Part shown: one piece after another, positions 1-64,000 of the stretch
Numbering within the stretch: position 1 is the stretch's first letter
How the letters are laid out: every line of letters begins with the position of its first letter
The notes under the pieces: model-generated
Seen by the model: only the letters and a program-made list of their open reading frames with translations
The model's database searches: none
Told to the model about the DNA's origin: nothing
Translations under genes and position numbers: made by a program
NCBI RefSeq assembly: GCF_000829395.1
Contig: NZ_AP014680.1
Span: forward strand, 1,302,001 to 1,366,000
Reading direction: 5' to 3'
DNA from: Paucilactobacillus hokkaidonensis JCM 18461
GTDB lineage: Bacteria; Bacillota; Bacilli; Lactobacillales; Lactobacillaceae
Length of the DNA stretch: 64,000 nucleotides

Positions 1-2
1 AA

Positions 3-1193
3 AACAACACTGGAAATCCAAATGATGTCACTAATAATGCCGATTACCGTTCACTCATGCTTCAATATTTTGGTGTTTCACGTTTTTTCAAAAACAGCGA
101 TAATGAATTTGAACCTGCTGGCTACGAAGATTCCGGTACAGCTACTAATTCGCAAGAACTCCTAACTGCTGACCAAACGATACCATTGATCTATCATTCA
201 GCTGGAACAATGAGTCAGCAACAATTTAATCGGCTAGATCCTAGCCAAAAAGAAGCTGCCTTGATCAATAATACGATCACTAAAAAAGCCAAGACAACTT
301 CGAACCAAACCTTGCTTAACCAGGTCATTAAAGTCCCATTTTCATATCTTAATGGTGACACTGTAACCAAGAAACATGTTTCGGTAACGATGCCGTCAAC
401 CAAGATTGATCCATTCATCACCATTGATTCAACCCAAAAAAATATTAAAGGCTATGAGCTGCATGCCCACATTAGTAACATTTCCTTTCACTCTGGCTCG
501 TTGAACCAACGATACCAAAATGCCACTAATAACTATATTCAAACACATAGTGAAGAAATGATGCTCAGTGGCCAAGATACCGATTTAAGATATAGTACTC
601 AACTATTCAAATTGAATTGGTTACGCAAAAATGCAACCAGTATAAGTGGTAATACCGGAACTTTCAGTATTCAATTAGGTTATGGTGAGACCACGAATGT
701 TTTTGAGCAAATGGGAAATGATAATTTATCATTTTACGATCCAAAAGCTTCAACAACGTTAAACTTGGGCACCGTTAAATCATCAGAAAACTTAGTTTCA
801 CTTTCACTACCTTCAAGTGGTAAATACGACTTTGATCTGACTTTGTGGGCAGTTCCAACTGGTTCTGCCGTTACCAAGGCAATTAATAAAAATACTCCTG
901 CCAAAAATATTCGTTTACAGAAAAATAGTGTGACTGCTGATTATCAAGCAAAACGATCTGGTATATTGGCAACCACAATTCCATATTCCACAGGCTGGCA
1001 TTTAAAGGGTTCAACTTCAAAATTACCACGTGTAAATGAAGCATTTGTTGGCATTCCAATAAAAAGTGGTCATAACCATCTTCAATTGGTTTACCAGACC
1101 CCACTATTAAAAGTTAGTTTTATAATCAGTACCGTTTGTTTTCTAAGTTTATTATGTTTGGCCCTATTCGAATTTCGACCTGTCAAAAAATAA
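3..1193 (+). CDS. YfhO-family membrane protein, C-terminal part
   Basis: The reading frame is open from the left edge, so the start lies outside the window and only about 397 residues are seen. What remains is a long polar, probably extracytoplasmic domain. It is followed near the C-terminus by the pattern YSTGWHLKG...AFVGIPIKSGHNHLQLVYQTP, then one hydrophobic segment (about 20 residues) and a short basic tail FRPVKK. This ending is typical of YfhO-type bacterial membrane proteins, large multi-pass proteins linked to glycosylation of cell-envelope polymers such as lipoteichoic acid. The multi-pass N-terminal half is not visible. A strong hairpin with a T-rich tail follows at 1351. The family call is from recognition of the C-terminal pattern only. 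Confidence 0.7.
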   Translation, partial: NNTGNPNDVTNNADYRSLMLQYFGVSRFFKNSDNEFEPAGYEDSGTATNSQELLTADQTIPLIYHSAGTMSQQQFNRLDPSQKEAALINNTITKKAKTTSNQTLLNQVIKVPFSYLNGDTVTKKHVSVTMPSTKIDPFITIDSTQKNIKGYELHAHISNISFHSGSLNQRYQNATNNYIQTHSEEMMLSGQDTDLRYSTQLFKLNWLRKNATSISGNTGTFSIQLGYGETTNVFEQMGNDNLSFYDPKASTTLNLGTVKSSENLVSLSLPSSGKYDFDLTLWAVPTGSAVTKAINKNTPAKNIRLQKNSVTADYQAKRSGILATTIPYSTGWHLKGSTSKLPRVNEAFVGIPIKSGHNHLQLVYQTPLLKVSFIISTVCFLSLLCLALFEFRPVKK

Positions 1194-1350
1194 ATCATAT
1201 TTTAACAAGTTAATCTTTGTTATGTGTTATCTAGGTATGTTAGGATTCTTATATAAACTATAATAATTTTAATTAAACCTAGAAAGTACCTAACTATGAT
1301 CTTTTTGCCAGTCAAATTGATTTCGCTAATAGAACGTAGTAGCTTAACTA

Positions 1351-1380
1351 GGTTTGGGATAATATCCCAAACCTTTTATT
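1351..1380 (+). terminator. Probable rho-independent terminator
   Basis: A perfect 10-bp inverted repeat (GGTTTGGGAT, 3-base loop, ATCCCAAACC) is followed by TTTTATTTTA. It sits about 160 bases after the YfhO-type gene and 19 bases before the next start codon. It could end readthrough from the left, or act as an attenuator in the leader of the following small gene. Confidence 0.6.
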
Positions 1381-1398
1381 TTATCTAAAGGAGGTTTT

Positions 1399-1776
1399 AT
1401 GATGACACCCTACAAAATATTTTTCAATAATCGGATTACCACTAATTCTGTTGTCGTAAGCTATAACGCGAGTACCCTATCAAATGAAGAAATTTTTAAT
1501 GGTCGCATCAAATTACAACTCAGCACTGCAAACGGCCGCTTTTTAAAATCTGGTAATGTGGCCTTACGTGCAATTGAAACAACGATGATGGGTATTGATA
1601 CGAACTATCGTCTAGTAGCAGTAACTTTCACAAAACCATCTCAAGCGACAATTCTCAGTATTCCAGACTATGATAGCTTTAACAAATATGTTTTTGATCA
1701 TGGCATGACCCACGGTGTTTTGATGGTAATGGATAAAAACAAAAAAAGAATTGGCGTTAAAATAATTGAAGTTTAA
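1399..1776 (+). CDS. Hypothetical protein, 125 aa
   Basis: The start follows an excellent ribosome site (AAAGGAGG, 6 bases before the ATG). The product is a soluble protein of 125 residues without signal peptide, membrane segment or cysteine. I do not recognise the family. The N-terminal half (about residues 5-60) has alternating polar and hydrophobic residues suggesting beta strands, and the C-terminus is lysine-rich followed by GVKIIEV. It is a single-gene unit, bounded by hairpins at 1351-1373 and 1802-1833. The strong ribosome site and bounded transcription unit support a real gene; the function is unknown. Confidence 0.7.
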   Translation: MMTPYKIFFNNRITTNSVVVSYNASTLSNEEIFNGRIKLQLSTANGRFLKSGNVALRAIETTMMGIDTNYRLVAVTFTKPSQATILSIPDYDSFNKYVFDHGMTHGVLMVMDKNKKRIGVKIIEV

Positions 1777-1801
1777 TCAGTGGATTGAATTATATAAATA
1801 A

Positions 1802-1840
1802 GGACTACGACACAAATTAGCTTGTCATAGTCCCCCCTTT
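1802..1840 (+). terminator. Terminator hairpin between convergent genes
   Basis: Arms GGACTACGACA (1802-1812) and TGTCATAGTCC (1823-1833) pair with one mismatch and are followed by CCCCTTT. It lies between the plus-strand 125-aa gene and the minus-strand DUF1801 gene and may serve the plus strand. Confidence 0.55.
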
Positions 1841-1853
1841 ATATACAATTATT

Positions 1854-2207
1854 TTAATTAGTCGTAACCTGTTGAATTCGATAAGCCACAATCACTCGAA
1901 TTAATTTAACTGGCAGCGGTTTATCGTAAGGAATCTTAATGGTCCCTTTTGACGTCTGATAATTTTTTAATTGGTCTTTAAAAGCCACTATAGGATCGGC
2001 CGTTGGGTAAAATCCCAGATGTGATTCAGTTGGTGCAAAATATACCAGCACATGTCCATTTTGCTCAATTGCAGGCATATTATAAGAAATCTTTTCGTTA
2101 GCTTCCGGTGCAGCATCCTGCAATAATTCTCGCATAATTTGGGCAACTTCACGTTGCATGGGAGCCAAGTCTGCCAAATATTCTGAAACGTGCTCATATT
2201 TTTTCAT
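1854..2207 (-). CDS. DUF1801 / YdhG-type iron-chaperone-like protein
   Basis: This 117-residue soluble protein has the DUF1801 pattern: an N-terminal helix region with APMQREVAQIMRELLQDAAPEANEKISYNMPAI, then FAPTESHLGFYPTADPI and a C-terminal KGTIKIPYDKPLPVKLIRVIVAYRI. In Bacillus the related YdhG has been described as a frataxin-like iron chaperone, but most family members are uncharacterised. The start ATG has a GC-rich ribosome site (AAGGCGGTGG). The gene stands alone, convergent with the 125-aa gene. The family call is good; a role in iron handling is inference from the family. Confidence 0.75.
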   Translation of the reverse strand: MKKYEHVSEYLADLAPMQREVAQIMRELLQDAAPEANEKISYNMPAIEQNGHVLVYFAPTESHLGFYPTADPIVAFKDQLKNYQTSKGTIKIPYDKPLPVKLIRVIVAYRIQQVTTN

Positions 2208-2290
2208 TTTACCACCGCCTTAAATATTATTTTTTTAATGTTATCATCTTTCACTTTGACCAAAAAAGGCCTGGAATTTACCGCGTCTTA

Positions 2291-2917
2291 TTATTGATTT
2301 GCAATATCATATGTTGTGTTGCCATCTTTAACAGTATACATGGCCTTTGAATTATCATCTGGTTGCATCATGCTAATAGAGTATCCACTGCCCAGTGCTG
2401 TTTTAAGCTGCTTAGAGGTCTTTTTAATACTCTTAGTTAAACTACCCCAGCCAGCATCATCTGCCTTAGCAGGAGTGCTAATAACATACTTCAACGCCTT
2501 TACTGTGTCAGTATCTGTTGGAACGATTTCATATGTTTTAGTCTTTGTATCGAAAGTAACCGAACCAAGTGTTTTATAATTTTTCTTTAGTTGCGTCAAC
2601 ACGTTTTGTTGTGCCGTAACAGCTGATTGTTCAGCCGTTTGTCCAGTTAAGCCATTATTATTTGGTTGTGAAAATGACGATGCTGATGAACTAGTTGTTT
2701 GGCTAGTAGTCTGACTGATACTCTGAGATGCAGCCTTTTGCGCCGTATCATTACCAGACCAAACTGGTAAATTCCAGACACCATAAATAGTTAGTCCTAA
2801 ACTAACAACAACCATAATAGTTGGCCACAACCAAGTACCATATTGTTGCCATGAATTAACTAAATAAAACGCACTTAAAATTAATACTAATCCTGCAATA
2901 ATTACCAAAAAAATCAT
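2291..2917 (-). CDS. Hypothetical membrane-anchored protein with Ser/Gln-rich linker
   Basis: This 208-residue protein has two N-terminal hydrophobic segments (about residues 2-22 and 30-50) joined by a short loop with aromatic residues. A low-complexity linker rich in Ser, Gln, Thr and Ala follows (about 58-105), then a polar C-terminal domain (about 106-208) with KNYKTLGSVTFDTKTKTYEIVPTDTDTVKAL. The layout suggests a small extracellular domain held on the membrane. It resembles short lactobacillar envelope proteins of unknown function; I cannot assign a family with certainty. It is divergent from the deoxyribosyltransferase gene. Confidence 0.7.
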   Translation of the reverse strand: MIFLVIIAGLVLILSAFYLVNSWQQYGTWLWPTIMVVVSLGLTIYGVWNLPVWSGNDTAQKAASQSISQTTSQTTSSSASSFSQPNNNGLTGQTAEQSAVTAQQNVLTQLKKNYKTLGSVTFDTKTKTYEIVPTDTDTVKALKYVISTPAKADDAGWGSLTKSIKKTSKQLKTALGSGYSISMMQPDDNSKAMYTVKDGNTTYDIANQ

Positions 2918-2953
2918 AATCTTACCTCTTTATTTTAACTTAATTATTTTCAT

Positions 2954-2982
2954 TGTGCCCATCTCAGATATTCGTTACAATG
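2954..2982 (+). promoter_or_regulatory. Candidate promoter of the deoxyribosyltransferase gene
   Basis: TTGTGC (2954-2959) and TACAAT (2977-2982) are separated by 17 bases and lie 32 bases before the start codon. Confidence 0.55.
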
Positions 2983-3013
2983 AAAATAACAACTATTATG
3001 AAGGAGTCTCACA

Positions 3014-3460
3014 ATGAAAAACATCTACTTAGCTGGACCATTTTTTAGCGAATCACAAATTGAACGAATTACAAAGGTTGAAAAAGCACTCAATGTAAAC
3101 ACCACTACTGGTGAAGTTTTCAGTCCCCGGTTGTCGGATGAAAACGATGATAGTATTAATGCTGGTTCACCGGAATGGTCCAAAGCCATTTTTACCAAAG
3201 ACGTTGCCGAAATCGATAACGCAGATGTCATCGTAGCAATCACTGATTTTGCCCACGAAAACGTTGATAGTGGCACAGCATTTGAAATTGGATATGCCTA
3301 TAATCTGAAACTACCAATTATTTTACTACAGGAAAATGACGAGCCATTAAATTTAATGATCAGCCAAGCAGGCCATTATTATACTAAATCAATTGCTGAA
3401 CTCGCCAATTATGATTTTAATAAGCTACCGGCTCAAGCATATACTGGCAAAGCATTTTAA
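3014..3460 (+). CDS. ntd: Nucleoside 2-deoxyribosyltransferase
   Basis: The enzyme exchanges the purine or pyrimidine base of a 2'-deoxynucleoside, a salvage reaction typical of lactobacilli. The 148-residue product matches the family in length. It has the N-terminal IYLAGPFF, the central region AEIDNADVIVAITDF, and the catalytic segment DSGTAFEIGYAY, where Glu91 aligns with the nucleophilic glutamate. The C-terminus, PAQAYTGKAF, resembles the end of the Lactobacillus leichmannii enzyme and supplies the aromatic end that completes the neighbouring active site in the hexamer. It has its own promoter and terminator. The ribosome site is AAGGAG. Its substrate class (purine only, or purine and pyrimidine) cannot be read reliably here. 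Confidence 0.88.
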   Translation: MKNIYLAGPFFSESQIERITKVEKALNVNTTTGEVFSPRLSDENDDSINAGSPEWSKAIFTKDVAEIDNADVIVAITDFAHENVDSGTAFEIGYAYNLKLPIILLQENDEPLNLMISQAGHYYTKSIAELANYDFNKLPAQAYTGKAF

Positions 3461-3472
3461 TAAAAATCAACT

Positions 3473-3502
3473 GATCGGGTGTTTACAGCTCGATCTTTTT
3501 TG
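3473..3502 (+). terminator. Terminator of ntd
   Basis: Arms GATCG (3473-3477) and CGATC (3491-3495) with additional partial pairing are followed by TTTTTT, just after the ntd stop codon. Confidence 0.65.
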
Positions 3503-3505
3503 TAT

Positions 3506-4024
3506 CTAATATTTGATTAAAGATAACATGTCGTAATCTTTAATTTTTTCGCGTCCTTTTAGTTCCGTTAATTCAATAATAAATGCTGTTCCAACAACAA
3601 TCCCGCCAAGCCGTTCAACCATTTCAATAGTTGCTGAAATGGTTCCACCGGTTGCCAATAAATCATCTGTGACCAATACTCGTTGGCCTGGCTTAATTGC
3701 TAATTTTTGGAGTTGCAATTCAGCGGTACCATATTCCAAATTATAAGTAGCACTGATTGTTTCATTAGGCAATTTGCCCTTTTTACGAGCCGGTGCAAAC
3801 CCGATACCTAATTGATATGCTACGGGACAGCCCACAATAAATCCGCGAGCCTCAGGTCCCACAATCATCTCGACGTTTTTTTCACGAGCATATTGGACAA
3901 TTTCGTTAGTTGCCTGCCGATAAGCCGTTCCATCTGCCATTAAAGGCGAAATATCCCGAAAAATAACTCCCTTTTCAGGATAATCTGGAATAGTTGCAAT
4001 ATAATCTTTTAATTCTAATGTCAT
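3506..4024 (-). CDS. apt: Adenine phosphoribosyltransferase
   Basis: Converts adenine and PRPP to AMP in purine salvage. The 172-residue product has the family's usual length and starts with [23 protein letters not shown], typical of Apt. GPEARGF is at about 56-62. The PRPP-binding loop [13 protein letters not shown] is at about 116-128. It lies 17 bases downstream of recJ, and this recJ-apt pairing is common in Firmicutes. The two are probably one transcript that begins further upstream with rnz and the SDR gene. Confidence 0.95.
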
Positions 4025-4041
4025 TTTTAATTGACTCCCCT

Positions 4042-6363
4042 TTAATCGGCACTTAAACTATCAATCAACCAGCTTCTCATTGTTGTCGAGTCACTATAGA
4101 TTAATGTCTTTTCAGTTGTCATCATCTGTTGCCGTTGCTGATAAATTTTAGTTGTTTCCAAATCAGCGGCCGGTGGATTGACGACTCCATTTAAAATACC
4201 ATGGTCTATTTTAACAAATCCCACCTCAGAAAACACCTGTATCATAAAAATCAGTTGATCACGATCAATTTTTAAATACTTAACCAATAAATCAAACTGA
4301 TCATGCACATTGATATTTTGGTGCGTTTGAGTAAATTTATATAAGGTAGCAAAATCTTTTCTACCTGGCATCCCACTCAAATATGTGCTATGAGCTTGAT
4401 ACAGCAACATTTTAATTACAGATGGTTGCCCGGACATTTTAAAAATATTTAAGAAATCATCCAGTGTCGGCGGGCAATCTACAATTGTAACAGTTTGGTC
4501 AACTAATTCATTTGCTTGCAATTCATCTGCTAATAAAATTCGTTTTGTTGCCGTATACTTACCCAACTTTTTAGCCAATTGGTGATCAAAGAATAAGTAA
4601 AGATCATCAGCTTCAAATAAATGCCCCGCTAAGTTGTTTGTCCGGCAATCTACAATTTGCATTCCGGCCATCTTAAAATCTTTTACCATTAGTTGAATGC
4701 TATGATTACCACGCCATTCATTTTCATCTAAGGTTCCAACCACTGCCAGACTCGTGTCACCTGCATTTAATTGTTCAGCAGCACCACCTTGATTAAAAGC
4801 AATCGCAGTTAACGCCTGGCCCTGTCCGGCCAATTGAAATTTCAAATGTGCGTTGGTCTTACCCATCGTTTTCACATTTTGGATTTGATCTGACTTAATT
4901 TCAAACGTTGGCCGTAAGTTATTGGCACCAAATGGCGCCAACTGTTCAATTTGATGAAATAACTCCAAATTAGCTTCTTCAACTGGTATCTGGGCCGTAA
5001 TCTGTAAGACTTGTTTGTCGTGGGTACTTAGTTGTTGCTGTTTTGCTGCTGTCTCCAGTTGATCTTTGAGCGCTTCAATGTTATCCACCGGAACAGTCAA
5101 ACCAACAGCCATCTTGTGACCACCAAAAGCTGCAGTCAATGCACGCTTTTGATCAATAGCGGTAAACAGGTCAAAAGCTTCAATACTTCTCCCAGATCCT
5201 TTAGCAAGTCCACTCTCAGCATTTATATTTAACGCTAAGGTTGGCTTACCAGTTTGTTCAACCAATCTACTAGCAACAATTCCCAAGACACCTTCGTGCC
5301 AATTCTGACCGGCTACAACTAAAGTTTGTCGATTTAGATTATCCTCATCTGCCGCTTGTTCAAGCGCCTCTTGCGTGATATCAGCCACTAACTTCTGGCG
5401 GTCATTATTTTTTTGTTCCACTTGTTTAGCTAAATCAATTGCCACTTCATCATCCAAAGTGGTCAATAGCTCCACTCCTGGATTAGCATCGCCCATTCGG
5501 CCCAATGCATTTAACCGGGGTGCAATACCAAAACCAATGTTTGTTTCATTTAATTCGGTTTCATTTAAGCCAGCCGCTTTAGTTAATTCGTGCAGCCCAG
5601 CACGGCTTCCCGTTCTCAATTGCTGCAACCCAGCACTAATTAAAATCCGGTTTTCACCAGTTACCGACACCAAATCAGCAACTTCACCAATGGCGACTAA
5701 ATCCAATAGTTCAACTGGCAATTCATCCAGTAGTGCCCAGGCGACTTTAAACGCCACCCCAACACCAGATAAATCACCAAATGGATAATCTGTACCAGGA
5801 TAACGTGGATGGACAATTGCATATGCCGCTGGTAATTCTTGTGGTAGTTCATGATGATCAGTCACAACTACATCAATGTTACGTTCATTTGCAGCCGCAA
5901 TGGCTGTGTTCCCTGAAACACCATTATCAACGGTCACAATTAGCTGCGTTCCGGCATCAATTAACCGATTGAATGCATCCGTATTGGGTCCATAACCATC
6001 TGAAAATCGATTTGGAACATAATAATTAGCATTCGCTCCCACAGTTAAAAGGGCCTCGTACATCACAGCCGTACTGGTAATTCCATCAGCATCATAATCA
6101 CCATAAACCGTAATTAAATCGCCACTTTCAACTGCTGTTTGAATTCTTTCAACTGCTTTTTTCATATCATGGAGCAAAAAAGGATCGTTCGCATCCTCTA
6201 ATTTAGGATGCAAAAAACGATCTACCTGTTCACTTGAATCATATCCACGACTTATTAATATTTGAGCTACCACTGGTGCTAAATCAAATTCTTGTGCTAA
6301 CTGAGTAGCTAACTTTGAATCATCAGTATCTGCTAGTTGCCATTGATAATGCGACTGTATCAA
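4042..6363 (-). CDS. recJ: Single-stranded-DNA-specific exonuclease RecJ
   Basis: A 5'-3' exonuclease acting on single-stranded DNA in recombination and mismatch or base-excision repair. Numbered from the TTG start chosen here (773 residues): DHH phosphoesterase motifs YGDYDADG (about 87-94), VTVDNG and VVTDHHELP (DHH about 169-171), VHPR, then the DHHA1 part with GSGRS (about 389-393) and [12 protein letters not shown] (GGH about 414-416). A long C-terminal region follows, including the OB-like and RecJ-C parts. The start was chosen because TTG at 6361-6363 has GGAG six bases upstream. The ATG at 6376-6378, five codons earlier, has no ribosome site. Downstream is apt. Confidence 0.93.
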
Positions 6364-6417
6364 TACAAACTCCACCATTTCTGTTATATGTATGCCACAA
6401 ATTGTGGCTAAACAATA

Positions 6418-7233
6418 CTACTTAAACGCAAAAAACTTTTTAATTACCCAATCACCAATTCCAGGGAATAACTGATATCCAATTGAAACCGCAGAAAAGA
6501 ATCTTGGAATATTGATCTCTCGAACCGGGTAACCAACACTATTCCAAATTCGACGAGCAATGACGGCTGGATGTAGGACAATTGCGCTTGGTAAATGAGA
6601 AATATAGTTCCCTTTTGGATCTGCTTTATCAAAAAAGTGAGTATCGACCGGGCCTGGATTAACTGTTATAACTTGAATACCATAGTCATACAGTTCCATT
6701 CGTAACACATTATCATAATTGATTACACCGGCCTTAGTTGCAGAGTACACACCACTGTTTGGTGTCGGAATCTTACCAGCAATTGACCCAATATTAATAA
6801 TCACACCGCGTCCCTTAGACATCATCTGCTTAGCAGTACAACGACTAATGTACATTAGTGCTAGTAAATTCACGCGGACCATTTTATCCATCGTTGGCAA
6901 GGTTTCTTTAACATCTGCCTGCATGTCACCAAAACCAGCAGCATTAACGAGAATATCAACACTCCCCACTTCGTGATTAATGGTTTCTAACACATCATCA
7001 ATTTGATCTGGGTCAGCCACATCTAATTGATATGCAAATGCTGGTCGACCTGACAAAATTAAACAACGCTTAGCAACCAACTCTAGTTGATCTAAGTGAC
7101 GCGCACAGACAACCACGATGGCACCACGTTTAGCAGCCTCATATGCCGTTGCCTCCCCAATACCACTAGATCCACCAGTAATCAGCACAATTTTATTTTT
7201 TAAAACTCGTAATTCTCGTAACCGTTTTTGCAC
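6418..7233 (-). CDS. Short-chain dehydrogenase/reductase, YqjQ-like
   Basis: An NAD(P)-dependent oxidoreductase of the classical SDR fold. It shows the Rossmann motif TGGSSGIG near the N-terminus, the NAAG motif (VNAAGFG), the catalytic Ser (INIGSIAG) and YSATK (Tyr and Lys), followed by VNPGPVDT. The C-terminal FPGIGDWVIKKFFAFK is hydrophobic and basic and may associate with the membrane. The start is GTG at 7233: AAGGAG lies 10 bases upstream, overlapping the stop codon of rnz. A longer frame reaching into rnz has no such site. The position after rnz, as in other Firmicutes, suggests co-transcription. The substrate is unknown. Confidence 0.85.
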   Translation of the reverse strand: MQKRLRELRVLKNKIVLITGGSSGIGEATAYEAAKRGAIVVVCARHLDQLELVAKRCLILSGRPAFAYQLDVADPDQIDDVLETINHEVGSVDILVNAAGFGDMQADVKETLPTMDKMVRVNLLALMYISRCTAKQMMSKGRGVIINIGSIAGKIPTPNSGVYSATKAGVINYDNVLRMELYDYGIQVITVNPGPVDTHFFDKADPKGNYISHLPSAIVLHPAVIARRIWNSVGYPVREINIPRFFSAVSIGYQLFPGIGDWVIKKFFAFK

Positions 7234-7246
7234 TAGTTGCCACTCC

Positions 7247-8188
7247 TTAATCTGTTTTAGAACTACCAAATGGTACTTCAAATACATCTAAATCATTAAC
7301 CACTCGTGTATTTTCAAAAATATCACGTGCTTGATAAGCCAACTCATTGGCCAATTTACCAGTATACCGAGCAGAAATATGCGTCAATAATAACCGTTTA
7401 GCATGTGCTTTTTTGGCTATTTGAGCTGCCTGAATGCTAGTCGAATGGTAATAGTTATGTGCCATTTTACCCTCACCCTTAGCAAAAGTACTTTCATGAA
7501 CCAAGACATCGGCATCCTTTGCCAACACAGCACTAGCATCTGTTTTACGGGTATCACCTAAAATAGTGACAATTCTGCCTGGCTGCGCAGCACCAATAAA
7601 GTCTTTGCCATCTAGCACCCGTCCATCAGGTAATTTAACCGTTTTTCCAGCCTTTAATTGCCCATATAACGGCCCAGATGGAACATTGAGTGCTCGTAAT
7701 TTTTCTACTTGTAATTCACCCGGATGATCGCGTTCAACCACTCGATAACCAAAGCATTCAATCTTGTGATCCAATTTTTCACAGCTTACTTGGAACGTAT
7801 CATCCTCAAAGATCACACCAGCGTCAGTTAATTCTACAAATTTAATTGGATACCCCAATTTGGTTTCACTGACACGCAAACTTGTTTTAACAAAATCAGC
7901 AACGCCTCGAGGCCCATAAATAGTTAACGCCCCTTCACCACTTTGAAATGATCGTGAGCTCAACAATCCAGGTAACCCAAAGATATGATCCCCATGTAAA
8001 TGAGTAATAAATATTTTTTCGATTTTTCGCGGACGAATTGTTGTTCGTAAAATTTGGTGTTGAGTTGCTTCACCAACATCAAACAGCCAGATAGCATTTC
8101 GTTCTTCCAGTAAGCGCAGTGCGATACTGGTAACATTTCTTTGTTTACTTGGTGAACCAGCACCGGTACCCAAAAATTCAATTTGCAT
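7247..8188 (-). CDS. rnz: Ribonuclease Z (tRNA 3' endonuclease)
   Basis: Removes 3' trailers of tRNA precursors that lack an encoded CCA. The 313-residue product is a metallo-beta-lactamase-fold protein. The zinc-binding motif [14 protein letters not shown] has its HxHxDH at residues 63-68. Further ligands are His141 ([11 protein letters not shown]), Asp212 (ILGDTRKT) and His270 ([10 protein letters not shown]). HEST is at 231-234. The length matches the short, dimeric RNase Z form. The start ATG has a weak AAGGGA site. It heads the rnz-SDR-recJ-apt cluster on the minus strand. Confidence 0.95.
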
Positions 8189-8217
8189 TATTTCATGATC
8201 CCTTACTCACAATTCAA

Positions 8218-8246
8218 TTGTGTCATTTAAATTAAATCATTATAAT
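8218..8246 (+). promoter_or_regulatory. Candidate promoter for the 92-aa gene
   Basis: TTGTGT (8218-8223) and TATAAT (8241-8246) have a 17-base spacer. The next plus-strand start codon is at 8297. Confidence 0.55.
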
Positions 8247-8296
8247 TAGTTTATCATACATACCCAGTTGTCAATTCATATCAAAAGGAGATTCTC

Positions 8297-8575
8297 ATGC
8301 AATTAACAGACTTTAACCTATCTACTAGTGAACTTCGAGGTCAATTGCTAATGCAAGTTGAAACCAAGTCCAGTCGTTTTGACATTTCAGAAATTATCAT
8401 TGTAAGCACTGATAAGTTGATTTTAACGGCTAATTCCAATTTACCGATATTAACCCTCGATCAATTTAGAGCCCGTTGCCGCCAGGTAAATCCCCATTCA
8501 TCATTGTTCTATCAAACAACAACTAAGCCGTTATTTGGTTACCAACTCAAGGATCAGTATATTTTACTGGGTTAA
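8297..8575 (+). CDS. Hypothetical protein, 92 aa
   Basis: A small soluble protein with one cysteine and no signal or membrane segment, read from the strand opposite to all its neighbours. It starts with a good ribosome site (AAAGGAG, 7 bases before ATG) and has its own candidate promoter. Visible features are an N-terminal DFNLSTSELRGQLLMQVETKSSRFDISEIIIVST and a C-terminal FGYQLKDQYILLG, suggesting an alpha/beta fold. I do not recognise the family. It lies between rnz and obg, convergent with obg; the two stop codons are about 10 bases apart and no clear terminator is seen between them. Confidence 0.7.
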   Translation: MQLTDFNLSTSELRGQLLMQVETKSSRFDISEIIIVSTDKLILTANSNLPILTLDQFRARCRQVNPHSSLFYQTTTKPLFGYQLKDQYILLG

Positions 8576-8584
8576 AAAGTACTT

Positions 8585-9886
8585 TTATTCTACGAAGTCA
8601 AACGTAAACTTCTCGATTTGAACTGTATCACCACTCTTAGCACCTTTTTCCCGTAATGCGTCGTCAACACCCATACCACGTAATTGGCGAGCAAAACGCA
8701 TCTGACTTTCTTCATGCAACATGTCAGTCATTTCAAATAATCTCAATAACTTATCACCAGTTAAAATCCAAACACCATACTCATCTTGATTAATCTCAAA
8801 TGCTGGTTTATCGTCCTCAAATTTGTAAACACTCGTTTCATCAACTGGCACATCATCATTCATCAAGAATGCTGGTGTTTCATCGAGTAATTTAGCCGTA
8901 TATTGAAGTAACGGCGTTAATCCTTGATGTGTGATTGCTGAAATTGGATAGATTTCAGGAACCTCTGCTAGTGTTTTATCTTGTTGCAATTGTTCTTTAA
9001 ACTTATCCAAATTGTCAGCTGCATTAGGCAGATCCATTTTGGTAGCCACAAGTACTTGCGGTCGTTTTAATAGCTCCGGATCATAACTTTCCAGCTCATG
9101 ATTAATAGCATCAAACCTAGTAATAGCTTGGTTTTCATCTTCACTACTCATATCAACTACATGCAATAAAACCCGTGTCCGCTCAATATGACGCAAAAAT
9201 TGTAAGCCTAAACCAACGCCCTTTGATGCTCCAGCAATTAAACCCGGTAAATCGGCCATCGCAAAATCACGGCCATCATCTAATTTAACCATTCCTAAAT
9301 TAGGAACCAGTGTGGTAAATTCATATTCCGCAATTTTAGGTTTTGCTCCTGTTACAACTGATAAAAGGGTTGATTTACCAACCGATGGGAATCCAACTAA
9401 CCCAACATCTGCTAACATTTTTAGTTCTAACTCAATGTCCATTGTCTGACCAGGTTCACCATTTTCAGCCATTTCAGGTGCTGGATTTCTAGGAGTCGCA
9501 AAATGAATATTGCCACGACCGCCACGACCACCTTTGGCAACTACTAATTCGTCCCCTTGTTCAACTAAATCACCTAAAACATAACCAGTTTCAGTTTCTT
9601 TAACCGTAGTTCCCTGAGGCACTGAAATAATAGTGTCTTGTGCTCCACGACCAGTCATTTGCTTGATCATGCCTTTACCACCATTATCAGCTTTAAAAAT
9701 TCGATGATAGCGAAAATCCATTAGTGTGCGCAACCCCTCATCAACTCTGAGAATGATGCTTCCACCACGACCGCCGTCGCCACCAGCAGGGCCGCCATTA
9801 GGGACATACTTTTCCCGTCTAAAGGCAACCATCCCGTCGCCACCCTTGCCAGCATGTACTTGAATTTTTATTTGATCTACAAACAT
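8585..9886 (-). CDS. obg: GTPase Obg (CgtA)
   Basis: Essential GTPase associated with late 50S ribosome assembly and stress control. The 433-residue protein has the three Obg parts in order. The glycine-rich Obg fold (1-158) has GGDGGRGG and KGGRGGRGN. The G domain (from 159) has G1 GFPSVGKST at 165-173, the DLPG switch and ATKMDLP. The C-terminal OCT domain (about 355-433) is present, with [19 protein letters not shown]. It is a complete, typical-length member. It lies downstream of uvrC with 68 bases between them, so shared transcription is possible. Confidence 0.97.
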
Positions 9887-9954
9887 AATTTATTTTCTCC
9901 GTTTTTAAGTGTCATAAAGGTCCATTATAGGCGAAATAACGTCAGACGTCAAAG

Positions 9955-11763
9955 TTAGTCATGACTACTACCCCGAGCTACCTGTGCATTCTTTTGTAAT
10001 GAAACTTTGATCAGCTGTGCAGTTGGCTGCGGGATCCCAATTTTATGCAAATCTTCGATTGATGCTTGAGCAATATGTGCAATCGAGCCAAACTTTTTTA
10101 ATAGTTTGTTACGTGTTTTAGGACCAACCCCCGCAATTTCATCCAGTCGTGAACTCAGAGAATGTTTCGTATGCACTTGTCGATGAAAAGTAATTGCGAA
10201 TCGATGGACTTCATCTTGAATCCGTTGTACCAAATAAAAGCCCTGACTTTTAGGATCTAGATTAATATGCTCATCAGTATCACCAAATAACAAATCAGCT
10301 GTCTTATGATGTTCATTTTTAACCATGCCAACCACTGGAATATCAAGATTCAATTCATTGACAAGTACATCTTTGGCAGCATTCATTTGAATATTACCAC
10401 CATCCATGAAAATCATATCTGGCATAGGTTGATGCTCCTTTAATAAACGGGAGTAACGGCGTCGAATCACTTCGGCTGTACTAGCAGCTTCGTCAGCATG
10501 ATCAACCGTCCTTAGTTTATACTTACGATACAATTTACGATTTGGCTGACCATCACTAAAGACCACCATTGCTGAAACTAAGTCCGCCCCCTGAATATGT
10601 GAATGGTCAAATGCTTCAATTTTATGACCTGCGGGTAACCCTAACGCATCGGTAATCTCTTGCATTGCTCCTGTTGTTTTTCGTTCATCCAACTCTAACA
10701 ATCGGAACTTTTCTTCCAACACTAACCGCGCGTTTTTTTCAGCCATAGCCAATAAATCCCGTTTTTCACCACGTTGCGGTGTTCGAACCGGCACTCCTAA
10801 AATTTCACTTATTTCTTGAGCTGGTAATCCTGCTGGAACTAAAATTTCGCGTGGTAGGACATTATTTTTACGGTTATAAAATTGCATAATAAAACTTGCC
10901 ATTTCTTCAACATCAGTATCGACAATTGGAAATAACCGTTTTTCACGTTTCATTAGTCGTGATTGCCTAATGAAAAATACTTGAATTGACAACCACCCCT
11001 TGTCCATGTAGAAATTGAATAAATCACGGGGCGTCTTATCATTAGAAATAATCCTCTGCTTTTCAACCGTTACTTCAATGTAGTGTAGCTGGTCACGTAA
11101 TTCGGCGGCTCGTTCATATTGCATTTCAGCCGCGGCCGTTTCCATCTCTTTAGTAAGCCTATTTTTGATTGTTTTTGTATTGCCATTAAAAAAAGACTTA
11201 ATTCGTTCAACTTGATCCTTATATTTTTTCTCAGGTACCTCTTTGAAACAGGCGCCCAAACATTGTCCCATGTGATAATACAAACACGGACGACCTTGAA
11301 ATCCATTACATCTGCGTAATGGATAAACTTTTTGAATAAAATGAAGTGTTTCTTCAGCGGCATAAACATTTGGATAAGGACCGAAATAAAAACCACCATC
11401 TTTTTTAACATCACCAGTAATCAAAATCTGTGGATCACGTTCATTAGTAATTTTAATGTACGGATATCCGGTTCCTCGTTTCAACTTAATATTATAATAT
11501 GGTTGATGTTTTTGAATTAACGTAATTTCTAGCAAAAAGGACTCTTTGTTAGTTGCTGTAACAAGGGTTTCAAAATCTGCAATTTCAGATACTAACCGAG
11601 CTGTTTTACCATCATGACTACTTTTGAAATAAGACCGAACTCGATTTCGTAAATTTTTGGCCTTACCAACATATATAATCTGACTATTGATATTTTTCAT
11701 CAGGTAACAACCAGGTAGTGCTGGCAGTAACGCTAACTTATGTTCCAGGTATTCACTCGCCAA
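9955..11763 (-). CDS. uvrC: Excinuclease ABC subunit C
   Basis: Makes the dual incisions in nucleotide excision repair with UvrA and UvrB. The 602-residue product shows an N-terminal GIY-YIG nuclease (LPGCYLMKN...IIYVGKAKNL, about 14-40), a UVR/UvrB-interaction region (about 195-232, ETAAAEMQYERAAELRD), the RNase H-like C-terminal nuclease (EAFDHSHIQGADLVSAMVVF) and a terminal helix-hairpin-helix (EIAGVGPKTRNKLLKKFGS). The start is TTG at 11761-11763, with GGAGG 8-10 bases upstream. The flanking genes are obg downstream and the glnQ terminator upstream. Confidence 0.96.
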   Translation of the reverse strand: MASEYLEHKLALLPALPGCYLMKNINSQIIYVGKAKNLRNRVRSYFKSSHDGKTARLVSEIADFETLVTATNKESFLLEITLIQKHQPYYNIKLKRGTGYPYIKITNERDPQILITGDVKKDGGFYFGPYPNVYAAEETLHFIQKVYPLRRCNGFQGRPCLYYHMGQCLGACFKEVPEKKYKDQVERIKSFFNGNTKTIKNRLTKEMETAAAEMQYERAAELRDQLHYIEVTVEKQRIISNDKTPRDLFNFYMDKGWLSIQVFFIRQSRLMKREKRLFPIVDTDVEEMASFIMQFYNRKNNVLPREILVPAGLPAQEISEILGVPVRTPQRGEKRDLLAMAEKNARLVLEEKFRLLELDERKTTGAMQEITDALGLPAGHKIEAFDHSHIQGADLVSAMVVFSDGQPNRKLYRKYKLRTVDHADEAASTAEVIRRRYSRLLKEHQPMPDMIFMDGGNIQMNAAKDVLVNELNLDIPVVGMVKNEHHKTADLLFGDTDEHINLDPKSQGFYLVQRIQDEVHRFAITFHRQVHTKHSLSSRLDEIAGVGPKTRNKLLKKFGSIAHIAQASIEDLHKIGIPQPTAQLIKVSLQKNAQVARGSSHD

Positions 11764-11827
11764 TTGTAACCCCTCCGTTTATTTTGCTGCATACAATTAT
11801 ATGTCATCACACATTTTTTCGCAAAAA

Positions 11828-11860
11828 TAACACTTCAATTCATATGAAATTGAAGTGTTA
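11828..11860 (-). terminator. Terminator of the glnQ-type gene
   Basis: A perfect 13-bp inverted repeat (11828-11840 and 11848-11860) with a 7-base loop; on the minus strand it runs into TTTTTGCG. It lies 19 bases after the glnQ-type stop codon. Confidence 0.8.
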
Positions 11861-11878
11861 TCATCATTATACGTTTAA

Positions 11879-12625
11879 TTAAGCTTGAAGCACTTTCTCC
11901 AAGAAATCTTTGGCTCGATCTGTTTTTGGATTATTAAAGAATTCATCCGGTTGTGCTGATTCTTGAATATAGCCATCTGCCATAAACCAAATTTTATCAG
12001 CCACACTTTTTGCAAATCCCATTTCATGCGTAACTACAACCATGGTCATCCCATCATTGGCCAAGTCTTGCATTACTTTCAAAACTTCTCCAACCATCTC
12101 TGGATCCAAAGCACTAGTTGGTTCATCAAATAACATAACTTCTGGATTCATTGCCAAGGCCCGGGCAATTGCCACCCGTTGTTGTTGACCACCAGAAAGA
12201 CTGGTCGGATATGCATCTGCCTTTTCTGCTAAACCAACTTTATCCAATAAATCTTTGGCAACCTTAGTAGCTTCGTCGTCACTTAAATGTTTAACTTTGA
12301 CTGGGGCTAATTTTAAATTTTCTATCACCGTCATGTTAGGGAAGAGGTTAAAACTTTGAAAAACCATTCCCATTTTTTCACGCAATTCGTTCACATGTTT
12401 TTCGTCTAAAGTCGTCAAATCCGTTCCTTTAAACATTACTTGACCACCAGTTGGTTGCTCTAATAGATTAAGGCAGCGTAAGAAGGTTGATTTACCCGCA
12501 CCAGACGGGCCAATAACACAAATAACTTCACCCTTTTTAACATCTTCAGTAATATCTTTTAAAACAGCGTTACCGCCAAAATCTTTTTGTAATTTGTTAA
12601 CTTCAATCATTGTTTCATTTTCCAT
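11879..12625 (-). CDS. glnQ: Polar amino acid ABC transporter ATPase (GlnQ type), orphan
   Basis: ATP-binding subunit of a polar amino acid importer. In the 248-residue protein: Walker [10 protein letters not shown] (39-47), Q-loop Gln90, signature LSGGQ (143-147), Walker [13 protein letters not shown] (from 163) and switch His200 (VVVTHEMGF). The length and sequence are typical of GlnQ/ArtM-type ATPases. The start was placed at 12625 because AAGGGGGA lies just before it; an in-frame start 12 codons earlier has no such site. No permease or binding-protein gene is adjacent: it has its own promoter and terminator, so it must pair with a transporter encoded elsewhere, or serve several. The gene symbol reflects the family, not proven glutamine specificity. 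Confidence 0.88.
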
Positions 12626-12681
12626 TATAAATTCCCCCTTACCAGCCATTGAATTCAGCACTGGTTACTTCAATGATTTTT

Positions 12682-12710
12682 ATTATACTAGTAGTTGTTT
12701 GTTTATGCAA
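12682..12710 (-). promoter_or_regulatory. Promoter of the glnQ-type gene
   Basis: On the minus strand TTGCAT (12705-12710) and TATAAT (12682-12687) are separated by exactly 17 bases, about 57 bases before the chosen start. Confidence 0.75.
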
Positions 12711-12718
12711 TAGTTTTT

Positions 12719-12769
12719 CACTTTTTACACTTTTTATACAGTAAAGTGCCTAATATACGAAATAAAGTG
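12719..12769. promoter_or_regulatory. Four CACTTT/AAAGTG half-sites between divergent promoters
   Basis: CACTTT occurs at 12719-12724 and 12728-12733, and its complement AAAGTG at 12743-12748 and 12764-12769. The group lies exactly between the minus-strand glnQ promoter and the plus-strand promoter at 12776-12804. The arrangement (two direct, two inverted) looks like an operator; the regulator is unknown. Confidence 0.35.
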
Positions 12770-12775
12770 TATATA

Positions 12776-12804
12776 TTTACAAACTACGCCAAACATGCTA
12801 GCAT
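12776..12804 (+). promoter_or_regulatory. Promoter of the SPJ_0845-type gene
   Basis: TTTACA (12776-12781) and TAGCAT (12799-12804) have a 17-base spacer; the start codon is at 12853. Confidence 0.55.
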
Positions 12805-12852
12805 TAGAGCAACTTAAAGTTATTTACTCCGTTAAATGAAAGGAATGATCCC

Positions 12853-12999
12853 ATGGGACTTATTGTTCGTCGCGAACTCAATCTTGAAAAGTTGTTTGAT
12901 GACTTCGCCGTTGATCCTAAAAAAAAGGCTGCTAAGCAACCGGATAAAAAACCAACAGATACTAAAGATACTGAACAAAAAGATAATACTGAAAAGTAA
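12853..12999 (+). CDS. SPJ_0845 family small protein, 48 aa
   Basis: A 48-residue open frame beginning MGLIVRRELNLEKLFDDFAVD, followed by a lysine-, aspartate- and threonine-rich tail (KKKAAKQPDKK...). The N-terminal pattern, LxKLFDxFA after a short beta-like stretch, matches the SPJ_0845 family of short proteins common in streptococci and lactobacilli, whose function is unknown. AAAGGA lies 8 bases before the ATG. It has its own promoter (12776) and terminator (13023). A longer frame covering the same bases (12836-13024) is a shadow: it has no family resemblance. The highly charged tail is probably unstructured. Confidence 0.75.
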   Translation: MGLIVRRELNLEKLFDDFAVDPKKKAAKQPDKKPTDTKDTEQKDNTEK

Positions 13000-13022
13000 A
13001 TTTACATCCATTGGTACCCATT

Positions 13023-13058
13023 AAGAAACTGAGCAGAATTATGCGCTTAGTTTCTTTT
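13023..13058 (+). terminator. Terminator of the SPJ_0845-type gene
   Basis: AAGAAACT (13023-13030) pairs with AGTTTCTT (13049-13056), with added GC pairs inside; a T-run follows on the plus strand. Confidence 0.75.
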
Positions 13059-13354
13059 TATTTGTTTTTATATCCATTAGGATAACGATCGTTTAACGTA
13101 TCGATATTATTCTTAGCAATCTCATCAAATGGAATATCAGCCCATTGGGCAACCTGTGATAAATACCATAAAACATCGCCCATTTCGTGAACCAGTTCGT
13201 CACGATCTAATTTTTGGCCACGAAACGTATAGTTTTTAACCAAATCAACTACTTGCCCAGTCTCGCCAGCTAATCCTAGCGCACAATTAGTTAAAACTTG
13301 TTCATTGCCATAGAGTGTTCGATTAGCTGCTTTTTGATAGTCATTAAATTCCAT
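13058..13354 (-). CDS. MazG-like nucleotide pyrophosphohydrolase
   Basis: A 98-residue all-alpha NTP pyrophosphohydrolase of the MazG-like group, probably cleaning non-canonical nucleotides. Visible motif: LAGETGQVVDLVKN (Glu31) and ELVHEMGDVLWYL (Glu57, Asp60), the ExxD half that binds magnesium. In related proteins the first half usually reads GETGE; here residue 34 is Gln instead of Glu, so one metal ligand of the EExxE motif may be missing. The gene begins exactly where ysxC ends and is probably translated from the same mRNA. Confidence 0.82.
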   Translation of the reverse strand: MEFNDYQKAANRTLYGNEQVLTNCALGLAGETGQVVDLVKNYTFRGQKLDRDELVHEMGDVLWYLSQVAQWADIPFDEIAKNNIDTLNDRYPNGYKNK

Positions 13355-13950
13355 TATTCAGTTCCTCCAATTTGGTTTTCAATCCACTGCCACACATCGT
13401 CCTTACCCAATTTGGTTTGTGCTGAAAATAAGATTAGCTCTGTATTAGATTGCTTTAAGGCTAAAGTTTTATTGATTAAACTAACTTGCCGATTACGCAC
13501 TCCTGGTTTAACCTTATCTATTTTAGTAGCCACAATTAACGTTGGAATATCATAATATTGTAACCATTGGTACATCGATACATCATCGTCAGATGGTGCA
13601 TGACGACCATCAATAAGTTGAATGACACCCTGCAGTGTTTGCCGCTGCGTCAAGTAAGTTTCAATCATTGTCCCAAACTTTGCCCGTTCTTGTTTTGATA
13701 CTTTAGCATATCCATAGCCTGGCACATCTACAAAATATAGTTGATGTTCAACTTCATAAAAATTTAACGTCCGTGTCTTGCCCGGTTGACTGGAGGTACG
13801 AGCATAACTTCTTCGGTTAATTAATACGTTGGTTAATGATGATTTACCCACATTTGAACGCCCAACCAATCCGATTTCAGGAAATCCGGTCGTTGGATAT
13901 TGAGTCGGTGAAACTGCGCTCATGACTAATTCTACTTCTTGAACTTCCAT
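13354..13950 (-). CDS. ysxC: Ribosome biogenesis GTP-binding protein YsxC/EngB
   Basis: Small GTPase of the TrmE-Era-EngA-YihA group needed for 50S subunit assembly. The 198-residue protein shows GLVGRSNVGKSSL (G1, about 28-40), VDVPGYGYA (G3) and VATKIDKV (G4), plus FYEVEHQLYF typical of EngB. The start is the ATG at 13948-13950, with GGAGG six bases before it; a TTG four codons earlier is less likely. It follows clpX as in other Firmicutes, but a strong terminator lies between them, so some uncoupling is expected. Confidence 0.95.
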   Translation of the reverse strand: MEVQEVELVMSAVSPTQYPTTGFPEIGLVGRSNVGKSSLTNVLINRRSYARTSSQPGKTRTLNFYEVEHQLYFVDVPGYGYAKVSKQERAKFGTMIETYLTQRQTLQGVIQLIDGRHAPSDDDVSMYQWLQYYDIPTLIVATKIDKVKPGVRNRQVSLINKTLALKQSNTELILFSAQTKLGKDDVWQWIENQIGGTE

Positions 13951-14024
13951 AACAACCTCCAAATTAATTCATTGAATTCATTCTAACAAAAATCCCAAGT
14001 AAATGGGAATTCATTTTTCCTTTT

Positions 14025-14080
14025 AAATAAGCCCTATTAACTACGATTATAATGTGAATCGTAGTTAATAGGGCTTATTT
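14025..14080 (-). terminator. Terminator of clpX, 24-bp perfect stem
   Basis: Positions 14025-14048 are exactly complementary to 14057-14080, leaving an 8-base loop. The arms end AAATAAGCCC/GGGCTTATTT. It begins 8 bases after the clpX stop codon. The stem is unusually long and free of mismatches. Confidence 0.8.
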
Positions 14081-14087
14081 TAATACT

Positions 14088-15335
14088 TTAAGATGCTTTT
14101 TCTTTTAAAACATATTCAGGTTCTGCATGTTTATTGACACTGCGTTTATTGATAATTACCTTTTGAACGTCTTTTCGACTAGGTAAATCAAACATCACAT
14201 CACGCATTACATCTTCGATAATTGAGCGTAAACCACGGGCACCAGTATCCCGAGCAATAGCCAAGTGCGCCATTGCTTTTAAAGCCCCATCAGTAAATTC
14301 CAATTCAGAATTATCAATACTGATTAACTTTTGATACTGTTTAACTAACGCATTTTTAGGCTCAGTTAAAATTCGAACTAAATCATGCTCATCAAGTTTT
14401 TGCAATGCAGTTAAGATTGGCAATCGTCCAATAAACTCAGGGATTAATCCAAACTGCAACAAGTCCTCTGGTACCACATGCTGTAAAACATTTTTATCAC
14501 TCACTGAGTCAATTTCACGTGAATTAGAACCAAAGCCAATTGTTTTATCCCCTAGGCGTTCTTTAACAATCGTTTCAATGCCATCAAACGCACCACCAAC
14601 GATAAATAAAATATTCTTAGTATCAACTTGAATGAATTCTTGTTGTGGATGCTTACGGCCACCCTGAGGCGGAACACTAGCAATCGTACCTTCCAAGATT
14701 TTTAAAAGTGCTTGTTGTACCCCTTCACCGGAGACATCTCGTGTAATCGAAACATTTTCACTCTTCTTGGCAATCTTATCGATTTCGTCAATATAGATAA
14801 TTCCCTTTTCAGCCCGATCAACATCGTAGTCAGCTGATTGAAGTAGTTTCAAAATAATATTTTCAACATCTTCACCAACATATCCTGCCTCAGTCAAAGT
14901 TGTTGCATCCGCAATCGCAAATGGAACATTTAAAATCCGAGCAAGTGATTGCGCTAAATAAGTTTTACCTGATCCAGTTGGTCCGATCATACTGATATTA
15001 CTTTTTTGCAATTCGGTTTCGCCATCCACTTGATTAGCAGATTCATTAACTCGTTTGTAGTGATTATAAACTGCAACAGAAAGAGTCTTTTTAGCATCTT
15101 CTTGACCAATGACATAGTCGTTTAACTTAGTAACAATCTCAGCTGGAGTTGGCACATCTAATAAAGCTTGTGTTGCATCTTCAGCAATTTCTTCATCAAT
15201 AATTTCTTTACATAAATCAATACACTCATTACAAATATAAACGCCTGGTCCGGCAACAATTTTTTTAACCTGATCTTGTGACTTCCCACAAAAAGAACAG
15301 TTTACAGATTCCATACCATCGGTATCTTCAAACAT
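14088..15335 (-). CDS. clpX: ATP-dependent Clp protease ATP-binding subunit ClpX
   Basis: AAA+ unfoldase that feeds substrates to ClpP. The 415-residue protein has the N-terminal four-cysteine zinc domain (Cys13, 16, 35, 38), Walker A GPTGSGKT (118-125), Walker [10 protein letters not shown], the pore and sensor regions, and the tripeptide loop IGFGS that docks on ClpP. AGGAGG lies 9 bases before the ATG. It follows tig, the classic tig-clpX-ysxC order. ClpP itself is not in the window. Confidence 0.97.
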
Positions 15336-15423
15336 GTATTGTGACCTCCTAATAAGTTACTGTAAGTATCATAGCAGAAAGACTAATTAAATACGAATAA
15401 TTGACTCAACCTTAAATTTAAAA

Positions 15424-15452
15424 AAATGCTCAATCAATTTGATTGAACATTT
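15424..15452 (-). terminator. Terminator of tig
   Basis: AAATGCTCAATC (15424-15435) pairs with GATTGAACATTT (15441-15452). On the minus strand it is followed by TTTTTTT. Confidence 0.75.
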
Positions 15453-15475
15453 CTTCAAATTAAGCTGCTTTAATC

Positions 15476-16801
15476 TTAATTTTTATCTTCTTTGGTACTC
15501 TTTTTAGCAGCCGTTTTCTCTTGTTTAGCAGAATCTGTTACGATGTCAACTGCCTTTTTAACAGCAATATCATGAGCTAACATGTCAGGTGTCAATGCCT
15601 TAGTAACTGCATCTTCTTCCATCCCATATTGTTGTGCAAGATCCTTAATTTCAGCATCAATTTCTTTTTGTGTGGGCTTAATATTTTCAGCTTCCACAAT
15701 TGCTTCCAAAACTAAGTTAGTTTTAACTCGACGCTCTGCATCTGCAGCAAATTGTTTTTGCAAGTCTTCTTGCTTTGTTCCAGTAATTTGGAAATACATC
15801 TCAGGGTTAATTCCCTGTTGCTGCATATTAGCCAAATATTGTTGCATTTGACGATTTGTGTCGTCATCCAACATTGCTTGTGGAATTTCCTTGATGTCAG
15901 AATTATCAACTGCTTGAGCAATTGCAGCTTCTTCAATAGCATCATGGGCAGCTTGTTCTTTTTGCTCTTTAAGTTCTTCTTTAGTTTTTGTCTTTAATTC
16001 TTCTAATGAATCAACGTCTTCATCAACGTCCTTAGCAAATTCATCATCCAACTTAGGAAGTTGTTGTTCCTTGACTTCATGGATTGTAACTTTAAATGTT
16101 GCTTCCTTACCTTGCAATTCTTTTGCTTGGTAATCATCAGGGAATGTAACTTTAACATCTAAGCTTTCATCAGCCTTATGACCAATTAATTGGTCTTCAA
16201 AACCAGGAATAAATGAATTTGAACCTAATTCAAGTGAATAATTGTCAGCAGTTCCACCGTCAAACTTTTCACCATCAACTGATCCTTCATAATCAATCAC
16301 AACTGTATCGCCCTTTGCGGCTGGCTTGTCTTCTTTAAGAACTAATTCAGCCTGTTGTTGGCGCTTCTTTTCAAGTTCAGCATCGACATCTTTAACTAAC
16401 ACACGTGTGCTTTGTTTAGGAACTTCTAGGCCCTTATAGTCGCCTAATTTAACGTCTGGTTTAACAGTCACAACAGCTTTTAATACCCATGGTTGGTCTT
16501 TTTCCATACTATCAACATCAAGTTTTGGTTGATCAACTGGATCAATGCCAGCTTCCTTAATTGCTGCTTCATAGGCTTCAGGTAACACAATATTTAATGC
16601 ATCCTGATAAAGTGCTTCTTCACCATACATTTGGTTGAAAATTTGGCGTGGAATACGGCCCTTACGAAATCCAGGAACAGTCAAGGTCTTCTTCGTTTTA
16701 GCAAAGGCCTGATCGATTCCCTTCTTAATTGTATCGACATCAATATCAAATGTTAATGTCCCTTTGTTGGTATCGCTATCGCGTTCCCATTTTGCTGACA
16801 T
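15476..16801 (-). CDS. tig: Trigger factor
   Basis: Ribosome-associated chaperone with peptidyl-prolyl isomerase activity. The 441-residue product has the ribosome-docking signature [15 protein letters not shown] (about 41-55), the FKBP-like domain (about 160-245, [20 protein letters not shown]...[11 protein letters not shown]) and a long C-terminal helical region. The Lys/Glu-rich tail is usual. GGAGG lies upstream of the ATG. It is separately terminated from clpX and from tuf, so each is a single-gene unit, although readthrough is possible. Confidence 0.97.
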
Positions 16802-16917
16802 TTTATTTCCTCCATAACAGTAGTTAATTATTAAATGCTTGTTTTTGCATACTTAACCAGTTTAACGTAAGCAACTCAAATTGTAAACATCTGCGTGCTT
16901 TAAACTTGCGTATGTAC

Positions 16918-16958
16918 AAAAAAAGCCTGGTAAGCAATCACTTACCAGAGCTTTTTTT
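16918..16958 (-). terminator. Terminator of tuf
   Basis: CTGGTAAG pairs with CTTACCAG, extended by AGC/GCT pairs, with T-runs on both strands; it begins about 15 bases after the tuf stop. Confidence 0.85.
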
Positions 16959-16971
16959 ATCTAACTAAAAT

Positions 16972-18162
<1,191 letters not shown>

Positions 18163-18197
18163 TAATGAAACCCTCCTGTTATTTTTACAAGAATAAT

Positions 18198-18222
18198 GTC
18201 AGCCACTAGGCAGCAGGCTGAC
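18198..18222 (-). promoter_or_regulatory. Hairpin in the tuf leader
   Basis: GTCAGCC (18198-18204) pairs with GGCTGAC (18216-18222) across an 11-base loop. It lies in the transcribed leader, about 20 bases before the tuf ribosome site. It may stabilise the mRNA or tune translation. Confidence 0.5.
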
Positions 18223-18237
18223 ACACCTTTAGAATAG

Positions 18238-18265
18238 ATTATACTACTTCCTCTTGAGAATTCAA
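18238..18265 (-). promoter_or_regulatory. tuf promoter P2
   Basis: Minus strand TTGAAT (18260-18265), 16-base spacer, TATAAT (18238-18243), 75 bases before the start codon. Confidence 0.7.
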
Positions 18266-18301
18266 AGCCTAGCAAAGGCTGTTTCAAGAAGATTCTAAAC
18301 C

Positions 18302-18330
18302 ATTATATATAGTGTTCCTTGATTTGTAAA
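18302..18330 (-). promoter_or_regulatory. tuf promoter P1
   Basis: Minus strand TTTACA (18325-18330), 17-base spacer, TATAAT (18302-18307), upstream of P2. The spacer ends in an AT-rich ACTATA. Confidence 0.7.
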
Positions 18331-18374
18331 CATCTTTTACTCATCAAGACGAAAAAAAATATTTTTTTAACGAA

Positions 18375-19313
18375 TTAATTTACAGTATTTTGCAGTAATT
18401 CTTGGCTTAATAAAGCTAACTTATCCTGCCATTTTATTATTTTGGATGTGCTCGGATCCGCCTGTAAATTTGCTTGAGTTGTTCGTTTAATTGCCACCTC
18501 AACCCAAATATTTGCATTAGTTACTACTTGGTCAATCAATGGGTAACAAAATGCCATTTGTAATTGAAACTCCTGCGTTAAAATTTGTAATGTAATTGGA
18601 TCTTTTTGTCCTAATTCAGTTTCAAATTGAGCCAACACTGCCATCACTTGTGTATTTTTATCAACTGGCTGTAATGTCTGACAATTAATTTCATGTTCTT
18701 GACCATCTAACCAATATAATTTAACAGTTTCCTTAAAATTTAATCGTTGCAGTGCTTGCAGGATGCTCGACCGAATCAATGGATTAGTAAACGGATCGCG
18801 TAATAAAAACTTGGCTCCCATCACATATTGAGCAAGCGGTAATTGGTAGGCAGCTTCAAACCGTCTCTTCTGCTCAATAAAATTTTCATCACCTAAATGA
18901 TAAAACTGACGTGTATTTGTTTTGATTGTTGCGCCAAGTTCGCTTAAATCTTTAAGTTCTTGTTGCTCAATTTCAGTAAGTGCTGTTTTTTGCCACTGTG
19001 TTTGACCGCTTAATAATGCAAACTGACGTGCAATTATAAACTGATGGTTAGATAATAATAGTTCAATCATTAACTTGTAAAGTTCCTGTGTGGCCAGGTA
19101 ACTACTTCGATGTTCATCCGCGTATTGCTGTGCTAGTTTGTATTGTCGATCCATATAAAGTGATTCTACCAATAGATGACTAATTTCAATGTCCGAAACA
19201 TCTTGATATAATCCCTCTAAAATTGCACTAGCTTTACTCCAGTTCTTTTCTTGTAGCAATTGTTGTGCTTGAGTTAGCTGCTTTATTTGTTCGGTTGTTA
19301 ATATACTATCCAT
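18375..19313 (-). CDS. TPR-like repeat protein of unknown function
   Basis: This 312-residue, cytoplasmic, mostly helical protein is rich in Gln and Leu. The N-terminal third shows TPR-like helix pairs (AQQLLQEKNWSKASAILEGLYQD, LLVESLYMDRQYKLAQQYADEH, LYKLMIELLLSNHQFIIARQFALL). The rest (FLLRDPFTNPLIRSSILQALQRLNFKETVKLYWLDGQ) resembles the conserved C-terminal region of lactobacillar TPR proteins. The start has TGAGGT 8 bases upstream. It lies downstream of the rnjB terminator and upstream of tuf, probably a separate unit. The role is unknown; an adaptor function is suggested only by the repeat type. Confidence 0.75.
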   Translation of the reverse strand: MDSILTTEQIKQLTQAQQLLQEKNWSKASAILEGLYQDVSDIEISHLLVESLYMDRQYKLAQQYADEHRSSYLATQELYKLMIELLLSNHQFIIARQFALLSGQTQWQKTALTEIEQQELKDLSELGATIKTNTRQFYHLGDENFIEQKRRFEAAYQLPLAQYVMGAKFLLRDPFTNPLIRSSILQALQRLNFKETVKLYWLDGQEHEINCQTLQPVDKNTQVMAVLAQFETELGQKDPITLQILTQEFQLQMAFCYPLIDQVVTNANIWVEVAIKRTTQANLQADPSTSKIIKWQDKLALLSQELLQNTVN

Positions 19314-19338
19314 AGTTGTGACCTCACATCAAAATATT

Positions 19339-19393
19339 AAATAAGAGCATAACCCCTAACATGTTATTCATGTTATGCGCTACACTCTTATTT
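19339..19393 (-). terminator. Terminator of the RNase J gene
   Basis: AAATAAGAG (19339-19347) pairs with CTCTTATTT (19385-19393), with an inner GCATAAC/GTTATGC stem. It lies directly after the RNase J stop. Confidence 0.65.
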
Positions 19394-19421
19394 TGCAAAA
19401 TACAAAACTAATATTGCTAGC

Positions 19422-21131
19422 TTAGTCTTCTTGCTCTTGTTTCTTTTTCTTATTCATTTTACGAGCATGTTGATTAACTTCCATAATCACTGGCAAAATT
19501 ACTGGGTGCCGTTTAGTTTGCTCGAATAAAAACCGGTTTAACTTGTCGCGCACATCTTGTTTCAAATGACCCCAGTCGAATTCTTTATTATCCAAATTAT
19601 CCTGAACAGTATCTTCAACTAGCTTTGCGCTTTGAGTCATTAACTCCCGATTTGTTTTGACAAACACGAACCCACGAGAAGTGATTTTTGGTTGTGCAAC
19701 AATCTTTTTCTTCCGTCGATCAATTGTTACTACTACCACAAATATTCCGTCTTCCGCCAACACTCTACGATCACGCAATACAATATTGCCAATATCGCCA
19801 ATACCAGTTCCATCAATCATCGTATCGCCAACATCAACTTTTTGGCCCAAGTGCATTGTCTTACCATCGTAATTAAGCACATCGCCTTTAGCAGTGATAA
19901 AGATGTGATCCTCAGCAATACCTACTTCTTGAGCAAGCTTAGCATGTGTATTTAACAAACGATACTCGCCTTGAACGGGAATAAAATATTGTGGCTTCAT
20001 AAAGTTCAACATCAACTGTAAATCGTTTTGATTAGCATGACCAGATGGTTGTAAATCATCTGAAATGGCCTTAACCTCTGCCCCAGAACGATAAATCATA
20101 TCACGAGTCTTTTGGACAGTTGTCTCCATCGCATATGATGGAGTCGTCGTAATAAATGCCAAATCCTTATCATTTAGCTGAACATCTTTATCTTCTCCAG
20201 TGGCCATTCGTTGTAATGATTTAATTGGTTCACCCATTTTACCAGTTTCTAAAATAACAACTTGTGCTGGGTTTAATTCCTTGGCTGCCTTAATATCAAT
20301 TAACAGCTCATCATCAGGGAGCTGCAGTTTCCCCAATGAAAGTGCTGTACGAACAATCTTTTCTAAATCATGACCGGATAAAACAACTTTGCGGTCAACC
20401 TCTGCCGCGGCATCAAAAATTTGTTGAATTCGCAAAATGTTGGAAGCCACACTGGCCACCACAATTCGCCCATTTGTATACTTAAAAGTTTCTAAAATAT
20501 ACTCACCAATATCTTTTTCCCGCTCACTTCGACCAGTATTTTCGGCACCAGCAGAATCACTTAATAATGCTAAGACACCTTGACTGCCAACCTCAGCCAA
20601 CCTAGCCAAGTCTGTTTCATACCCCTTAGTGGCAGTCTGATCAAACTTGAAATCACCGGTATAAACAATATTACCCTGTTGTGTTTTCAACACAATTCCA
20701 ACCGTTTCCGGAATCGAATGCGTCGTCTTAAAAAATGAGACTGTCACATTACCAAAATCAATTTCTGTCAGTGCATCGATAACGTGAAAATCATTAAAAC
20801 TTTTTACCTTATCGTTAGCTTCCACATTTAGTTTTGCTAACGCAATTGTCATTTCCGTTCCAAAAACAGGAACTTTGAACTCATCCAAAAAATAAGGTAA
20901 TGCACCAATTGCATCTGCATGTCCATGAGTCAAAAAGACTCCTACAATTTTATCAGCATGCTCTCGTAAATAATTCCAATCTGGAATGACAACATCAATA
21001 CCAAGAAGCTCATTTTCTGGGTACTTTAACCCACAATCTAAAATAAAAATTTGATCGTCTACTTCAACTGCGTACATGTTTTTTCCATTTTCACGGACTC
21101 CGCCAAATGGAATGATATTTATATTACTCAT
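19422..21131 (-). CDS. rnjB: Ribonuclease J, J2 type
   Basis: A beta-CASP metallo-beta-lactamase nuclease (569 residues) acting in mRNA turnover and rRNA maturation. Zinc motif LTHGHADAIGALPYF has HGHADAIG at 69-76, where catalytically strong RNase J1 has HGHEDHIG, so the ligand usually written DH is DA. SGHANQNDLQLMLNFMKPQYFIPVQGEYR marks the C-terminal part of the catalytic core. Lost metal ligands are typical of RNase J2, which usually partners with an active RNase J1. The downstream region with RRKKKIVAQPKITSRGFVF is the C-terminal domain, ending in a basic KMNKKKKQEQED. The start follows AAGGTG. It follows dapA closely (20 bases), as in other lactobacilli. Confidence 0.87.
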   Translation of the reverse strand: MSNINIIPFGGVRENGKNMYAVEVDDQIFILDCGLKYPENELLGIDVVIPDWNYLREHADKIVGVFLTHGHADAIGALPYFLDEFKVPVFGTEMTIALAKLNVEANDKVKSFNDFHVIDALTEIDFGNVTVSFFKTTHSIPETVGIVLKTQQGNIVYTGDFKFDQTATKGYETDLARLAEVGSQGVLALLSDSAGAENTGRSEREKDIGEYILETFKYTNGRIVVASVASNILRIQQIFDAAAEVDRKVVLSGHDLEKIVRTALSLGKLQLPDDELLIDIKAAKELNPAQVVILETGKMGEPIKSLQRMATGEDKDVQLNDKDLAFITTTPSYAMETTVQKTRDMIYRSGAEVKAISDDLQPSGHANQNDLQLMLNFMKPQYFIPVQGEYRLLNTHAKLAQEVGIAEDHIFITAKGDVLNYDGKTMHLGQKVDVGDTMIDGTGIGDIGNIVLRDRRVLAEDGIFVVVVTIDRRKKKIVAQPKITSRGFVFVKTNRELMTQSAKLVEDTVQDNLDNKEFDWGHLKQDVRDKLNRFLFEQTKRHPVILPVIMEVNQHARKMNKKKKQEQED

Positions 21132-21151
21132 TATGTCACCTTGAATCTTTC

Positions 21152-22027
21152 TTATATTTCTAAAATTTTAAATAACTTAGTTTGTTCTGTTTCATTTAGT
21201 GCTAGGATGGGCAGCCTACTACCACCTACTTGGTATCCTAAGTGATTAAGTGCTGCCTTAACTGGTGCCGGTGAAGGATACATAAACAGTGCCTTCATCT
21301 TGGGGGTTAAATCTTGTTGAATCTTTGCTGCAGCTTGCCAATCCCCACGATCCACTGCTGCATACATTTTACTCATTTCGTCACCATATACATGACTGGC
21401 AACAGAAATTACTCCAGCACCGCCAATTTCTTTAGTTGCCAAAGCTAAATTATCTTCGCCAGAATATATCAAAAAATCATCTGCGGTTAGCTTAACCAGT
21501 TGACCTAAATCATCAATATCAGTGCATTGCTTAACTCCAATAATCTTGTCAACATGACTCAAGGTAACAACCGTTTCAACAGCCATTGTCACTCCAGTAC
21601 GTCCTGGAATATTGTAGATAATAATTGGCAATGCGCTTTGTTTTGCAACTGCTTTAAAGTGCGCAATCATACCCTTCTGGTTAGGCTTATTGTAATATGG
21701 TACAACTACAAGCGCTGCATCAATACCCTTAATAGTCCCAACTTCTTTGGTAAACTCAGCAGTATCCCGTGTATTATTCGAACCAGTTCCGACAATTAAG
21801 GGCACTCGTTCATTAATAATCTGGGCACTACGTGTAAATAATTCAATCTTTTCATCATGTGTCAGTGTAGGCGTCTCACCAGTTGTACCACCAACAACAA
21901 ATCCTTTGGAACCCGTTGAAATTAAATGATTGATTAGATCTTCCAACCGTTTAAAATCAATACGTTCTGCAAGATCATCAAATGGTGTCACAATGGCAGT
22001 CATCAAATCTACATTATCAAATGTCAT
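21152..22027 (-). CDS. dapA: 4-hydroxy-tetrahydrodipicolinate synthase
   Basis: First committed step of the diaminopimelate/lysine pathway: condenses pyruvate with aspartate semialdehyde. In the 291-residue form: [10 protein letters not shown] (46-55), the tyrosine pair YYNKP (111-112), [10 protein letters not shown] with Tyr138, and Schiff-base Lys166 ([10 protein letters not shown]). ATG at 22027 was chosen: AAAGGAG lies 11 bases upstream, and a TTG eight codons earlier has none. No other dap gene is adjacent in the window; its partner downstream is the RNase J gene, a frequent arrangement in lactobacilli. Confidence 0.95.
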
Positions 22028-22149
22028 AGTAATTATTACTCCTTTATTCAATTAATATTATTCCCGATTAGACGTTGCACTTATCTTACCACAAATCAGG
22101 TTTCTTGCGAATTAAGTGCCATCTATTTTTTAATTTATGTAAAAAAATA

Positions 22150-22179
22150 AGTTGCGACAAATTTAACTTTGCCACAACT
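22150..22179 (-). terminator. Terminator of rpsO
   Basis: AGTTGCGACAAA (22150-22161) pairs with TTTGCCACAACT (22168-22179) including G-U pairs; the minus strand continues into TTATTTTTTT. Confidence 0.75.
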
Positions 22180-22187
22180 CATAAAGA

Positions 22188-22457
22188 TTAACGACGTAAG
22201 CCTAACTTTTGGATTAATTCGCGGTAACTTTGTAAATTTGATTTACGCAAATATGCAAGTAAATTACGACGATGACCAATCTTTTTCATTAAACCACGTT
22301 GTGAATGAAAATCTTTCTTATGAACACGTAAATGTTCGTTTAGTTCATTAATGTCTGCAGTTAAAACAGCAACCTGAACTTCAGTCGAACCCGTATCACC
22401 ATCGTGACGCGCGTATTCCTTGATAATTTCATTTTTACGTTCTTGTGAAATAGCCAT
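22188..22457 (-). CDS. rpsO: Ribosomal protein S15
   Basis: Primary 16S rRNA-binding protein of the small subunit platform. At 89 residues it has the usual length and contains [39 protein letters not shown], the helix-loop that binds the h20-h22 junction, and the basic end [35 protein letters not shown] precedes the ATG. It is monocistronic, with its own promoter, a leader of about 110 bases and a terminator. Confidence 0.97.
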
Positions 22458-22570
22458 TGGTATTTCCCACCTTTCAATATTTAATCTACAACCTAGTTCT
22501 AAGTAAAGCGTCGGTGAGGATCGTTAAACTGAGAAGAGGTTGTTAGCTAACAAACTAGTTATCAGCCTTG
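22458..22570 (-). promoter_or_regulatory. Structured leader of rpsO, possible S15 autoregulatory element
   Basis: The leader carries a palindrome TTGTTAGCTAACAA (22540-22553). One arm continues into a stretch complementary to a second stretch near the ribosome site: AGGTTGT on the plus strand at 22537-22543 and its complement ACAACCT at 22488-22494. A hairpin whose flank pairs with bases near the start is the layout expected of a pseudoknot leader. S15 represses its own translation through leader structures in several bacteria; that it does so here is inference. Confidence 0.4.
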
Positions 22571-22574
22571 TTAC

Positions 22575-22603
22575 ACGATACACGAATCATTCCTTAATTG
22601 CAA
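22575..22603 (-). promoter_or_regulatory. Promoter of rpsO
   Basis: Minus strand TTGCAA (22598-22603), 17-base spacer, TATCGT (22575-22580). Confidence 0.6.
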
Positions 22604-22643
22604 GAAGTAAGCGTATTAAACACCAAAAATAGTTTTGATTGAG

Positions 22644-22672
22644 TTGCATTTGATTCATAATTTTTGTATAAT
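22644..22672 (+). promoter_or_regulatory. Promoter of rpsT
   Basis: TTGCAT (22644-22649), 17-base spacer, TATAAT (22667-22672); the start codon is 57 bases further on. Confidence 0.8.
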
Positions 22673-22728
22673 GGCAGATGTTGAAAATTTCAGGTCAGAT
22701 ATGATCATCACAATGTGGAGGTGAAACC

Positions 22729-22989
22729 ATGCCAATTATTAAATCAGCAATTGAACGTGTTAAGGTTAATGAAAAAGCACAAGTACGAAATGCTTCTCAA
22801 CTCAGCACGATGCGCACAACTATCAAAAAATTTGAAACGGCTAAAACAGCCGGTGCCGGTGCCGATAACTTGGATGAATTATTCAAGAACGCTCTTTCTG
22901 CTATTGATCGTGCCCATTCTAAAGGTTTGATCAAAGCTAACAAGGCAGCACGTGACAAGTCACGTTTATCAGCTCGTTATGCCAAATAA
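22729..22989 (+). CDS. rpsT: Ribosomal protein S20
   Basis: Binds 16S rRNA at the base of the small subunit. The 86-residue basic helical protein reads [21 protein letters not shown]...[11 protein letters not shown] and ends [24 protein letters not shown], the S20 signature. GGAGG precedes the ATG. It is monocistronic with a strong promoter and terminator, transcribed away from rpsO. An overlapping frame from 22715 is a shadow. Confidence 0.97.
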
Positions 22990-23001
22990 TAGTTAATTAA
23001 C

Positions 23002-23040
23002 AAAAAAGTCCTGAAACAGTTATTGTTTCAGGACTTTTTT
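23002..23040. terminator. Bidirectional terminator between rpsT and holA
   Basis: A perfect 17-bp inverted repeat (23002-23018 and 23024-23040) with A- and T-rich flanks can act on both strands. Confidence 0.85.
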
Positions 23041-23055
23041 TCTACATAAAATAAT

Positions 23056-24081
23056 TTAACTGGCTTCTCGGCCAAATCTTAACATAAATAATTCAAACAA
23101 TAGTTGAGGCTCTCGTTGAGTCGTTTTTAACTGCTGTTCTACTTCTACTAGCCCTAAATAGGCTTGCTGTAATACAGCTAACGAAAATGCTCGAACTGTT
23201 TGCATACCTAACTTAACGCGATATGGATGGACTTTCAATGTTCCGGCTAAGCTCCCCTGGCTTAGCCCATGATCGCTTAATACTTTAATTTGAATTAATA
23301 GTCTAAACTGTCCCACTAACACTGCATTAATTTTCAGTGGCTGTTCTTGACTGCCAATTAAATCTTGATAATGTTGAACTGCTATCTTTTGATCATGTTT
23401 TAGTACCGCATTGACTAAATCAAATACATTTTGATCTAACGATTGAGGTACCAATCCAATCACACCAGCCTGTGTTATTTGCTTAGCTTGAAATCCAAAT
23501 AATTCTAATTTTGCAATTGATCCAGCCATTAATTCATAATCTGCATTGGTTCGTTGAACTAGTGTATCGAGTGCCCCATTTTCAAATTGATAACCATCTT
23601 TATTTACCTGTTTAAGAACACTTTGCCGTGCCTGTTGTTCAGACAACGGTGCAGCACTAATTTGCGTTGCCACCTTGTTTAATCGTTTAACCACTTTTTT
23701 CCGCCCATCGAGTTTTTCATATGGCGCAAACAACACTAAAACAGTATCTGGTTGTGGGTGCTCCAAATATGATAATAACCCATCGACATCGTGATCAATT
23801 TTATGATTTGCTTGTTCTCCAGTCAAAAAATAAGGTTTGGTAATCAAAACAAGTCGCCGTTCACCAAAAAAAGGTGCGGATACAGCATCATCTAATGCTG
23901 TCGCCAATGGTGTGACCTCCATGTCATAGCTACCAACATTCATCACCTTCTCATCTTCCGGAATCAACTGATTAAACAGATCTCGAGCCTGTTGTCGTAA
24001 AATTCCCTGAGTACCTATAACTAAGTAAACATTGTCAGGTGCATTTTGTTTTAATTGTTGTTTGAGGGCTGTAACATCCAT
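23056..24081 (-). CDS. holA: DNA polymerase III subunit delta
   Basis: Clamp-loader subunit that opens the sliding clamp. The 341-residue product shows the HolA N-terminal AAA-like fold (VYLVIGTQGILRQQARDLFNQLI), VSAPFFGERRLVLITKPYFL, LFAPYEKLDGRKKVVKRL and the C-terminal collar part (HPYRVKLGMQTVRAFSLAVLQQAYLGLVEVEQQLKTTQREP). It overlaps the end of comEC by 31 bases. The comEC-holA-(rpsT) order is conserved in Firmicutes. Confidence 0.93.
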   Translation of the reverse strand: MDVTALKQQLKQNAPDNVYLVIGTQGILRQQARDLFNQLIPEDEKVMNVGSYDMEVTPLATALDDAVSAPFFGERRLVLITKPYFLTGEQANHKIDHDVDGLLSYLEHPQPDTVLVLFAPYEKLDGRKKVVKRLNKVATQISAAPLSEQQARQSVLKQVNKDGYQFENGALDTLVQRTNADYELMAGSIAKLELFGFQAKQITQAGVIGLVPQSLDQNVFDLVNAVLKHDQKIAVQHYQDLIGSQEQPLKINAVLVGQFRLLIQIKVLSDHGLSQGSLAGTLKVHPYRVKLGMQTVRAFSLAVLQQAYLGLVEVEQQLKTTQREPQLLFELFMLRFGREAS

Positions 24082-26351
24082 GCTAACTCATCACCTTTCA
24101 ATTTAGTTACCCACTTGCTATGGTTAAACAAATCATATTGATAACTAATCATCCCAAATTTCTGAGTTGACCAGGCCGGTACTCTTTGTTTCTTTAACGT
24201 TGTCATTGTTTCTTGATTAGGATGACCGTAACGATTCATCCGGCCTGCAGAAATAACCGCTAATTTAGGATCAAGTTGTTGAACGAACGAAGGATCTGAT
24301 GCCGTTTTACTGCCATGATGGCCTAGTTTCAAAACATCAACTTTCAAATGTGGATATTTTTCCATAATTGCGCGTTCTCCTGCTCGATCTAAATCACCCA
24401 TAAATAGAAAAGTGGTCCTTGCAAATTCACCACCTAAAACAACCGAATCCTCATTAGCACCATGACCACTTTTAAATGGATGGATAATTTGCAGTGGTAA
24501 CTGCGGCACAGTTGACTGGTCCGTAATTGGGATTAACTTTGTATTTTGCTTTATTGCTAATGGTAATACTTTATTTTTAAAGTTTGGTTGTTTTTCCATT
24601 CCCTTAGGAAACGTAATTCGATCCACCTTCATATGTGCCAAAATAGATATACTAAATCCTATATGATCAGTGTCTTGGTGGCTAAGATTAAGTGTGTCAA
24701 TTTTGCTAATACCACGACTTTTCAAATAGTTGACACTAATTTTGGTAGCCTTATCAGTAGCGATTACTTGTTGAGCCCATTTTTGCTTTGGAAACTGTAA
24801 TTGTCCACCAGTGTCAATCATAGTTACCCGTCGGTTAAGGGGTTCTCGAATCAAAAAACTATCACCCTGCCCAATATCAAAAAAGGTAACTTCCCCGTTT
24901 AGCGGAAAATGGATTAATACAAATATCATACAATAGCCTGCCAGCAAAGCCAACCACCGCTTTTTATTTTGTGGCATTAAAAAAACAAATAGCGTTAGTA
25001 AAAACAATATCCAAGCACCACAAATTGGTGGCTTACCAAAATGAATCATTCCAGGCAATCGACTAATCCAATCAATTGCAACTTGAAAGATTTCTAAACC
25101 ATAATTGACAACTAACCCGCTGACTGGTAGCCAATGATATGCCAAGCTACTAATAATTACCGTTGGAAAAATAATGGTCGAAAAAAATGGAATCATTAAA
25201 TAGCTGGCAAATAAACTTAAACAGTGCCATTCAAAAATATAGTTCAAAATTGATGGTAGTCCAACCAGATTTAATAAAATAGCATTAATTAACTGATTTC
25301 CATTACGCGGTAAAAACTGTAACATCAGTGAAAGTAAATAACTCAACTGACCGCCCAACGTTAATAAGACTAATGGCTGATATAGTAAGCCCCCCAATAA
25401 ACTTAAACTCCAAATATCCAAGCGTTGTAGTCGAAATACTTTGATCTGGCCGATTAAAGTTAATTCAGTCATCAAAGTAGCCCGAATTAAACTGGCTGAT
25501 CCACCACCAATAATCAAATAACATGGCAATACCATAATTAACAGCCAATTAATTGTTTCTTTATTGAAATGACAGTAGATCAAAGCTTTTCTGAGCAGAT
25601 CAACAAATAAAACGACGTGCATCCCCGAAATGCAGAATAAATGAATCAGACCTAATTGCTTAACACCAGCCATCACAGTTGAAAAATCAGCATCTGAATT
25701 ACCAATAATTAAACTATTGCAATAGATCTTAAGCATCGCTGGCATTGTCGCAAAGTAATGGATTAGTGCACTACGGATTTGATGGCACCAATTAATAAAA
25801 GATTGTATTGTATTACCGCTATCTAGCGTTACTTTTTGAATATGATCGATCGTAATTTGATTATAGACGTGACGCGACCATGTGTATTGACGTGCATCAA
25901 ATTGATTGACATTAGTCGCTATCGAAATAGGCTCAATCTGACCGTCAATTTGCCACCTGCTACATTGTCGTAGTTCTAATAATTGCTGTTTTGCTTGTCT
26001 GGTTGCCAGACTCCCGTACACTTGTACTTGTTGACCGGTTGTTATGTTCTTACCAATAAACTGGTATTGATCACCATTAACTTTAACTTGATCTGGATAA
26101 ACTTGTAACTCAGCAGTCACTGGACGTTGCTTATCCACACTTGCATTATTAATTTTCGCTTGAAACTGCACACACACAACCGCAAAAATCACTATTAATA
26201 TAATCGTCCAACAAAACACAGCTGGTCGCTTAAGTGTTATCAATCTGATAATTAACCAGACCATGCCCACAATTAAAACGAGTTGATGGCCTAAAATGAT
26301 TCCTGAAATAAGTGCGGCACCAAGAGTGGGAAAAATGTAAAATCGTTTAAT
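24051..26351 (-). CDS. comEC: Competence DNA-uptake channel ComEC, non-canonical start likely
   Basis: Membrane channel that carries single-stranded DNA across the cytoplasmic membrane in natural transformation. The protein has an N-terminal hydrophobic region, an OB-like domain, the multi-pass competence domain (GVKQLGLIHLFCISGMHVVLFVDLLRKAL) and a C-terminal metallo-beta-lactamase-like domain (FFDIGQGDSFLI, LSHQDTDHIG, LKLGHHGSKTA). The first conventional start is GTG at 26270, but conserved-looking N-terminal sequence (FPTLGAALISGIILGHQL) is encoded upstream of it, with no ATG, GTG or TTG back to the comEB stop. ATT at 26349-26351, six bases after AAGAG, would give KRFYIFPTLG and a length of about 766 residues, normal for the family. 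This start is inference. Confidence 0.85.
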   Translation of the reverse strand: MKRFYIFPTLGAALISGIILGHQLVLIVGMVWLIIRLITLKRPAVFCWTIILIVIFAVVCVQFQAKINNASVDKQRPVTAELQVYPDQVKVNGDQYQFIGKNITTGQQVQVYGSLATRQAKQQLLELRQCSRWQIDGQIEPISIATNVNQFDARQYTWSRHVYNQITIDHIQKVTLDSGNTIQSFINWCHQIRSALIHYFATMPAMLKIYCNSLIIGNSDADFSTVMAGVKQLGLIHLFCISGMHVVLFVDLLRKALIYCHFNKETINWLLIMVLPCYLIIGGGSASLIRATLMTELTLIGQIKVFRLQRLDIWSLSLLGGLLYQPLVLLTLGGQLSYLLSLMLQFLPRNGNQLINAILLNLVGLPSILNYIFEWHCLSLFASYLMIPFFSTIIFPTVIISSLAYHWLPVSGLVVNYGLEIFQVAIDWISRLPGMIHFGKPPICGAWILFLLTLFVFLMPQNKKRWLALLAGYCMIFVLIHFPLNGEVTFFDIGQGDSFLIREPLNRRVTMIDTGGQLQFPKQKWAQQVIATDKATKISVNYLKSRGISKIDTLNLSHQDTDHIGFSISILAHMKVDRITFPKGMEKQPNFKNKVLPLAIKQNTKLIPITDQSTVPQLPLQIIHPFKSGHGANEDSVVLGGEFARTTFLFMGDLDRAGERAIMEKYPHLKVDVLKLGHHGSKTASDPSFVQQLDPKLAVISAGRMNRYGHPNQETMTTLKKQRVPAWSTQKFGMISYQYDLFNHSKWVTKLKGDELAWMLQPSNNN

Positions 26352-26360
26352 ATTTAACTC

Positions 26361-26846
26361 TTAGATTAAATATTGATCTAGCCGTGTTTCATGCAAAATA
26401 TCATGATCTAATTGGATGTGATTTAATTTAATTTGCTTTAACCTTAATAATTTCATTGCATACTCATCATTATTGTAATTACGCAAATAGTTAATTTGTG
26501 TAATTCCTGCTTGTAATAACATTTTAGTACACTGTAAACACGGAAAATCAGTAACATATACACTTGCGCCATCGGTTGAAACACCAAACTTAGCACACTG
26601 CAAAATAGCATTCATTTCAGCATGAATCGTCCGAACACAATGTCCTTCTACCAAATAACAATCTGAGTCAATACAATGCTCATCCCCAGAAACTGAGCCA
26701 TTGTACCCACCGGCAATGATGCGCTTATCTCTGACGATTGTGGCTCCAACTGACAATCGTTTACAAGTACTGCGTGAGGCCAGTAATACAGCCTGAATCA
26801 TAAAATATTGATCCCAATCGATTCTTTTATCTGCCATTGTTGTCAT
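26361..26846 (-). CDS. comEB: ComEB, dCMP deaminase family protein
   Basis: Zinc-dependent deoxycytidylate deaminase fold encoded in the late competence operon. It is not required for transformation in Bacillus, and recruitment of competence proteins to the pole has been proposed. In this 161-residue form: TIHAEMNAILQCA (His and catalytic Glu) and FPCLQCTKMLLQAGI (two Cys zinc ligands), plus the allosteric-type region with CIDSDCYLVEGHCVRT. ATG at 26846 has AAGGA seven bases upstream; ATG three codons later is equally possible. The stop TAA at 26361-26363 is in the same frame as comEC. Confidence 0.9.
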   Translation of the reverse strand: MTTMADKRIDWDQYFMIQAVLLASRSTCKRLSVGATIVRDKRIIAGGYNGSVSGDEHCIDSDCYLVEGHCVRTIHAEMNAILQCAKFGVSTDGASVYVTDFPCLQCTKMLLQAGITQINYLRNYNNDEYAMKLLRLKQIKLNHIQLDHDILHETRLDQYLI

Positions 26847-26885
26847 CCTCTTTTCCTTTCTTAGTATAGCAAACATCCATTAAAT

Positions 26886-27515
26886 CTAAACCGCTAATTG
26901 ATCTTTAATATTTGCGACTGACTTGTCACCAAACCCACTGACCTCTTTTAAATCATCCACCGTCTTAAATTGACCGTGTTCCTGACGATATTGCAAAATC
27001 AAGTCAGCTTTTTTATCCCCAACTCCTGTAATTTGTGTTAGCTGTTCTTTCGTAGCTGTATTTAAATTAATAATGGGTCCAGTAGAACTGTCGGCGTCGC
27101 TAGTTTCAGTTGAACTTTCACCAATTGGAGTTGTTACCTCTCCTTTGGTTGGCACATAAACAACTTGTTGATCATTAACCTGCTGGGCCATATTAACGTG
27201 ATTACTATCCGCACTAGCAGTTATTCCACCTGCCTTTGTTAGTGCATCTTGGATTCGAAGCCCAGATCGTAGTGCATACACTCCCGGTCGATTGACTGCA
27301 CCCTTGACATCAACATAAATCATTTTTGATGTACTCATGGTTTGTGATTTTTTGTGTGCAGTCGTACTAGTAAATCCGCTCTTTTGAATTTGTGCTTGAT
27401 TAGTCGGCTGCACCACCCCTTTTTTAACAGCAAAACCAATCACACAAACTAACCCGCATACTGCTAATAAACAATATTTTCGATAATCTTCCCACATTAG
27501 TTTTAACCATTCCAT
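26886..27515 (-). CDS. comEA: Competence DNA receptor ComEA
   Basis: Membrane-anchored receptor that binds double-stranded DNA at the cell surface. The 209-residue protein has an N-terminal transmembrane segment (about 13-30), an SLBB-like domain (KMIYVDVKGAVNRPGVYALRSGLRIQDALTKAGG, about 64-100), a Ser/Thr-rich linker and a C-terminal helix-hairpin-helix pair (INLNTATKEQLTQITGVGDKKADLIL...VSGFGDKSVANIKDQL). AGGAGG precedes the ATG. It starts the comEA-comEB-comEC-holA cluster. No obvious com-box was found upstream. Confidence 0.95.
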   Translation of the reverse strand: MEWLKLMWEDYRKYCLLAVCGLVCVIGFAVKKGVVQPTNQAQIQKSGFTSTTAHKKSQTMSTSKMIYVDVKGAVNRPGVYALRSGLRIQDALTKAGGITASADSNHVNMAQQVNDQQVVYVPTKGEVTTPIGESSTETSDADSSTGPIINLNTATKEQLTQITGVGDKKADLILQYRQEHGQFKTVDDLKEVSGFGDKSVANIKDQLAV

Positions 27516-27570
27516 TTTACTAACCTCCTAATTAATACATACGTATAAAAAAGAAGAAATTCATTAAAAA

Positions 27571-27595
27571 AAGCCAATCATTTTTTGATTGGCTT
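27571..27595 (-). terminator. Terminator of the ylbG-rsmD-coaD-ylbL operon
   Basis: AAGCCAATCA (27571-27580) pairs perfectly with TGATTGGCTT (27586-27595); TTTTTTT follows on the minus strand. Confidence 0.85.
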
Positions 27596-27604
27596 AAAAA
27601 CATA

Positions 27605-28648
27605 TTATTTTTCTAGGTACTTAACCGCATCATTGAATGTTTTAACCGGGACAACTTTCATTTCCGGAGCATACTTTTTAGCCGTTGCTTTGGCTAATTG
27701 ATAGTTGGTTTTATGTTGTTCTTCATACTTTAAAATTGTCTTGCTTGGCTTAATATACGGTGCCAAAAAGACGGTTGCACCCGCTTTTTTAGCCGCAATA
27801 ACCTTTTTATCAATCCCACCAATCTCCCCCACGCTACCATCAGGGTTGATTGTTCCAGTTCCAGCAATTTTACGTCCCTGTCGCAGATTTGTCGGTGATA
27901 TTTGATCATAAATCTGCAAACTAAACATCAATCCACCAGATGGTCCACCTAATTCACCAGGGGTCACCTTCACTGGAATTTTAGTATTAACTTTAACGTT
28001 GTTGGTTAAAATAATCCCAATACCAGTTTTCTTAGTACTTAACTTAACTAACGAATGGGTACTTTGATGTTGCTTTCCATTATGCAAATAGGTAACGGTA
28101 ACTTTCGTACCAACCCTTTGTTTACCAAGATATTTTTGATATCCTTGCGCTGTATTAAAGTGCCGACCGTTAACCTTGGTAATTGTGTCTCCAACTTTAA
28201 TATCATCCTTAAATTTGGAATTTGACTGCACCTGCAGCACATAAATCCCTAAGTACTTTTTAGTTACCTGCTGATTGGCAGCCTTGTAGGCGGTTGCAAT
28301 TGATTCATTGATTGCACTTTGCATATAAAAGTCTTGCACTTTATCGTACGTTTTATCGCTTTGACCACCTGTCACGGAACTTGCACTTTCGATTGTTGCA
28401 TGTGGATTAGCTAATGCCCACAAATAAGTGACCGGTCGCGCACGTTGCAGATATACGGAAGTAATCATATAACTCCCCTTAGCCTTATCAGGATGCTTTT
28501 TAATATGAACATATGACTTTAAATTATCAGCTTCTCCTGGGCTCTCAATATAGCTATTCAGTGGTAAAAATAACATTATCAAGACCACCAAGACTCCAAT
28601 AATTATTAAAGTAACTTTTTTAAATCTTTTACTTAAATGTGACTTCAC
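27605..28648 (-). CDS. ylbL: PDZ-domain Lon-like membrane protease (YlbL/SepM type)
   Basis: An extracytoplasmic serine-lysine protease; the streptococcal relative SepM trims a competence peptide. In 347 residues: an N-terminal membrane anchor (about 11-30), PGEADNL after it, a PDZ domain (about 130-205), and a Lon-protease domain with catalytic Ser237 (GELGGPSGGLM) and Lys281/282 (GGIDKKVIAAKKAGA). The start is GTG with GGAG eight bases upstream, next to the coaD stop. It is last in the ylbG-rsmD-coaD-ylbL operon and immediately upstream of comEA. Confidence 0.92.
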   Translation of the reverse strand: MKSHLSKRFKKVTLIIIGVLVVLIMLFLPLNSYIESPGEADNLKSYVHIKKHPDKAKGSYMITSVYLQRARPVTYLWALANPHATIESASSVTGGQSDKTYDKVQDFYMQSAINESIATAYKAANQQVTKKYLGIYVLQVQSNSKFKDDIKVGDTITKVNGRHFNTAQGYQKYLGKQRVGTKVTVTYLHNGKQHQSTHSLVKLSTKKTGIGIILTNNVKVNTKIPVKVTPGELGGPSGGLMFSLQIYDQISPTNLRQGRKIAGTGTINPDGSVGEIGGIDKKVIAAKKAGATVFLAPYIKPSKTILKYEEQHKTNYQLAKATAKKYAPEMKVVPVKTFNDAVKYLEK

Positions 28649-28649
28649 G

Positions 28650-29132
28650 CTATTTTCTCCGCAATTTTTCTGTTAATTGTTCAGCAACCTGTCCTGGTAA
28701 ATAATCGGACACATCACCGCCAAACTTAGCAACTTCTTTGATTAAACTGCTTGAAAGGTGTTGGTACTTTGGATCAGCCAGCATAAACAAAGTTTCAACT
28801 TGATCATCTAAATGTTGATTCATGGCTGCAATATCACGCTCATATTGAAAATCATTGGTATTGCGTAATCCACGTAACAAATAATCAGCACCCATCTTAT
28901 TCATCAAATTAACAGTTAACTCATCGGCAGTGATTACAGAAACATTGTCATAAGAAACTACCGCTGACTTTATTTGGTCAATTCGTTCCTCTACCGTAAA
29001 AACAGGTTGTTTGCTGGTATTCACCATCACGGCCACTGCTAGTTGATCAAATAACTGACTACCACGCTTAATTAAATCTAAGTGCCCAAGTGTCAATGGA
29101 TCAAAGCTTCCTGGAAAAATTGCAACTTTCAT
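28650..29132 (-). CDS. coaD: Phosphopantetheine adenylyltransferase
   Basis: Penultimate step of coenzyme A synthesis. The 160-residue protein starts MKVAIFPGSFDPLTLGHLDLIKRG, with the nucleotidyltransferase motif GSFDPLTLGH, and has the typical LLRGLRNTNDFQYERDIA and SSSLIKEVAKFGGDVSDYLP. It follows rsmD with one base between the genes. Confidence 0.97.
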   Translation of the reverse strand: MKVAIFPGSFDPLTLGHLDLIKRGSQLFDQLAVAVMVNTSKQPVFTVEERIDQIKSAVVSYDNVSVITADELTVNLMNKMGADYLLRGLRNTNDFQYERDIAAMNQHLDDQVETLFMLADPKYQHLSSSLIKEVAKFGGDVSDYLPGQVAEQLTEKLRRK

Positions 29133-29133
29133 A

Positions 29134-29697
29134 TTATTCAGTTCCTTTCTGAAATCGATAAATCGTTAAAACCGTAATACCATAATCTTGCTGTTTAACA
29201 AAATCAAATCCAGGTATTTCATGTTCTAGGTTTGCATTTTGGTCGGTTTCGGCCACAATTAATGCTTGATCTTGTAACAAATTAAGCTCGCGCATTTTTT
29301 CTAAGTCTGCCATAATTTTTTGCTGTGCATACGGCGGATCCAAGAATACTAAGTCAAAACAATATTGATGATCAACCAATAAATGCAGTGCTTTTTTTGC
29401 ATCCTGTTTGTAAATTTCAAATTGAGATTCATGTTTAGTCACAGAAACGTTATCTTTAATTGTCTTAATTGCTTGATAATGATGATCAATTAAAAACGCT
29501 TTTTCAATACCACGCGAAACTGCCTCAATACTCAATCCACCACTACCGGCATACAAATCAAGACTCATTCCACCATCAAAATACGGTCCAATAATATTAA
29601 ATAGCGCTTCTTTAACCTTATCCGTAGTTGGACGTGTTGCACTGCCAGGTACGGCCTTTAGTTTTCGTCCTCTAAATTCTCCTGATACTACTCGCAT
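29134..29697 (-). CDS. rsmD: 16S rRNA (guanine966-N2)-methyltransferase RsmD
   Basis: Methylates G966 of 16S rRNA during assembly. The 187-residue protein begins MRVVSGEFRGRKLKAVPGSATRPTTDKVKEALFN, characteristic of RsmD. It has an S-adenosylmethionine-binding LDLYAGSGGLSIEAVSRG and the catalytic LVFLDPPYAQQ. Its ATG overlaps the end of ylbG (TAAATG), implying translational coupling. Confidence 0.96.
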   Translation of the reverse strand: MRVVSGEFRGRKLKAVPGSATRPTTDKVKEALFNIIGPYFDGGMSLDLYAGSGGLSIEAVSRGIEKAFLIDHHYQAIKTIKDNVSVTKHESQFEIYKQDAKKALHLLVDHQYCFDLVFLDPPYAQQKIMADLEKMRELNLLQDQALIVAETDQNANLEHEIPGFDFVKQQDYGITVLTIYRFQKGTE

Positions 29698-29985
29698 TTA
29701 TCGATCTTCCTTGTCAATATCTTGATTGTATAATCCAGCTTCTTTTAAGTCGGACATATTTGGATCTACCAGTGGCCAATTAGAATATAATACTTTTTTG
29801 ACAAACTTTAACTGACCCACGCTTTGGTGCGTCTGTTTAATATTTTCTTGATCAGTATATAAAACGACATAGCGCATTTTTTTAGATACATATTCCACAG
29901 TACCAAAATGGCGCAATTGCCGGACTGACCGTAAATTATTTACATACACAATCAGCGCTTGTCGTGCTTTTATTTCGAATGCCAA
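29698..29985 (-). CDS. YlbG family protein (DUF2129/UPF0298)
   Basis: A small soluble protein of 95 residues with QALIVYVNNLRSVRQLRHFGTVEYVSKKMRYVVLYTD, the recognisable core of the YlbG family. The function is unknown; the conserved position just upstream of rsmD and coaD suggests a link to ribosome maturation. The start is TTG at 29983-29985 with a GAGATGAT site upstream. It is first in the operon. Confidence 0.88.
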   Translation of the reverse strand: MAFEIKARQALIVYVNNLRSVRQLRHFGTVEYVSKKMRYVVLYTDQENIKQTHQSVGQLKFVKKVLYSNWPLVDPNMSDLKEAGLYNQDIDKEDR

Positions 29986-30152
29986 TTTATCATCTCATTT
30001 GTTCTTTAGTATGAGGTCCATTGTACCAAATTTTTTAGATGTCTGCTTAAAAAGGATGTGTAACAAGCTGAATAGATTCCGCAATACATATTTAAGCACC
30101 CATAAATCAAGATAAGATAATTTTCTAACAACATGTTCTCAATCACAAAAAC

Positions 30153-30215
30153 CATAGTAACTAAATACGCAACACGATTCAAAGTACAAATCATATTGCG
30201 TATTTTATGACTATG
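30153..30215 (-). terminator. Terminator of pyc
   Basis: CATAGT (30153-30158) with ACTATG (30210-30215) and AAATACGCAA (30163-30172) with TTGCGTATTT (30196-30205) form a two-part stem. On the minus strand it leads into GGTTTTTG. The remaining bases between ylbG and pyc (30006-30243) hold no supportable gene. Confidence 0.65.
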
Positions 30216-30243
30216 TGACGACTTTTAATCGTGCTGATTTACA

Positions 30244-33200
30244 CTAATTAATTTCAATCAATAAATCATTATTATCAATAACATCCCCGGCTTCAACGTA
30301 AACTTTTGCAACCGTACCTGCAATTGGTGCTTGAATTGTAGTTTCCATTTTCATTGCTTCCGTAACAACAATGGGGTCACCTTTTGCTACCTGATCACCT
30401 TTTGCTACCAACACTTTTAGTACTGATCCACTCATTGTTGCGCCAATTTCACCTGATTTACTAGGCTCAGCCTTACGCTTTTTAGATACCGTCTTATGAA
30501 CACTTAAATCGGCAACTCGGACTTCTCGTGCATGCCCATTAATATCAAAGTAGAGCGTCCGTTGCCCATCTTCGTCTGGCTCACCAACCTGATTTAATGA
30601 AACAATCATTGAATTGCCACTAGAAAGTTCAATATCAACACGCTCACCTAGTCGCATTCCTTGGAAAAATGTCGGAGTATCTAATAATGAAACCGGCCCG
30701 TACTTAGACTGCATTTCAGTATAATCCATGAAAACTTTTGGATATAAAACATAACTGACCACTTCGTCTTGTGTCGCTGGATGGCCCAATTTAGCAGACA
30801 ACTCTTGTTTTGCTGCTTTAAAATCAACTGGCTTAGCCAGACTACCAGGACGGACTGTTAGCGGCTTCTTACCCTTTAAAATGATTTGTTGCAACTTTTT
30901 AGGAAAACCTCCAGTTGGTTGACCCAAATCACCCATAAAGAAATCAACAACCGAATCAGGAAAATCTAATTGATCACCATTTTCTTCAACATATTGTGGC
31001 GTTAAATCATGTTGGACCATAAACAATGCCATATCACCGACAACCTTCGAAGATGGTGTAACTTTAATAATATCCCCAAACATTAGATTGACCTGGCGAT
31101 ACATTTTCTTAACCTCTTCAAATCGATCACCCAAACGTAACGCATTAGCTTGTTGTTGCAAGTTGGAATATTGCCCACCTGGCATTTCAGTTTGGTAAAT
31201 ATCAGTTTGTGGACCAGCCATTTTGTTAGAAAATTGTTGATAATATGGTCGAACCGTCTTCCAGTAACGATCAACCGCTTCAACATTTTTAATATCAACA
31301 TTTGGCTGACGATCAGTATTCTGTAGCGCATAGTATAGGCTTCCCATACTTGGTTGTGATGTAGTTCCAGACATCGAACTAGAAGCAACATCTACAATAT
31401 CAACTCCCGCTTTAGTGGCTTGAGCATAAGTATAGACGCCATTGCCAGTCGTATCGTGAGTATGCAGATGAATTGGTAGGTCGACTGTCTCTTTCAATGT
31501 TGAAATCAACCGGTAAGCTGCTTCTGGCTTTAATAGGCCTGCCATATCTTTGATCGCAATAATATGTGCTCCAGCAGCTTCTAATTCCTTTGCTAGGTCA
31601 GTATAATATTTCAAATTATATTTAGTTTTATTAGGATCTAGGATATCACCGGTGTAACACATCGTTGCTTCTGCAATTTTATTATTATCGCGGACATATT
31701 GGATGCTTTTTTCCATTTGATCAACCCAATTTAAACTATCGAAGATCCGAAATACATCCATCCCCGCATCAGCAGATTGGTCAATAAATGCTTTTAAAAC
31801 GTTATCCGGATAATTTTGGTACCCAACGGCGTTAGAACCACGGAATAACATTTGAGTCAGCGTGCGCGGCATCAATTTTCGCAGTTCACGAAGACGGGCC
31901 CATGGATCCTCTGCTAAAAAGCGGTAAGCAACGTCAAACGTAGCGCCACCCCACATTTCATAGGAGAACAACTGAGGCAATGCTCGTTGTAACTGTGGTG
32001 CGATCAACGTCATGTCTTTTGTGCGCATCCGGGTAGCAAATAAACTTTGATGGGCATCTCGCATCGTGGTATCAGTCAGTAAAACTGGTTTTTGTTGCTT
32101 TAACCAATCCACAACTGCATCAGGACCGCTTTGTTCCAACACATCTTTTGCTGTAACTAAATTATCATCTAGTGGAACAAATTCTTCAGCATATTTAAAT
32201 TCTGGATAGTACTTTTTTTCACGACTAACGCCTGGAAATCCATTGACGGTTGTATTAGCAATATAATTTAACAACCGACTACGCCTATCCATATTTTGCC
32301 GAAAATTAAATAATTCTGGCGTTTCTTCAATGAATGTTGTTGTTGCTTTTCCAGCTGCAAAAGTAGGATGTGCAATCACATTTTTCATAAACTCTAAGTT
32401 AGTCTTAACGCCCCTAATAGTAAATTCATTTAGAACCCGAGACATTTTATCGCAAGCCTCTGAAAATGTATCCGCGGCTACAATTGCCTTAACTAGGAGT
32501 GAATCAAAATACGGTGTAATGACAGAACCGGTAAATGCATTTCCACCATCAAGCCGTACCCCATTTCCACCCGGTGAAATATAAGTCGAAATTTTTCCTG
32601 TATCTGGCATAAAATTATTAGCCGGATCTTCAGTTGTCACTCGTGCTTGAATGGCAGCCCCGTGATAGCTTAGTTCATCTTGATTAGGTAAGTTGATCTC
32701 TTTGTGCAGATCACAGCCCTGAGCAATCAAAATTTGTGCTTGAACAATGTCAAAGCCAGTAATCATTTCAGTAATTGTATGTTCTACTTGAACTCGTGGA
32801 TTAACTTCGATGAAATAAAACTGATCTCCTTCAACTAAAAATTCAACCGTTGCTGCATTCAAATAATTGACGTGCTGCATAAACCGCACAGCGGCCGCAC
32901 AAATTTTTTGACGTAACGCTACCGGCAACGCAACTGCTGGTGCAATTTCAATCACTTTTTGATTTCGCCGTTGAACAGAACAATCCCGTTCAAATAAGTG
33001 CATCACATTGCCATGTTTGTCTGCTAAAATTTGGACTTCAATATGTTTAGGACTAGCTAAATATTTCTCTAAATAAATTTCACAGTCGCCAAACGACTGA
33101 GTGGCTTCGCTTTGAGCCCGGGTATAGGCTTCAATCAAATCAGCTTCATGTTTAACGATCCGCATACCGCGGCCACCGCCACCCATTGCAGCTTTAACAA

Positions 33201-33666
33201 AAATTGGATAGCCAATTTCTTGAGCACTTTTTTTAGCAGCTTCAATCGTTTCAACCGGTTGGCTTGTACCAGGAATTATTGGCACATTGGCCTCTTTAGC
33301 GGCACGTTTAGCAGCAATTTTATCGCCAAACATTTGTAAGTGCTCAACTTTGGGACCAATAAACGTAATTCCTTCTTCACCACACCGCTTAGCAAACTGG
33401 GCATTTTCGGATAAAAAACCATAGCCTGGATGGATTGCATCAACATTATGTTCTTTAGCCACTCGGATGATATCTTCAATATCCAAATATGCAGCAATTG
33501 GTTTCTCACCAGCACCAACTAAATAGGCTTCATCAGCTTTAAAACGATGTTCTGAATACTCATCTTCTTTTGCATAGATCGCAACTGCCGTCATTTTTAA
33601 TTCATGAATCGCACGAAAAATACGCGTTGCAATTTCGCCACGATTTGCTACCATTACTTTTTCCAT
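30244..33666 (-). CDS. pyc: Pyruvate carboxylase
   Basis: Biotin enzyme that makes oxaloacetate from pyruvate and bicarbonate. About 1140 residues with the full single-chain layout. First comes biotin carboxylase (MEKVMVANRGEIATRI, ATP loop AAMGGGGRGMRIV, EVNPRVQVEHT). Then the carboxyltransferase (LLTDTTMRDAHQSLFATR, EMWGGATFDVA, HLHTHDTTGNG), and then a C-terminal biotinyl domain with VTEAMKMET, biotin Lys at about 1106. The start at 33666 is favoured: GGGGGA lies six bases upstream. An ATG one codon earlier and a TTG at 33684 are alternatives. It follows ftsW, the usual Firmicutes order. Confidence 0.97.
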   Translation of the reverse strand: MEKVMVANRGEIATRIFRAIHELKMTAVAIYAKEDEYSEHRFKADEAYLVGAGEKPIAAYLDIEDIIRVAKEHNVDAIHPGYGFLSENAQFAKRCGEEGITFIGPKVEHLQMFGDKIAAKRAAKEANVPIIPGTSQPVETIEAAKKSAQEIGYPIFVKAAMGGGGRGMRIVKHEADLIEAYTRAQSEATQSFGDCEIYLEKYLASPKHIEVQILADKHGNVMHLFERDCSVQRRNQKVIEIAPAVALPVALRQKICAAAVRFMQHVNYLNAATVEFLVEGDQFYFIEVNPRVQVEHTITEMITGFDIVQAQILIAQGCDLHKEINLPNQDELSYHGAAIQARVTTEDPANNFMPDTGKISTYISPGGNGVRLDGGNAFTGSVITPYFDSLLVKAIVAADTFSEACDKMSRVLNEFTIRGVKTNLEFMKNVIAHPTFAAGKATTTFIEETPELFNFRQNMDRRSRLLNYIANTTVNGFPGVSREKKYYPEFKYAEEFVPLDDNLVTAKDVLEQSGPDAVVDWLKQQKPVLLTDTTMRDAHQSLFATRMRTKDMTLIAPQLQRALPQLFSYEMWGGATFDVAYRFLAEDPWARLRELRKLMPRTLTQMLFRGSNAVGYQNYPDNVLKAFIDQSADAGMDVFRIFDSLNWVDQMEKSIQYVRDNNKIAEATMCYTGDILDPNKTKYNLKYYTDLAKELEAAGAHIIAIKDMAGLLKPEAAYRLISTLKETVDLPIHLHTHDTTGNGVYTYAQATKAGVDIVDVASSSMSGTTSQPSMGSLYYALQNTDRQPNVDIKNVEAVDRYWKTVRPYYQQFSNKMAGPQTDIYQTEMPGGQYSNLQQQANALRLGDRFEEVKKMYRQVNLMFGDIIKVTPSSKVVGDMALFMVQHDLTPQYVEENGDQLDFPDSVVDFFMGDLGQPTGGFPKKLQQIILKGKKPLTVRPGSLAKPVDFKAAKQELSAKLGHPATQDEVVSYVLYPKVFMDYTEMQSKYGPVSLLDTPTFFQGMRLGERVDIELSSGNSMIVSLNQVGEPDEDGQRTLYFDINGHAREVRVADLSVHKTVSKKRKAEPSKSGEIGATMSGSVLKVLVAKGDQVAKGDPIVVTEAMKMETTIQAPIAGTVAKVYVEAGDVIDNNDLLIEIN

Positions 33667-33686
33667 CATATATCCCCCATCCAAAT

Positions 33687-34841
33687 TTAAGCTAATGTTC
33701 GCCCACTAGATTGACGAGCACTAATGTTTAGCACACAGCCTAATGCGACACATAAAACTAACATACTAGAACCACCATAACTAATAAATGGAAAAGTAAC
33801 TCCTGTGATTGGTAATAACCCTGTGACACCACCGACATTAAACAAAGTTTGAATCGTAATAAATGTGGCGACCCCATAGCAAACCAACGATGAATAGGCA
33901 TCCTGAGCGCGTACTCCAAGCCAGATAGTACGAGCAACAATGATTCCCAATAAACACATGATCAAAACAACGACAATCAGCCCTAGCTCTTCACCAATCA
34001 CAGCCATAATGAAGTCTGTATTAGGTTCAGGGAGATACCCCATCTTTTGAATACTGTTACCTAACCCGACTCCAAAAACACCACCGTTACTGAGAGCGTA
34101 ATATGAATTAACGAGCTGACTTCCAGCTCCCTGCGCGGTTCCAAACGGATTAACAAAAGCAACGATTCGTTGTAATTGATAACTATGAATTGCCCCACTT
34201 TGTGCGACCCTGCTAAGTAATGGTAAAACTACGAGGATGAATCCAAAGATAATTGAAAAAATTGCAATAACGCCTTTTTTCCAAGAAATACCACTGGCTA
34301 AAACCATAATCATGATAATAGCACCATTAATCACAGCCCCGCCCAAATCAGGCTGAATTAAGATTAACCCGACTAACACAAATGACAATAGCAACGGACC
34401 ACCAGCTGAGCTAAAAAAAGCAGTAGATAGTTGATTTTCACGCTGAGACAGCATCCGCGCAAGATATAGAATTAAAAATACTTTGCATACTTCAGCCGGC
34501 TGAATATTAATAACACCTAAATTAATCCATCCCTGCGCACCATTGACCGCCTGACCAAATAATTTAACAAACAACAATGCACCTAATTGAACTGCTGCAA
34601 AAATGACTAAAAAGCGCGGACTTTGCAGTATTTTAATATTAATAGCCATCATAAACCAAACTACCATTATCCCCATCACCACGTATAATGCCTGTTTAAT
34701 TAAATAAGCCGTTGGCGATCCACCATTTTGACTAGCAATATCAGCACTAGCAGAATACACCATTACAATTCCAATTAAACACAGTAATAGATACGGAATA
34801 ACTAAATAATAATCTAAAAAACGAAACTTTTTACTCAACAT
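33687..34841 (-). CDS. ftsW: Peptidoglycan polymerase FtsW (SEDS family)
   Basis: Septal glycosyltransferase of the SEDS family, working with a class B penicillin-binding protein. The 384-residue multi-pass protein has YYLVIPYLLLCLIGIVMVYSAS, the WINLGVINIQPAEVCKV loop, IQPDLGGAVI and the C-terminal FISYGGSSML typical of SEDS proteins. The neighbour pyc downstream supports FtsW rather than RodA. An extended -10 promoter lies 72 bases upstream and an insertion sequence ends 115 bases upstream. Confidence 0.92.
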   Translation of the reverse strand: MLSKKFRFLDYYLVIPYLLLCLIGIVMVYSASADIASQNGGSPTAYLIKQALYVVMGIMVVWFMMAINIKILQSPRFLVIFAAVQLGALLFVKLFGQAVNGAQGWINLGVINIQPAEVCKVFLILYLARMLSQRENQLSTAFFSSAGGPLLLSFVLVGLILIQPDLGGAVINGAIIMIMVLASGISWKKGVIAIFSIIFGFILVVLPLLSRVAQSGAIHSYQLQRIVAFVNPFGTAQGAGSQLVNSYYALSNGGVFGVGLGNSIQKMGYLPEPNTDFIMAVIGEELGLIVVVLIMCLLGIIVARTIWLGVRAQDAYSSLVCYGVATFITIQTLFNVGGVTGLLPITGVTFPFISYGGSSMLVLCVALGCVLNISARQSSGRTLA

Positions 34842-34912
34842 CGTGTTCCACTCACTTAAAACACACTCATTTCTGATTAAAATATCATTAGAGATAAAAA
34901 TTAATTGAAATA

Positions 34913-34921
34913 ATTATATCA
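34913..34921 (-). promoter_or_regulatory. Extended -10 promoter of ftsW
   Basis: On the minus strand TGATATAAT is a perfect extended -10. No good -35 hexamer is seen. The first base of the insertion sequence lies 35 bases further upstream. Confidence 0.6.
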
Positions 34922-34947
34922 CACTCCATTTACAGTTCGACTATTGA

Positions 34948-34955
34948 TTTGTAAA
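34948..34955. repeat. Target site duplication, left copy
   Basis: TTTGTAAA directly abuts the insertion sequence and is repeated at 36503-36510. Confidence 0.85.
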
Positions 34956-35012
34956 GTATGTGTCAAGTTTTCCTAGATACCTTTTATTCGACTTAATATT
35001 TATACATCCGAA

Positions 35013-36377
35013 TTAACGGGAGTATGCTTTTGCCATTGCCCCTATGGGGCTACTTGTTGATGAATCAACAGTAATATTACCAATTTTAACGCCTATGTGA
35101 TGTGAACGTATTTTTCGGTTTAAATCTGTGAATCTAATTGATTTAATTGACTCGAGAGATACTTCAATTTTAAGTTCTCTTAGCCTTCTTAATCCTGATG
35201 ATAGATCTTGATTAAGATGACTGTTAACTCTTTCTAGTATGAGAACTAACATAGCTTGTAATCCTTCTTTAGACCAACTCTTACCCTGCTTTTTTAAGCG
35301 GTAGGTGAAAGCTCTGTGTGAGCTCTCAGCTGAGCCTAATTTGCCCATATATTTATAACCGCGATCTTTAGGACGTTTGATATATTTCCAATTACGGCTT
35401 AGATAATGTCTTAATTTGGTCAACTTTTCGGAATCTTTTCCAATTGTAATTTGTGATTCAAAAGTATCTAAAATAGCCGCTAATTGGTTCAAATTATGTC
35501 CTCTAATAGCTGCTGTAGCCTTTCTACTTAACGGGTTTTGTAGACCGATGGTCTGCTCGAATTTTCGAATAAAGTGATACCGATCAATTACATACTCAAC
35601 TTTTTTTGCCCCAGGAACTAATTCGCGCATACTGATGGGATCATATCCAGGACCGGCATCACTTGCTAAAAACACTACCATTTCGCTTAATTTATAATGT
35701 GCTTCCAGATAATCACAAACTTGTTTTCGTGCTTTTAAATGATTAGTTTCAACAAATTCACGCTTATTTACTGGACCAGCATTAGTGGATTCGTATACCT
35801 TATAATGATGCACAGAAACCCGTTGCTTACCACGTTCTCGGACTTCAAAAGCATCTCCTTCAATTACTAAATTATCCACTTTTTTACGATGAACAATTTC
35901 TTTATCAAGTGTTTCTTCCTCGACAGCAACGATGTCGGCCATCTCTCTAACGATTTTGTCGACTGCCCATGCACTAATATCAGTCTGACTGGCAAGGTTA
36001 ATCATATCCGCTGTGTTTCTCATGGTAGTCATTTGACCAATCTTACTAACAACACTTTTGAAATATGGTGAAAACCTTTTTCGCGACGCAAGTTTTAAAT
36101 GTGTATCCAGTGGAAAATAATTGGTTCCATCTGTCTTCCTATAGCATCTACGTTCAAATGAAACAGCACCAAACATAAAATTGATTGTTCGTGGTTGTCG
36201 GTTAATAAAGGTATGGTCACTTGGAATCTGAGAAACTAACGTTTCGTCTAGTTGAATTAAGTATTTAGATACAATTTCTTGAAACATTTCCCGCAAACAA
36301 CGAATAACTTGTTCCTCCAAATCAAATAAACTATCTAAATTCTTCAATGAATCAATAAAATCTGCTAAAATAAACAT
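35013..36377 (-). CDS. ISLre2-family transposase (UPF0236)
   Basis: A 454-residue transposase, full length and uninterrupted. Family features: RQPRTINFMFGAVSFERRCYRK, LVIEGDAFEVRERG, LASDAGPGYDP, VIDRYHFIRKF and the C-terminal KLGSAESSHRAFTYRLKKQGKSWSKEGLQAM. These blocks carry acidic residues (for example in IEGDAF, SDAGPG and IDRYH) that could form the catalytic site; I assign them by pattern only. The start ATG is preceded by a hairpin at 36381-36430 that contains the likely ribosome site. Confidence 0.92.
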   Translation of the reverse strand: MFILADFIDSLKNLDSLFDLEEQVIRCLREMFQEIVSKYLIQLDETLVSQIPSDHTFINRQPRTINFMFGAVSFERRCYRKTDGTNYFPLDTHLKLASRKRFSPYFKSVVSKIGQMTTMRNTADMINLASQTDISAWAVDKIVREMADIVAVEEETLDKEIVHRKKVDNLVIEGDAFEVRERGKQRVSVHHYKVYESTNAGPVNKREFVETNHLKARKQVCDYLEAHYKLSEMVVFLASDAGPGYDPISMRELVPGAKKVEYVIDRYHFIRKFEQTIGLQNPLSRKATAAIRGHNLNQLAAILDTFESQITIGKDSEKLTKLRHYLSRNWKYIKRPKDRGYKYMGKLGSAESSHRAFTYRLKKQGKSWSKEGLQAMLVLILERVNSHLNQDLSSGLRRLRELKIEVSLESIKSIRFTDLNRKIRSHHIGVKIGNITVDSSTSSPIGAMAKAYSR

Positions 36378-36380
36378 GAA

Positions 36381-36430
36381 AGACCTGCATCCTTTCTTTT
36401 AATCTTCGTCGATTAAAAGGCTACAGGTCT
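36381..36430 (-). promoter_or_regulatory. Hairpin covering the transposase ribosome site
   Basis: AGACCTG (36381-36387) pairs with CAGGTCT (36424-36430), and inside it TTTTAATC (36397-36404) pairs with GATTAAAA (36411-36418). The likely ribosome site GAAAGGA on the minus strand lies inside the structure. Readthrough transcripts would fold it shut, a known way insertion sequences limit transposase made from outside promoters. Confidence 0.5.
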
Positions 36431-36502
36431 TTTCTTATATATTCAATCTAAAATGAATATTCCTAGAAATATGTTGACCATCTAGGAAAACCTTACACTA
36501 AC

Positions 36503-36510
36503 TTTGTAAA
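36503..36510. repeat. Target site duplication, right copy
   Basis: Second copy of TTTGTAAA, directly after the right inverted repeat. Confidence 0.85.
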
Positions 36511-36524
36511 TATGCACACAAAAA

Positions 36525-36563
36525 AGCTATTTAACAATTCTATTTTAGAATTATTAAATAGCT
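36525..36563 (-). terminator. Terminator of typA
   Basis: AGCTATTTAA and TTAAATAGCT plus AATTCTA/TAGAATT form a long stem; TTTTTTGTG follows on the minus strand. The insertion sequence lies just beyond it. Confidence 0.8.
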
Positions 36564-36576
36564 CTAATTTTAAGAT

Positions 36577-38421
36577 TTACTTTTTACCACTGATTTTACG
36601 TTGTTTAGCTTCTTTTTCACGAGCATTCGTGTTCAAAGTCTGTTTACGTAAACGAACATTGTTTGGTGTTACTTCACAATATTCATCATCATTTAGGAAT
36701 TCCAATGATTCTTCGAGTGAAAAATGGGTTGGTGTCTTAATACGGGCCATGTCATCAGAACCTGAAGAACGAACATTAGTTAAGTTCTTCCCTTTAGTGA
36801 TATTAACCGCAATATCATTTTCACGGCTATTTTCACCGATAATCATTCCTTCATAGACATCAGTTCCTGGATCGATTAGGAGCGTTCCACGGCTTTCGGC
36901 ATTCATCATAGCATAAGTAGTTGCCTTACCTGAATTAATCGATACAAGCGTTCCCTTTTGACGACCAGGATGCCAGTTTTTAATAACTGGAGCATACTTA
37001 GAAAAAGTATGGTTCATGATCCCGTAACCACGGGTCATAGACATGAACTCTGTTGAATAGCCAATTAAGCCTCGTGAAGGGGCCAAGAATGTCAAACGAG
37101 TCTGACCATTGTCAGTTGACTCCATATTCTGCATTTCACCCTTACGTTGCGATAGACTGTCAATCACACTACCAGTATATTCTTCAGGAGTATCGATTTG
37201 AACTTCTTCAAAAGGCTCACTTCTGACACCATCGACGTCTCGATAGATAACTTCTGGACGTGACACTTGTAGTTCGTAGCCTTCACGCCGAAGTGTTTCA
37301 ACTAAAATTGATAGATGCAATTCACCACGTCCTGATACAACCCAAGCACCAGGTAAATCGGTATCATCAACTCGCAATGAAACATCTGTGTGCAATTCAG
37401 ATTTAATCCGTTCTTCCAATTGACGAGAAGTAACAAATTTACCATCTTGACCTGCAAATGGTGAATCATTGGTTCTAAATGTCATTTGAAGAGTTGGTTC
37501 ATCAATCCGTAAAATTGGTAATGCTTCAGGTGTACCAGAAGCAGCTACTGTTTCCCCGACATTGATATCTTCCATTCCTGAAACGGCACATAAATCCCCA
37601 GCCTTAGCTTCATTGATTTCCAGACGTTTAAGTCCGAAGAATCCAAATAATTTTGTAACCCGGAAATTTTGTTTAGATCCATCTAACTTCATAACTGTAA
37701 CGTTGTCGCCAACCTTGATTGCGCCACGGAAAACTCGGCCAATTCCAACACGACCAACAAAGTCGTTGTAGTCTAACATGGCTACTTGGAATTGAAGTGG
37801 TTCGTCTGAGTTATCAATTGGAGCTGGAATCTTGTCAACAATTGTATCAAAGATTGGCTTCATTGTATGTTCTTGTGAGTCTAAATCAGAATCATAGCTT
37901 GAAGTCCCATTCATTGCAGATGCATAAACAACTGGGAAGTCCAACTGTTCTTCATCGGCACCCAACTCAATAAATAAATCAAGCACTTCATCGACAACTT
38001 CTTCAGGACGAGCACCTGGGCGATCAACTTTGTTAATAACCACAATTGGTGTTAGATGTTGGCTCAAAGCCTTTTTAAGCACAAACCGTGTTTGTGGCAT
38101 TGTTCCTTCAAAAGCATCAACAACTAGTAAAACACCATCAACCAACCGCATGATTCGTTCAACTTCGCCACCAAAGTCAGCATGTCCCGGTGTATCAAGG
38201 ATATTAATTTGTTTGTCCTTATAACGAACAGCAGTATTCTTCGACAGAATCGTAATTCCTCGTTCACGTTCGATTGCATTAGAATCCAATGCACGATCTT
38301 CAATTTGGGTATGTTCATCCAAAGTATCAGATTGTTTTAACATTTCATTAACTAATGTTGTCTTACCGTGGTCAACATGGGCAATAATGGCGATGTTACG
38401 AATATCATCTCTTAATTTCAA
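36577..38421 (-). CDS. typA: Ribosome-associated GTPase TypA/BipA
   Basis: Translational GTPase related to EF-G, needed for growth under stress and cold. The 614-residue product has [20 protein letters not shown] (G1), RERGITI (switch I), [15 protein letters not shown] (G3) and [10 protein letters not shown] (G4). The C-terminal part has [25 protein letters not shown] typical of TypA. The start is TTG at 38419-38421 with AAGGGA upstream. It is monocistronic. Confidence 0.97.
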
Positions 38422-38493
38422 AATAATTTCTTCCCTTCAATATAAAAACTGTGCTTTGAGTATCACGGATAGCAAGTTATCGGCATAAAAAAA

Positions 38494-38512
38494 CTGTGAC
38501 AAGTGGTCACAG
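38494..38512 (-). terminator. Terminator of the inositol-phosphatase-family gene
   Basis: CTGTGAC (38494-38500) pairs with GTCACAG (38506-38512); TTTTTTTATG follows on the minus strand. Confidence 0.8.
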
Positions 38513-38521
38513 TCAACCAAA

Positions 38522-39289
38522 TCAATTTGCAAGAGTGATTACCTCTTCACTTGCACGTTCTGTCGCTACTAATACAACGTTAGATGATAGCATACTTAGT
38601 GGCCCGCCGTCAATAGCTTTCACCTGTAAGTTTAACGTTTGTGCTAAAATTTTGCCGGCAGCAAAGTCCCACGGTCGCAGATAAGAAATATAGCCGATTA
38701 ATTCGCCGCTCATAACTTTAGCAAACTCAATTCCCGCGCTACCATACATCCGTGGTCCTCTACTTTTTTTTGCAATTACCTGCATATTATGATCATTATT
38801 AATTAACAATGGACCGCTAATTCCAATTAATGCATCTCTAAGATGAAGATTAGTTGGCGGTTCAATTTGTTTGTTATTGACAAAAACAGATTTCGTGTCA
38901 CCATGATACAATTGTGCGTTCATCACATCCATGATATAACCCAAAACACCCACGCCATCTTCATAAAGAGAAATCATAATAGCAAAATTATTTTGTTGCA
39001 TCACAAAATTCATGGTTCCATCAAGTGGATCAATTAACCAAACACGACCAGCAGTTTGTTCTATTTGATCTCCAAATCCTTCTTCTCCTAAAATCTGAGC
39101 GTCAGGATCAAGCTCCCGCAGCTTAGCAACAATTGCTTTTTCATTACTTTTATCAACTGTTGTCACTAAATCTTTACGCCCTGATTTTTCATCAACGTTA
39201 AATGGCTGTTGCATTTTACTTAATGTTTCTGTTCGCATTTGCCACATCAAAGCTTGAACTTCTTGATCAATTTGTTTTAATTCCGTCAT
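38522..39289 (-). CDS. Inositol monophosphatase family protein
   Basis: Magnesium-dependent, lithium-sensitive-type phosphatase fold (255 residues). Motifs: ILGEEGFGD (metal-binding Glu), WLIDPLDGTMNFV (DPLDGT motif) and SYLRPWDFAAGKILA (WDFAAG, the third metal site). The substrate in Gram-positive bacteria may be inositol phosphates, fructose-1,6-bisphosphate or NADP; this cannot be told from sequence. The start at 39289 has AAAGGTG eight bases upstream. It follows UPF0223, a conserved pair in Bacilli. Confidence 0.9.
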   Translation of the reverse strand: MTELKQIDQEVQALMWQMRTETLSKMQQPFNVDEKSGRKDLVTTVDKSNEKAIVAKLRELDPDAQILGEEGFGDQIEQTAGRVWLIDPLDGTMNFVMQQNNFAIMISLYEDGVGVLGYIMDVMNAQLYHGDTKSVFVNNKQIEPPTNLHLRDALIGISGPLLINNDHNMQVIAKKSRGPRMYGSAGIEFAKVMSGELIGYISYLRPWDFAAGKILAQTLNLQVKAIDGGPLSMLSSNVVLVATERASEEVITLAN

Positions 39290-39296
39290 CAAACGA

Positions 39297-39578
39297 TCAC
39301 CTTTCCAATAGCTTTATTGTTTGGCGGTCACTAGCTTGAGCAGTTTTAATAACTTGGTATAACTCATATCCTGATTCAGCCTCAAACTGTCTTCCTAACT
39401 GCTTTTCTTCTGCCTTTGAATTAACGATAACTTTAAAATCACGATATTGCTTTAAAATTGCTTCTCGTGATGCCCCTATTTCATAAGCGTCCTCAACAAG
39501 TTGGAACATTTTAATAACCGTAGTCAATTCCTCGGTACTCCAGTCAGCGTTAAGGGGATAACTATAACTTTTCTCCAT
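39297..39578 (-). CDS. UPF0223 family protein (YktA type)
   Basis: A soluble protein of 93 residues, SYSYPLNADWSTEELTTVIKMFQLVEDAYEIGASREAILKQYRDFK, matching UPF0223. The family is all-helical and uncharacterised. AAGAGG lies 8 bases before the ATG. It is directly upstream of the inositol-phosphatase-family gene and probably cotranscribed with it. Confidence 0.9.
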   Translation of the reverse strand: MEKSYSYPLNADWSTEELTTVIKMFQLVEDAYEIGASREAILKQYRDFKVIVNSKAEEKQLGRQFEAESGYELYQVIKTAQASDRQTIKLLER

Positions 39579-39660
39579 TTTTAATACCTCTTAATAAACT
39601 AGTTTAAATTACTCACTTATAGTACCGCAAATCAAAGGTTGTCTCAAATCAGATTAATTG

Positions 39661-39699
39661 AAATCAAAAAAATCGCCCAATTGGACGATTTTTTGATTT
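39661..39699 (-). terminator. Terminator of the pdh operon
   Basis: AAATCAAAAAAATCG and CGATTTTTTGATTT surround a CC/GG-closed loop; it follows the pdhD stop codon by 10 bases. Confidence 0.8.
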
Positions 39700-39708
39700 C
39701 AATCTAAC

Positions 39709-41130
39709 CTAGATGTGAGTTGGATATCCTAACGCCACATCAGCAGCTTCTTGAATTGGTTCACTTAATGTTGGATGTGGATGAATTGTTAAGGCAATAT
39801 CTTCAACATTCATACCACCGTTAACAGCTAGTGACAATTCAGCAATTAAATCACTTGCTTCAGGTCCAATTACTTGTGCACCAACCATATTACCACCATC
39901 TTTAGTGTAAACTAACCGAACAAAACCATCCGGCTGATCTAGTGAAACCGCACGTGCATTACCTGCAAATGGGAATTTAGCAGTTGCAACTTCCATGCCT
40001 TTGTCCTTAGCTTCTGCAGCAGTCATTCCTACAGTAGCTAGTTCAGGATCAGCAAAACAGACGGCTGGAACACCAACCCAATCGTTAGCAGTCTTATTGC
40101 CAGCAATGGCCCCTGCAGCAGTCTTACCTTCAAAGAAGGCTTTGTGTGCCAATGCAGGCCCGGGTACAATGTCGCCAATAGCAAAGATATTGTTGACACT
40201 TGTCCGACCTTGTTGGTCAACTTCTACCAACCCATGATCGTTCAATTTAACACTGGTCATTTCCAAACCAAAGTTATCTGTGTTTGGCTTACGGCCAACT
40301 GATACTAAACAGTAATCAGCTTTAATTGTCTGCTCTTTGCCATCAACTTCGTAAGTGACAGAAACACTCTTGTCGTCTTGAACTGATTTTTTAGCCATTG
40401 CACTCGTAATCACGTCAACGCCTTTTTTCTTCAGTTTTTTAACAACAATTGAGATCATGTCTTTTTCAAAATTTGGTAAAATTGAAGGAGTTCCTTCAAG
40501 GATTGTTACATGAGCTCCTAAGTTAGCATATGCTCCTGCTAATTCAGTACCAATGTAACCCCCACCAATAACCACTAACTCTTTAGGGACCTCTGGTAAA
40601 TTAAGCGCACCAGTTGAATCGACTACCCGGCCATCAAACTTAAAATTAGGAATTTCAACAGGACGGCTTCCAGTAGCTAAAATTAAGTTTTTGAACTTAT
40701 ATGTGGCACCACCACCATTATCCATAAACTGCTTAGGGCCAACTGCCATAACTCGTAATTGACTATCGTTATCTAAGAATGCTTCTCCCTCAATAACATC
40801 AACCTTGTGTTTCTTTAACAACATTGTGACACCACTTGTCATTCGGTCAACCACTTTGGTTTGTTTCCATTCCTGAGTTTTAGTAAAATCAATTGTTGCT
40901 GGTTGAGTCGTAATACCAAATACTGACGCATCGTTGGCTTCTTGTAAGCGATGACCAGCATTAATCAATGCTTTTGATGGAACACAGCCAACATTAAGAC
41001 AAACCCCACCAAGGGTCCCTTTTTCAATTAATGTTACCTTTTGTCCAAGTTCTGAAGCACGAATGGCAGCCACGTAGCCACCGGGACCTCCGCCAACAAT
41101 TACTGTTTCCTTTTCTTCAACATCTGCCAT
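39709..41130 (-). CDS. pdhD: Dihydrolipoyl dehydrogenase (E3)
   Basis: Flavoprotein that reoxidises the lipoyl arm of the pyruvate dehydrogenase complex. In 473 residues: FAD motif VIVGGGPGGYVAAIRA, redox disulfide Cys44 and Cys49 (GGVCLNVGCVPSK), NAD motif VVIGGGYIGTELAGAYANLG, and the C-terminal His-Glu pair in TIHPHPTLSE. It is last of four genes in the pdhABCD operon. Confidence 0.97.
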   Translation of the reverse strand: MADVEEKETVIVGGGPGGYVAAIRASELGQKVTLIEKGTLGGVCLNVGCVPSKALINAGHRLQEANDASVFGITTQPATIDFTKTQEWKQTKVVDRMTSGVTMLLKKHKVDVIEGEAFLDNDSQLRVMAVGPKQFMDNGGGATYKFKNLILATGSRPVEIPNFKFDGRVVDSTGALNLPEVPKELVVIGGGYIGTELAGAYANLGAHVTILEGTPSILPNFEKDMISIVVKKLKKKGVDVITSAMAKKSVQDDKSVSVTYEVDGKEQTIKADYCLVSVGRKPNTDNFGLEMTSVKLNDHGLVEVDQQGRTSVNNIFAIGDIVPGPALAHKAFFEGKTAAGAIAGNKTANDWVGVPAVCFADPELATVGMTAAEAKDKGMEVATAKFPFAGNARAVSLDQPDGFVRLVYTKDGGNMVGAQVIGPEASDLIAELSLAVNGGMNVEDIALTIHPHPTLSEPIQEAADVALGYPTHI

Positions 41131-41137
41131 GTGACAA

Positions 41138-42436
41138 TCATCCTTCCATTAACAACATTGCTGGATCATGTAATAATTTATTCATATAATTAAGTGCATT
41201 TTGAGCCAACGCACCGTCAATCAAACGGTGATCATAGCTGAGAGATAACTTCAACATGTTACCAACCACAATCTCACCATCTTCATTTACATATGGTTCT
41301 TTAGCAATTTTACCAACACCTAAAATTGCTACTTCTGGTTGATTAATAACTGGAGTAAACCATCCACCACCAATTGAGCCAACATTACTGATTGTAATCG
41401 AGCCACCACTCATTGATTTGGCACTCAACTTATTAGCATAGGCAGCTTCACTATTTTCAGTGATTTCTTTGGCAATCTCAAACATGCCCTTTGAATCCGC
41501 ATTCTTAATATTAGGCACATACAGACCATCATCGGTATTGGTAGCAATCCCAATGTTGTAATAGTGTTTGTAAACAATTTCTTGAGTTGTATCATCAATT
41601 GATGCATTTAATTCAGGGAATTTCTTGATAGTTGCCACTAAGGCCTTAACCATGTATGGCAAGAATGTTAAATGAATTTCTTGATCAGCAGCTGCTTGTT
41701 TGTACTTCTTACGGTTAGCCATCAATGCTGAAACTTCAACATCATCAAATGATGTTACATGTGGGGCAATATCTTTAGAAGTTCTCATTGACTTAGCAAT
41801 GATCTTCCTCATCTGTGACATTGGCTCACGTGTTTCTAGTTCTGGCTGATCAGACTTGTATGCCTTAATAGCTTGTCCACCAGCTTTTGGAGCTGCTGAA
41901 CTTGGAGCAGCACTCGCTGTTGCACTAGCAGCTGGAGCACTGGCACCATTAAAGTTGTCAATATCTGCTTGTAAGACTTGCCCATGGTTACCACTTGGTT
42001 GTACCAAACTGATATCCACACCCTTATCACGAGCATATTGACGGACTGATGGCATTGCAAGCACTAATTTATTTGGTTCAGATAATGGAGCCACACTACC
42101 AGAAACAGCTGGTGCCTCTTCTTTAGCACCTGAATCATCAGCCACAGCGGCATCTTCTTTAGCCGATGCTGCTGGTTCGTCATCCCCAGTATCAGGAGAG
42201 CCATCATCAATTTCAACCAGCGTGTCACCAATCTCAACTGTGTCCCCTTCTTGAGCAACAATTTTTTTGATTGTCCCACCAACTGGAGTAGGTAATTCAG
42301 AAACAGACTTATCATTTTGGATTTCAACTAATGAATCGTCTTCATTAACTTTATCTCCTTCTTTAACAAGCCAAGATGCAATTTCTCCTTCAGCCATACC
42401 TTCGCCAAGCTCTGGGAGTTTAAATTTAAATGCCAT
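41138..42436 (-). CDS. pdhC: Pyruvate dehydrogenase E2, dihydrolipoamide acetyltransferase
   Basis: Core enzyme of the complex. The 432-residue protein has one N-terminal lipoyl domain (lipoyl-Lys43 in [11 protein letters not shown]), an Asp/Glu/Ala-rich linker, an E1/E3-binding domain (about 130-165, [23 protein letters not shown]), a second Ala/Ser/Pro linker and the catalytic domain ending [16 protein letters not shown] with the active-site His and Asp. Many relatives have more than one lipoyl domain; here there is one. Confidence 0.96.
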
Positions 42437-42468
42437 AGAGCAAACTTCCTTTCTTTCTCAATTATTAA

Positions 42469-43446
42469 TTAATACTCCAGTACTTCACGAACTTTTGCTT
42501 CAATATCATCAGCAGCTGGAATCCAAACATTTTCAGCTTGAGCAAAAGGATAAACACTATTTGGTGCAGCAACACGTCCAATTGGAGCATCTAACGACAT
42601 AATTGCATTTTCAGAAATTTCAGAAGCTACTTGGGCACCAACCCCGGCCATCTTTTGTGCCTCTTGCACAATAACAACCTTATGGGTCTTTTCTACTGAT
42701 GCAAAAATAGTATCTGTATCAATTGGTGATAGTGAACGTAAATCCACAACCTCAACTGAAATGTTTTCCTTGGCCAACTTTTCAGCAACTTTAAGTGCCT
42801 CATTAACTTCTGCACTGTAAGCAACAATGGTAACATCTGTTCCTTCTTGAACTACTTTGGCAGTATCCAGTGGAACAGTATACTTTTCATCAGGAATATC
42901 ATCTTTCATAGAACGATACAATTTCAAGTTTTCCATGAATAAGACAGGATCATTATTCTCAACAGCTGAAATAACCATTCCTTTGGCATCATATGGATTA
43001 CTTGGTGTCACCACACGTAATCCTGGAATACCAGTATAGAAATTCTCTAAGTTATCAGCATGCATTTCAGCAGTATGGGTTCCACCACCAAATGGTGTCC
43101 GAATTGTAATTGGTAAATTCTTTTCAGCACCAAAACGGAACCGTGTCCGTGCCATTTGACCGGCAATTGAATCAACTGCTTCAAATGTGAATCCCATAAA
43201 TTGAATTTCTGGAATTGGACGCCAGCCAGTTAGACCTAATCCAATTGATAAACCTAAAATACCAGATTCAGCTAATGGTGTATCAAATACTCGATCTTCA
43301 CCATACTTTTCTTGCAGGCCTTGTGTAGTTCTGAATACACCACCATTTTTCCCAACATCCTCACCAAAAATAAGAGTCTTGGGATCTTCATTCAAAACAA
43401 TGTCTAACCCGTCGGTAATTGCTTGGATATATGATTTTTTAGCCAT
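42469..43446 (-). CDS. pdhB: Pyruvate dehydrogenase E1 component, beta subunit
   Basis: Forms the E1 heterotetramer with PdhA. The 325-residue protein starts SYIQAITDGLDIVLNEDPKTLIFGEDVGKNGGVFRTT and has FETPLAES-like DTPLAESGILGLSIGL, EIQFMGF and VVDLRSLSPIDTDTI typical of transketolase-type beta chains. It is 2 bases downstream of pdhA, consistent with coupled translation. Confidence 0.96.
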   Translation of the reverse strand: MAKKSYIQAITDGLDIVLNEDPKTLIFGEDVGKNGGVFRTTQGLQEKYGEDRVFDTPLAESGILGLSIGLGLTGWRPIPEIQFMGFTFEAVDSIAGQMARTRFRFGAEKNLPITIRTPFGGGTHTAEMHADNLENFYTGIPGLRVVTPSNPYDAKGMVISAVENNDPVLFMENLKLYRSMKDDIPDEKYTVPLDTAKVVQEGTDVTIVAYSAEVNEALKVAEKLAKENISVEVVDLRSLSPIDTDTIFASVEKTHKVVIVQEAQKMAGVGAQVASEISENAIMSLDAPIGRVAAPNSVYPFAQAENVWIPAADDIEAKVREVLEY

Positions 43447-43448
43447 GA

Positions 43449-44555
43449 TTACTTCGACTCCTTTGCTTCAAATTCGGCAATTTGCTTTTTAATATCCGGT
43501 GTTGGTACTTCAAATGTATTCTTTAGCATATCTGAAACTTTTTCAGGTTCAACACCGTCAGCCTCTTTAATTGCATCTTTAAATGAGTTTTTGCACTCTT
43601 CGACATATGCATCTTCTTGTTCTTGAGTCCATAATTTCTTGTCAGTCAAATATTTACGCATCCGAATTAATGGATCAATATCAAACCAAGGCTGTTCTTC
43701 TTCTTTAGTACGGTAACGACTAGGATCATCACCAGCACTACTATGAGCACCAAAACGATAAGTCAACGTTTCAATCATAACCGGACCATTGCCTGCAGCA
43801 GCAAATTCACGTGCTTCTTTAGCAACTTGGTAGCAAGCTAGAATATCCATCCCGTCAACCTGAACGCTAGGAATACCGGCAGCAACAGCCTTTTGGGCTA
43901 ATGTTACTGCAGCCGTTTGTTTCTTTCTTGGAACAGAAATTGCAAAACCGTTATTTTGAATAATGAAAACTGCTGGCGCCTGGAAAGCACCCGCAAAGTT
44001 CATTCCTTCATACGTATCACCTTGTGATGTCCCACCATCACCAGTATATGCAAATGCTACAGCATCTTCGCCATTTTTCTTCAACCCTAGTGCGGCACCG
44101 GCCATTTCAACCATTTGTGCACCAATGATAATTTGTGGCATCAACGAGCGCGCTTTAAATTGGTTACCTTTAACATGTCCACGTGACCATAAATATCCTT
44201 CGGTTACAGTTGCACCATGTTGGATAAGTTGTGGAACATCACGGTAAGCTGGAAACAGAAAATCATTTTCTTTGAAAGCGGAAACCGTCCCCATTTCGCT
44301 AGCTTCTTCCCCAGCAGTTGGTGCATAGAAGCCTAAGCGTCCTTGACGTGAAAAGTTCATAGTTTGTTCGTGTAATGCACGCTCCCAAACTAATTTTTTC
44401 ATAAAATTAACTAATTGATCATTGGAAAAGTTTGCCATCAAATCTTCGTTAACAACTTTTGCATCGCTATCTAAGATTTGTACTGGTTTGAACTCTTTGC
44501 CAAGATTGGCTTTAAGATTCTCAAAGTCAACGGCTTTCTTACTTCCTTTGGCCAT
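43449..44555 (-). CDS. pdhA: Pyruvate dehydrogenase E1 component, alpha subunit
   Basis: Thiamine-diphosphate-binding subunit of E1. In 368 residues: the ThDP/metal motif AYTGDGGTSQGDTYEGMNFAGAF (GDG to N), FYAPTAGEEASEMG, RFGAHSSAGDDPSRYR (phosphorylation-loop region in homologues). The start at 44555 is supported by AAAGGAAAG 8 bases upstream; an in-frame ATG at 44615 is inside the probable promoter region. It heads the operon. Confidence 0.96.
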   Translation of the reverse strand: MAKGSKKAVDFENLKANLGKEFKPVQILDSDAKVVNEDLMANFSNDQLVNFMKKLVWERALHEQTMNFSRQGRLGFYAPTAGEEASEMGTVSAFKENDFLFPAYRDVPQLIQHGATVTEGYLWSRGHVKGNQFKARSLMPQIIIGAQMVEMAGAALGLKKNGEDAVAFAYTGDGGTSQGDTYEGMNFAGAFQAPAVFIIQNNGFAISVPRKKQTAAVTLAQKAVAAGIPSVQVDGMDILACYQVAKEAREFAAAGNGPVMIETLTYRFGAHSSAGDDPSRYRTKEEEQPWFDIDPLIRMRKYLTDKKLWTQEQEDAYVEECKNSFKDAIKEADGVEPEKVSDMLKNTFEVPTPDIKKQIAEFEAKESK

Positions 44556-44601
44556 AATTAACACTTTCCTTTCCTTTTTGTTTAGCGCTAGCAATAAACT
44601 A

Positions 44602-44615
44602 TGTAAGCGCTTCAC
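44602..44615. promoter_or_regulatory. Candidate cre site upstream of pdhA
   Basis: TGTAAGCGCTTCAC is a near-palindrome with the AAGCGCTT core of CcpA-binding cre sites; the right flank departs from the consensus at three positions. It lies 47-60 bases before pdhA, overlapping the likely promoter. Control of pdh genes by CcpA would be expected for a lactic acid bacterium, but this is inference. Confidence 0.4.
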
Positions 44616-44820
44616 CTACGTTACAAGTCAAAGTATACACCACCGACATGTAAATGCAAGCCCTTTCATGACCAAAAATAAGGCTTTTGTATGAGAAGTT
44701 TAATGTACTAAACAGTTCAGTGCTTCACAATCTTAGTTAAGTCTCATATTCTCATTTCAATTTTTTTATGATAGACTGGTTATTGTAGTATTTCGAAACA
44801 ATAACTGGAGATGAACCCAT

Positions 44821-45381
44821 TTGATTTTAATGAAAGATATCGTTCGGGATGGCGATCAAGTACTTCGCCAACAAGCAAACAAAGTAGAGTTCCCGCTCTC
44901 TGAAGATGTTCAGAAATTAGCCAAAGACATGATGGAATATTTGGAAATAAGCCAAACACCTGAATTATGTGAAAAATATAAGCTACGCGCTGGTGTCGGC
45001 TTAGCAGCACCCCAGGTGGGTGTTTCAAAACAGATGGCCGCGGTTTTAGTTCCTCCAACAGAAGAAGATGGTAAGCCTGAATTTAAGGATGTTATCATTA
45101 ATCCGGTAATTATCAGTGAATCAGTACAAGCTGGAGCCTTGACAGAAGGCGAAGGTTGTCTATCAGTTGATGCTGATGTTCCCGGCTATGTCCCCCGTCA
45201 TGATCGTATTACATTGCGTTATCAAGATGTTTCTGGTGAGTCACATACGATCCGTTTGAAACATTATCCGGCAATTGTGTGTCAACATGAAATCGATCAC
45301 TTACACGGAACATTATTTTACGATCATATCAGTAAGGAACAGCCCTTCACTGCCCCAGAAGATACAATTATGATCAACTAA
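44821..45381 (+). CDS. def: Peptide deformylase
   Basis: Removes the formyl group from nascent proteins. In 186 residues: motif [11 protein letters not shown] (58-67), motif II EGCLS with Cys123 region, motif III HEIDH (156-160). The insertion between motifs and the length are those of Gram-positive type 2 deformylases. The start is TTG: GGAG lies nine bases before it, whereas the next ATG is three codons further and too far from that site. It is convergent with the 161-aa gene and divergent from pdhA. Confidence 0.95.
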
Positions 45382-45411
45382 AAAAGACAACCATAATTGG
45401 CTGTCTTTTTT
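45381..45411 (+). terminator. Terminator of def
   Basis: AAAAAGACA (45381-45389) pairs with TGTCTTTTT (45402-45410) around an ACCA/TTGG inner stem. Confidence 0.75.
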
Positions 45412-45454
45412 GTTTCTACTATTTGTGAATTAAATAACAATGTGTCTATTTTCT

Positions 45455-45940
45455 CTAATCGATTCGTTTTAAATCACGAACATATTCATAAGTAGCAACA
45501 TTCATTAAATACGCTATATCCAAATGTAACTTACTCTCAAATAACCAGGCATCTGTGACAATAAAGGCATTATCTGCATTGCTTACTTGCTCAATATTGT
45601 TATCCTGATCGTATTTTGATAAACGTTCGTTTAATGTTTTGGTCACAATCCCAAGTTGATCTGTATCTATATCTTGAGCCAACAGCGTATATTCAAACGC
45701 CATTACACCTCTACCCCAAACATCTGCGACTGTTTGTGATTGCGAAAATGTCACTTCACTATCATGCAACAACTTTTGGTCTGCTAAAACTTGCAGACAA
45801 GTACGCATGGCATCATCAGTGATCCCCTGAGCTGATTTACGTACAATTAACGTCGCATGCTTTGTAATCTCGTGATGAATTGCAATGTAAATAATTATTG
45901 CAACAATTACTGCTAAAACAATGATTAACGTCAAGCGCAT
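45455..45940 (-). CDS. Hypothetical membrane-anchored protein, 161 aa
   Basis: One N-terminal hydrophobic segment (about 2-22) precedes a soluble domain of some 135 residues with no cysteine in the visible C-terminal part and the sequence VADVWGRGVMAFEYTLLAQDIDTDQLGIVTKTLNERLSKYDQ. I do not recognise the family. The gene stands alone between def and rpoY, read towards def. A ribosome site GGAGGTGAC precedes the ATG. It may be an envelope protein of lactobacilli, but no function can be given. Confidence 0.65.
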   Translation of the reverse strand: MRLTLIIVLAVIVAIIIYIAIHHEITKHATLIVRKSAQGITDDAMRTCLQVLADQKLLHDSEVTFSQSQTVADVWGRGVMAFEYTLLAQDIDTDQLGIVTKTLNERLSKYDQDNNIEQVSNADNAFIVTDAWLFESKLHLDIAYLMNVATYEYVRDLKRID

Positions 45941-46013
45941 CTTGTCACCTCCGATATTCTCTTGTTAAGCATACCATTTTATTAAGTAATAGGAATAATA
46001 AAACGATAAATAT

Positions 46014-46028
46014 CGCGCATTAAGCGCG
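46014..46028. promoter_or_regulatory. GC-rich palindrome upstream of rpoY
   Basis: CGCGC (46014-46018), ATTAA, GCGCG (46024-46028); next to a second palindrome CGATAAATATCG. It stands out in an AT-rich intergenic region just upstream of a TAAAAT -10-like hexamer, so it may be an operator. Confidence 0.3.
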
Positions 46029-46095
46029 GTGAATGTGCTAAAATTAATGATGTTATATTTCCATTAATCTTAACCCACAAGGAGCAATATAAATA

Positions 46096-46308
46096 ATGGT
46101 TTTTAAAATATTTTACCAAGAAACAAAAATTCGTAATCCCAAACGAGAAACAACGCATTCAATGTACCTAGATTCTGATTCAGAATCAGAGGCACGGGTG
46201 TTGGTTGAAACAAACACGACACACAATATCGAGTTCATCGAAGCACTGAGTCCAGCTGCTTTAGAATATGAACAACAAGATCCAGCTTTCAAACTAACTA
46301 AGTTTTAA
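46096..46308 (+). CDS. rpoY: RNA polymerase epsilon subunit RpoY
   Basis: Small auxiliary subunit of Firmicutes RNA polymerase. The 70-residue protein MVFKIFYQETKIRNPKRETTHSMYLD...NIEFIEALSPAALEYEQQDPAFKL closely follows the Bacillus RpoY pattern (YKVFYQ, TxSLYIE, NIEFI, LEYEQQ). AAGGAG lies 11 bases before the ATG. In many Firmicutes the next gene is rnjA; here a terminator and a lipid-kinase gene follow instead. Confidence 0.92.
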   Translation: MVFKIFYQETKIRNPKRETTHSMYLDSDSESEARVLVETNTTHNIEFIEALSPAALEYEQQDPAFKLTKF

Positions 46309-46322
46309 TTATTATCAATAAT

Positions 46323-46361
46323 AAGAACTATAGCAAGAATTATTTTGTTAGAGTTCTTTTT
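46323..46361 (+). terminator. Terminator of rpoY
   Basis: AAGAACT (46323-46329) pairs with AGTTCTT (46352-46358); TTTTATTG follows. Confidence 0.7.
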
Positions 46362-46470
46362 ATTGATCGTAATTAAAACAAACCCAAAGGGTCCAACCAG
46401 TTTATATGTTTTCTGGGACTGAATTTGATCTATTAAGGATGTCTTTGTCTGACGGAGGAAAAAATGTTTC

Positions 46471-47418
46471 ATGAACTTTCTAATCATTTTAAACGAACAT
46501 GCTGGTAGCGGTAATGCCCGTGCCACTTGGAAAATTATCGAGCCAATATTGCAAAATAAAAATATCAACTATGATTTTAAGATTTCACAATATGCTGGTC
46601 ACACAACCTACCTGACACAACAATACATTAAAAATGTCCAGAATACTGATCACTCAGTTATTTTAGTAATTGGTGGCGATGGCACATTGCACGAAGCGCT
46701 CAATGGAGCAATGAGCATGTCCCAGTCAAATCCTATTCCATTAGCGTATATTCCTGCTGGATCAGGCAACGATTTTGCCCGTGGACTCGGTATGTCGGCA
46801 AAACCATTGGAAGCCTTAAATCAAGTTTTAAATTGTCAGCAACCAACCATTATTAATGTTGGCAGTTATGAAGAGACCATGAAAAATGAAACAGGCTATT
46901 TTATTAATAATATTGGAATTGGCTTTGATGCAGCAGTAGTCAGCCGAACTAACGCTTCTACTAGCAAACGTAAGTTAAATAAATATCATTTAGGTTCCTT
47001 AGCATACCTATCGTCCGTAATTGCTGTTTTATATAATCAAGAACCGTTTCCACTAATGGTTCAAGTTGATAAAAAAAGAACCTTATTTCAAAAGGCCTTT
47101 CTTGTCACCACATCAAAACATCCATATTTTGGTGGTGGCGTTTCAATTTTACCGGACGCCTCAGTTAACAAAGCAGAACTGGAGTTAATTGTAATCGAGC
47201 GCACTAATTGGCTAATTATATTGTGGGTGGCTATTTTGATTGTACTTGGTAAACATCTCAATTCAAGGTTTGTCCATATCTTCAGAGGTCCTCATTTGCA
47301 CTTAACAACTACTTCAATCGAGCACGGACAGATTGATGGCGAAATAATGGGTAATCGCTTCTTTGATCTCCATATGGGCGTTAAACAGTATCCATTTTGG
47401 ATTGATGCATCAATATAG
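46471..47418 (+). CDS. Diacylglycerol kinase family lipid kinase
   Basis: ATP-dependent lipid kinase of the DagK/YegS fold, 315 residues. NEHAGSGNA near the start and VIGGDGTLHEALNG (GGDGT at 68-72) with LAYIPAGSGNDFARGL give the nucleotide-binding site; the C-terminal domain ends DGEIMGNRFFDLHMGVKQYPFWI. It probably phosphorylates diacylglycerol or a related lipid at the membrane. GGAGG lies 12 bases before the chosen ATG at 46471; a nearer ATG at 46464 opens only a 14-codon frame that overlaps this gene. It is monocistronic with a strong terminator. Confidence 0.88.
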   Translation: MNFLIILNEHAGSGNARATWKIIEPILQNKNINYDFKISQYAGHTTYLTQQYIKNVQNTDHSVILVIGGDGTLHEALNGAMSMSQSNPIPLAYIPAGSGNDFARGLGMSAKPLEALNQVLNCQQPTIINVGSYEETMKNETGYFINNIGIGFDAAVVSRTNASTSKRKLNKYHLGSLAYLSSVIAVLYNQEPFPLMVQVDKKRTLFQKAFLVTTSKHPYFGGGVSILPDASVNKAELELIVIERTNWLIILWVAILIVLGKHLNSRFVHIFRGPHLHLTTTSIEHGQIDGEIMGNRFFDLHMGVKQYPFWIDASI

Positions 47419-47420
47419 AT

Positions 47421-47455
47421 AAAAAGATGAAAGCCGAATGGCTTTCATCTTTTTT
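47421..47455. terminator. Bidirectional terminator after the lipid-kinase gene
   Basis: A 15-bp perfect stem (47421-47435 with 47440-47454), 4-base loop, T-run on the plus strand and T-run on the minus strand. Confidence 0.85.
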
Positions 47456-47476
47456 AGATCTACAAGAATATGGTGG

Positions 47477-47692
47477 TTAATCCTCCGACGCTTCCATTGC
47501 ATCCAAAATCATCCGAAGCTGACCACACTTTTCTCGTAATGCATTCATTTCTTTTCCATAACGAGGTTCAATTGTGACAGTGCCGGAATTCGATTTAGTT
47601 GGCCGACATTGACGAGCTTCTTTTTGACATAAGCGATTAAGATCGCCTTGAGTGTCAGTTAGCTCTTGTTGAATCTCAAACCTGTTACTCAC
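47477..47692 (-). CDS. Hypothetical small coiled-coil-like protein, 71 aa
   Basis: A 71-residue charged helical protein (VSNRFEIQQELTDTQGDLNRLCQKEARQCRP ... EMNALREKCGQLRMILDAMEASED) with three cysteines and heptad-like leucines. I do not recognise the family. GTG at 47692 has AAGGGAG eight bases upstream and is preferred over GTG at 47701. It is convergent with the lipid-kinase gene and shares its terminator. The function is unknown. Confidence 0.6.
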   Translation of the reverse strand: MSNRFEIQQELTDTQGDLNRLCQKEARQCRPTKSNSGTVTIEPRYGKEMNALREKCGQLRMILDAMEASED

Positions 47693-47842
47693 CTTGAACA
47701 CTCCCTTAGCTCAGTAAAGTATTAAAAGCAAATTCAAATTTGCAACACTGAATATACCACCATTTGCACCAAAAGTTAACCTTTTATAGATTACAATTAC
47801 ATTACACTAATTTTCCATCCTCCAATATCGACTCCAAGAACA

Positions 47843-47866
47843 AAAAAACCGCCAAACGGCGGCTGT
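47843..47866 (-). terminator. Terminator of the LysM hydrolase gene
   Basis: CCGCC (47849-47853) pairs with GGCGG (47858-47862), with AACAGC/GCTGTT-like flanks; TTTTTTTG follows on the minus strand. Confidence 0.75.
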
Positions 47867-47889
47867 TTTTATTATTTTCAGTAAAAAAA

Positions 47890-49107
47890 CTACTTAATAG
47901 TTCCTGCAAAACTTGGCATAAAGTAACTGCTAATTGTTTGCACTTTAACGTTTTGACCACTAGATGGAGCGGCAACAAATTGGTTATTACCAATATAAAT
48001 TGCATCGTGATACGTTGCGCCTGAATTACCCCAGAATAAAATATCTCCTGGTTTAGCACTAGCAACAGAATGTTTCGATACATAGGCTTCTTGCGCCACG
48101 GTATTATGTGGCAAACTAATTCCTGCTGAATGACTGTATACATATTGTACTAATCCAGAACAATCCATTCCACTAAGGCTGTTACCACCCCATACATAAG
48201 GAATATTTGCATTAGCCAATTTGACGGCTAAGCTGACGACCGAACCAGTTTCAAGATTACTACTTGTGCTTGTTGCAGTACTGCTACTTGTAGCGGAATT
48301 GCTAGTTGTGGTATTCGACGTTGCTGTACTGTGATTAGTTGTAGCATTGCTAGTAGCTGCTGTGGATGTAGCCACACTTGCAGCTGTTTGAGTACTTGCA
48401 CTAGCTTCTGTAGTAGCTGTCGAAGCGGTATTTGAACTAGTTGCAACAGCACTTGAACTGCTTACAGTGGCACTACTTGCAACAACTGAAGATTGAACAG
48501 CTGCACTATCTGCAGTGCTATCAGCACTAGAACTCGATACGCTGGATGTTACTGTTGTACTTGCAGAATTTGCTGCACTAGTCGTTGTGCTTGCAGAACT
48601 TGCTGCAGAAACGCTAGCACTACCTGAAACTGTTAATGTCTGGCCAGCAATAATCAAGTCGCTGTTAGTTAATTGATTGACCTGCTCAAGTGTTGCTACA
48701 GAAACCCCAAAACGAGCACTCAATGCACTTAATGTGTCACCAGCTTGAACCGTGTATTTACCATTAACAACAGCCGCACTACTACTTTCAGTTGCAGCAC
48801 TAGTTGCTGTAACAGCAGCACTACTTTGACTAACACTCGTTTTTGAGTTTGATAAGTTCAGTGTTTGTCCTGCATAAATCAAATCAACACTTGAGCTAAT
48901 CTTCTTTATACCTGTGTTTTGTATCTCCAAGTCACTAACTGAAACACCATACTTTTGGGCAAAGTCCCAAACCGTATCACCAGCCTGAACCTTAACTGTA
49001 TCTGCTTTAACACCTTGTGTGCCAACTGCAAACAACCCTAAGGCTCCAACGGTTCCTAAAACAACATTTTTAGCATATCTATTGGTACTTTTATGAGAAC
49101 TAGACAT
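47890..49107 (-). CDS. Secreted LysM - NlpC/P60 cell-wall hydrolase
   Basis: A peptidoglycan endopeptidase of 405 residues. A signal peptide (about 1-36, ending GVKADT) is followed by two LysM domains (about 39-82, VQAGDTVWDFAQKYGVSVSDLE; about 122-163, VQAGDTLSALSARFGVSVATLE). A Ser/Ala/Thr-rich linker of about 120 residues comes next, then a C-terminal NlpC/P60 domain with Cys316 (GMDCSGLVQYVY) and His367 (TYHDAIYIG). The third catalytic position, usually His, Asn or Gln before APxxG, is Ala here (VAAPSSG). AAGGAG lies 8 bases before the ATG. A candidate promoter and WalR box lie upstream. It is likely involved in cell separation. Confidence 0.9.
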   Translation of the reverse strand: MSSSHKSTNRYAKNVVLGTVGALGLFAVGTQGVKADTVKVQAGDTVWDFAQKYGVSVSDLEIQNTGIKKISSSVDLIYAGQTLNLSNSKTSVSQSSAAVTATSAATESSSAAVVNGKYTVQAGDTLSALSARFGVSVATLEQVNQLTNSDLIIAGQTLTVSGSASVSAASSASTTTSAANSASTTVTSSVSSSSADSTADSAAVQSSVVASSATVSSSSAVATSSNTASTATTEASASTQTAASVATSTAATSNATTNHSTATSNTTTSNSATSSSTATSTSSNLETGSVVSLAVKLANANIPYVWGGNSLSGMDCSGLVQYVYSHSAGISLPHNTVAQEAYVSKHSVASAKPGDILFWGNSGATYHDAIYIGNNQFVAAPSSGQNVKVQTISSYFMPSFAGTIK

Positions 49108-49219
49108 TAACAACACTCCTTAAATTTAAATAAAATAGCAAAACAGCAAAATATGTTCTTATTAATTAAAATCAATTTTCATTATTAACAGTCTTAAGCT
49201 TATCTTTAGACTTGTTAAC

Positions 49220-49248
49220 AGCATAACACGTTATTTGTACCATGAAAA
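49220..49248 (-). promoter_or_regulatory. Candidate promoter of the LysM hydrolase gene
   Basis: Minus strand TTTTCA (49243-49248), 17-base spacer, TATGCT (49220-49225); about 113 bases of leader precede the start codon. Confidence 0.45.
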
Positions 49249-49362
49249 CACTTTATAAACTTATACAAATAAAAACAAACGTTAGAAAATATTTAATTGC
49301 AATAGCCAAATATGCATATTAAAGGCATCCTTTTGGATTTTTATTTTAATTAAGTTGCCCAT

Positions 49363-49379
49363 ATTACAAATTCATTACA
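49363..49379 (-). promoter_or_regulatory. Candidate WalR (YycF) box
   Basis: On the minus strand TGTAAT, 5 bases, TGTAAT. This matches the two-hexamer TGTWAH-N5-TGTWAH consensus of the essential cell-wall regulator WalR and points to the LysM hydrolase gene, a typical WalR target. It is about 115 bases upstream of the promoter I could see, which is far for direct activation. Confidence 0.45.
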
Positions 49380-49394
49380 AAACTATTTAGCAAC

Positions 49395-49925
49395 CTATTT
49401 AACTTCTTTATGACTTAAATATATTTTTTCGTGATCATGCACGATCTTGATTTGTTTATGCTGTAATGTCAGCTTACTTAATTGTTGATTACCAAACTGT
49501 TTATGAAACTGATCCTTAGGTATTTGCTCGGTAGCAGCAACACTTCCACTTTTCAATGCAGTCTTATTTGCATAAGTATTGACAGTAATTCTTTCAGGTG
49601 TAAATATAATTTTATCGCCAGTTCTATGATAACCTCCATAATAAGTTCTAGTCCAACATTGACTAACTGTATTAGTCTCAATTAATTTATATTGCTTATT
49701 GCTTAAAAATGTAACATCCAGTTTGACACTTTCGTTTTGTGGGTATTTTTGTTTGCCACTCCACTTACCCGCTGGCTGGACAACAGTTGCTTCAGCATTA
49801 GTGTTTTGTTTTGCCGGTGTTTTATCTGGAGACGATACGTTTAAAAATATAACAACAATTATAATTGCCATACCAATCAGTAACAAACCAGCCAGCCACC
49901 ATAGTATTTTTTTCTTTAATTTCAA
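49395..49925 (-). CDS. Hypothetical membrane-anchored protein, 176 aa
   Basis: A basic start MKLKKKILWW followed by a hydrophobic segment (about 9-29) anchors a polar domain of about 145 residues. Seen in the domain: GKWSGKQKYPQNESVKLDVTFLSNKQYKLIETNTVSQCWTRTYYGGYHRTGDKIIFTPERI, a pattern suggesting a small beta-sheet domain, with one cysteine. No lipobox. I do not recognise the family. It is read towards the LysM hydrolase gene, from which it is separated by about 290 bases of AT-rich sequence. Confidence 0.65.
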   Translation of the reverse strand: MKLKKKILWWLAGLLLIGMAIIIVVIFLNVSSPDKTPAKQNTNAEATVVQPAGKWSGKQKYPQNESVKLDVTFLSNKQYKLIETNTVSQCWTRTYYGGYHRTGDKIIFTPERITVNTYANKTALKSGSVAATEQIPKDQFHKQFGNQQLSKLTLQHKQIKIVHDHEKIYLSHKEVK

Positions 49926-50065
49926 ATTTAACTTCCTTACTTAAATTAACTTAAAAAAGTCTGCCACTACCTTATGCTTCTCTTTTAAAAATCCACTCAC
50001 TCTCATTATTAGCTTTTTTATTTACTAATACAACTACCCCTAATCAGTCATATTAAAATAACCGG

Positions 50066-50093
50066 TTGACAAATTTTTTCAAAGTGGTAATTT
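50066..50093 (+). promoter_or_regulatory. Promoter ahead of the T-box
   Basis: TTGACA (50066-50071), 16-base spacer, TAATTT (50088-50093). The stretch 49926-50065 holds no supportable gene. Confidence 0.55.
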
Positions 50094-50109
50094 TAAAGTA
50101 TTAAAATTA

Positions 50110-50366
50110 GATGAGAACACGATGAGTAGGATGTAACTTAGTCGTTAACTTCGTGACAGAAAGCCTTGGTAGCTGAGAAGAGGTATGAAGTAAACTAAGC
50201 AACAATCGCCTATGAGTAATTACCTAACCATTAATTTGATTACGTAATGGATTCCACCATTATTGGAAACTGATTTATAATCAGTCACTAAGCCACTATC
50301 AGTGATGATAGCGGAAAATAAGGTGGTACACGTCAACACGTCCTTTTTCTCTAGGGCGTGTTTTTT
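50110..50366 (+). promoter_or_regulatory. T-box leader with antiterminator and terminator
   Basis: The layout is that of a tRNA-sensing T-box. Stem I (about 50113-50215) has GATGAGTAGG at its base, an upper helix CTTAGT/ACTAAG and an apical AGAAAGCC...GCTGAGAAG. The T-box sequence AAGGTGGTACACG is at 50320-50332. The terminator pairs ACACGTCC (50336-50343) with GGGCGTGT (50354-50361), followed by TTTTTG. The specifier must lie in CAACAATCG (50200-50208). The UGGU of the T-box predicts a tRNA with discriminator A, which fits ATC (isoleucine) or ACA (threonine) and argues against AAC (asparagine). It controls the hydratase-family gene that follows. Confidence 0.85.
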
Positions 50367-50468
50367 GTCTAATTTAATTTAATTGTAATTGGAGATGATA
50401 ATTAACTATTATTACTGCTTTGAGTTATTTACATAGAAAATAAATTAAAATTTGGAGGAATACATATT

Positions 50469-51272
50469 ATGCAAAATACTACTAGTTTAACGGATTTAAC
50501 TGAAACAGAAGGAAAGTTTGCACAGACACTTTTGACAGCGTTACAAACGCAAACCAAGCTCGATGAATCTAAGTATAAGGATCTAGTCACCGATGATGAT
50601 TCTGGCTACCGCGTTCAATACGCATTAACCCAGCTAAAAAAAGAAGCTGTTGGGGGGTACAAAGTCAGTCTGACCAGTAAACAAACTCAAGATATGTTTG
50701 ATGCTGACGCTCCCCTTTATGGTGCTGAGGTTAAACATCAGTGGCTTAAGTCTCCTACAACCGTTAATATGTCTGATTTAATGGAACCACTGGTTGAAGT
50801 TGAGTTAGTGTTCACTGCTAAAAGCGATCTATCACCCGAAGATTCGCTGGAAGATTTACTCAATAAAACTACAGTTGCCCCTGCCCTTGAGCTGCCTGAT
50901 TCTCGTTTTGAAAATTGGTTCCCAGCATTATCTAAACTGATGGTAATGTCAGATAACGCAGTGGCCGGTCGTGTTGTTTTTGGCGATGAAGTTGACAGTA
51001 CTAATTTTAACGTCGATGACTTGAGTCGCGTGAAAGCGGAACTTAAGTTAAATGACAAATCATTAGCTGCTGGCGAATCGAGCGAAGTGCTAGGCAATCC
51101 CCTTAATTCACTCCAATGGCTTGTAAAAAAGTTGGCTAGCCAAGGACTCACACTATCGGCTGGTCAGCATGTATCCAGTGGCACCTTTGTGCTTCCACCA
51201 CATCTAGAAGCAGGTCACTACACTTGCCACTTCACGAGTGGATTAGGTGACGTTGATTTACAGGTAAAATAA
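50469..51272 (+). CDS. 2-keto-4-pentenoate hydratase / MhpD-like family protein
   Basis: A 267-residue soluble protein of the hydratase/decarboxylase branch of the fumarylacetoacetate hydrolase fold. Visible: GYKVSLTSKQTQDMFDADAPLYG, VEVELVFTAKSDL, ALELPDSRFENW, MSDNAVAGRVVFGD, VLGNPLNSLQWLVKKLASQGLTLSAGQHVSSGTFVLPPHLEAGHYTCHF. The EVELVF and LELPDSR blocks supply acidic residues where the family binds its divalent metal. Homologues act on 2-hydroxypenta-2,4-dienoate in aromatic breakdown, a pathway not seen here, so the true substrate is unknown. GGAGG precedes the ATG. A T-box leader upstream ties it to amino-acid starvation. Confidence 0.8.
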   Translation: MQNTTSLTDLTETEGKFAQTLLTALQTQTKLDESKYKDLVTDDDSGYRVQYALTQLKKEAVGGYKVSLTSKQTQDMFDADAPLYGAEVKHQWLKSPTTVNMSDLMEPLVEVELVFTAKSDLSPEDSLEDLLNKTTVAPALELPDSRFENWFPALSKLMVMSDNAVAGRVVFGDEVDSTNFNVDDLSRVKAELKLNDKSLAAGESSEVLGNPLNSLQWLVKKLASQGLTLSAGQHVSSGTFVLPPHLEAGHYTCHFTSGLGDVDLQVK

Positions 51273-51292
51273 TGCTAAATTACATGTTTGAG

Positions 51293-51324
51293 GTTGGCCT
51301 TATTACAAAGGCCAACTTTTTTTC
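51293..51324 (+). terminator. Terminator of the hydratase-family gene
   Basis: GTTGGCCTT (51293-51301) pairs perfectly with AAGGCCAAC (51308-51316), followed by TTTTTTT. Confidence 0.9.
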
Positions 51325-51429
51325 TACTAATCAACAAGTGTTGATGCACTTTTCTGGTTTCCCAAGATTAAATAGTATAGCATTAGATATACAGATAATG
51401 TTGTTATAATTTTAATGGGGAATTAAATT

Positions 51430-52188
51430 ATGCTTCTAACTGATAAAGTAGCGATTGTAACCGGTGGTGCATCAGGAATGGGACTTGCAACTGCTGAGTT
51501 ATTTGCACTTGAAGGTGCCAAAGTAGTTGTTGCCGATTTAAATCTTGACGGTGCAAAAAAAGTAGCAGACACAATTACTACTAATGGAGGCACTGCTCTA
51601 GCAATCAAAGTTGATGTTTCATCCCAAACTGATATCGACAATCTGTTCAAAACAACTTTAACTTCATTTGATCATCTGGACATTCTAATTAATAATGCAG
51701 GTATCATGGATAACATGGCTGGTGTGGCTGACGTATCAGATAAAATCTGGCAACGTGTGTTTTCAATCAATGTGGACAGCGTCATGATGGCATCTCGGGC
51801 CGCATTGAATCTTTTTTTACCGCAGAAAAGTGGCACAATTGTCAATATTGCATCTGTCGGTGGATTGCGTGGTGGCGTTGCTGGAGCTGCCTACACCGCT
51901 GCAAAACATGCGGTAGTTGGCTTAACTCAAAATACAGCCTACATGTATAATCAAAATGGAATTCGTTGTAATGCTATCGCTCCAGGTGGTATAGCAACCA
52001 ACATTGCAAAATCAATGACTGATCTCAACCAAACGGGAATGCAAAGAACACAGGCTGGCGCTGCTATTATGCCACCAACCGGTAAAGCTGAAGACATTGC
52101 TAACGCTGCTTTATACCTAAGCAGTGATCAAAGCAGTTATGTCAACGGAGTTACTTTAACCGTCGACGGTGGCTGGAGCACATATTAG
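51430..52188 (+). CDS. Short-chain dehydrogenase/reductase, glucose/ribitol type
   Basis: A classical SDR oxidoreductase of 252 residues: TGGASGMG (11-18), VDVSS, ILINNAG (about 86-92), catalytic Ser142 (IVNIASVGG), Tyr155 and Lys159 (YTAAKHAVVG), and C-terminal SSYVNGVTLTVDGGWSTY. Asp36 in VVVADLNL suggests NAD preference. The substrate cannot be assigned. It has its own start context (GGGGAATTAAATT before ATG) and is separated from the hydratase-family gene by a terminator, so the two are probably independent units. Confidence 0.88.
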   Translation: MLLTDKVAIVTGGASGMGLATAELFALEGAKVVVADLNLDGAKKVADTITTNGGTALAIKVDVSSQTDIDNLFKTTLTSFDHLDILINNAGIMDNMAGVADVSDKIWQRVFSINVDSVMMASRAALNLFLPQKSGTIVNIASVGGLRGGVAGAAYTAAKHAVVGLTQNTAYMYNQNGIRCNAIAPGGIATNIAKSMTDLNQTGMQRTQAGAAIMPPTGKAEDIANAALYLSSDQSSYVNGVTLTVDGGWSTY

Positions 52189-52310
52189 CCTAATTTGGCT
52201 ATTAGAACTGTGATTAAAAAAATAATGACTATAATTGAACAAATTAGTTGCTACTGGAACACAAAGTGCGTTAAACTATGACCTAATCAAAGCAAAGAGA
52301 AGGTGACTAC

Positions 52311-52736
52311 ATGGTCAATTTATATTTTCATACTAATGATCCTTCCAAACGCAAGGCCGTTAAATGGTTAGTCGAACATGATGTAATTGCAAGCCAGCGT
52401 AACATTGAAAATGAACCGTTGACCGAAGATGAGGTCATGCACCTGCTTTCATTATCAATCGATGGCACCGACGAACTAATTTCAAAACGATCAAAAGATA
52501 CTAAAGCCTTAAATATGGACCCCGATCAAATGACAATTAAAGAATTAACAGCAGCAATTTTGGAAACACCACATATCTTGAAAAATCCAATTATCTTTGA
52601 TAAACACAAGCTGATGACTGGATTTGATTTAGAAAAGGTTGGGATGTTTGTCCCTAAAAAATTACGAAAATTAGAACTATCAGCACTCTTCGCTAAATTA
52701 GCTCCTAATAGTGGCCAAAATGTGAAGCTTGCATGA
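52311..52736 (+). CDS. Spx/ArsC-family protein lacking the CxxC motif
   Basis: A 141-residue protein with the ArsC/Spx thioredoxin-like layout: beta strand VNLYFHTNDPSKRKAVKWLVEHDV, then IENEPLTEDEVMHLLSLSIDGTDELISKRSK, MTIKELTAAILETPHILKNPIIFDKHKLMTGFD. Spx proteins read CTSCRKA or CxxC at residues 10-13 (the redox switch); here the same place reads HTNDPSK, and the whole chain appears to contain no cysteine. It may still bind RNA polymerase as a redox-insensitive regulator, or be a divergent paralogue. GAAGGTG precedes the ATG. Its target genes are unknown. Confidence 0.78.
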   Translation: MVNLYFHTNDPSKRKAVKWLVEHDVIASQRNIENEPLTEDEVMHLLSLSIDGTDELISKRSKDTKALNMDPDQMTIKELTAAILETPHILKNPIIFDKHKLMTGFDLEKVGMFVPKKLRKLELSALFAKLAPNSGQNVKLA

Positions 52737-52802
52737 TACAATGGAGCTTGTCGAATAGATGAGTTCTTTTTTTATTATTTTTTTTAGGGGAGATTTCAAC
52801 AG

Positions 52803-53459
52803 ATGAAACAATTAGAATTATATTTTGTTAGACATGGTGAAACTTTGTTTAATACAATGGATAAACTGCAAGGTTGGGCCGATTCTCCACTAACGGATAA
52901 CGGTATCCAAATTGCTAAACTGACCGGTCAAGGGTTATCGGATACTTCGTTTCAATCGGTGTATTCATCTGATATGAAACGTGCAATGGACACTGCTAAT
53001 TTTATTATTTCAGCTAATAAATCATTTACTGGAGACTTGAAAAAATCCGCTCATTTTCGAGAAGCATTCTTTGGCGGGTTCGAAGGTTTGGATAATCAAA
53101 CTACCTGGAAATCAATTGCAACACCTTATGGCGCTACTAATCAAACTGAAATGTTGGAACAAGTTACCCCTGGCACGGTTCGTGATCGGATGCATGCTGC
53201 AGATCCACTGCATTTAGCAGAAACTGGCACTGAATTTTGGCAGCGCATAGATCAAGGACTAACCAATTTATTAGTGCAGGAACCAGATCACGCACGCATC
53301 CTTATAGTAGCTCATGGAACTTTGATTAGATCCTTAGCCATTAGATTTTCTGACAACCGATTTGATCCAATTCATGAATTTCCCCAAAATGGCAGTATTA
53401 CTAAATTTAGTATTAATGCTAACAAAACAAAAATATTAGATTACAACCTGACCAACTAA
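52803..53459 (+). CDS. Histidine phosphatase family protein
   Basis: A phosphoglycerate-mutase-like phosphatase of 218 residues. YFVRHGETLFN (RHGE at 10-13, with catalytic His11), SDMKRAMDTA, FREAFFGGFEG (acid/base Glu) and LIVAHGTLIRSL (second catalytic His). The N-terminus has no signal. The substrate is unknown. GGGGAG lies upstream of the ATG. A second family member lies at 58360-59022. Confidence 0.88.
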   Translation: MKQLELYFVRHGETLFNTMDKLQGWADSPLTDNGIQIAKLTGQGLSDTSFQSVYSSDMKRAMDTANFIISANKSFTGDLKKSAHFREAFFGGFEGLDNQTTWKSIATPYGATNQTEMLEQVTPGTVRDRMHAADPLHLAETGTEFWQRIDQGLTNLLVQEPDHARILIVAHGTLIRSLAIRFSDNRFDPIHEFPQNGSITKFSINANKTKILDYNLTN

Positions 53460-53498
53460 AAAACAGCAAAAACGTTTTAACGACGTTTTTGCTGTTTT
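53460..53498. terminator. Bidirectional terminator
   Basis: AACAGCAAAAACG (53462-53474) pairs with CGTTTTTGCTGTT (53484-53496); T-runs on both strands, between convergent genes. Confidence 0.85.
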
Positions 53499-53516
53499 TT
53501 TAGAATTAATTCAATA

Positions 53517-54086
53517 TCAAGATTCGATTGGATGCCACTCATACAACGCCCTTGGACCACCAATTAATTTTGGCCGACTCTTCAAATACGTAATATGTGC
53601 ATCCCCAACTTCTTTAACTGAAGTCCGCACAGGAATTTGAACAAATTTTACATGCATGCCAATTGAAGTATCTCCAAGATCAATTCCTCCGGCCGCAACG
53701 ATATGTTCAACTTCAACTGGATCTTTGAATTGATCATAAGCAGCCACTTGTGTCGCCCCGCCGGCATGCAACGCTGGAACAACAGATACCTGTTCAAAGC
53801 CCCGCTTATCAGCCTCAGCACGTTCCATTAATAAAGCCCGGTTGAGGTGTTCACATCCTTGAACAGCCAAATGCAATTGTCGATCCTTAATTGCCTGTAA
53901 TACAACCCCTATCACCATTCTACCAATTTCAATTGATGAATGCTCTCCAATCACTTTTCCCTGTACTTCACTGGTACTGGAACCAAGCACAATCAAAGCA
54001 TCTGGTGCAAACTTGGCTGCATCTAAAAATTCATTGACACCTTGCTGTAACTGTTCTTTTGCTGTTAATAAATCAAATCCTACCAT
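53517..54086 (-). CDS. UPF0340 family protein (TIGR01440, YwlG type)
   Basis: A 189-residue soluble protein with VGFDLLTAKEQLQQGVNEFLDAA, LIVLGSSTSEVQGKVIGEHSS, VQGCEHLNRALLMERAEADKRG, ASAxxHAGG-like PALHAGGATQVAAY and GGIDLGDTSIGMHVKFVQIPVR: the UPF0340 pattern. The fold resembles nucleotide- or sugar-binding domains, but no activity is established. The start at 54086 has AAGGAAG upstream. It lies just downstream of prs. Confidence 0.9.
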   Translation of the reverse strand: MVGFDLLTAKEQLQQGVNEFLDAAKFAPDALIVLGSSTSEVQGKVIGEHSSIEIGRMVIGVVLQAIKDRQLHLAVQGCEHLNRALLMERAEADKRGFEQVSVVPALHAGGATQVAAYDQFKDPVEVEHIVAAGGIDLGDTSIGMHVKFVQIPVRTSVKEVGDAHITYLKSRPKLIGGPRALYEWHPIES

Positions 54087-54099
54087 TGAGTTTACTTCC

Positions 54100-55095
54100 T
54101 TATATTTTTGCGCTGGTATTGTCAGAACTAATAAACAATGAATCAACTGGCTCATTATTATGGACGTGAGCAATTGCTTGTCCCAATAATGGTGCAACTG
54201 ATAATTGAACTAATTTTTTACTCTTTTTTCTTTCCGGTAAATTAATTGAATCGGTCACAATCATTTTTTCGATTACCGATTCGTCTATTTTAGTCATTGC
54301 ATCTCCCGAGAAAACCGCATGGGTGGCACAGGCCAACACGTGTTTTGCTCCAAAATTTTTAACTGCCATCGCGGATACGGCCATTCTAACTCCTGTATCA
54401 ATGATATCGTCAATAATAATTGCAGTTTTCCCTTTAACATCCCCAACCACATATTCTGGAACCTCTTCCGTTTTTCGTTCAATCTCTTCCGGATTACGGT
54501 TATCAATAATAGCGATTGGCGCCTTCAAAATTTCAGCTAATTTTCGAGCTCGAGTGACTCCAGCATGATCTGGTGCCACAACCACAATATTTTTTGTCAA
54601 ATCATGATTATAAAAATAATTTGCTAGTAATGGTGCTGCTAATAAATGGTCCACAGGAATATTAAAGAATCCTTGTACCTGAGCTGCATGCAAATCAAGT
54701 GTCACTACTCTATCCACACCATCCATTTCTAACAATGTAGCAATTAGTTTAGCTGTAATTGGCTCGCGTGAACGCGCTTTTCGATCTTGGCGGGCGTAAC
54801 CATAATATGGTAACACCACGTTAATTGTCTTGGCACTGGCACGCCGCAGCGCATCAATCATGATTAGTAGCTCCATTAAAGTGGAATTAACTGGATCAGA
54901 GATCGATTGAATTACATAGATTTCACAACCACGGACACTTTCGTCAATACTAATTTGAATCTCACCATCCGCAAATTGTTTGATGGTGGCATCGCTGAGT
55001 GGAATTCCAATTTGGTCAGACACTCCTTGTGCTAACGGTTTATTGGAATTTAACGCAAATAATTTCACATTTCCTGCATTTTTAATCTCAGTCAT
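54100..55095 (-). CDS. prs: Ribose-phosphate pyrophosphokinase, variant PRPP loop
   Basis: Makes PRPP from ribose-5-phosphate and ATP. The 331-residue protein has the flexible-loop arginines [21 protein letters not shown] (about 97-117), [13 protein letters not shown] and the C-terminal PRPP loop [14 protein letters not shown] (about 225-238). In standard enzymes this loop reads DDxxDTAGT; here Ala-Gly-Thr is replaced by Gly-Val-Arg, so loss of the usual PRPP/ribose-phosphate contacts is possible. Lactobacilli often carry two prs genes, and this may be the divergent second copy. GGAGG lies 9 bases before the ATG. Confidence 0.88.
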
Positions 55096-55186
55096 ATCTC
55101 GGCTCCTCCAGAATTAACTTCCGTTCCATTATCGCAACAATTAAGCAACTGTGCAAGCTGATTAACCTTCAATTTCAAAAAAATAG

Positions 55187-57637
55187 TTAAAAATCAGTCG
55201 GCTTAATTCCATGCATCCCAATCATCGGGTCAACTTGACCATTTTGAATTAAGGGCATCGTTAAAGTATATGAAATTGGCTTTGCTTCTTTACTTTCTAC
55301 CACTGTTGCTTCTTTAGGTGGTGCTACAACCGATAATTTATTCGCCGAATCAGGCACTGGATCACCCTTAAACACATCAATTAACCTTAAATTCAATGAA
55401 GTATTCCGATTAACTGATTCATTTTGGATGCTAATCTCGAAAGCCTTAGGATCGCCCACTAAAATTAATTTACTTTTAGCACGAGTAATTGCTGTATACA
55501 ATAGATTGCGCTGCAGCATCCGACTAAACTGGCGTACCAGTGGTAAAATCACCATTTCAAATTGACTACCCTGCGATTTATGAATGGAAATACAGTAGGC
55601 CAACGTTAATCGTTGCCACTCATTACGTGAATAAGTTACCTCCGTTTGATCAAAATCAATTGTAATTTGATCAGTTTTAGGACCTTTGACGCCCTTTACA
55701 CCAAGTTCAATGCTAACAATCGTGCCAATATCACCGTTAAACACATTATTTTCAGGGCTATTGACTAAATGTAACACCTTGTCCCCGATTCGAAAATGTT
55801 CGCCGCGAAACTCAACTTCTTTTTTCTTCGTTTCATCTAAAGGATTAAACACGTTTTGAACCAATTCATTTAAACGATTAATTCCCGCATTACCACGATA
55901 CATGGGTGCTAATACTTGAACCTGTGCGGCACTAAAAGCATGTTGCTTGGCCCGTTCAACGACTTGTTCAATTACTCCTGCGACTTGATCTGTTCGGCAT
56001 GGAATAAATGACCGATCAGGAAATGCACTTGTAAAATCAGCGGGCATGATTCCCGTTTTAATCGCATGAGCTAATGGAATAATAGAAGATTCAGCGGATT
56101 GTCGATAAATTTGATTTAACTCTTGTTTCGGCAACCGATCAAAGTTTAATAAATCATGGAAAATCTGTCCTGGACCAACTGATGGTAATTGATCCTTATC
56201 ACCAACTAGCACAACTTGCATAGAACTAGGTACAGCCTTTAATAACGTTTTAAAGAGCAGTGTGTCAACCATTGAGAGTTCATCAACAATCAAGAGTGCG
56301 CCAGTTAAGTCATTGACATTCATTTCTGTTGGCTGTTCACGACCATTTAATCCTAGTAGACGATGAATGGTACTTGCTGGCAATCCTGTAGTCTCGCTCA
56401 TTCGTTTGGCGGCCCGACCAGTCGGAGCAGCTAATAAAACTGGAAATGGGGTATCCTTATATTCATTGATATCCAACGAGTAGTCATGCAACTTAGCAAA
56501 TGCTGCCACGATACCATTTATAATAGTCGTCTTACCGGTTCCTGGACCCCCTGTAAGCAAGAAAACATGCGATTTCATCGCTGAATTAATTGCCTGCTCT
56601 TGTGATTCATCGTAATCAATATCTAATTGGTGTTCAATCTGCTTGATTACTTTACTAACCTGTTTATCGTCCACTTTAATTGGTTGATCCGATACCAATC
56701 GATACAAGTGTTGTGCAATTTGCCATTCGGCATTGAACAAAGCACTTGGATAGATTCGATTTTCTTGGGCAACTAATTTATTTAACTTTGTTAGTTCAAT
56801 TAATTGATCGGCAATTTTTTGTGGGTCAATTGCGATATTACGACTATCTTCAAGTAGCCGTAATGCTTCTGTAAGTAACGGTTTGGCCGTTGTATAAGTA
56901 TCACCGCTTTGCATTGTTACTTCATCGAGCACCTGCAAAATAGCCGCATTAATTCTACGTGTATCGTCGCTATCAATATGAATCTGCTCAGCAACTTGAT
57001 CGGCACGTTTAAAACTAATTCCATCAATATCTTCCGCTAATTGATATGGGTTCTTGGCAATTACTTCTAGTGTTTCATCCCGATATTTTTCAAAAATAGC
57101 AGTCGATAAAGAGCTACCAAAGCCGAAATCGTTTAAGCCGATAATAACTTGATCCATCCCTTTGCTCTCAGTTAAATTATCAACTAACACTTTGACTAAA
57201 TTAGGGCGCAACTTTAATGGTTTCAATACAGAAGTATCTTTTACGATTTCATCAATCGCACTGGTACCTAACAAATCAACGATCTTAGTTGCGGTTTTTT
57301 TCCCAATACCCGTAAACTGTTCACCAGAAAGATAATTGATAAGTCCTTCCGTGGTTGTTGGCTGAGCATTATGGTAAGTAACAGATTGAAACTGTTGGCC
57401 ATATTTGGGGTGATCAACTAGTTTACCTTCAAATCGATATGCGCTTTCTTCATTAACTTCACCAAAGTTACCAGTAACCACAATCTCATCTTGAGACCAA
57501 TCAAAATTATTTTCCATTGGTTGCACAAGTAAGACTTTATAAAAATTATCAGTACTGGCAAAAAAAGTTGTCAAAACCTTTCCAATTAAAAAAGACGGCT
57601 CACTTGGACCATCAAATAAGTTAATTGAGTTGTCCAT
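55187..57637 (-). CDS. recD2: ATP-dependent DNA helicase RecD2
   Basis: 5'-3' helicase of the RecD-like SF1B group without RecBC. About 816 residues: an N-terminal OB-like and helix-hairpin-helix region (YLSGEQFTGIGKKTATKIVDLLG), the helicase core with Walker A LLTGGPGTGKTTIING, AAPTGRAAKRMSE, DELSMVD (Walker B), VGDKDQLPSVGPGQ, YRQSAES and the C-terminal ISIHKSQGSQFEMV and YTAITRAK. The start at 57637 has AGGAG nine bases upstream; ATG three codons earlier sits on that site. It follows the TPR gene, as yrrB-yrrC do in Bacillus. Confidence 0.95.
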   Translation of the reverse strand: MDNSINLFDGPSEPSFLIGKVLTTFFASTDNFYKVLLVQPMENNFDWSQDEIVVTGNFGEVNEESAYRFEGKLVDHPKYGQQFQSVTYHNAQPTTTEGLINYLSGEQFTGIGKKTATKIVDLLGTSAIDEIVKDTSVLKPLKLRPNLVKVLVDNLTESKGMDQVIIGLNDFGFGSSLSTAIFEKYRDETLEVIAKNPYQLAEDIDGISFKRADQVAEQIHIDSDDTRRINAAILQVLDEVTMQSGDTYTTAKPLLTEALRLLEDSRNIAIDPQKIADQLIELTKLNKLVAQENRIYPSALFNAEWQIAQHLYRLVSDQPIKVDDKQVSKVIKQIEHQLDIDYDESQEQAINSAMKSHVFLLTGGPGTGKTTIINGIVAAFAKLHDYSLDINEYKDTPFPVLLAAPTGRAAKRMSETTGLPASTIHRLLGLNGREQPTEMNVNDLTGALLIVDELSMVDTLLFKTLLKAVPSSMQVVLVGDKDQLPSVGPGQIFHDLLNFDRLPKQELNQIYRQSAESSIIPLAHAIKTGIMPADFTSAFPDRSFIPCRTDQVAGVIEQVVERAKQHAFSAAQVQVLAPMYRGNAGINRLNELVQNVFNPLDETKKKEVEFRGEHFRIGDKVLHLVNSPENNVFNGDIGTIVSIELGVKGVKGPKTDQITIDFDQTEVTYSRNEWQRLTLAYCISIHKSQGSQFEMVILPLVRQFSRMLQRNLLYTAITRAKSKLILVGDPKAFEISIQNESVNRNTSLNLRLIDVFKGDPVPDSANKLSVVAPPKEATVVESKEAKPISYTLTMPLIQNGQVDPMIGMHGIKPTDF

Positions 57638-57655
57638 GTTTGTCATCTCCTAGGT

Positions 57656-58345
57656 CTAACTATGATCATTTTTTTGGTCACGCAAAACTTTTTCGATATC
57701 AGCGATACGCTGTTCACTTTTCTTATAATAAGCTGGATCAAGTTGCTTTGCTTGGGACAAATAATCCGTATATGGTTCACCAAGTACCATTGCTACTAAG
57801 CCACGATTGAACTGAGTGTCAGCTCTACCAGGATGGCGTAGCAAAATCTGATCATAAAAGTCCTTTGCTTGATTAAAATTACCAAGTGCTAACAATGCAT
57901 CCCCTAACACCTGATTAATCTCGGGATCCTGTTTTCGTAAATCATGCGCAGTCAGACCGTAGGCAACTGCCCTTTTATAATCATTTTTCTGAATCAAACT
58001 TTGGGCCATCATCAAATATGCATCAGCCTTCAATTTTTCATCTTCAATTTTATCATACCGCTTAAGTGCATCATCAAATTTGCCAACTTCGTAGTATAAA
58101 TTGCCTAATCCATATTCCAACAAATTATTAGCCTTTTTATCCTGAGCAAACTTACCTAATGCTTTCATAAACAGTTCTTCTGCTTGATCGTAACTTTTTA
58201 CACGTGTTAATAAAGTTCCTAAATCATAGTAGTTTTGGACCCTTTCAGGTTTCTCATCAATCGACTGGACTAATTTACTGATTAATTTTTCAGATTGTGC
58301 CTGCACGTTTTTTGAGTCGTTAGTTTGATTTTTGCTTTCTGACAT
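57656..58345 (-). CDS. TPR-repeat protein (YrrB type)
   Basis: This 229-residue cytoplasmic protein has five or more tetratricopeptide-like helix pairs: NYYDLGTLLTRVKSYDQAEELFMKAL, LLEYGLGNLYYEVGKFDDALKRYDKI, AYLMMAQSLIQKNDYKRAVAYGLTAH, INQVLGDALLALGNFNQAKDFYDQIL. The N-terminal stretch is polar and flexible. By position (between a thiolation cluster and recD2) it corresponds to Bacillus YrrB, a TPR protein of unknown partner. AAAGAGGTG precedes the ATG. Confidence 0.85.
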   Translation of the reverse strand: MSESKNQTNDSKNVQAQSEKLISKLVQSIDEKPERVQNYYDLGTLLTRVKSYDQAEELFMKALGKFAQDKKANNLLEYGLGNLYYEVGKFDDALKRYDKIEDEKLKADAYLMMAQSLIQKNDYKRAVAYGLTAHDLRKQDPEINQVLGDALLALGNFNQAKDFYDQILLRHPGRADTQFNRGLVAMVLGEPYTDYLSQAKQLDPAYYKKSEQRIADIEKVLRDQKNDHS

Positions 58346-58359
58346 TCAAATCACCTCTT

Positions 58360-59022
58360 TCAAATAGTATCGGTTGGATCACTAATTGTCTTTTTTAAAT
58401 AACTCGTATCATTCCACTTAATCAACTTAAATTCTCGTCCTAATTGTGTCTGTAAAATCGTGGTGGACGTATTACTCAGCCCACCACGATCCCGTAAATG
58501 TGCTAATGGTACACCTAACAAAGCATTAATGACAGCATTTAGCGCGGCACCATGTGAGACAATCAAGACATTAATGTCGTCGCCCTGGTTAACTGCAGCA
58601 ATTTCCTTGATAGCTCGTCCCATTCGATTAATCAACTGTGGAAAGGATTCACCATCTATGCTGGTTGGATCATAAGCTTCGGGATGGTGTCTAAACGCAT
58701 CATACTCACTAGGAAACTGCTGTTTAACATCATCAAACAGCATTCCCTCCATTTTGCCTAAGCCAAATTCGGATAACTGACTCATCAAAGTGAGTGGTAC
58801 TGCTTGCTGAATTGATTTAACTAGCTCAAAAGCAGTCAAACGGGCCCGTTTGATCGGGCTTGCATACACGTGTGCAAATTGAGTTCCAGCTAAAAATCGT
58901 CCTAATTGTTTTATTTCATCATAACTCTGATCTAACAATGGAGAATCACCATGTGCTCCTTGATAGCGTGCCTCTAGATTCCATTCAGTTTTTCCATGTC
59001 GCACAAAATATAAATTAGTCAT
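58360..59022 (-). CDS. Histidine phosphatase family protein
   Basis: A phosphoglycerate-mutase-like phosphatase of 220 residues with LYFVRHGKTEWN (catalytic His in RHG), SPIKRARLTAFEL, LSEFGLGKMEGMLFDD (catalytic Glu) and VLIVSHGAALNAVINAL (second His). Such enzymes are related to GpmB and CobC; the substrate is unknown. AAAGGATG lies upstream of the ATG. It sits between mnmA and the TPR gene, which is not the standard yrrB-adjacent layout. The 272 bases upstream to mnmA hold a terminator and a short palindrome (59092-59106) but no gene. Confidence 0.87.
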   Translation of the reverse strand: MTNLYFVRHGKTEWNLEARYQGAHGDSPLLDQSYDEIKQLGRFLAGTQFAHVYASPIKRARLTAFELVKSIQQAVPLTLMSQLSEFGLGKMEGMLFDDVKQQFPSEYDAFRHHPEAYDPTSIDGESFPQLINRMGRAIKEIAAVNQGDDINVLIVSHGAALNAVINALLGVPLAHLRDRGGLSNTSTTILQTQLGREFKLIKWNDTSYLKKTISDPTDTI

Positions 59023-59245
59023 TTCTACATCCTTTAAGTTGCATCACAATAATAGCTTAATTATACCAATAAACAGCTACTACGGAACTAAAAATGAATT
59101 AAATTCATAATAAAATGTACTATTTATTTCAGCCAATTTATTATTTGCTAACTACAATAATGCTTATTTACGGTACTTATGCTACACAATGCAAATATTA
59201 ATATTAACTGCTGTAAATCAAATTGATTGTAGTATACATAAATAA

Positions 59246-59276
59246 AAGCCTAAATCAATTTATCAGATTTAGGCTT
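59246..59276 (-). terminator. Terminator of mnmA
   Basis: AAGCCTAAATC (59246-59256) pairs perfectly with GATTTAGGCTT (59266-59276); TTTATTTATG follows on the minus strand. Confidence 0.8.
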
Positions 59277-59294
59277 AACTTACTCATTTAAATT

Positions 59295-60443
<1,149 letters not shown>

Positions 60444-60513
60444 TCAAATAGATTCTGGAAAAATCTGCGATTTGAAGGTCGTAATAATCCAGTGCTGACT
60501 ATTATAGCAAAAA

Positions 60514-60534
60514 AAAAGTAGCAACTCTACTTTT
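60514..60534 (-). terminator. Terminator of the desulfurase-DUF1831 unit
   Basis: AAAAGTAG (60514-60521) pairs with CTACTTTT (60527-60534); TTTTTTTT follows on the minus strand. Confidence 0.7.
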
Positions 60535-60583
60535 AACACTTCTAAAAGCACAAAATCACTAACTTTCATCATTTTTTTACAGT

Positions 60584-60925
60584 CTAACTTTTTTCAAAAA
60601 TACCGCGTTCAACCATTTCTGCTAACATATAGTGATATTGCGTCACAAATTCATCAGCACGCGAACTAGTAAAAATATTCATCGTAACAGTCCCACTCGC
60701 ATTAACCGTATTCATTTTAAATCCTGTTAAATCATCGTTAAACACAATTTTCAGCTTAGCGGCAGCCTTGTATGGTGAATTAGGATCGAGTGAACGCTCA
60801 AAGGTGAATGTTCCACGTTTAGAAACTTCAAACCCTAAGTCGCGCAGGGTATATTTTTTGATTGCGGCACTAATTGAATAAGTATCGTCATCCCCGACCA
60901 CCTTAACTTGCTTTTCAAATGCCAT
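60584..60925 (-). CDS. DUF1831 domain protein
   Basis: A 113-residue soluble protein, MAFEKQVKVVGDDDTYSISAAIKKYTLRDLGFEVSKRGTFTFERSLDP, recognised as the lactobacillar family DUF1831, structurally related to TATA-box-binding-like folds but without known function. The start at 60925 has AAGGAGG nine bases upstream. Its position between the cysteine desulfurase and mnmA, 1 base after the desulfurase stop, suggests a role in sulfur transfer or tRNA thiolation (inference). Confidence 0.87.
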   Translation of the reverse strand: MAFEKQVKVVGDDDTYSISAAIKKYTLRDLGFEVSKRGTFTFERSLDPNSPYKAAAKLKIVFNDDLTGFKMNTVNASGTVTMNIFTSSRADEFVTQYHYMLAEMVERGIFEKS

Positions 60926-60926
60926 G

Positions 60927-62090
60927 TTAACCAACCTCCTTGGTTTGTGATAGACGCTGGACAATTTGACTCACAGCATGAATAAACGCCTCAATTTGTT
61001 CATTAGTAGTATACCGACCAAAACTAATCCGAATTGACTCACTAATTCGTGGACTATTTTCACCAAACATCGCTGTCAAAACATGTGATGGTTCTAGGTT
61101 ACCTGCAGTACAAGCAGACCCACCAGAGATAGCAAATCCGGCCAAATCTAAATTAGTTTGGATAACGTAAGTGGAGATATTTTTAATCCAAATATTTAAA
61201 ACGTGGTTTAAATTGTCGGACTTAATTTCACCATTTACTTCAACTTCTACTCCATTTGCTCGTAATCCAGCAATAATTTTATTTTTAAAACCAAAATATT
61301 TTTTTTGACGAGCAGCTTTTTCAGCACTGTTCAATACTTCAACGGCTGTCCCAAACGCTGCAATTGCTGGTATATTTTCTGTTCCAGCCCGTCGCTTATC
61401 CTCTTGTTCGCCACCCTTTACAAAACTGGGAAAGCTAATCCCATTCCGACGATACAAAAACCCAATCATTTTAGGACCATTAATTTTATGTGCTGAGGTC
61501 GACAACATGTCAATGTGATCACGTTTTACATCAATATCTAGCAACCCATAAGCTTGTACAGCATCAGTATGGAACCATGCTTGATGATCTTTCAGGATAT
61601 CTCCAATTTCATGAATGGGCATTCGACTACCAACCTCATTATTACCCATCATAATGGTCACTAAAATCGTGTCATCCCGTAATGCATTTTTAAAATCAGT
61701 TAGTGAAATGTTTCCATTCTCATCAACCGGTAAATAAGTAACTTCAAAACCTTGTTTTTCCAGATATTGTAATGGTTTCAAAATAGCTTGATGCTCAATC
61801 GCAGTTGTAATAATGTGCTTCCCAAGGTTTTGACGCGTAATCGCTGTTTGCATAATCGCTGTATTGTCACTTTCACTGCCACCACTGGTAAACATAATTT
61901 CTGTACTAGCTGCATTAATACTGTCAGCAATTGTCTGCCGTGCATTCTCCATCACCGTATGTGCTGCTCGACCAAAACTATATGTTGTCGATGCGTTACC
62001 CCAAACATTATTCATTTTATCTGTCATTTCAGCAATTACTTCTGCCGACATAGGGGTCGTAGCTGCGTTATCTAAATAAACTGGTTCCAC
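60927..62090 (-). CDS. Cysteine desulfurase (NifS/IscS-like, YrvO type)
   Basis: PLP enzyme that takes sulfur from cysteine. The 387-residue protein has VYLDNAATTPM, PLP Lys in STSAHKINGPKMIGFL and the persulfide Cys in SGGSACTAGNLEPSHVL, with SESIRISFGRYT near the end. No SUF or ISC scaffold gene is adjacent, and mnmA lies downstream, so supply of sulfur to MnmA (as Bacillus YrvO does) is the likely role. GTG at 62090 is preferred; GTG at 62102 overlaps the ribosome site AAGGAG. Confidence 0.93.
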   Translation of the reverse strand: MEPVYLDNAATTPMSAEVIAEMTDKMNNVWGNASTTYSFGRAAHTVMENARQTIADSINAASTEIMFTSGGSESDNTAIMQTAITRQNLGKHIITTAIEHQAILKPLQYLEKQGFEVTYLPVDENGNISLTDFKNALRDDTILVTIMMGNNEVGSRMPIHEIGDILKDHQAWFHTDAVQAYGLLDIDVKRDHIDMLSTSAHKINGPKMIGFLYRRNGISFPSFVKGGEQEDKRRAGTENIPAIAAFGTAVEVLNSAEKAARQKKYFGFKNKIIAGLRANGVEVEVNGEIKSDNLNHVLNIWIKNISTYVIQTNLDLAGFAISGGSACTAGNLEPSHVLTAMFGENSPRISESIRISFGRYTTNEQIEAFIHAVSQIVQRLSQTKEVG

Positions 62091-62105
62091 TTTTAAACTC
62101 ACTCC

Positions 62106-62801
62106 TTACTTAACCGATGAATTCAACAATGCTATTAGCATCTGCGCAGATCGTTTTCCTGCTTCAATAATAAATTCATCAAATGATACACCGGCCTCTC
62201 CGTCACCGGTATCTGACATTGCACGTACTACTACATACGGAACTTTGTGATCATTGGCCACTTGTCCAACCGCAGCCCCTTCCATTTCACTGGAGAGTGC
62301 ATTAGGAAAATGTGTCAAAATTTGTTTAATTGCTTGCTCACTAGCAACAAACTGATCACCAGTAACAATCAGCCCTTTGAAAATATTCAAACCGGTTGTT
62401 TCTCCAGCCTTAACGATTGCATCAGCCCATTTTGTTGAAGCTAAGAATTGCGCTGGTTGACCAGGTAACTGACCATATTGATAATCAAAGGCAGTTGCAT
62501 CAACATCGTGATAGGCCGTTGCAGATGAGACCACCACATCACCCACATGCAGACCAGAACCAATCCCGCCTGCAGAACCCGAATTTATAATTACATCCGC
62601 CTTAAACTCAACAATTAGATGTTCTGTTGTAATCCCGGCCTCAACCTTACCAATCCCTGACTCAACTAATACAACATCTTGTGCATTAATCTTTCCTTCA
62701 AAATATTTTTTCCCACCTAATTGTTTAACTTGCGGTTGTTCTAAAACAGCCGTTAATTCTTTAATTTCTTCTGGCATTGCACAAATGATTCCAAATTTCA
62801 T
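62106..62801 (-). CDS. mtn: 5'-methylthioadenosine/S-adenosylhomocysteine nucleosidase
   Basis: Hydrolyses MTA and S-adenosylhomocysteine in the methionine recycling and detoxification pathway; the first step to autoinducer-2. In 231 residues: MKFGIICAMPEEIKEL (catalytic Glu), NSGSAGGIGSG, SSEMEGAAVGQVA (ribose-binding Met-Glu) and VVRAMSDTGDGEAG (catalytic Asp). The 3' end is close to the desulfurase gene, so one transcript is likely. No luxS is visible in the window. Confidence 0.96.
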   Translation of the reverse strand: MKFGIICAMPEEIKELTAVLEQPQVKQLGGKKYFEGKINAQDVVLVESGIGKVEAGITTEHLIVEFKADVIINSGSAGGIGSGLHVGDVVVSSATAYHDVDATAFDYQYGQLPGQPAQFLASTKWADAIVKAGETTGLNIFKGLIVTGDQFVASEQAIKQILTHFPNALSSEMEGAAVGQVANDHKVPYVVVRAMSDTGDGEAGVSFDEFIIEAGKRSAQMLIALLNSSVK

Positions 62802-62830
62802 TTTAATTCAAACTCCAATTCAATTTTAAA

Positions 62831-63148
62831 TTAGCCTACAAAAAACAATACGAGATAGACAATGATAATTGCTAAAACCAATCCAATAATTACCAAGTTT
62901 AATTTTCGTTTTAGTTGATGTACTTTTTGATCACCAGTGACTATCTTTTTACTTCTAAATTCAGATACATCATCAGGAATATCTTGGTCCGGTTGATCAA
63001 CCTTTTCACCTCGATGCATCCGTGAATATTCACGTTCTGCTTTAATTCTTTTTTGATCACGCTGGTCAAATTCATCATCTGACTGACGCTGATGCTCTCG
63101 ATATGCTTTTCGTGTCTGTGGTTCTTTGTCATCATCTTCAATACTCAT
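62831..63148 (-). CDS. Hypothetical C-terminally anchored protein, 105 aa
   Basis: About 80 residues of highly charged, probably unstructured or helical sequence (DDKEPQTRKAYREHQRQSDDEFDQRDQKRIKAEREYSRMHRGEK) precede one C-terminal transmembrane segment (about 83-104, LVIIGLVLAIIIVYLVLFFV). This tail-anchor layout recurs in a conserved small family next to nudF in lactobacilli; the function is unknown. It abuts the nudF stop codon, so it is translated from the same mRNA. Confidence 0.75.
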   Translation of the reverse strand: MSIEDDDKEPQTRKAYREHQRQSDDEFDQRDQKRIKAEREYSRMHRGEKVDQPDQDIPDDVSEFRSKKIVTGDQKVHQLKRKLNLVIIGLVLAIIIVYLVLFFVG

Positions 63149-63703
63149 TTAATTATCACCACGCAAAGTTAGAGTTTGCCAATAATAAACCGCCATAATT
63201 GTTTTGGCATCACAAATTTTACCTGTTTTAATCATTTCTAATGCTTTATCCAAGGTTACTTTTTCTAACTGTAAATTTTCGTCTTCATCTTGGGGTAATT
63301 TTTGTGTCACAGGAATCAAATTTTGAGCTAAAAAAAGCGTCATATATTCATCAGAAAAACCAACAGACGTATAAAACGAGCTTACTTTTGTTAAATTATC
63401 AGTCGCTAGCCTAGTCTCTTCATTCAGTTCCCGATGGGCTGCATCAATGGCATTTTGATCTCGATCATCAACTTTGCCGGCTGGAATTTCCAACGTTGCT
63501 TGATCAACAGCTGCTCGCCATTGACGCATCAACAACATTTGCTGGTCATCGTCAATGGCTAAAATTGCCACTGCCGGCGCATGCCGCACAATTTCTCTAG
63601 TTGTCATTTTACCATCAGGCAACTTTACATCTGCAACCTCGACATCCATAATATGACCACTAAATACTGATCGTGAAGAAATCTGCTTTTCTTCTTGTGA
63701 CAA
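63149..63703 (-). CDS. nudF: ADP-ribose pyrophosphatase (Nudix hydrolase)
   Basis: Cleaves ADP-ribose to AMP and ribose-5-phosphate. The 184-residue protein has KQISSRSVFSGHIMDVEVADVKLPDGK at the start and a Nudix box PAGKVDDRDQNAIDAAHRELNEETRL. The box is one residue longer than the usual G-x5-E-x7-REUxEE spacing, and its final Gly is replaced by Arg, but the REUxEE core is intact. GFSDEYMTLFLAQNL is typical of the ADP-ribose branch. The start is TTG with GGAGG inside the last codons of the upstream csp gene, implying coupling. Confidence 0.92.
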   Translation of the reverse strand: MSQEEKQISSRSVFSGHIMDVEVADVKLPDGKMTTREIVRHAPAVAILAIDDDQQMLLMRQWRAAVDQATLEIPAGKVDDRDQNAIDAAHRELNEETRLATDNLTKVSSFYTSVGFSDEYMTLFLAQNLIPVTQKLPQDEDENLQLEKVTLDKALEMIKTGKICDAKTIMAVYYWQTLTLRGDN

Positions 63704-63705
63704 TG

Positions 63706-63924
63706 TTAATCATCCTCCTGATCATCTATCACAGTCACATGTGCCGCTTGTGGCCCTCTAATTCCTTTTGCAACTACTAACTCAACTTTCTGGCCAGCAA
63801 CTAGTTCTTTGTGGCCAGCCCCTTCAATGCCACTAAAATGGACAAATACATCAGGTTCATTTTCTACCTCAATAAAACCAAAACCCTTTTTACCATCAAA
63901 ATTCTTTACTGTTCCACGTAGCAT
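63706..63924 (-). CDS. Cold-shock-domain protein
   Basis: A 72-residue OB-fold RNA-binding protein: [35 protein letters not shown], with RNP1 KGFGFI and RNP2 VFVHFS intact. It starts with GTVKNFD as Csp proteins do. The C-terminal tail is acidic (DDQEDD). It is unusual in being first in an operon with nudF and mtn; its last codons contain the ribosome site of nudF. The family usually acts as an RNA chaperone. Confidence 0.92.
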
Positions 63925-63943
63925 AATTATCTTCCAATCTGTT

Positions 63944-64000
63944 CTAATTTAGTTGGAGATTCGAAATAAATTTTTCGTAATTGACCTGTTCACCAGTTTC
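63944..64000 (-). CDS. C-terminal end of an upstream minus-strand gene, partial
   Basis: Reading the minus strand from the right edge gives 18 codons ([18 protein letters not shown]) followed by TAG at 63944-63946, 19 bases before the csp start codon. The end of a gene extending beyond the window is plausible because no stop interrupts the frame, but 18 residues are too few for a family call. Confidence 0.45.

Follow-up and report, generated by a model that had tools for sequence, protein, structure and literature searches.

A predicted isoleucine T-box leader precedes a gene of the MhpD/HpaH fold in Paucilactobacillus hokkaidonensis and many of its relatives

The window analyzed here, a stretch of 64,000 nucleotides from the genome of Paucilactobacillus hokkaidonensis JCM 18461, carries an intact open reading frame of 267 amino acids (50469..51272, forward strand), which the open reading frame list, protein profiles, an AlphaFold2 model and Foldseek identify as a gene of the MhpD/HpaH fold, predicted to be under isoleucine control. 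It is preceded by a ribosome-binding site, GGAGGA, recognized from the sequence (50454..50459, forward strand), and further upstream by a T-box leader of the isoleucine type (RF00230; 50113..50348, forward strand). The terminator scan placed a terminator-like hairpin behind the gene (51290..51319, forward strand), which is probably monocistronic in this genome. Downstream, at 51430-52188 of the window, an SDR-family dehydrogenase gene forms its own transcription unit; at two loci from another family of the order (L346 and L347), the homologue is immediately preceded by the end of a gene judged by eye to be SDR-like. The sequence upstream of the leader contains a candidate -35 element, TTGACA (50066..50071, forward strand), without a convincing -10 element, and by eye this hexamer occupies a comparable place in many related leaders. 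The promoter consensus scan did not list TTGACA at 50066, and the five promoter-like sites that it returned were no excess over the 4.3 expected.

A preliminary description of this DNA, made from the sequence alone, had proposed that a complete T-box stands before the MhpD-like gene, and this proposal holds: Stem I, a specifier, a T-box sequence, an antiterminator and a competing terminator were all found in the leader. The RF00230 covariance model is covered over its full length (positions 1-219) by the leader, with a cmscan score of 64.4 bits and an E-value of 1e-13 computed on a search space of 581 bases. The leader does not reach the Rfam gathering score of 93 bits, and the default scan of the window returned zero hits. 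That score is a curation threshold and represents no structural feature; 32 matches to RF00230 were found in the P. hokkaidonensis genome, 10 of which pass it and 22 of which lie below, and a homologous leader (L384) exceeds it with 114.8 bits. An argument against a T-box from the sub-gathering score was rejected on the strength of the E-value search and L384, which mark the leader as a weak but real member of the family. The T-box sequence, AAGGTGGTACACG (50320..50332, forward strand), was located from the sequence, the Rfam alignment and the discriminator A of the tRNA; its UGGU is predicted to pair with the ACCA end of tRNA-Ile, and its AAGG with CCTT in the antiterminator. The intrinsic terminator, a hairpin followed by a T-run (50335..50362, forward strand), was detected by terminator scan and folding, and its stretch has a folding z of -4.1. 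The minimum-energy fold of the whole leader has a z of -2.94, with 2 of 200 shuffles folding equally well, and plain minimum-energy folding of this leader does not draw the T-box fold.

Besides supporting a T-box, the covariance model fixes its specifier codon as AUC (50205..50207, forward strand), as does an alignment of 109 leaders, comprising that of the window and 108 others. The specifier column of this alignment reads AUC in 106 leaders, and the other three carry AUC one base upstream. The following base varies (A in 80 leaders, C in 13, G in 11 and T in 5), indicating that AUC is kept amid changing surroundings. Isoleucine (AUC) and threonine (ACA) had both been put forward as specifiers; isoleucine stands, and threonine is excluded because the model puts AUC at this position and all examined leaders carry this same codon. 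The prediction from UGGU of a tRNA with discriminator A likewise agrees with the three tRNA-Ile genes of the genome, which have the anticodon GAT and the 3' end GGCCCA. Judged by its sequence, the T-box of the window is isoleucine-specific.

Homologous loci were compared in a family-level sample of 301 genomes and an order-level sample of 148 genomes. The hydratase-like protein was found in 138 of the 301 genomes sampled from the family of the window, and 138 homologous loci were fetched from 136 genomes besides that of the window, two of them with a second paralogue of ~40% identity. The same gene lies behind an AUC T-box at 112 of these 138 loci (108 leaders found by pattern and 4 more by Rfam), most of the leaders being called by pattern and aligned codon rather than by Rfam, and AUC is the specifier in all 112, including the four found by Rfam. 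A stricter pattern recovered the T-box core in 94 of 105 loci with longer flanks, from genomes partly shared with the earlier set. Relatives of the gene also occur in 10 genomes from other families of the order, among the 148 sampled; examination of copies there revealed no adjacent T-box. When T-boxes and leader peptides are counted together, an isoleucine sensor accompanies 132 of the 138 loci. None was found at the other six, of which L169, L179, L188 and L192 were read over 320 bases upstream and L194 and L198 are broken genes.

The second kind of sensor was recognized by reading the DNA upstream of the 26 loci that lack a T-box, 20 of which have another isoleucine sensor: 15 directly upstream, three at operon heads and two as candidates at paralogues. 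Its design is a short open reading frame with runs of Ile codons at its end; behind it lie a terminator hairpin and a T-run. Such a short Ile reading frame lies directly upstream at all 13 loci of genus code g16, probably Leuconostoc, and at two of the three T-box-less loci of genus code g2, taken to be Fructobacillus. The peptides encoded include MITSVTTTAQIIISIIII at L174, where the leader has a folding z of -7.84, and MNKQMNSQVNNIIINAIIII at L185; parts of the leaders at L185 and L128 have z values of -2.4 and -3.4, respectively. The peptides at operon heads read MTSSAMYNANIILISNVLIII (L412), MSYLNANNFTAIIVVNIIVIII (L413) and MMLKSKTMLNNSNIIVAIIIIT (L417), all of these sequences being given up to their stops, and each of the two diverged paralogues has a candidate Ile leader peptide. 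A protein tree with 130 rows, a midpoint root and paralogues counted apart places the 16 leader-peptide rows in two separate groups among the T-box rows; these rows need two changes, which the starred branches of the tree force. T-boxes maintain the link to isoleucine in the sampled family, and leader-peptide attenuators do so independently.

Many of the T-box leaders (loci among L066-L183, from many genera) also contain a short open reading frame with a ribosome-binding site between the terminator and the gene, with start sequences such as MESVISSSNENPGQIQI, LEVGIKSSDDSDIQI and MKGESGIKSSDESDIQI. Over 113 leaders, the best reading frame averages 2.77 Ile within the first 22 codons vs. 0.72 in 100 shuffled sets (standard deviation 0.11, highest 0.98), and a motif for these frames drawn up post hoc fits 52 of the 113 leaders. 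In five groups picked by hand, codon columns with synonymous-only and nonsynonymous changes numbered 2/10, 0/4, 5/2, 2/1 and 1/3. This Ile-rich reading frame, absent from the leader of the window and from the five other leaders of its genus, is a candidate for a tandem translational sensor that would add a third layer of control.

The 267-amino acid protein matches TIGR02312 and TIGR03220 with 105 and 90.3 bits. Its scores on the NCBIfam equivalog models (105, 90.3, 78.5 and 73.3 bits) lie below the cut-offs of 351.5, 408.8, 350 and 350.6 bits, and its score on Pfam FAA_hydrolase (12.4 bits) lies below the cut-off of 23.9 bits. The AlphaFold2 model has a pLDDT of 94.8, and its best Foldseek matches are 2wqt, 1sv6, 2eb6 and 5d2f, structures of MhpD, HpcG and 4-oxalocrotonate decarboxylase, with an E-value of 1e-23 and TM-scores of 0.88-0.89 against 2wqt/1sv6. 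All 36 aligned members of the family have K65, E110, E112 and E141, which align with residues of MhpD and HpcG; we take the lysine and the three glutamates to have catalytic and metal-binding roles. The PD[FY]G motif of hydratases (2EB4, 1SV6/2WQT and 8IH6_A), whose Asp is presumably a functional residue of these enzymes, reads P[LF][YF]G in all 36 members. Decarboxylase 5D2I has PIYG at the position of the hydratase Asp, nearer to the PLYG of the protein encoded in the window. Replacement of this Asp by Leu or Phe makes the name "hydratase" doubtful. Modeling and alignment thus point to a 2-oxo-acid enzyme of the MhpD/HpaH fold for which hydratase activity is doubtful and enolization is more likely than hydration.

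Gene neighborhoods are mostly variable. In two operons, L412 (genus code g18) and L413 (g7), the order is a PF13303 transporter, a branched-chain aminotransferase matching TIGR01123 with 399 and 416 bits, respectively, and the hydratase-like gene, the L413 copy of which contains one stop; adjacency was judged by eye among the places listed, giving at least two ilvE-adjacent operons. A third operon, L417, consists of the PF13303 transporter and then the hydratase-like gene. The PF13303 (PTS_EIIC_2) membrane protein of these three operons is a candidate isoleucine or 2-oxo-acid transporter. Elsewhere, a PanE-type gene lies 13 bases downstream of the hydratase-like gene (L301 and L303), an L-LDH-type gene lies downstream of it on plasmids (L302, from L. 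plantarum, and L306), and in Nicoliella (L304) the gene is flanked by a BcaP-like permease on one side and by an aminotransferase and a PanE-type gene on the other.

Raw counts over the 301 genomes, uncorrected for ancestry, place the gene in 112 of 179 genomes with TIGR01123 vs. 26 of 122 without it, and in 33 of 35 genomes with ilvC vs. 105 of 266 without it. TIGR01123 falls below its cut-off in 26 of the 138 gene-bearing genomes. The P. hokkaidonensis genome has no match to ilvC, ilvD or PF01063 (class IV aminotransferases), so that if 3-methyl-2-oxopentanoate (KMV), the 2-oxo acid of isoleucine, is the substrate here, the last step needs another transaminase. No aminotransferase was seen by eye beside the gene at 46000-56000 of the window. 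A class I/II aminotransferase lies close to the gene in some genomes in which TIGR01123 falls below its cut-off (Nicoliella and Limosilactobacillus); the Limosilactobacillus assignment was made by neighbor clustering and, for L274, by Pfam. The best NCBIfam match of the L274 protein, below cut-off, is a MocR-like regulator family, which leaves its role unsure.

The reading that we favor, and hold to be somewhat probable, is that the T-box senses a shortage of isoleucine and that the gene encodes a metal-dependent 2-oxo-acid enzyme that aids isoleucine supply. Sequence supports the T-box, the specifier, their conservation, the second isoleucine sensor, the ilvE operon, the fold and the key residues; from these we infer the cellular response, substrate, reaction, direction and metal. 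Uncharged tRNA-Ile would be read through the AUC codon and the UGGU:ACCA pairing, and isoleucine shortage would let transcription pass into the one downstream gene. Its product would be a metal-dependent enzyme of the MhpD/4-oxalocrotonate-decarboxylase fold acting on a 2-oxo acid, and would draw on the KMV pool alongside a transaminase and a transporter. Its chemistry would be enolization at C3, of the tautomerase or epimerase type, rather than hydration; this best accommodates the fold, the retention of the Lys and three Glu, the loss of the hydratase Asp and the operon of three genes. The suggestion of the preliminary description that the gene serves an unrecognized step in amino acid-linked 2-oxoacid metabolism is thereby strengthened, as the isoleucine specifier, the two kinds of sensor and the ilvE operons in two genomes all support such a role.

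A narrower form of this proposal, which is tentative and rather unlikely as it stands, is that the family consists of C3 epimerases or tautomerases of KMV and is a new enzyme of isoleucine metabolism. Of the 2-oxo acids that correspond to isoleucine, valine and leucine, KMV alone is chiral at C3, which would explain the control of the gene by isoleucine and the contrast with PanE-type genes, found under both Ile and Val T-boxes. If KMV epimerization were correct, isoleucine-auxotrophic lactic acid bacteria could recover isoleucine from racemic or allo precursors, with as many as three types of isoleucine sensor in control (T-box, Ile-rich upstream reading frame and classical leader peptide).

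Two other chemistries can be set against enolization, each with a small and similar probability. The enzyme might be a true hydratase or dehydratase acting on the isoleucine skeleton, converting, e.g., 4-hydroxy-3-methyl-2-oxopentanoate to an unsaturated 2-oxo acid as part of another isoleucine pathway that starts from 2-oxobutyrate and acetaldehyde. The fold shared with MhpD and HpcG agrees with such a reaction, and the MhpD product with a 3-methyl group added, which would be the unsaturated 2-oxo acid in question, has the carbon skeleton of isoleucine; however, all 36 aligned members have Leu or Phe in place of the Asp of PD[FY]G, and the L412, L413 and L417 operons, which hold the transporter, ilvE (in two of them) and the gene, contain no aldolase or ene reductase. 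With about the same low probability, the gene could encode a decarboxylase or clean-up enzyme that disposes of an undesirable 2-oxo acid arising when isoleucine runs short. The resemblance of PLYG to the PIYG of decarboxylase 5D2I suggests as much, but switches induced by shortage and operons with a transporter and ilvE fit supply better than loss.

Considerably less likely is chance capture of a T-box, or its use as a general signal of amino acid shortage, by an enzyme unrelated to isoleucine. Relocation and shifts in specificity are known for T-boxes (Wels 2008, PMC2494555), but an isoleucine sensor is present at 132 of the 138 loci and comes in two unrelated kinds, the second in two groups of the protein tree; a T-box gained by chance is very unlikely when the same amino acid is sensed in two unrelated ways. 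Descent of the element from a deleted aminoacyl-tRNA synthetase gene, for which no support was found, is rejected, since the element precedes the same gene at 112 of 138 loci and ileS, named by NCBIfam, is present with its own AUC T-box (G000:C1:1369891-1370111) 3.9 kb past the end of the window.

A survey of T-box targets reported 54 T-box genes of unknown function and listed LBA1071 as "Ile related hypothetical" (Wels 2008, PMC2494555); LBA1071 may possibly belong to the hydratase-like family, which would make that entry an earlier listing as a T-box target. Among the papers of the library searched, none mentions both the T-box and 2-keto-4-pentenoate hydratase. In one transcriptome comparison, the L. 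plantarum gene LP_RS15375, named there as a 2-keto-4-pentenoate hydratase, was among those lowered, in a passage that leaves isoleucine unmentioned (PMC9019972). A large share of the lactic acid bacteria family places a predicted isoleucine-specific switch before what databases name an aromatic-degradation hydratase. The favored reading, if correct, would mean that many genes of food and gut bacteria are misannotated and that supposed auxotrophs have an unrecognized step in isoleucine supply; the two unrelated sensors lead to a concrete substrate hypothesis. Branched-chain 2-oxo and 2-hydroxy acids are flavor compounds.

Other T-boxes were noted during the comparison. The P. hokkaidonensis genome has a Branch_AA_trans (brnQ-type) gene under an AUC T-box as well, and brnQ-type genes lie under Ile T-boxes in three genomes and, by eye, under Val T-boxes in two. 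PanE-type proteins act as 2-hydroxy-acid dehydrogenases in Lactococcus; a PanE-type gene (PF02558/PF08546) is under an Ile T-box in genome G299 (L376), and another is under a Val T-box in G232 (L399). A PanE-type gene of P. hokkaidonensis (L028, G000:C1:1939890-1940112) has a T-box leader of 48.4 bits and is left out of the isoleucine-controlled genes; the T-box pattern occurs in 26 of the 30 relatives fetched, and the leaders of L028 and L307-L335 share a largely conserved AAAG and show no recognizable specifier codon. An AUC T-box of 125.6 bits (L002, G000:C1:2261316-2261553) lacks a clear target and is possibly orphaned, a gap of ~360 bases separating it from an open reading frame that by eye we take to be DNA-entry nuclease-like. 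Finally, a T-box with GAA-C-AUC (L364, G299:C7:195385-195624) stands before a gene that is presumably, by eye, prolyl aminopeptidase-like.

Compared with known isoleucine-class T-boxes on ileS and brnQ, the leader of the window has the same Stem I, AUC, UGGU and antiterminator/terminator arrangement, whereas its target is a 2-oxo-acid enzyme from a family known in aromatic degradation and differs from the synthetase, transport and classical biosynthesis genes. The protein, in turn, shares its fold with MhpD (1SV6, 2WQT), HpcG/HpaH (2EB4-6) and the 4-oxalocrotonate decarboxylase NahK (5D2F-K), with TM-scores over the query of 0.83-0.89, 24-29% identity in the Foldseek alignments, and the Lys and three Glu in common. 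Unlike these enzymes, its gene is predicted to be under isoleucine control, and no aromatic pathway genes were noticed beside it. The rtpA (anti-TRAP) gene of Bacillus subtilis is also under T-box control (PMC11255114). Its tandem of a T-box and a Trp leader peptide resembles the T-box plus Ile-rich reading frame of the related leaders, although that of the window lacks the latter, and rtpA uses tryptophan where they use isoleucine. The leader-peptide part of rtpA control was reportedly the subject of work by Chen and Yanofsky in 2003 and 2004. Replacement of T-boxes by leader-peptide attenuators is known from the hisS family of Firmicutes (Naville and Gautheret 2010, PMC2965389). There, as here, one gene family has a T-box in some species and a leader peptide in others, the earlier case involving histidine and hisS paralogues and the present one isoleucine and an MhpD-like gene.
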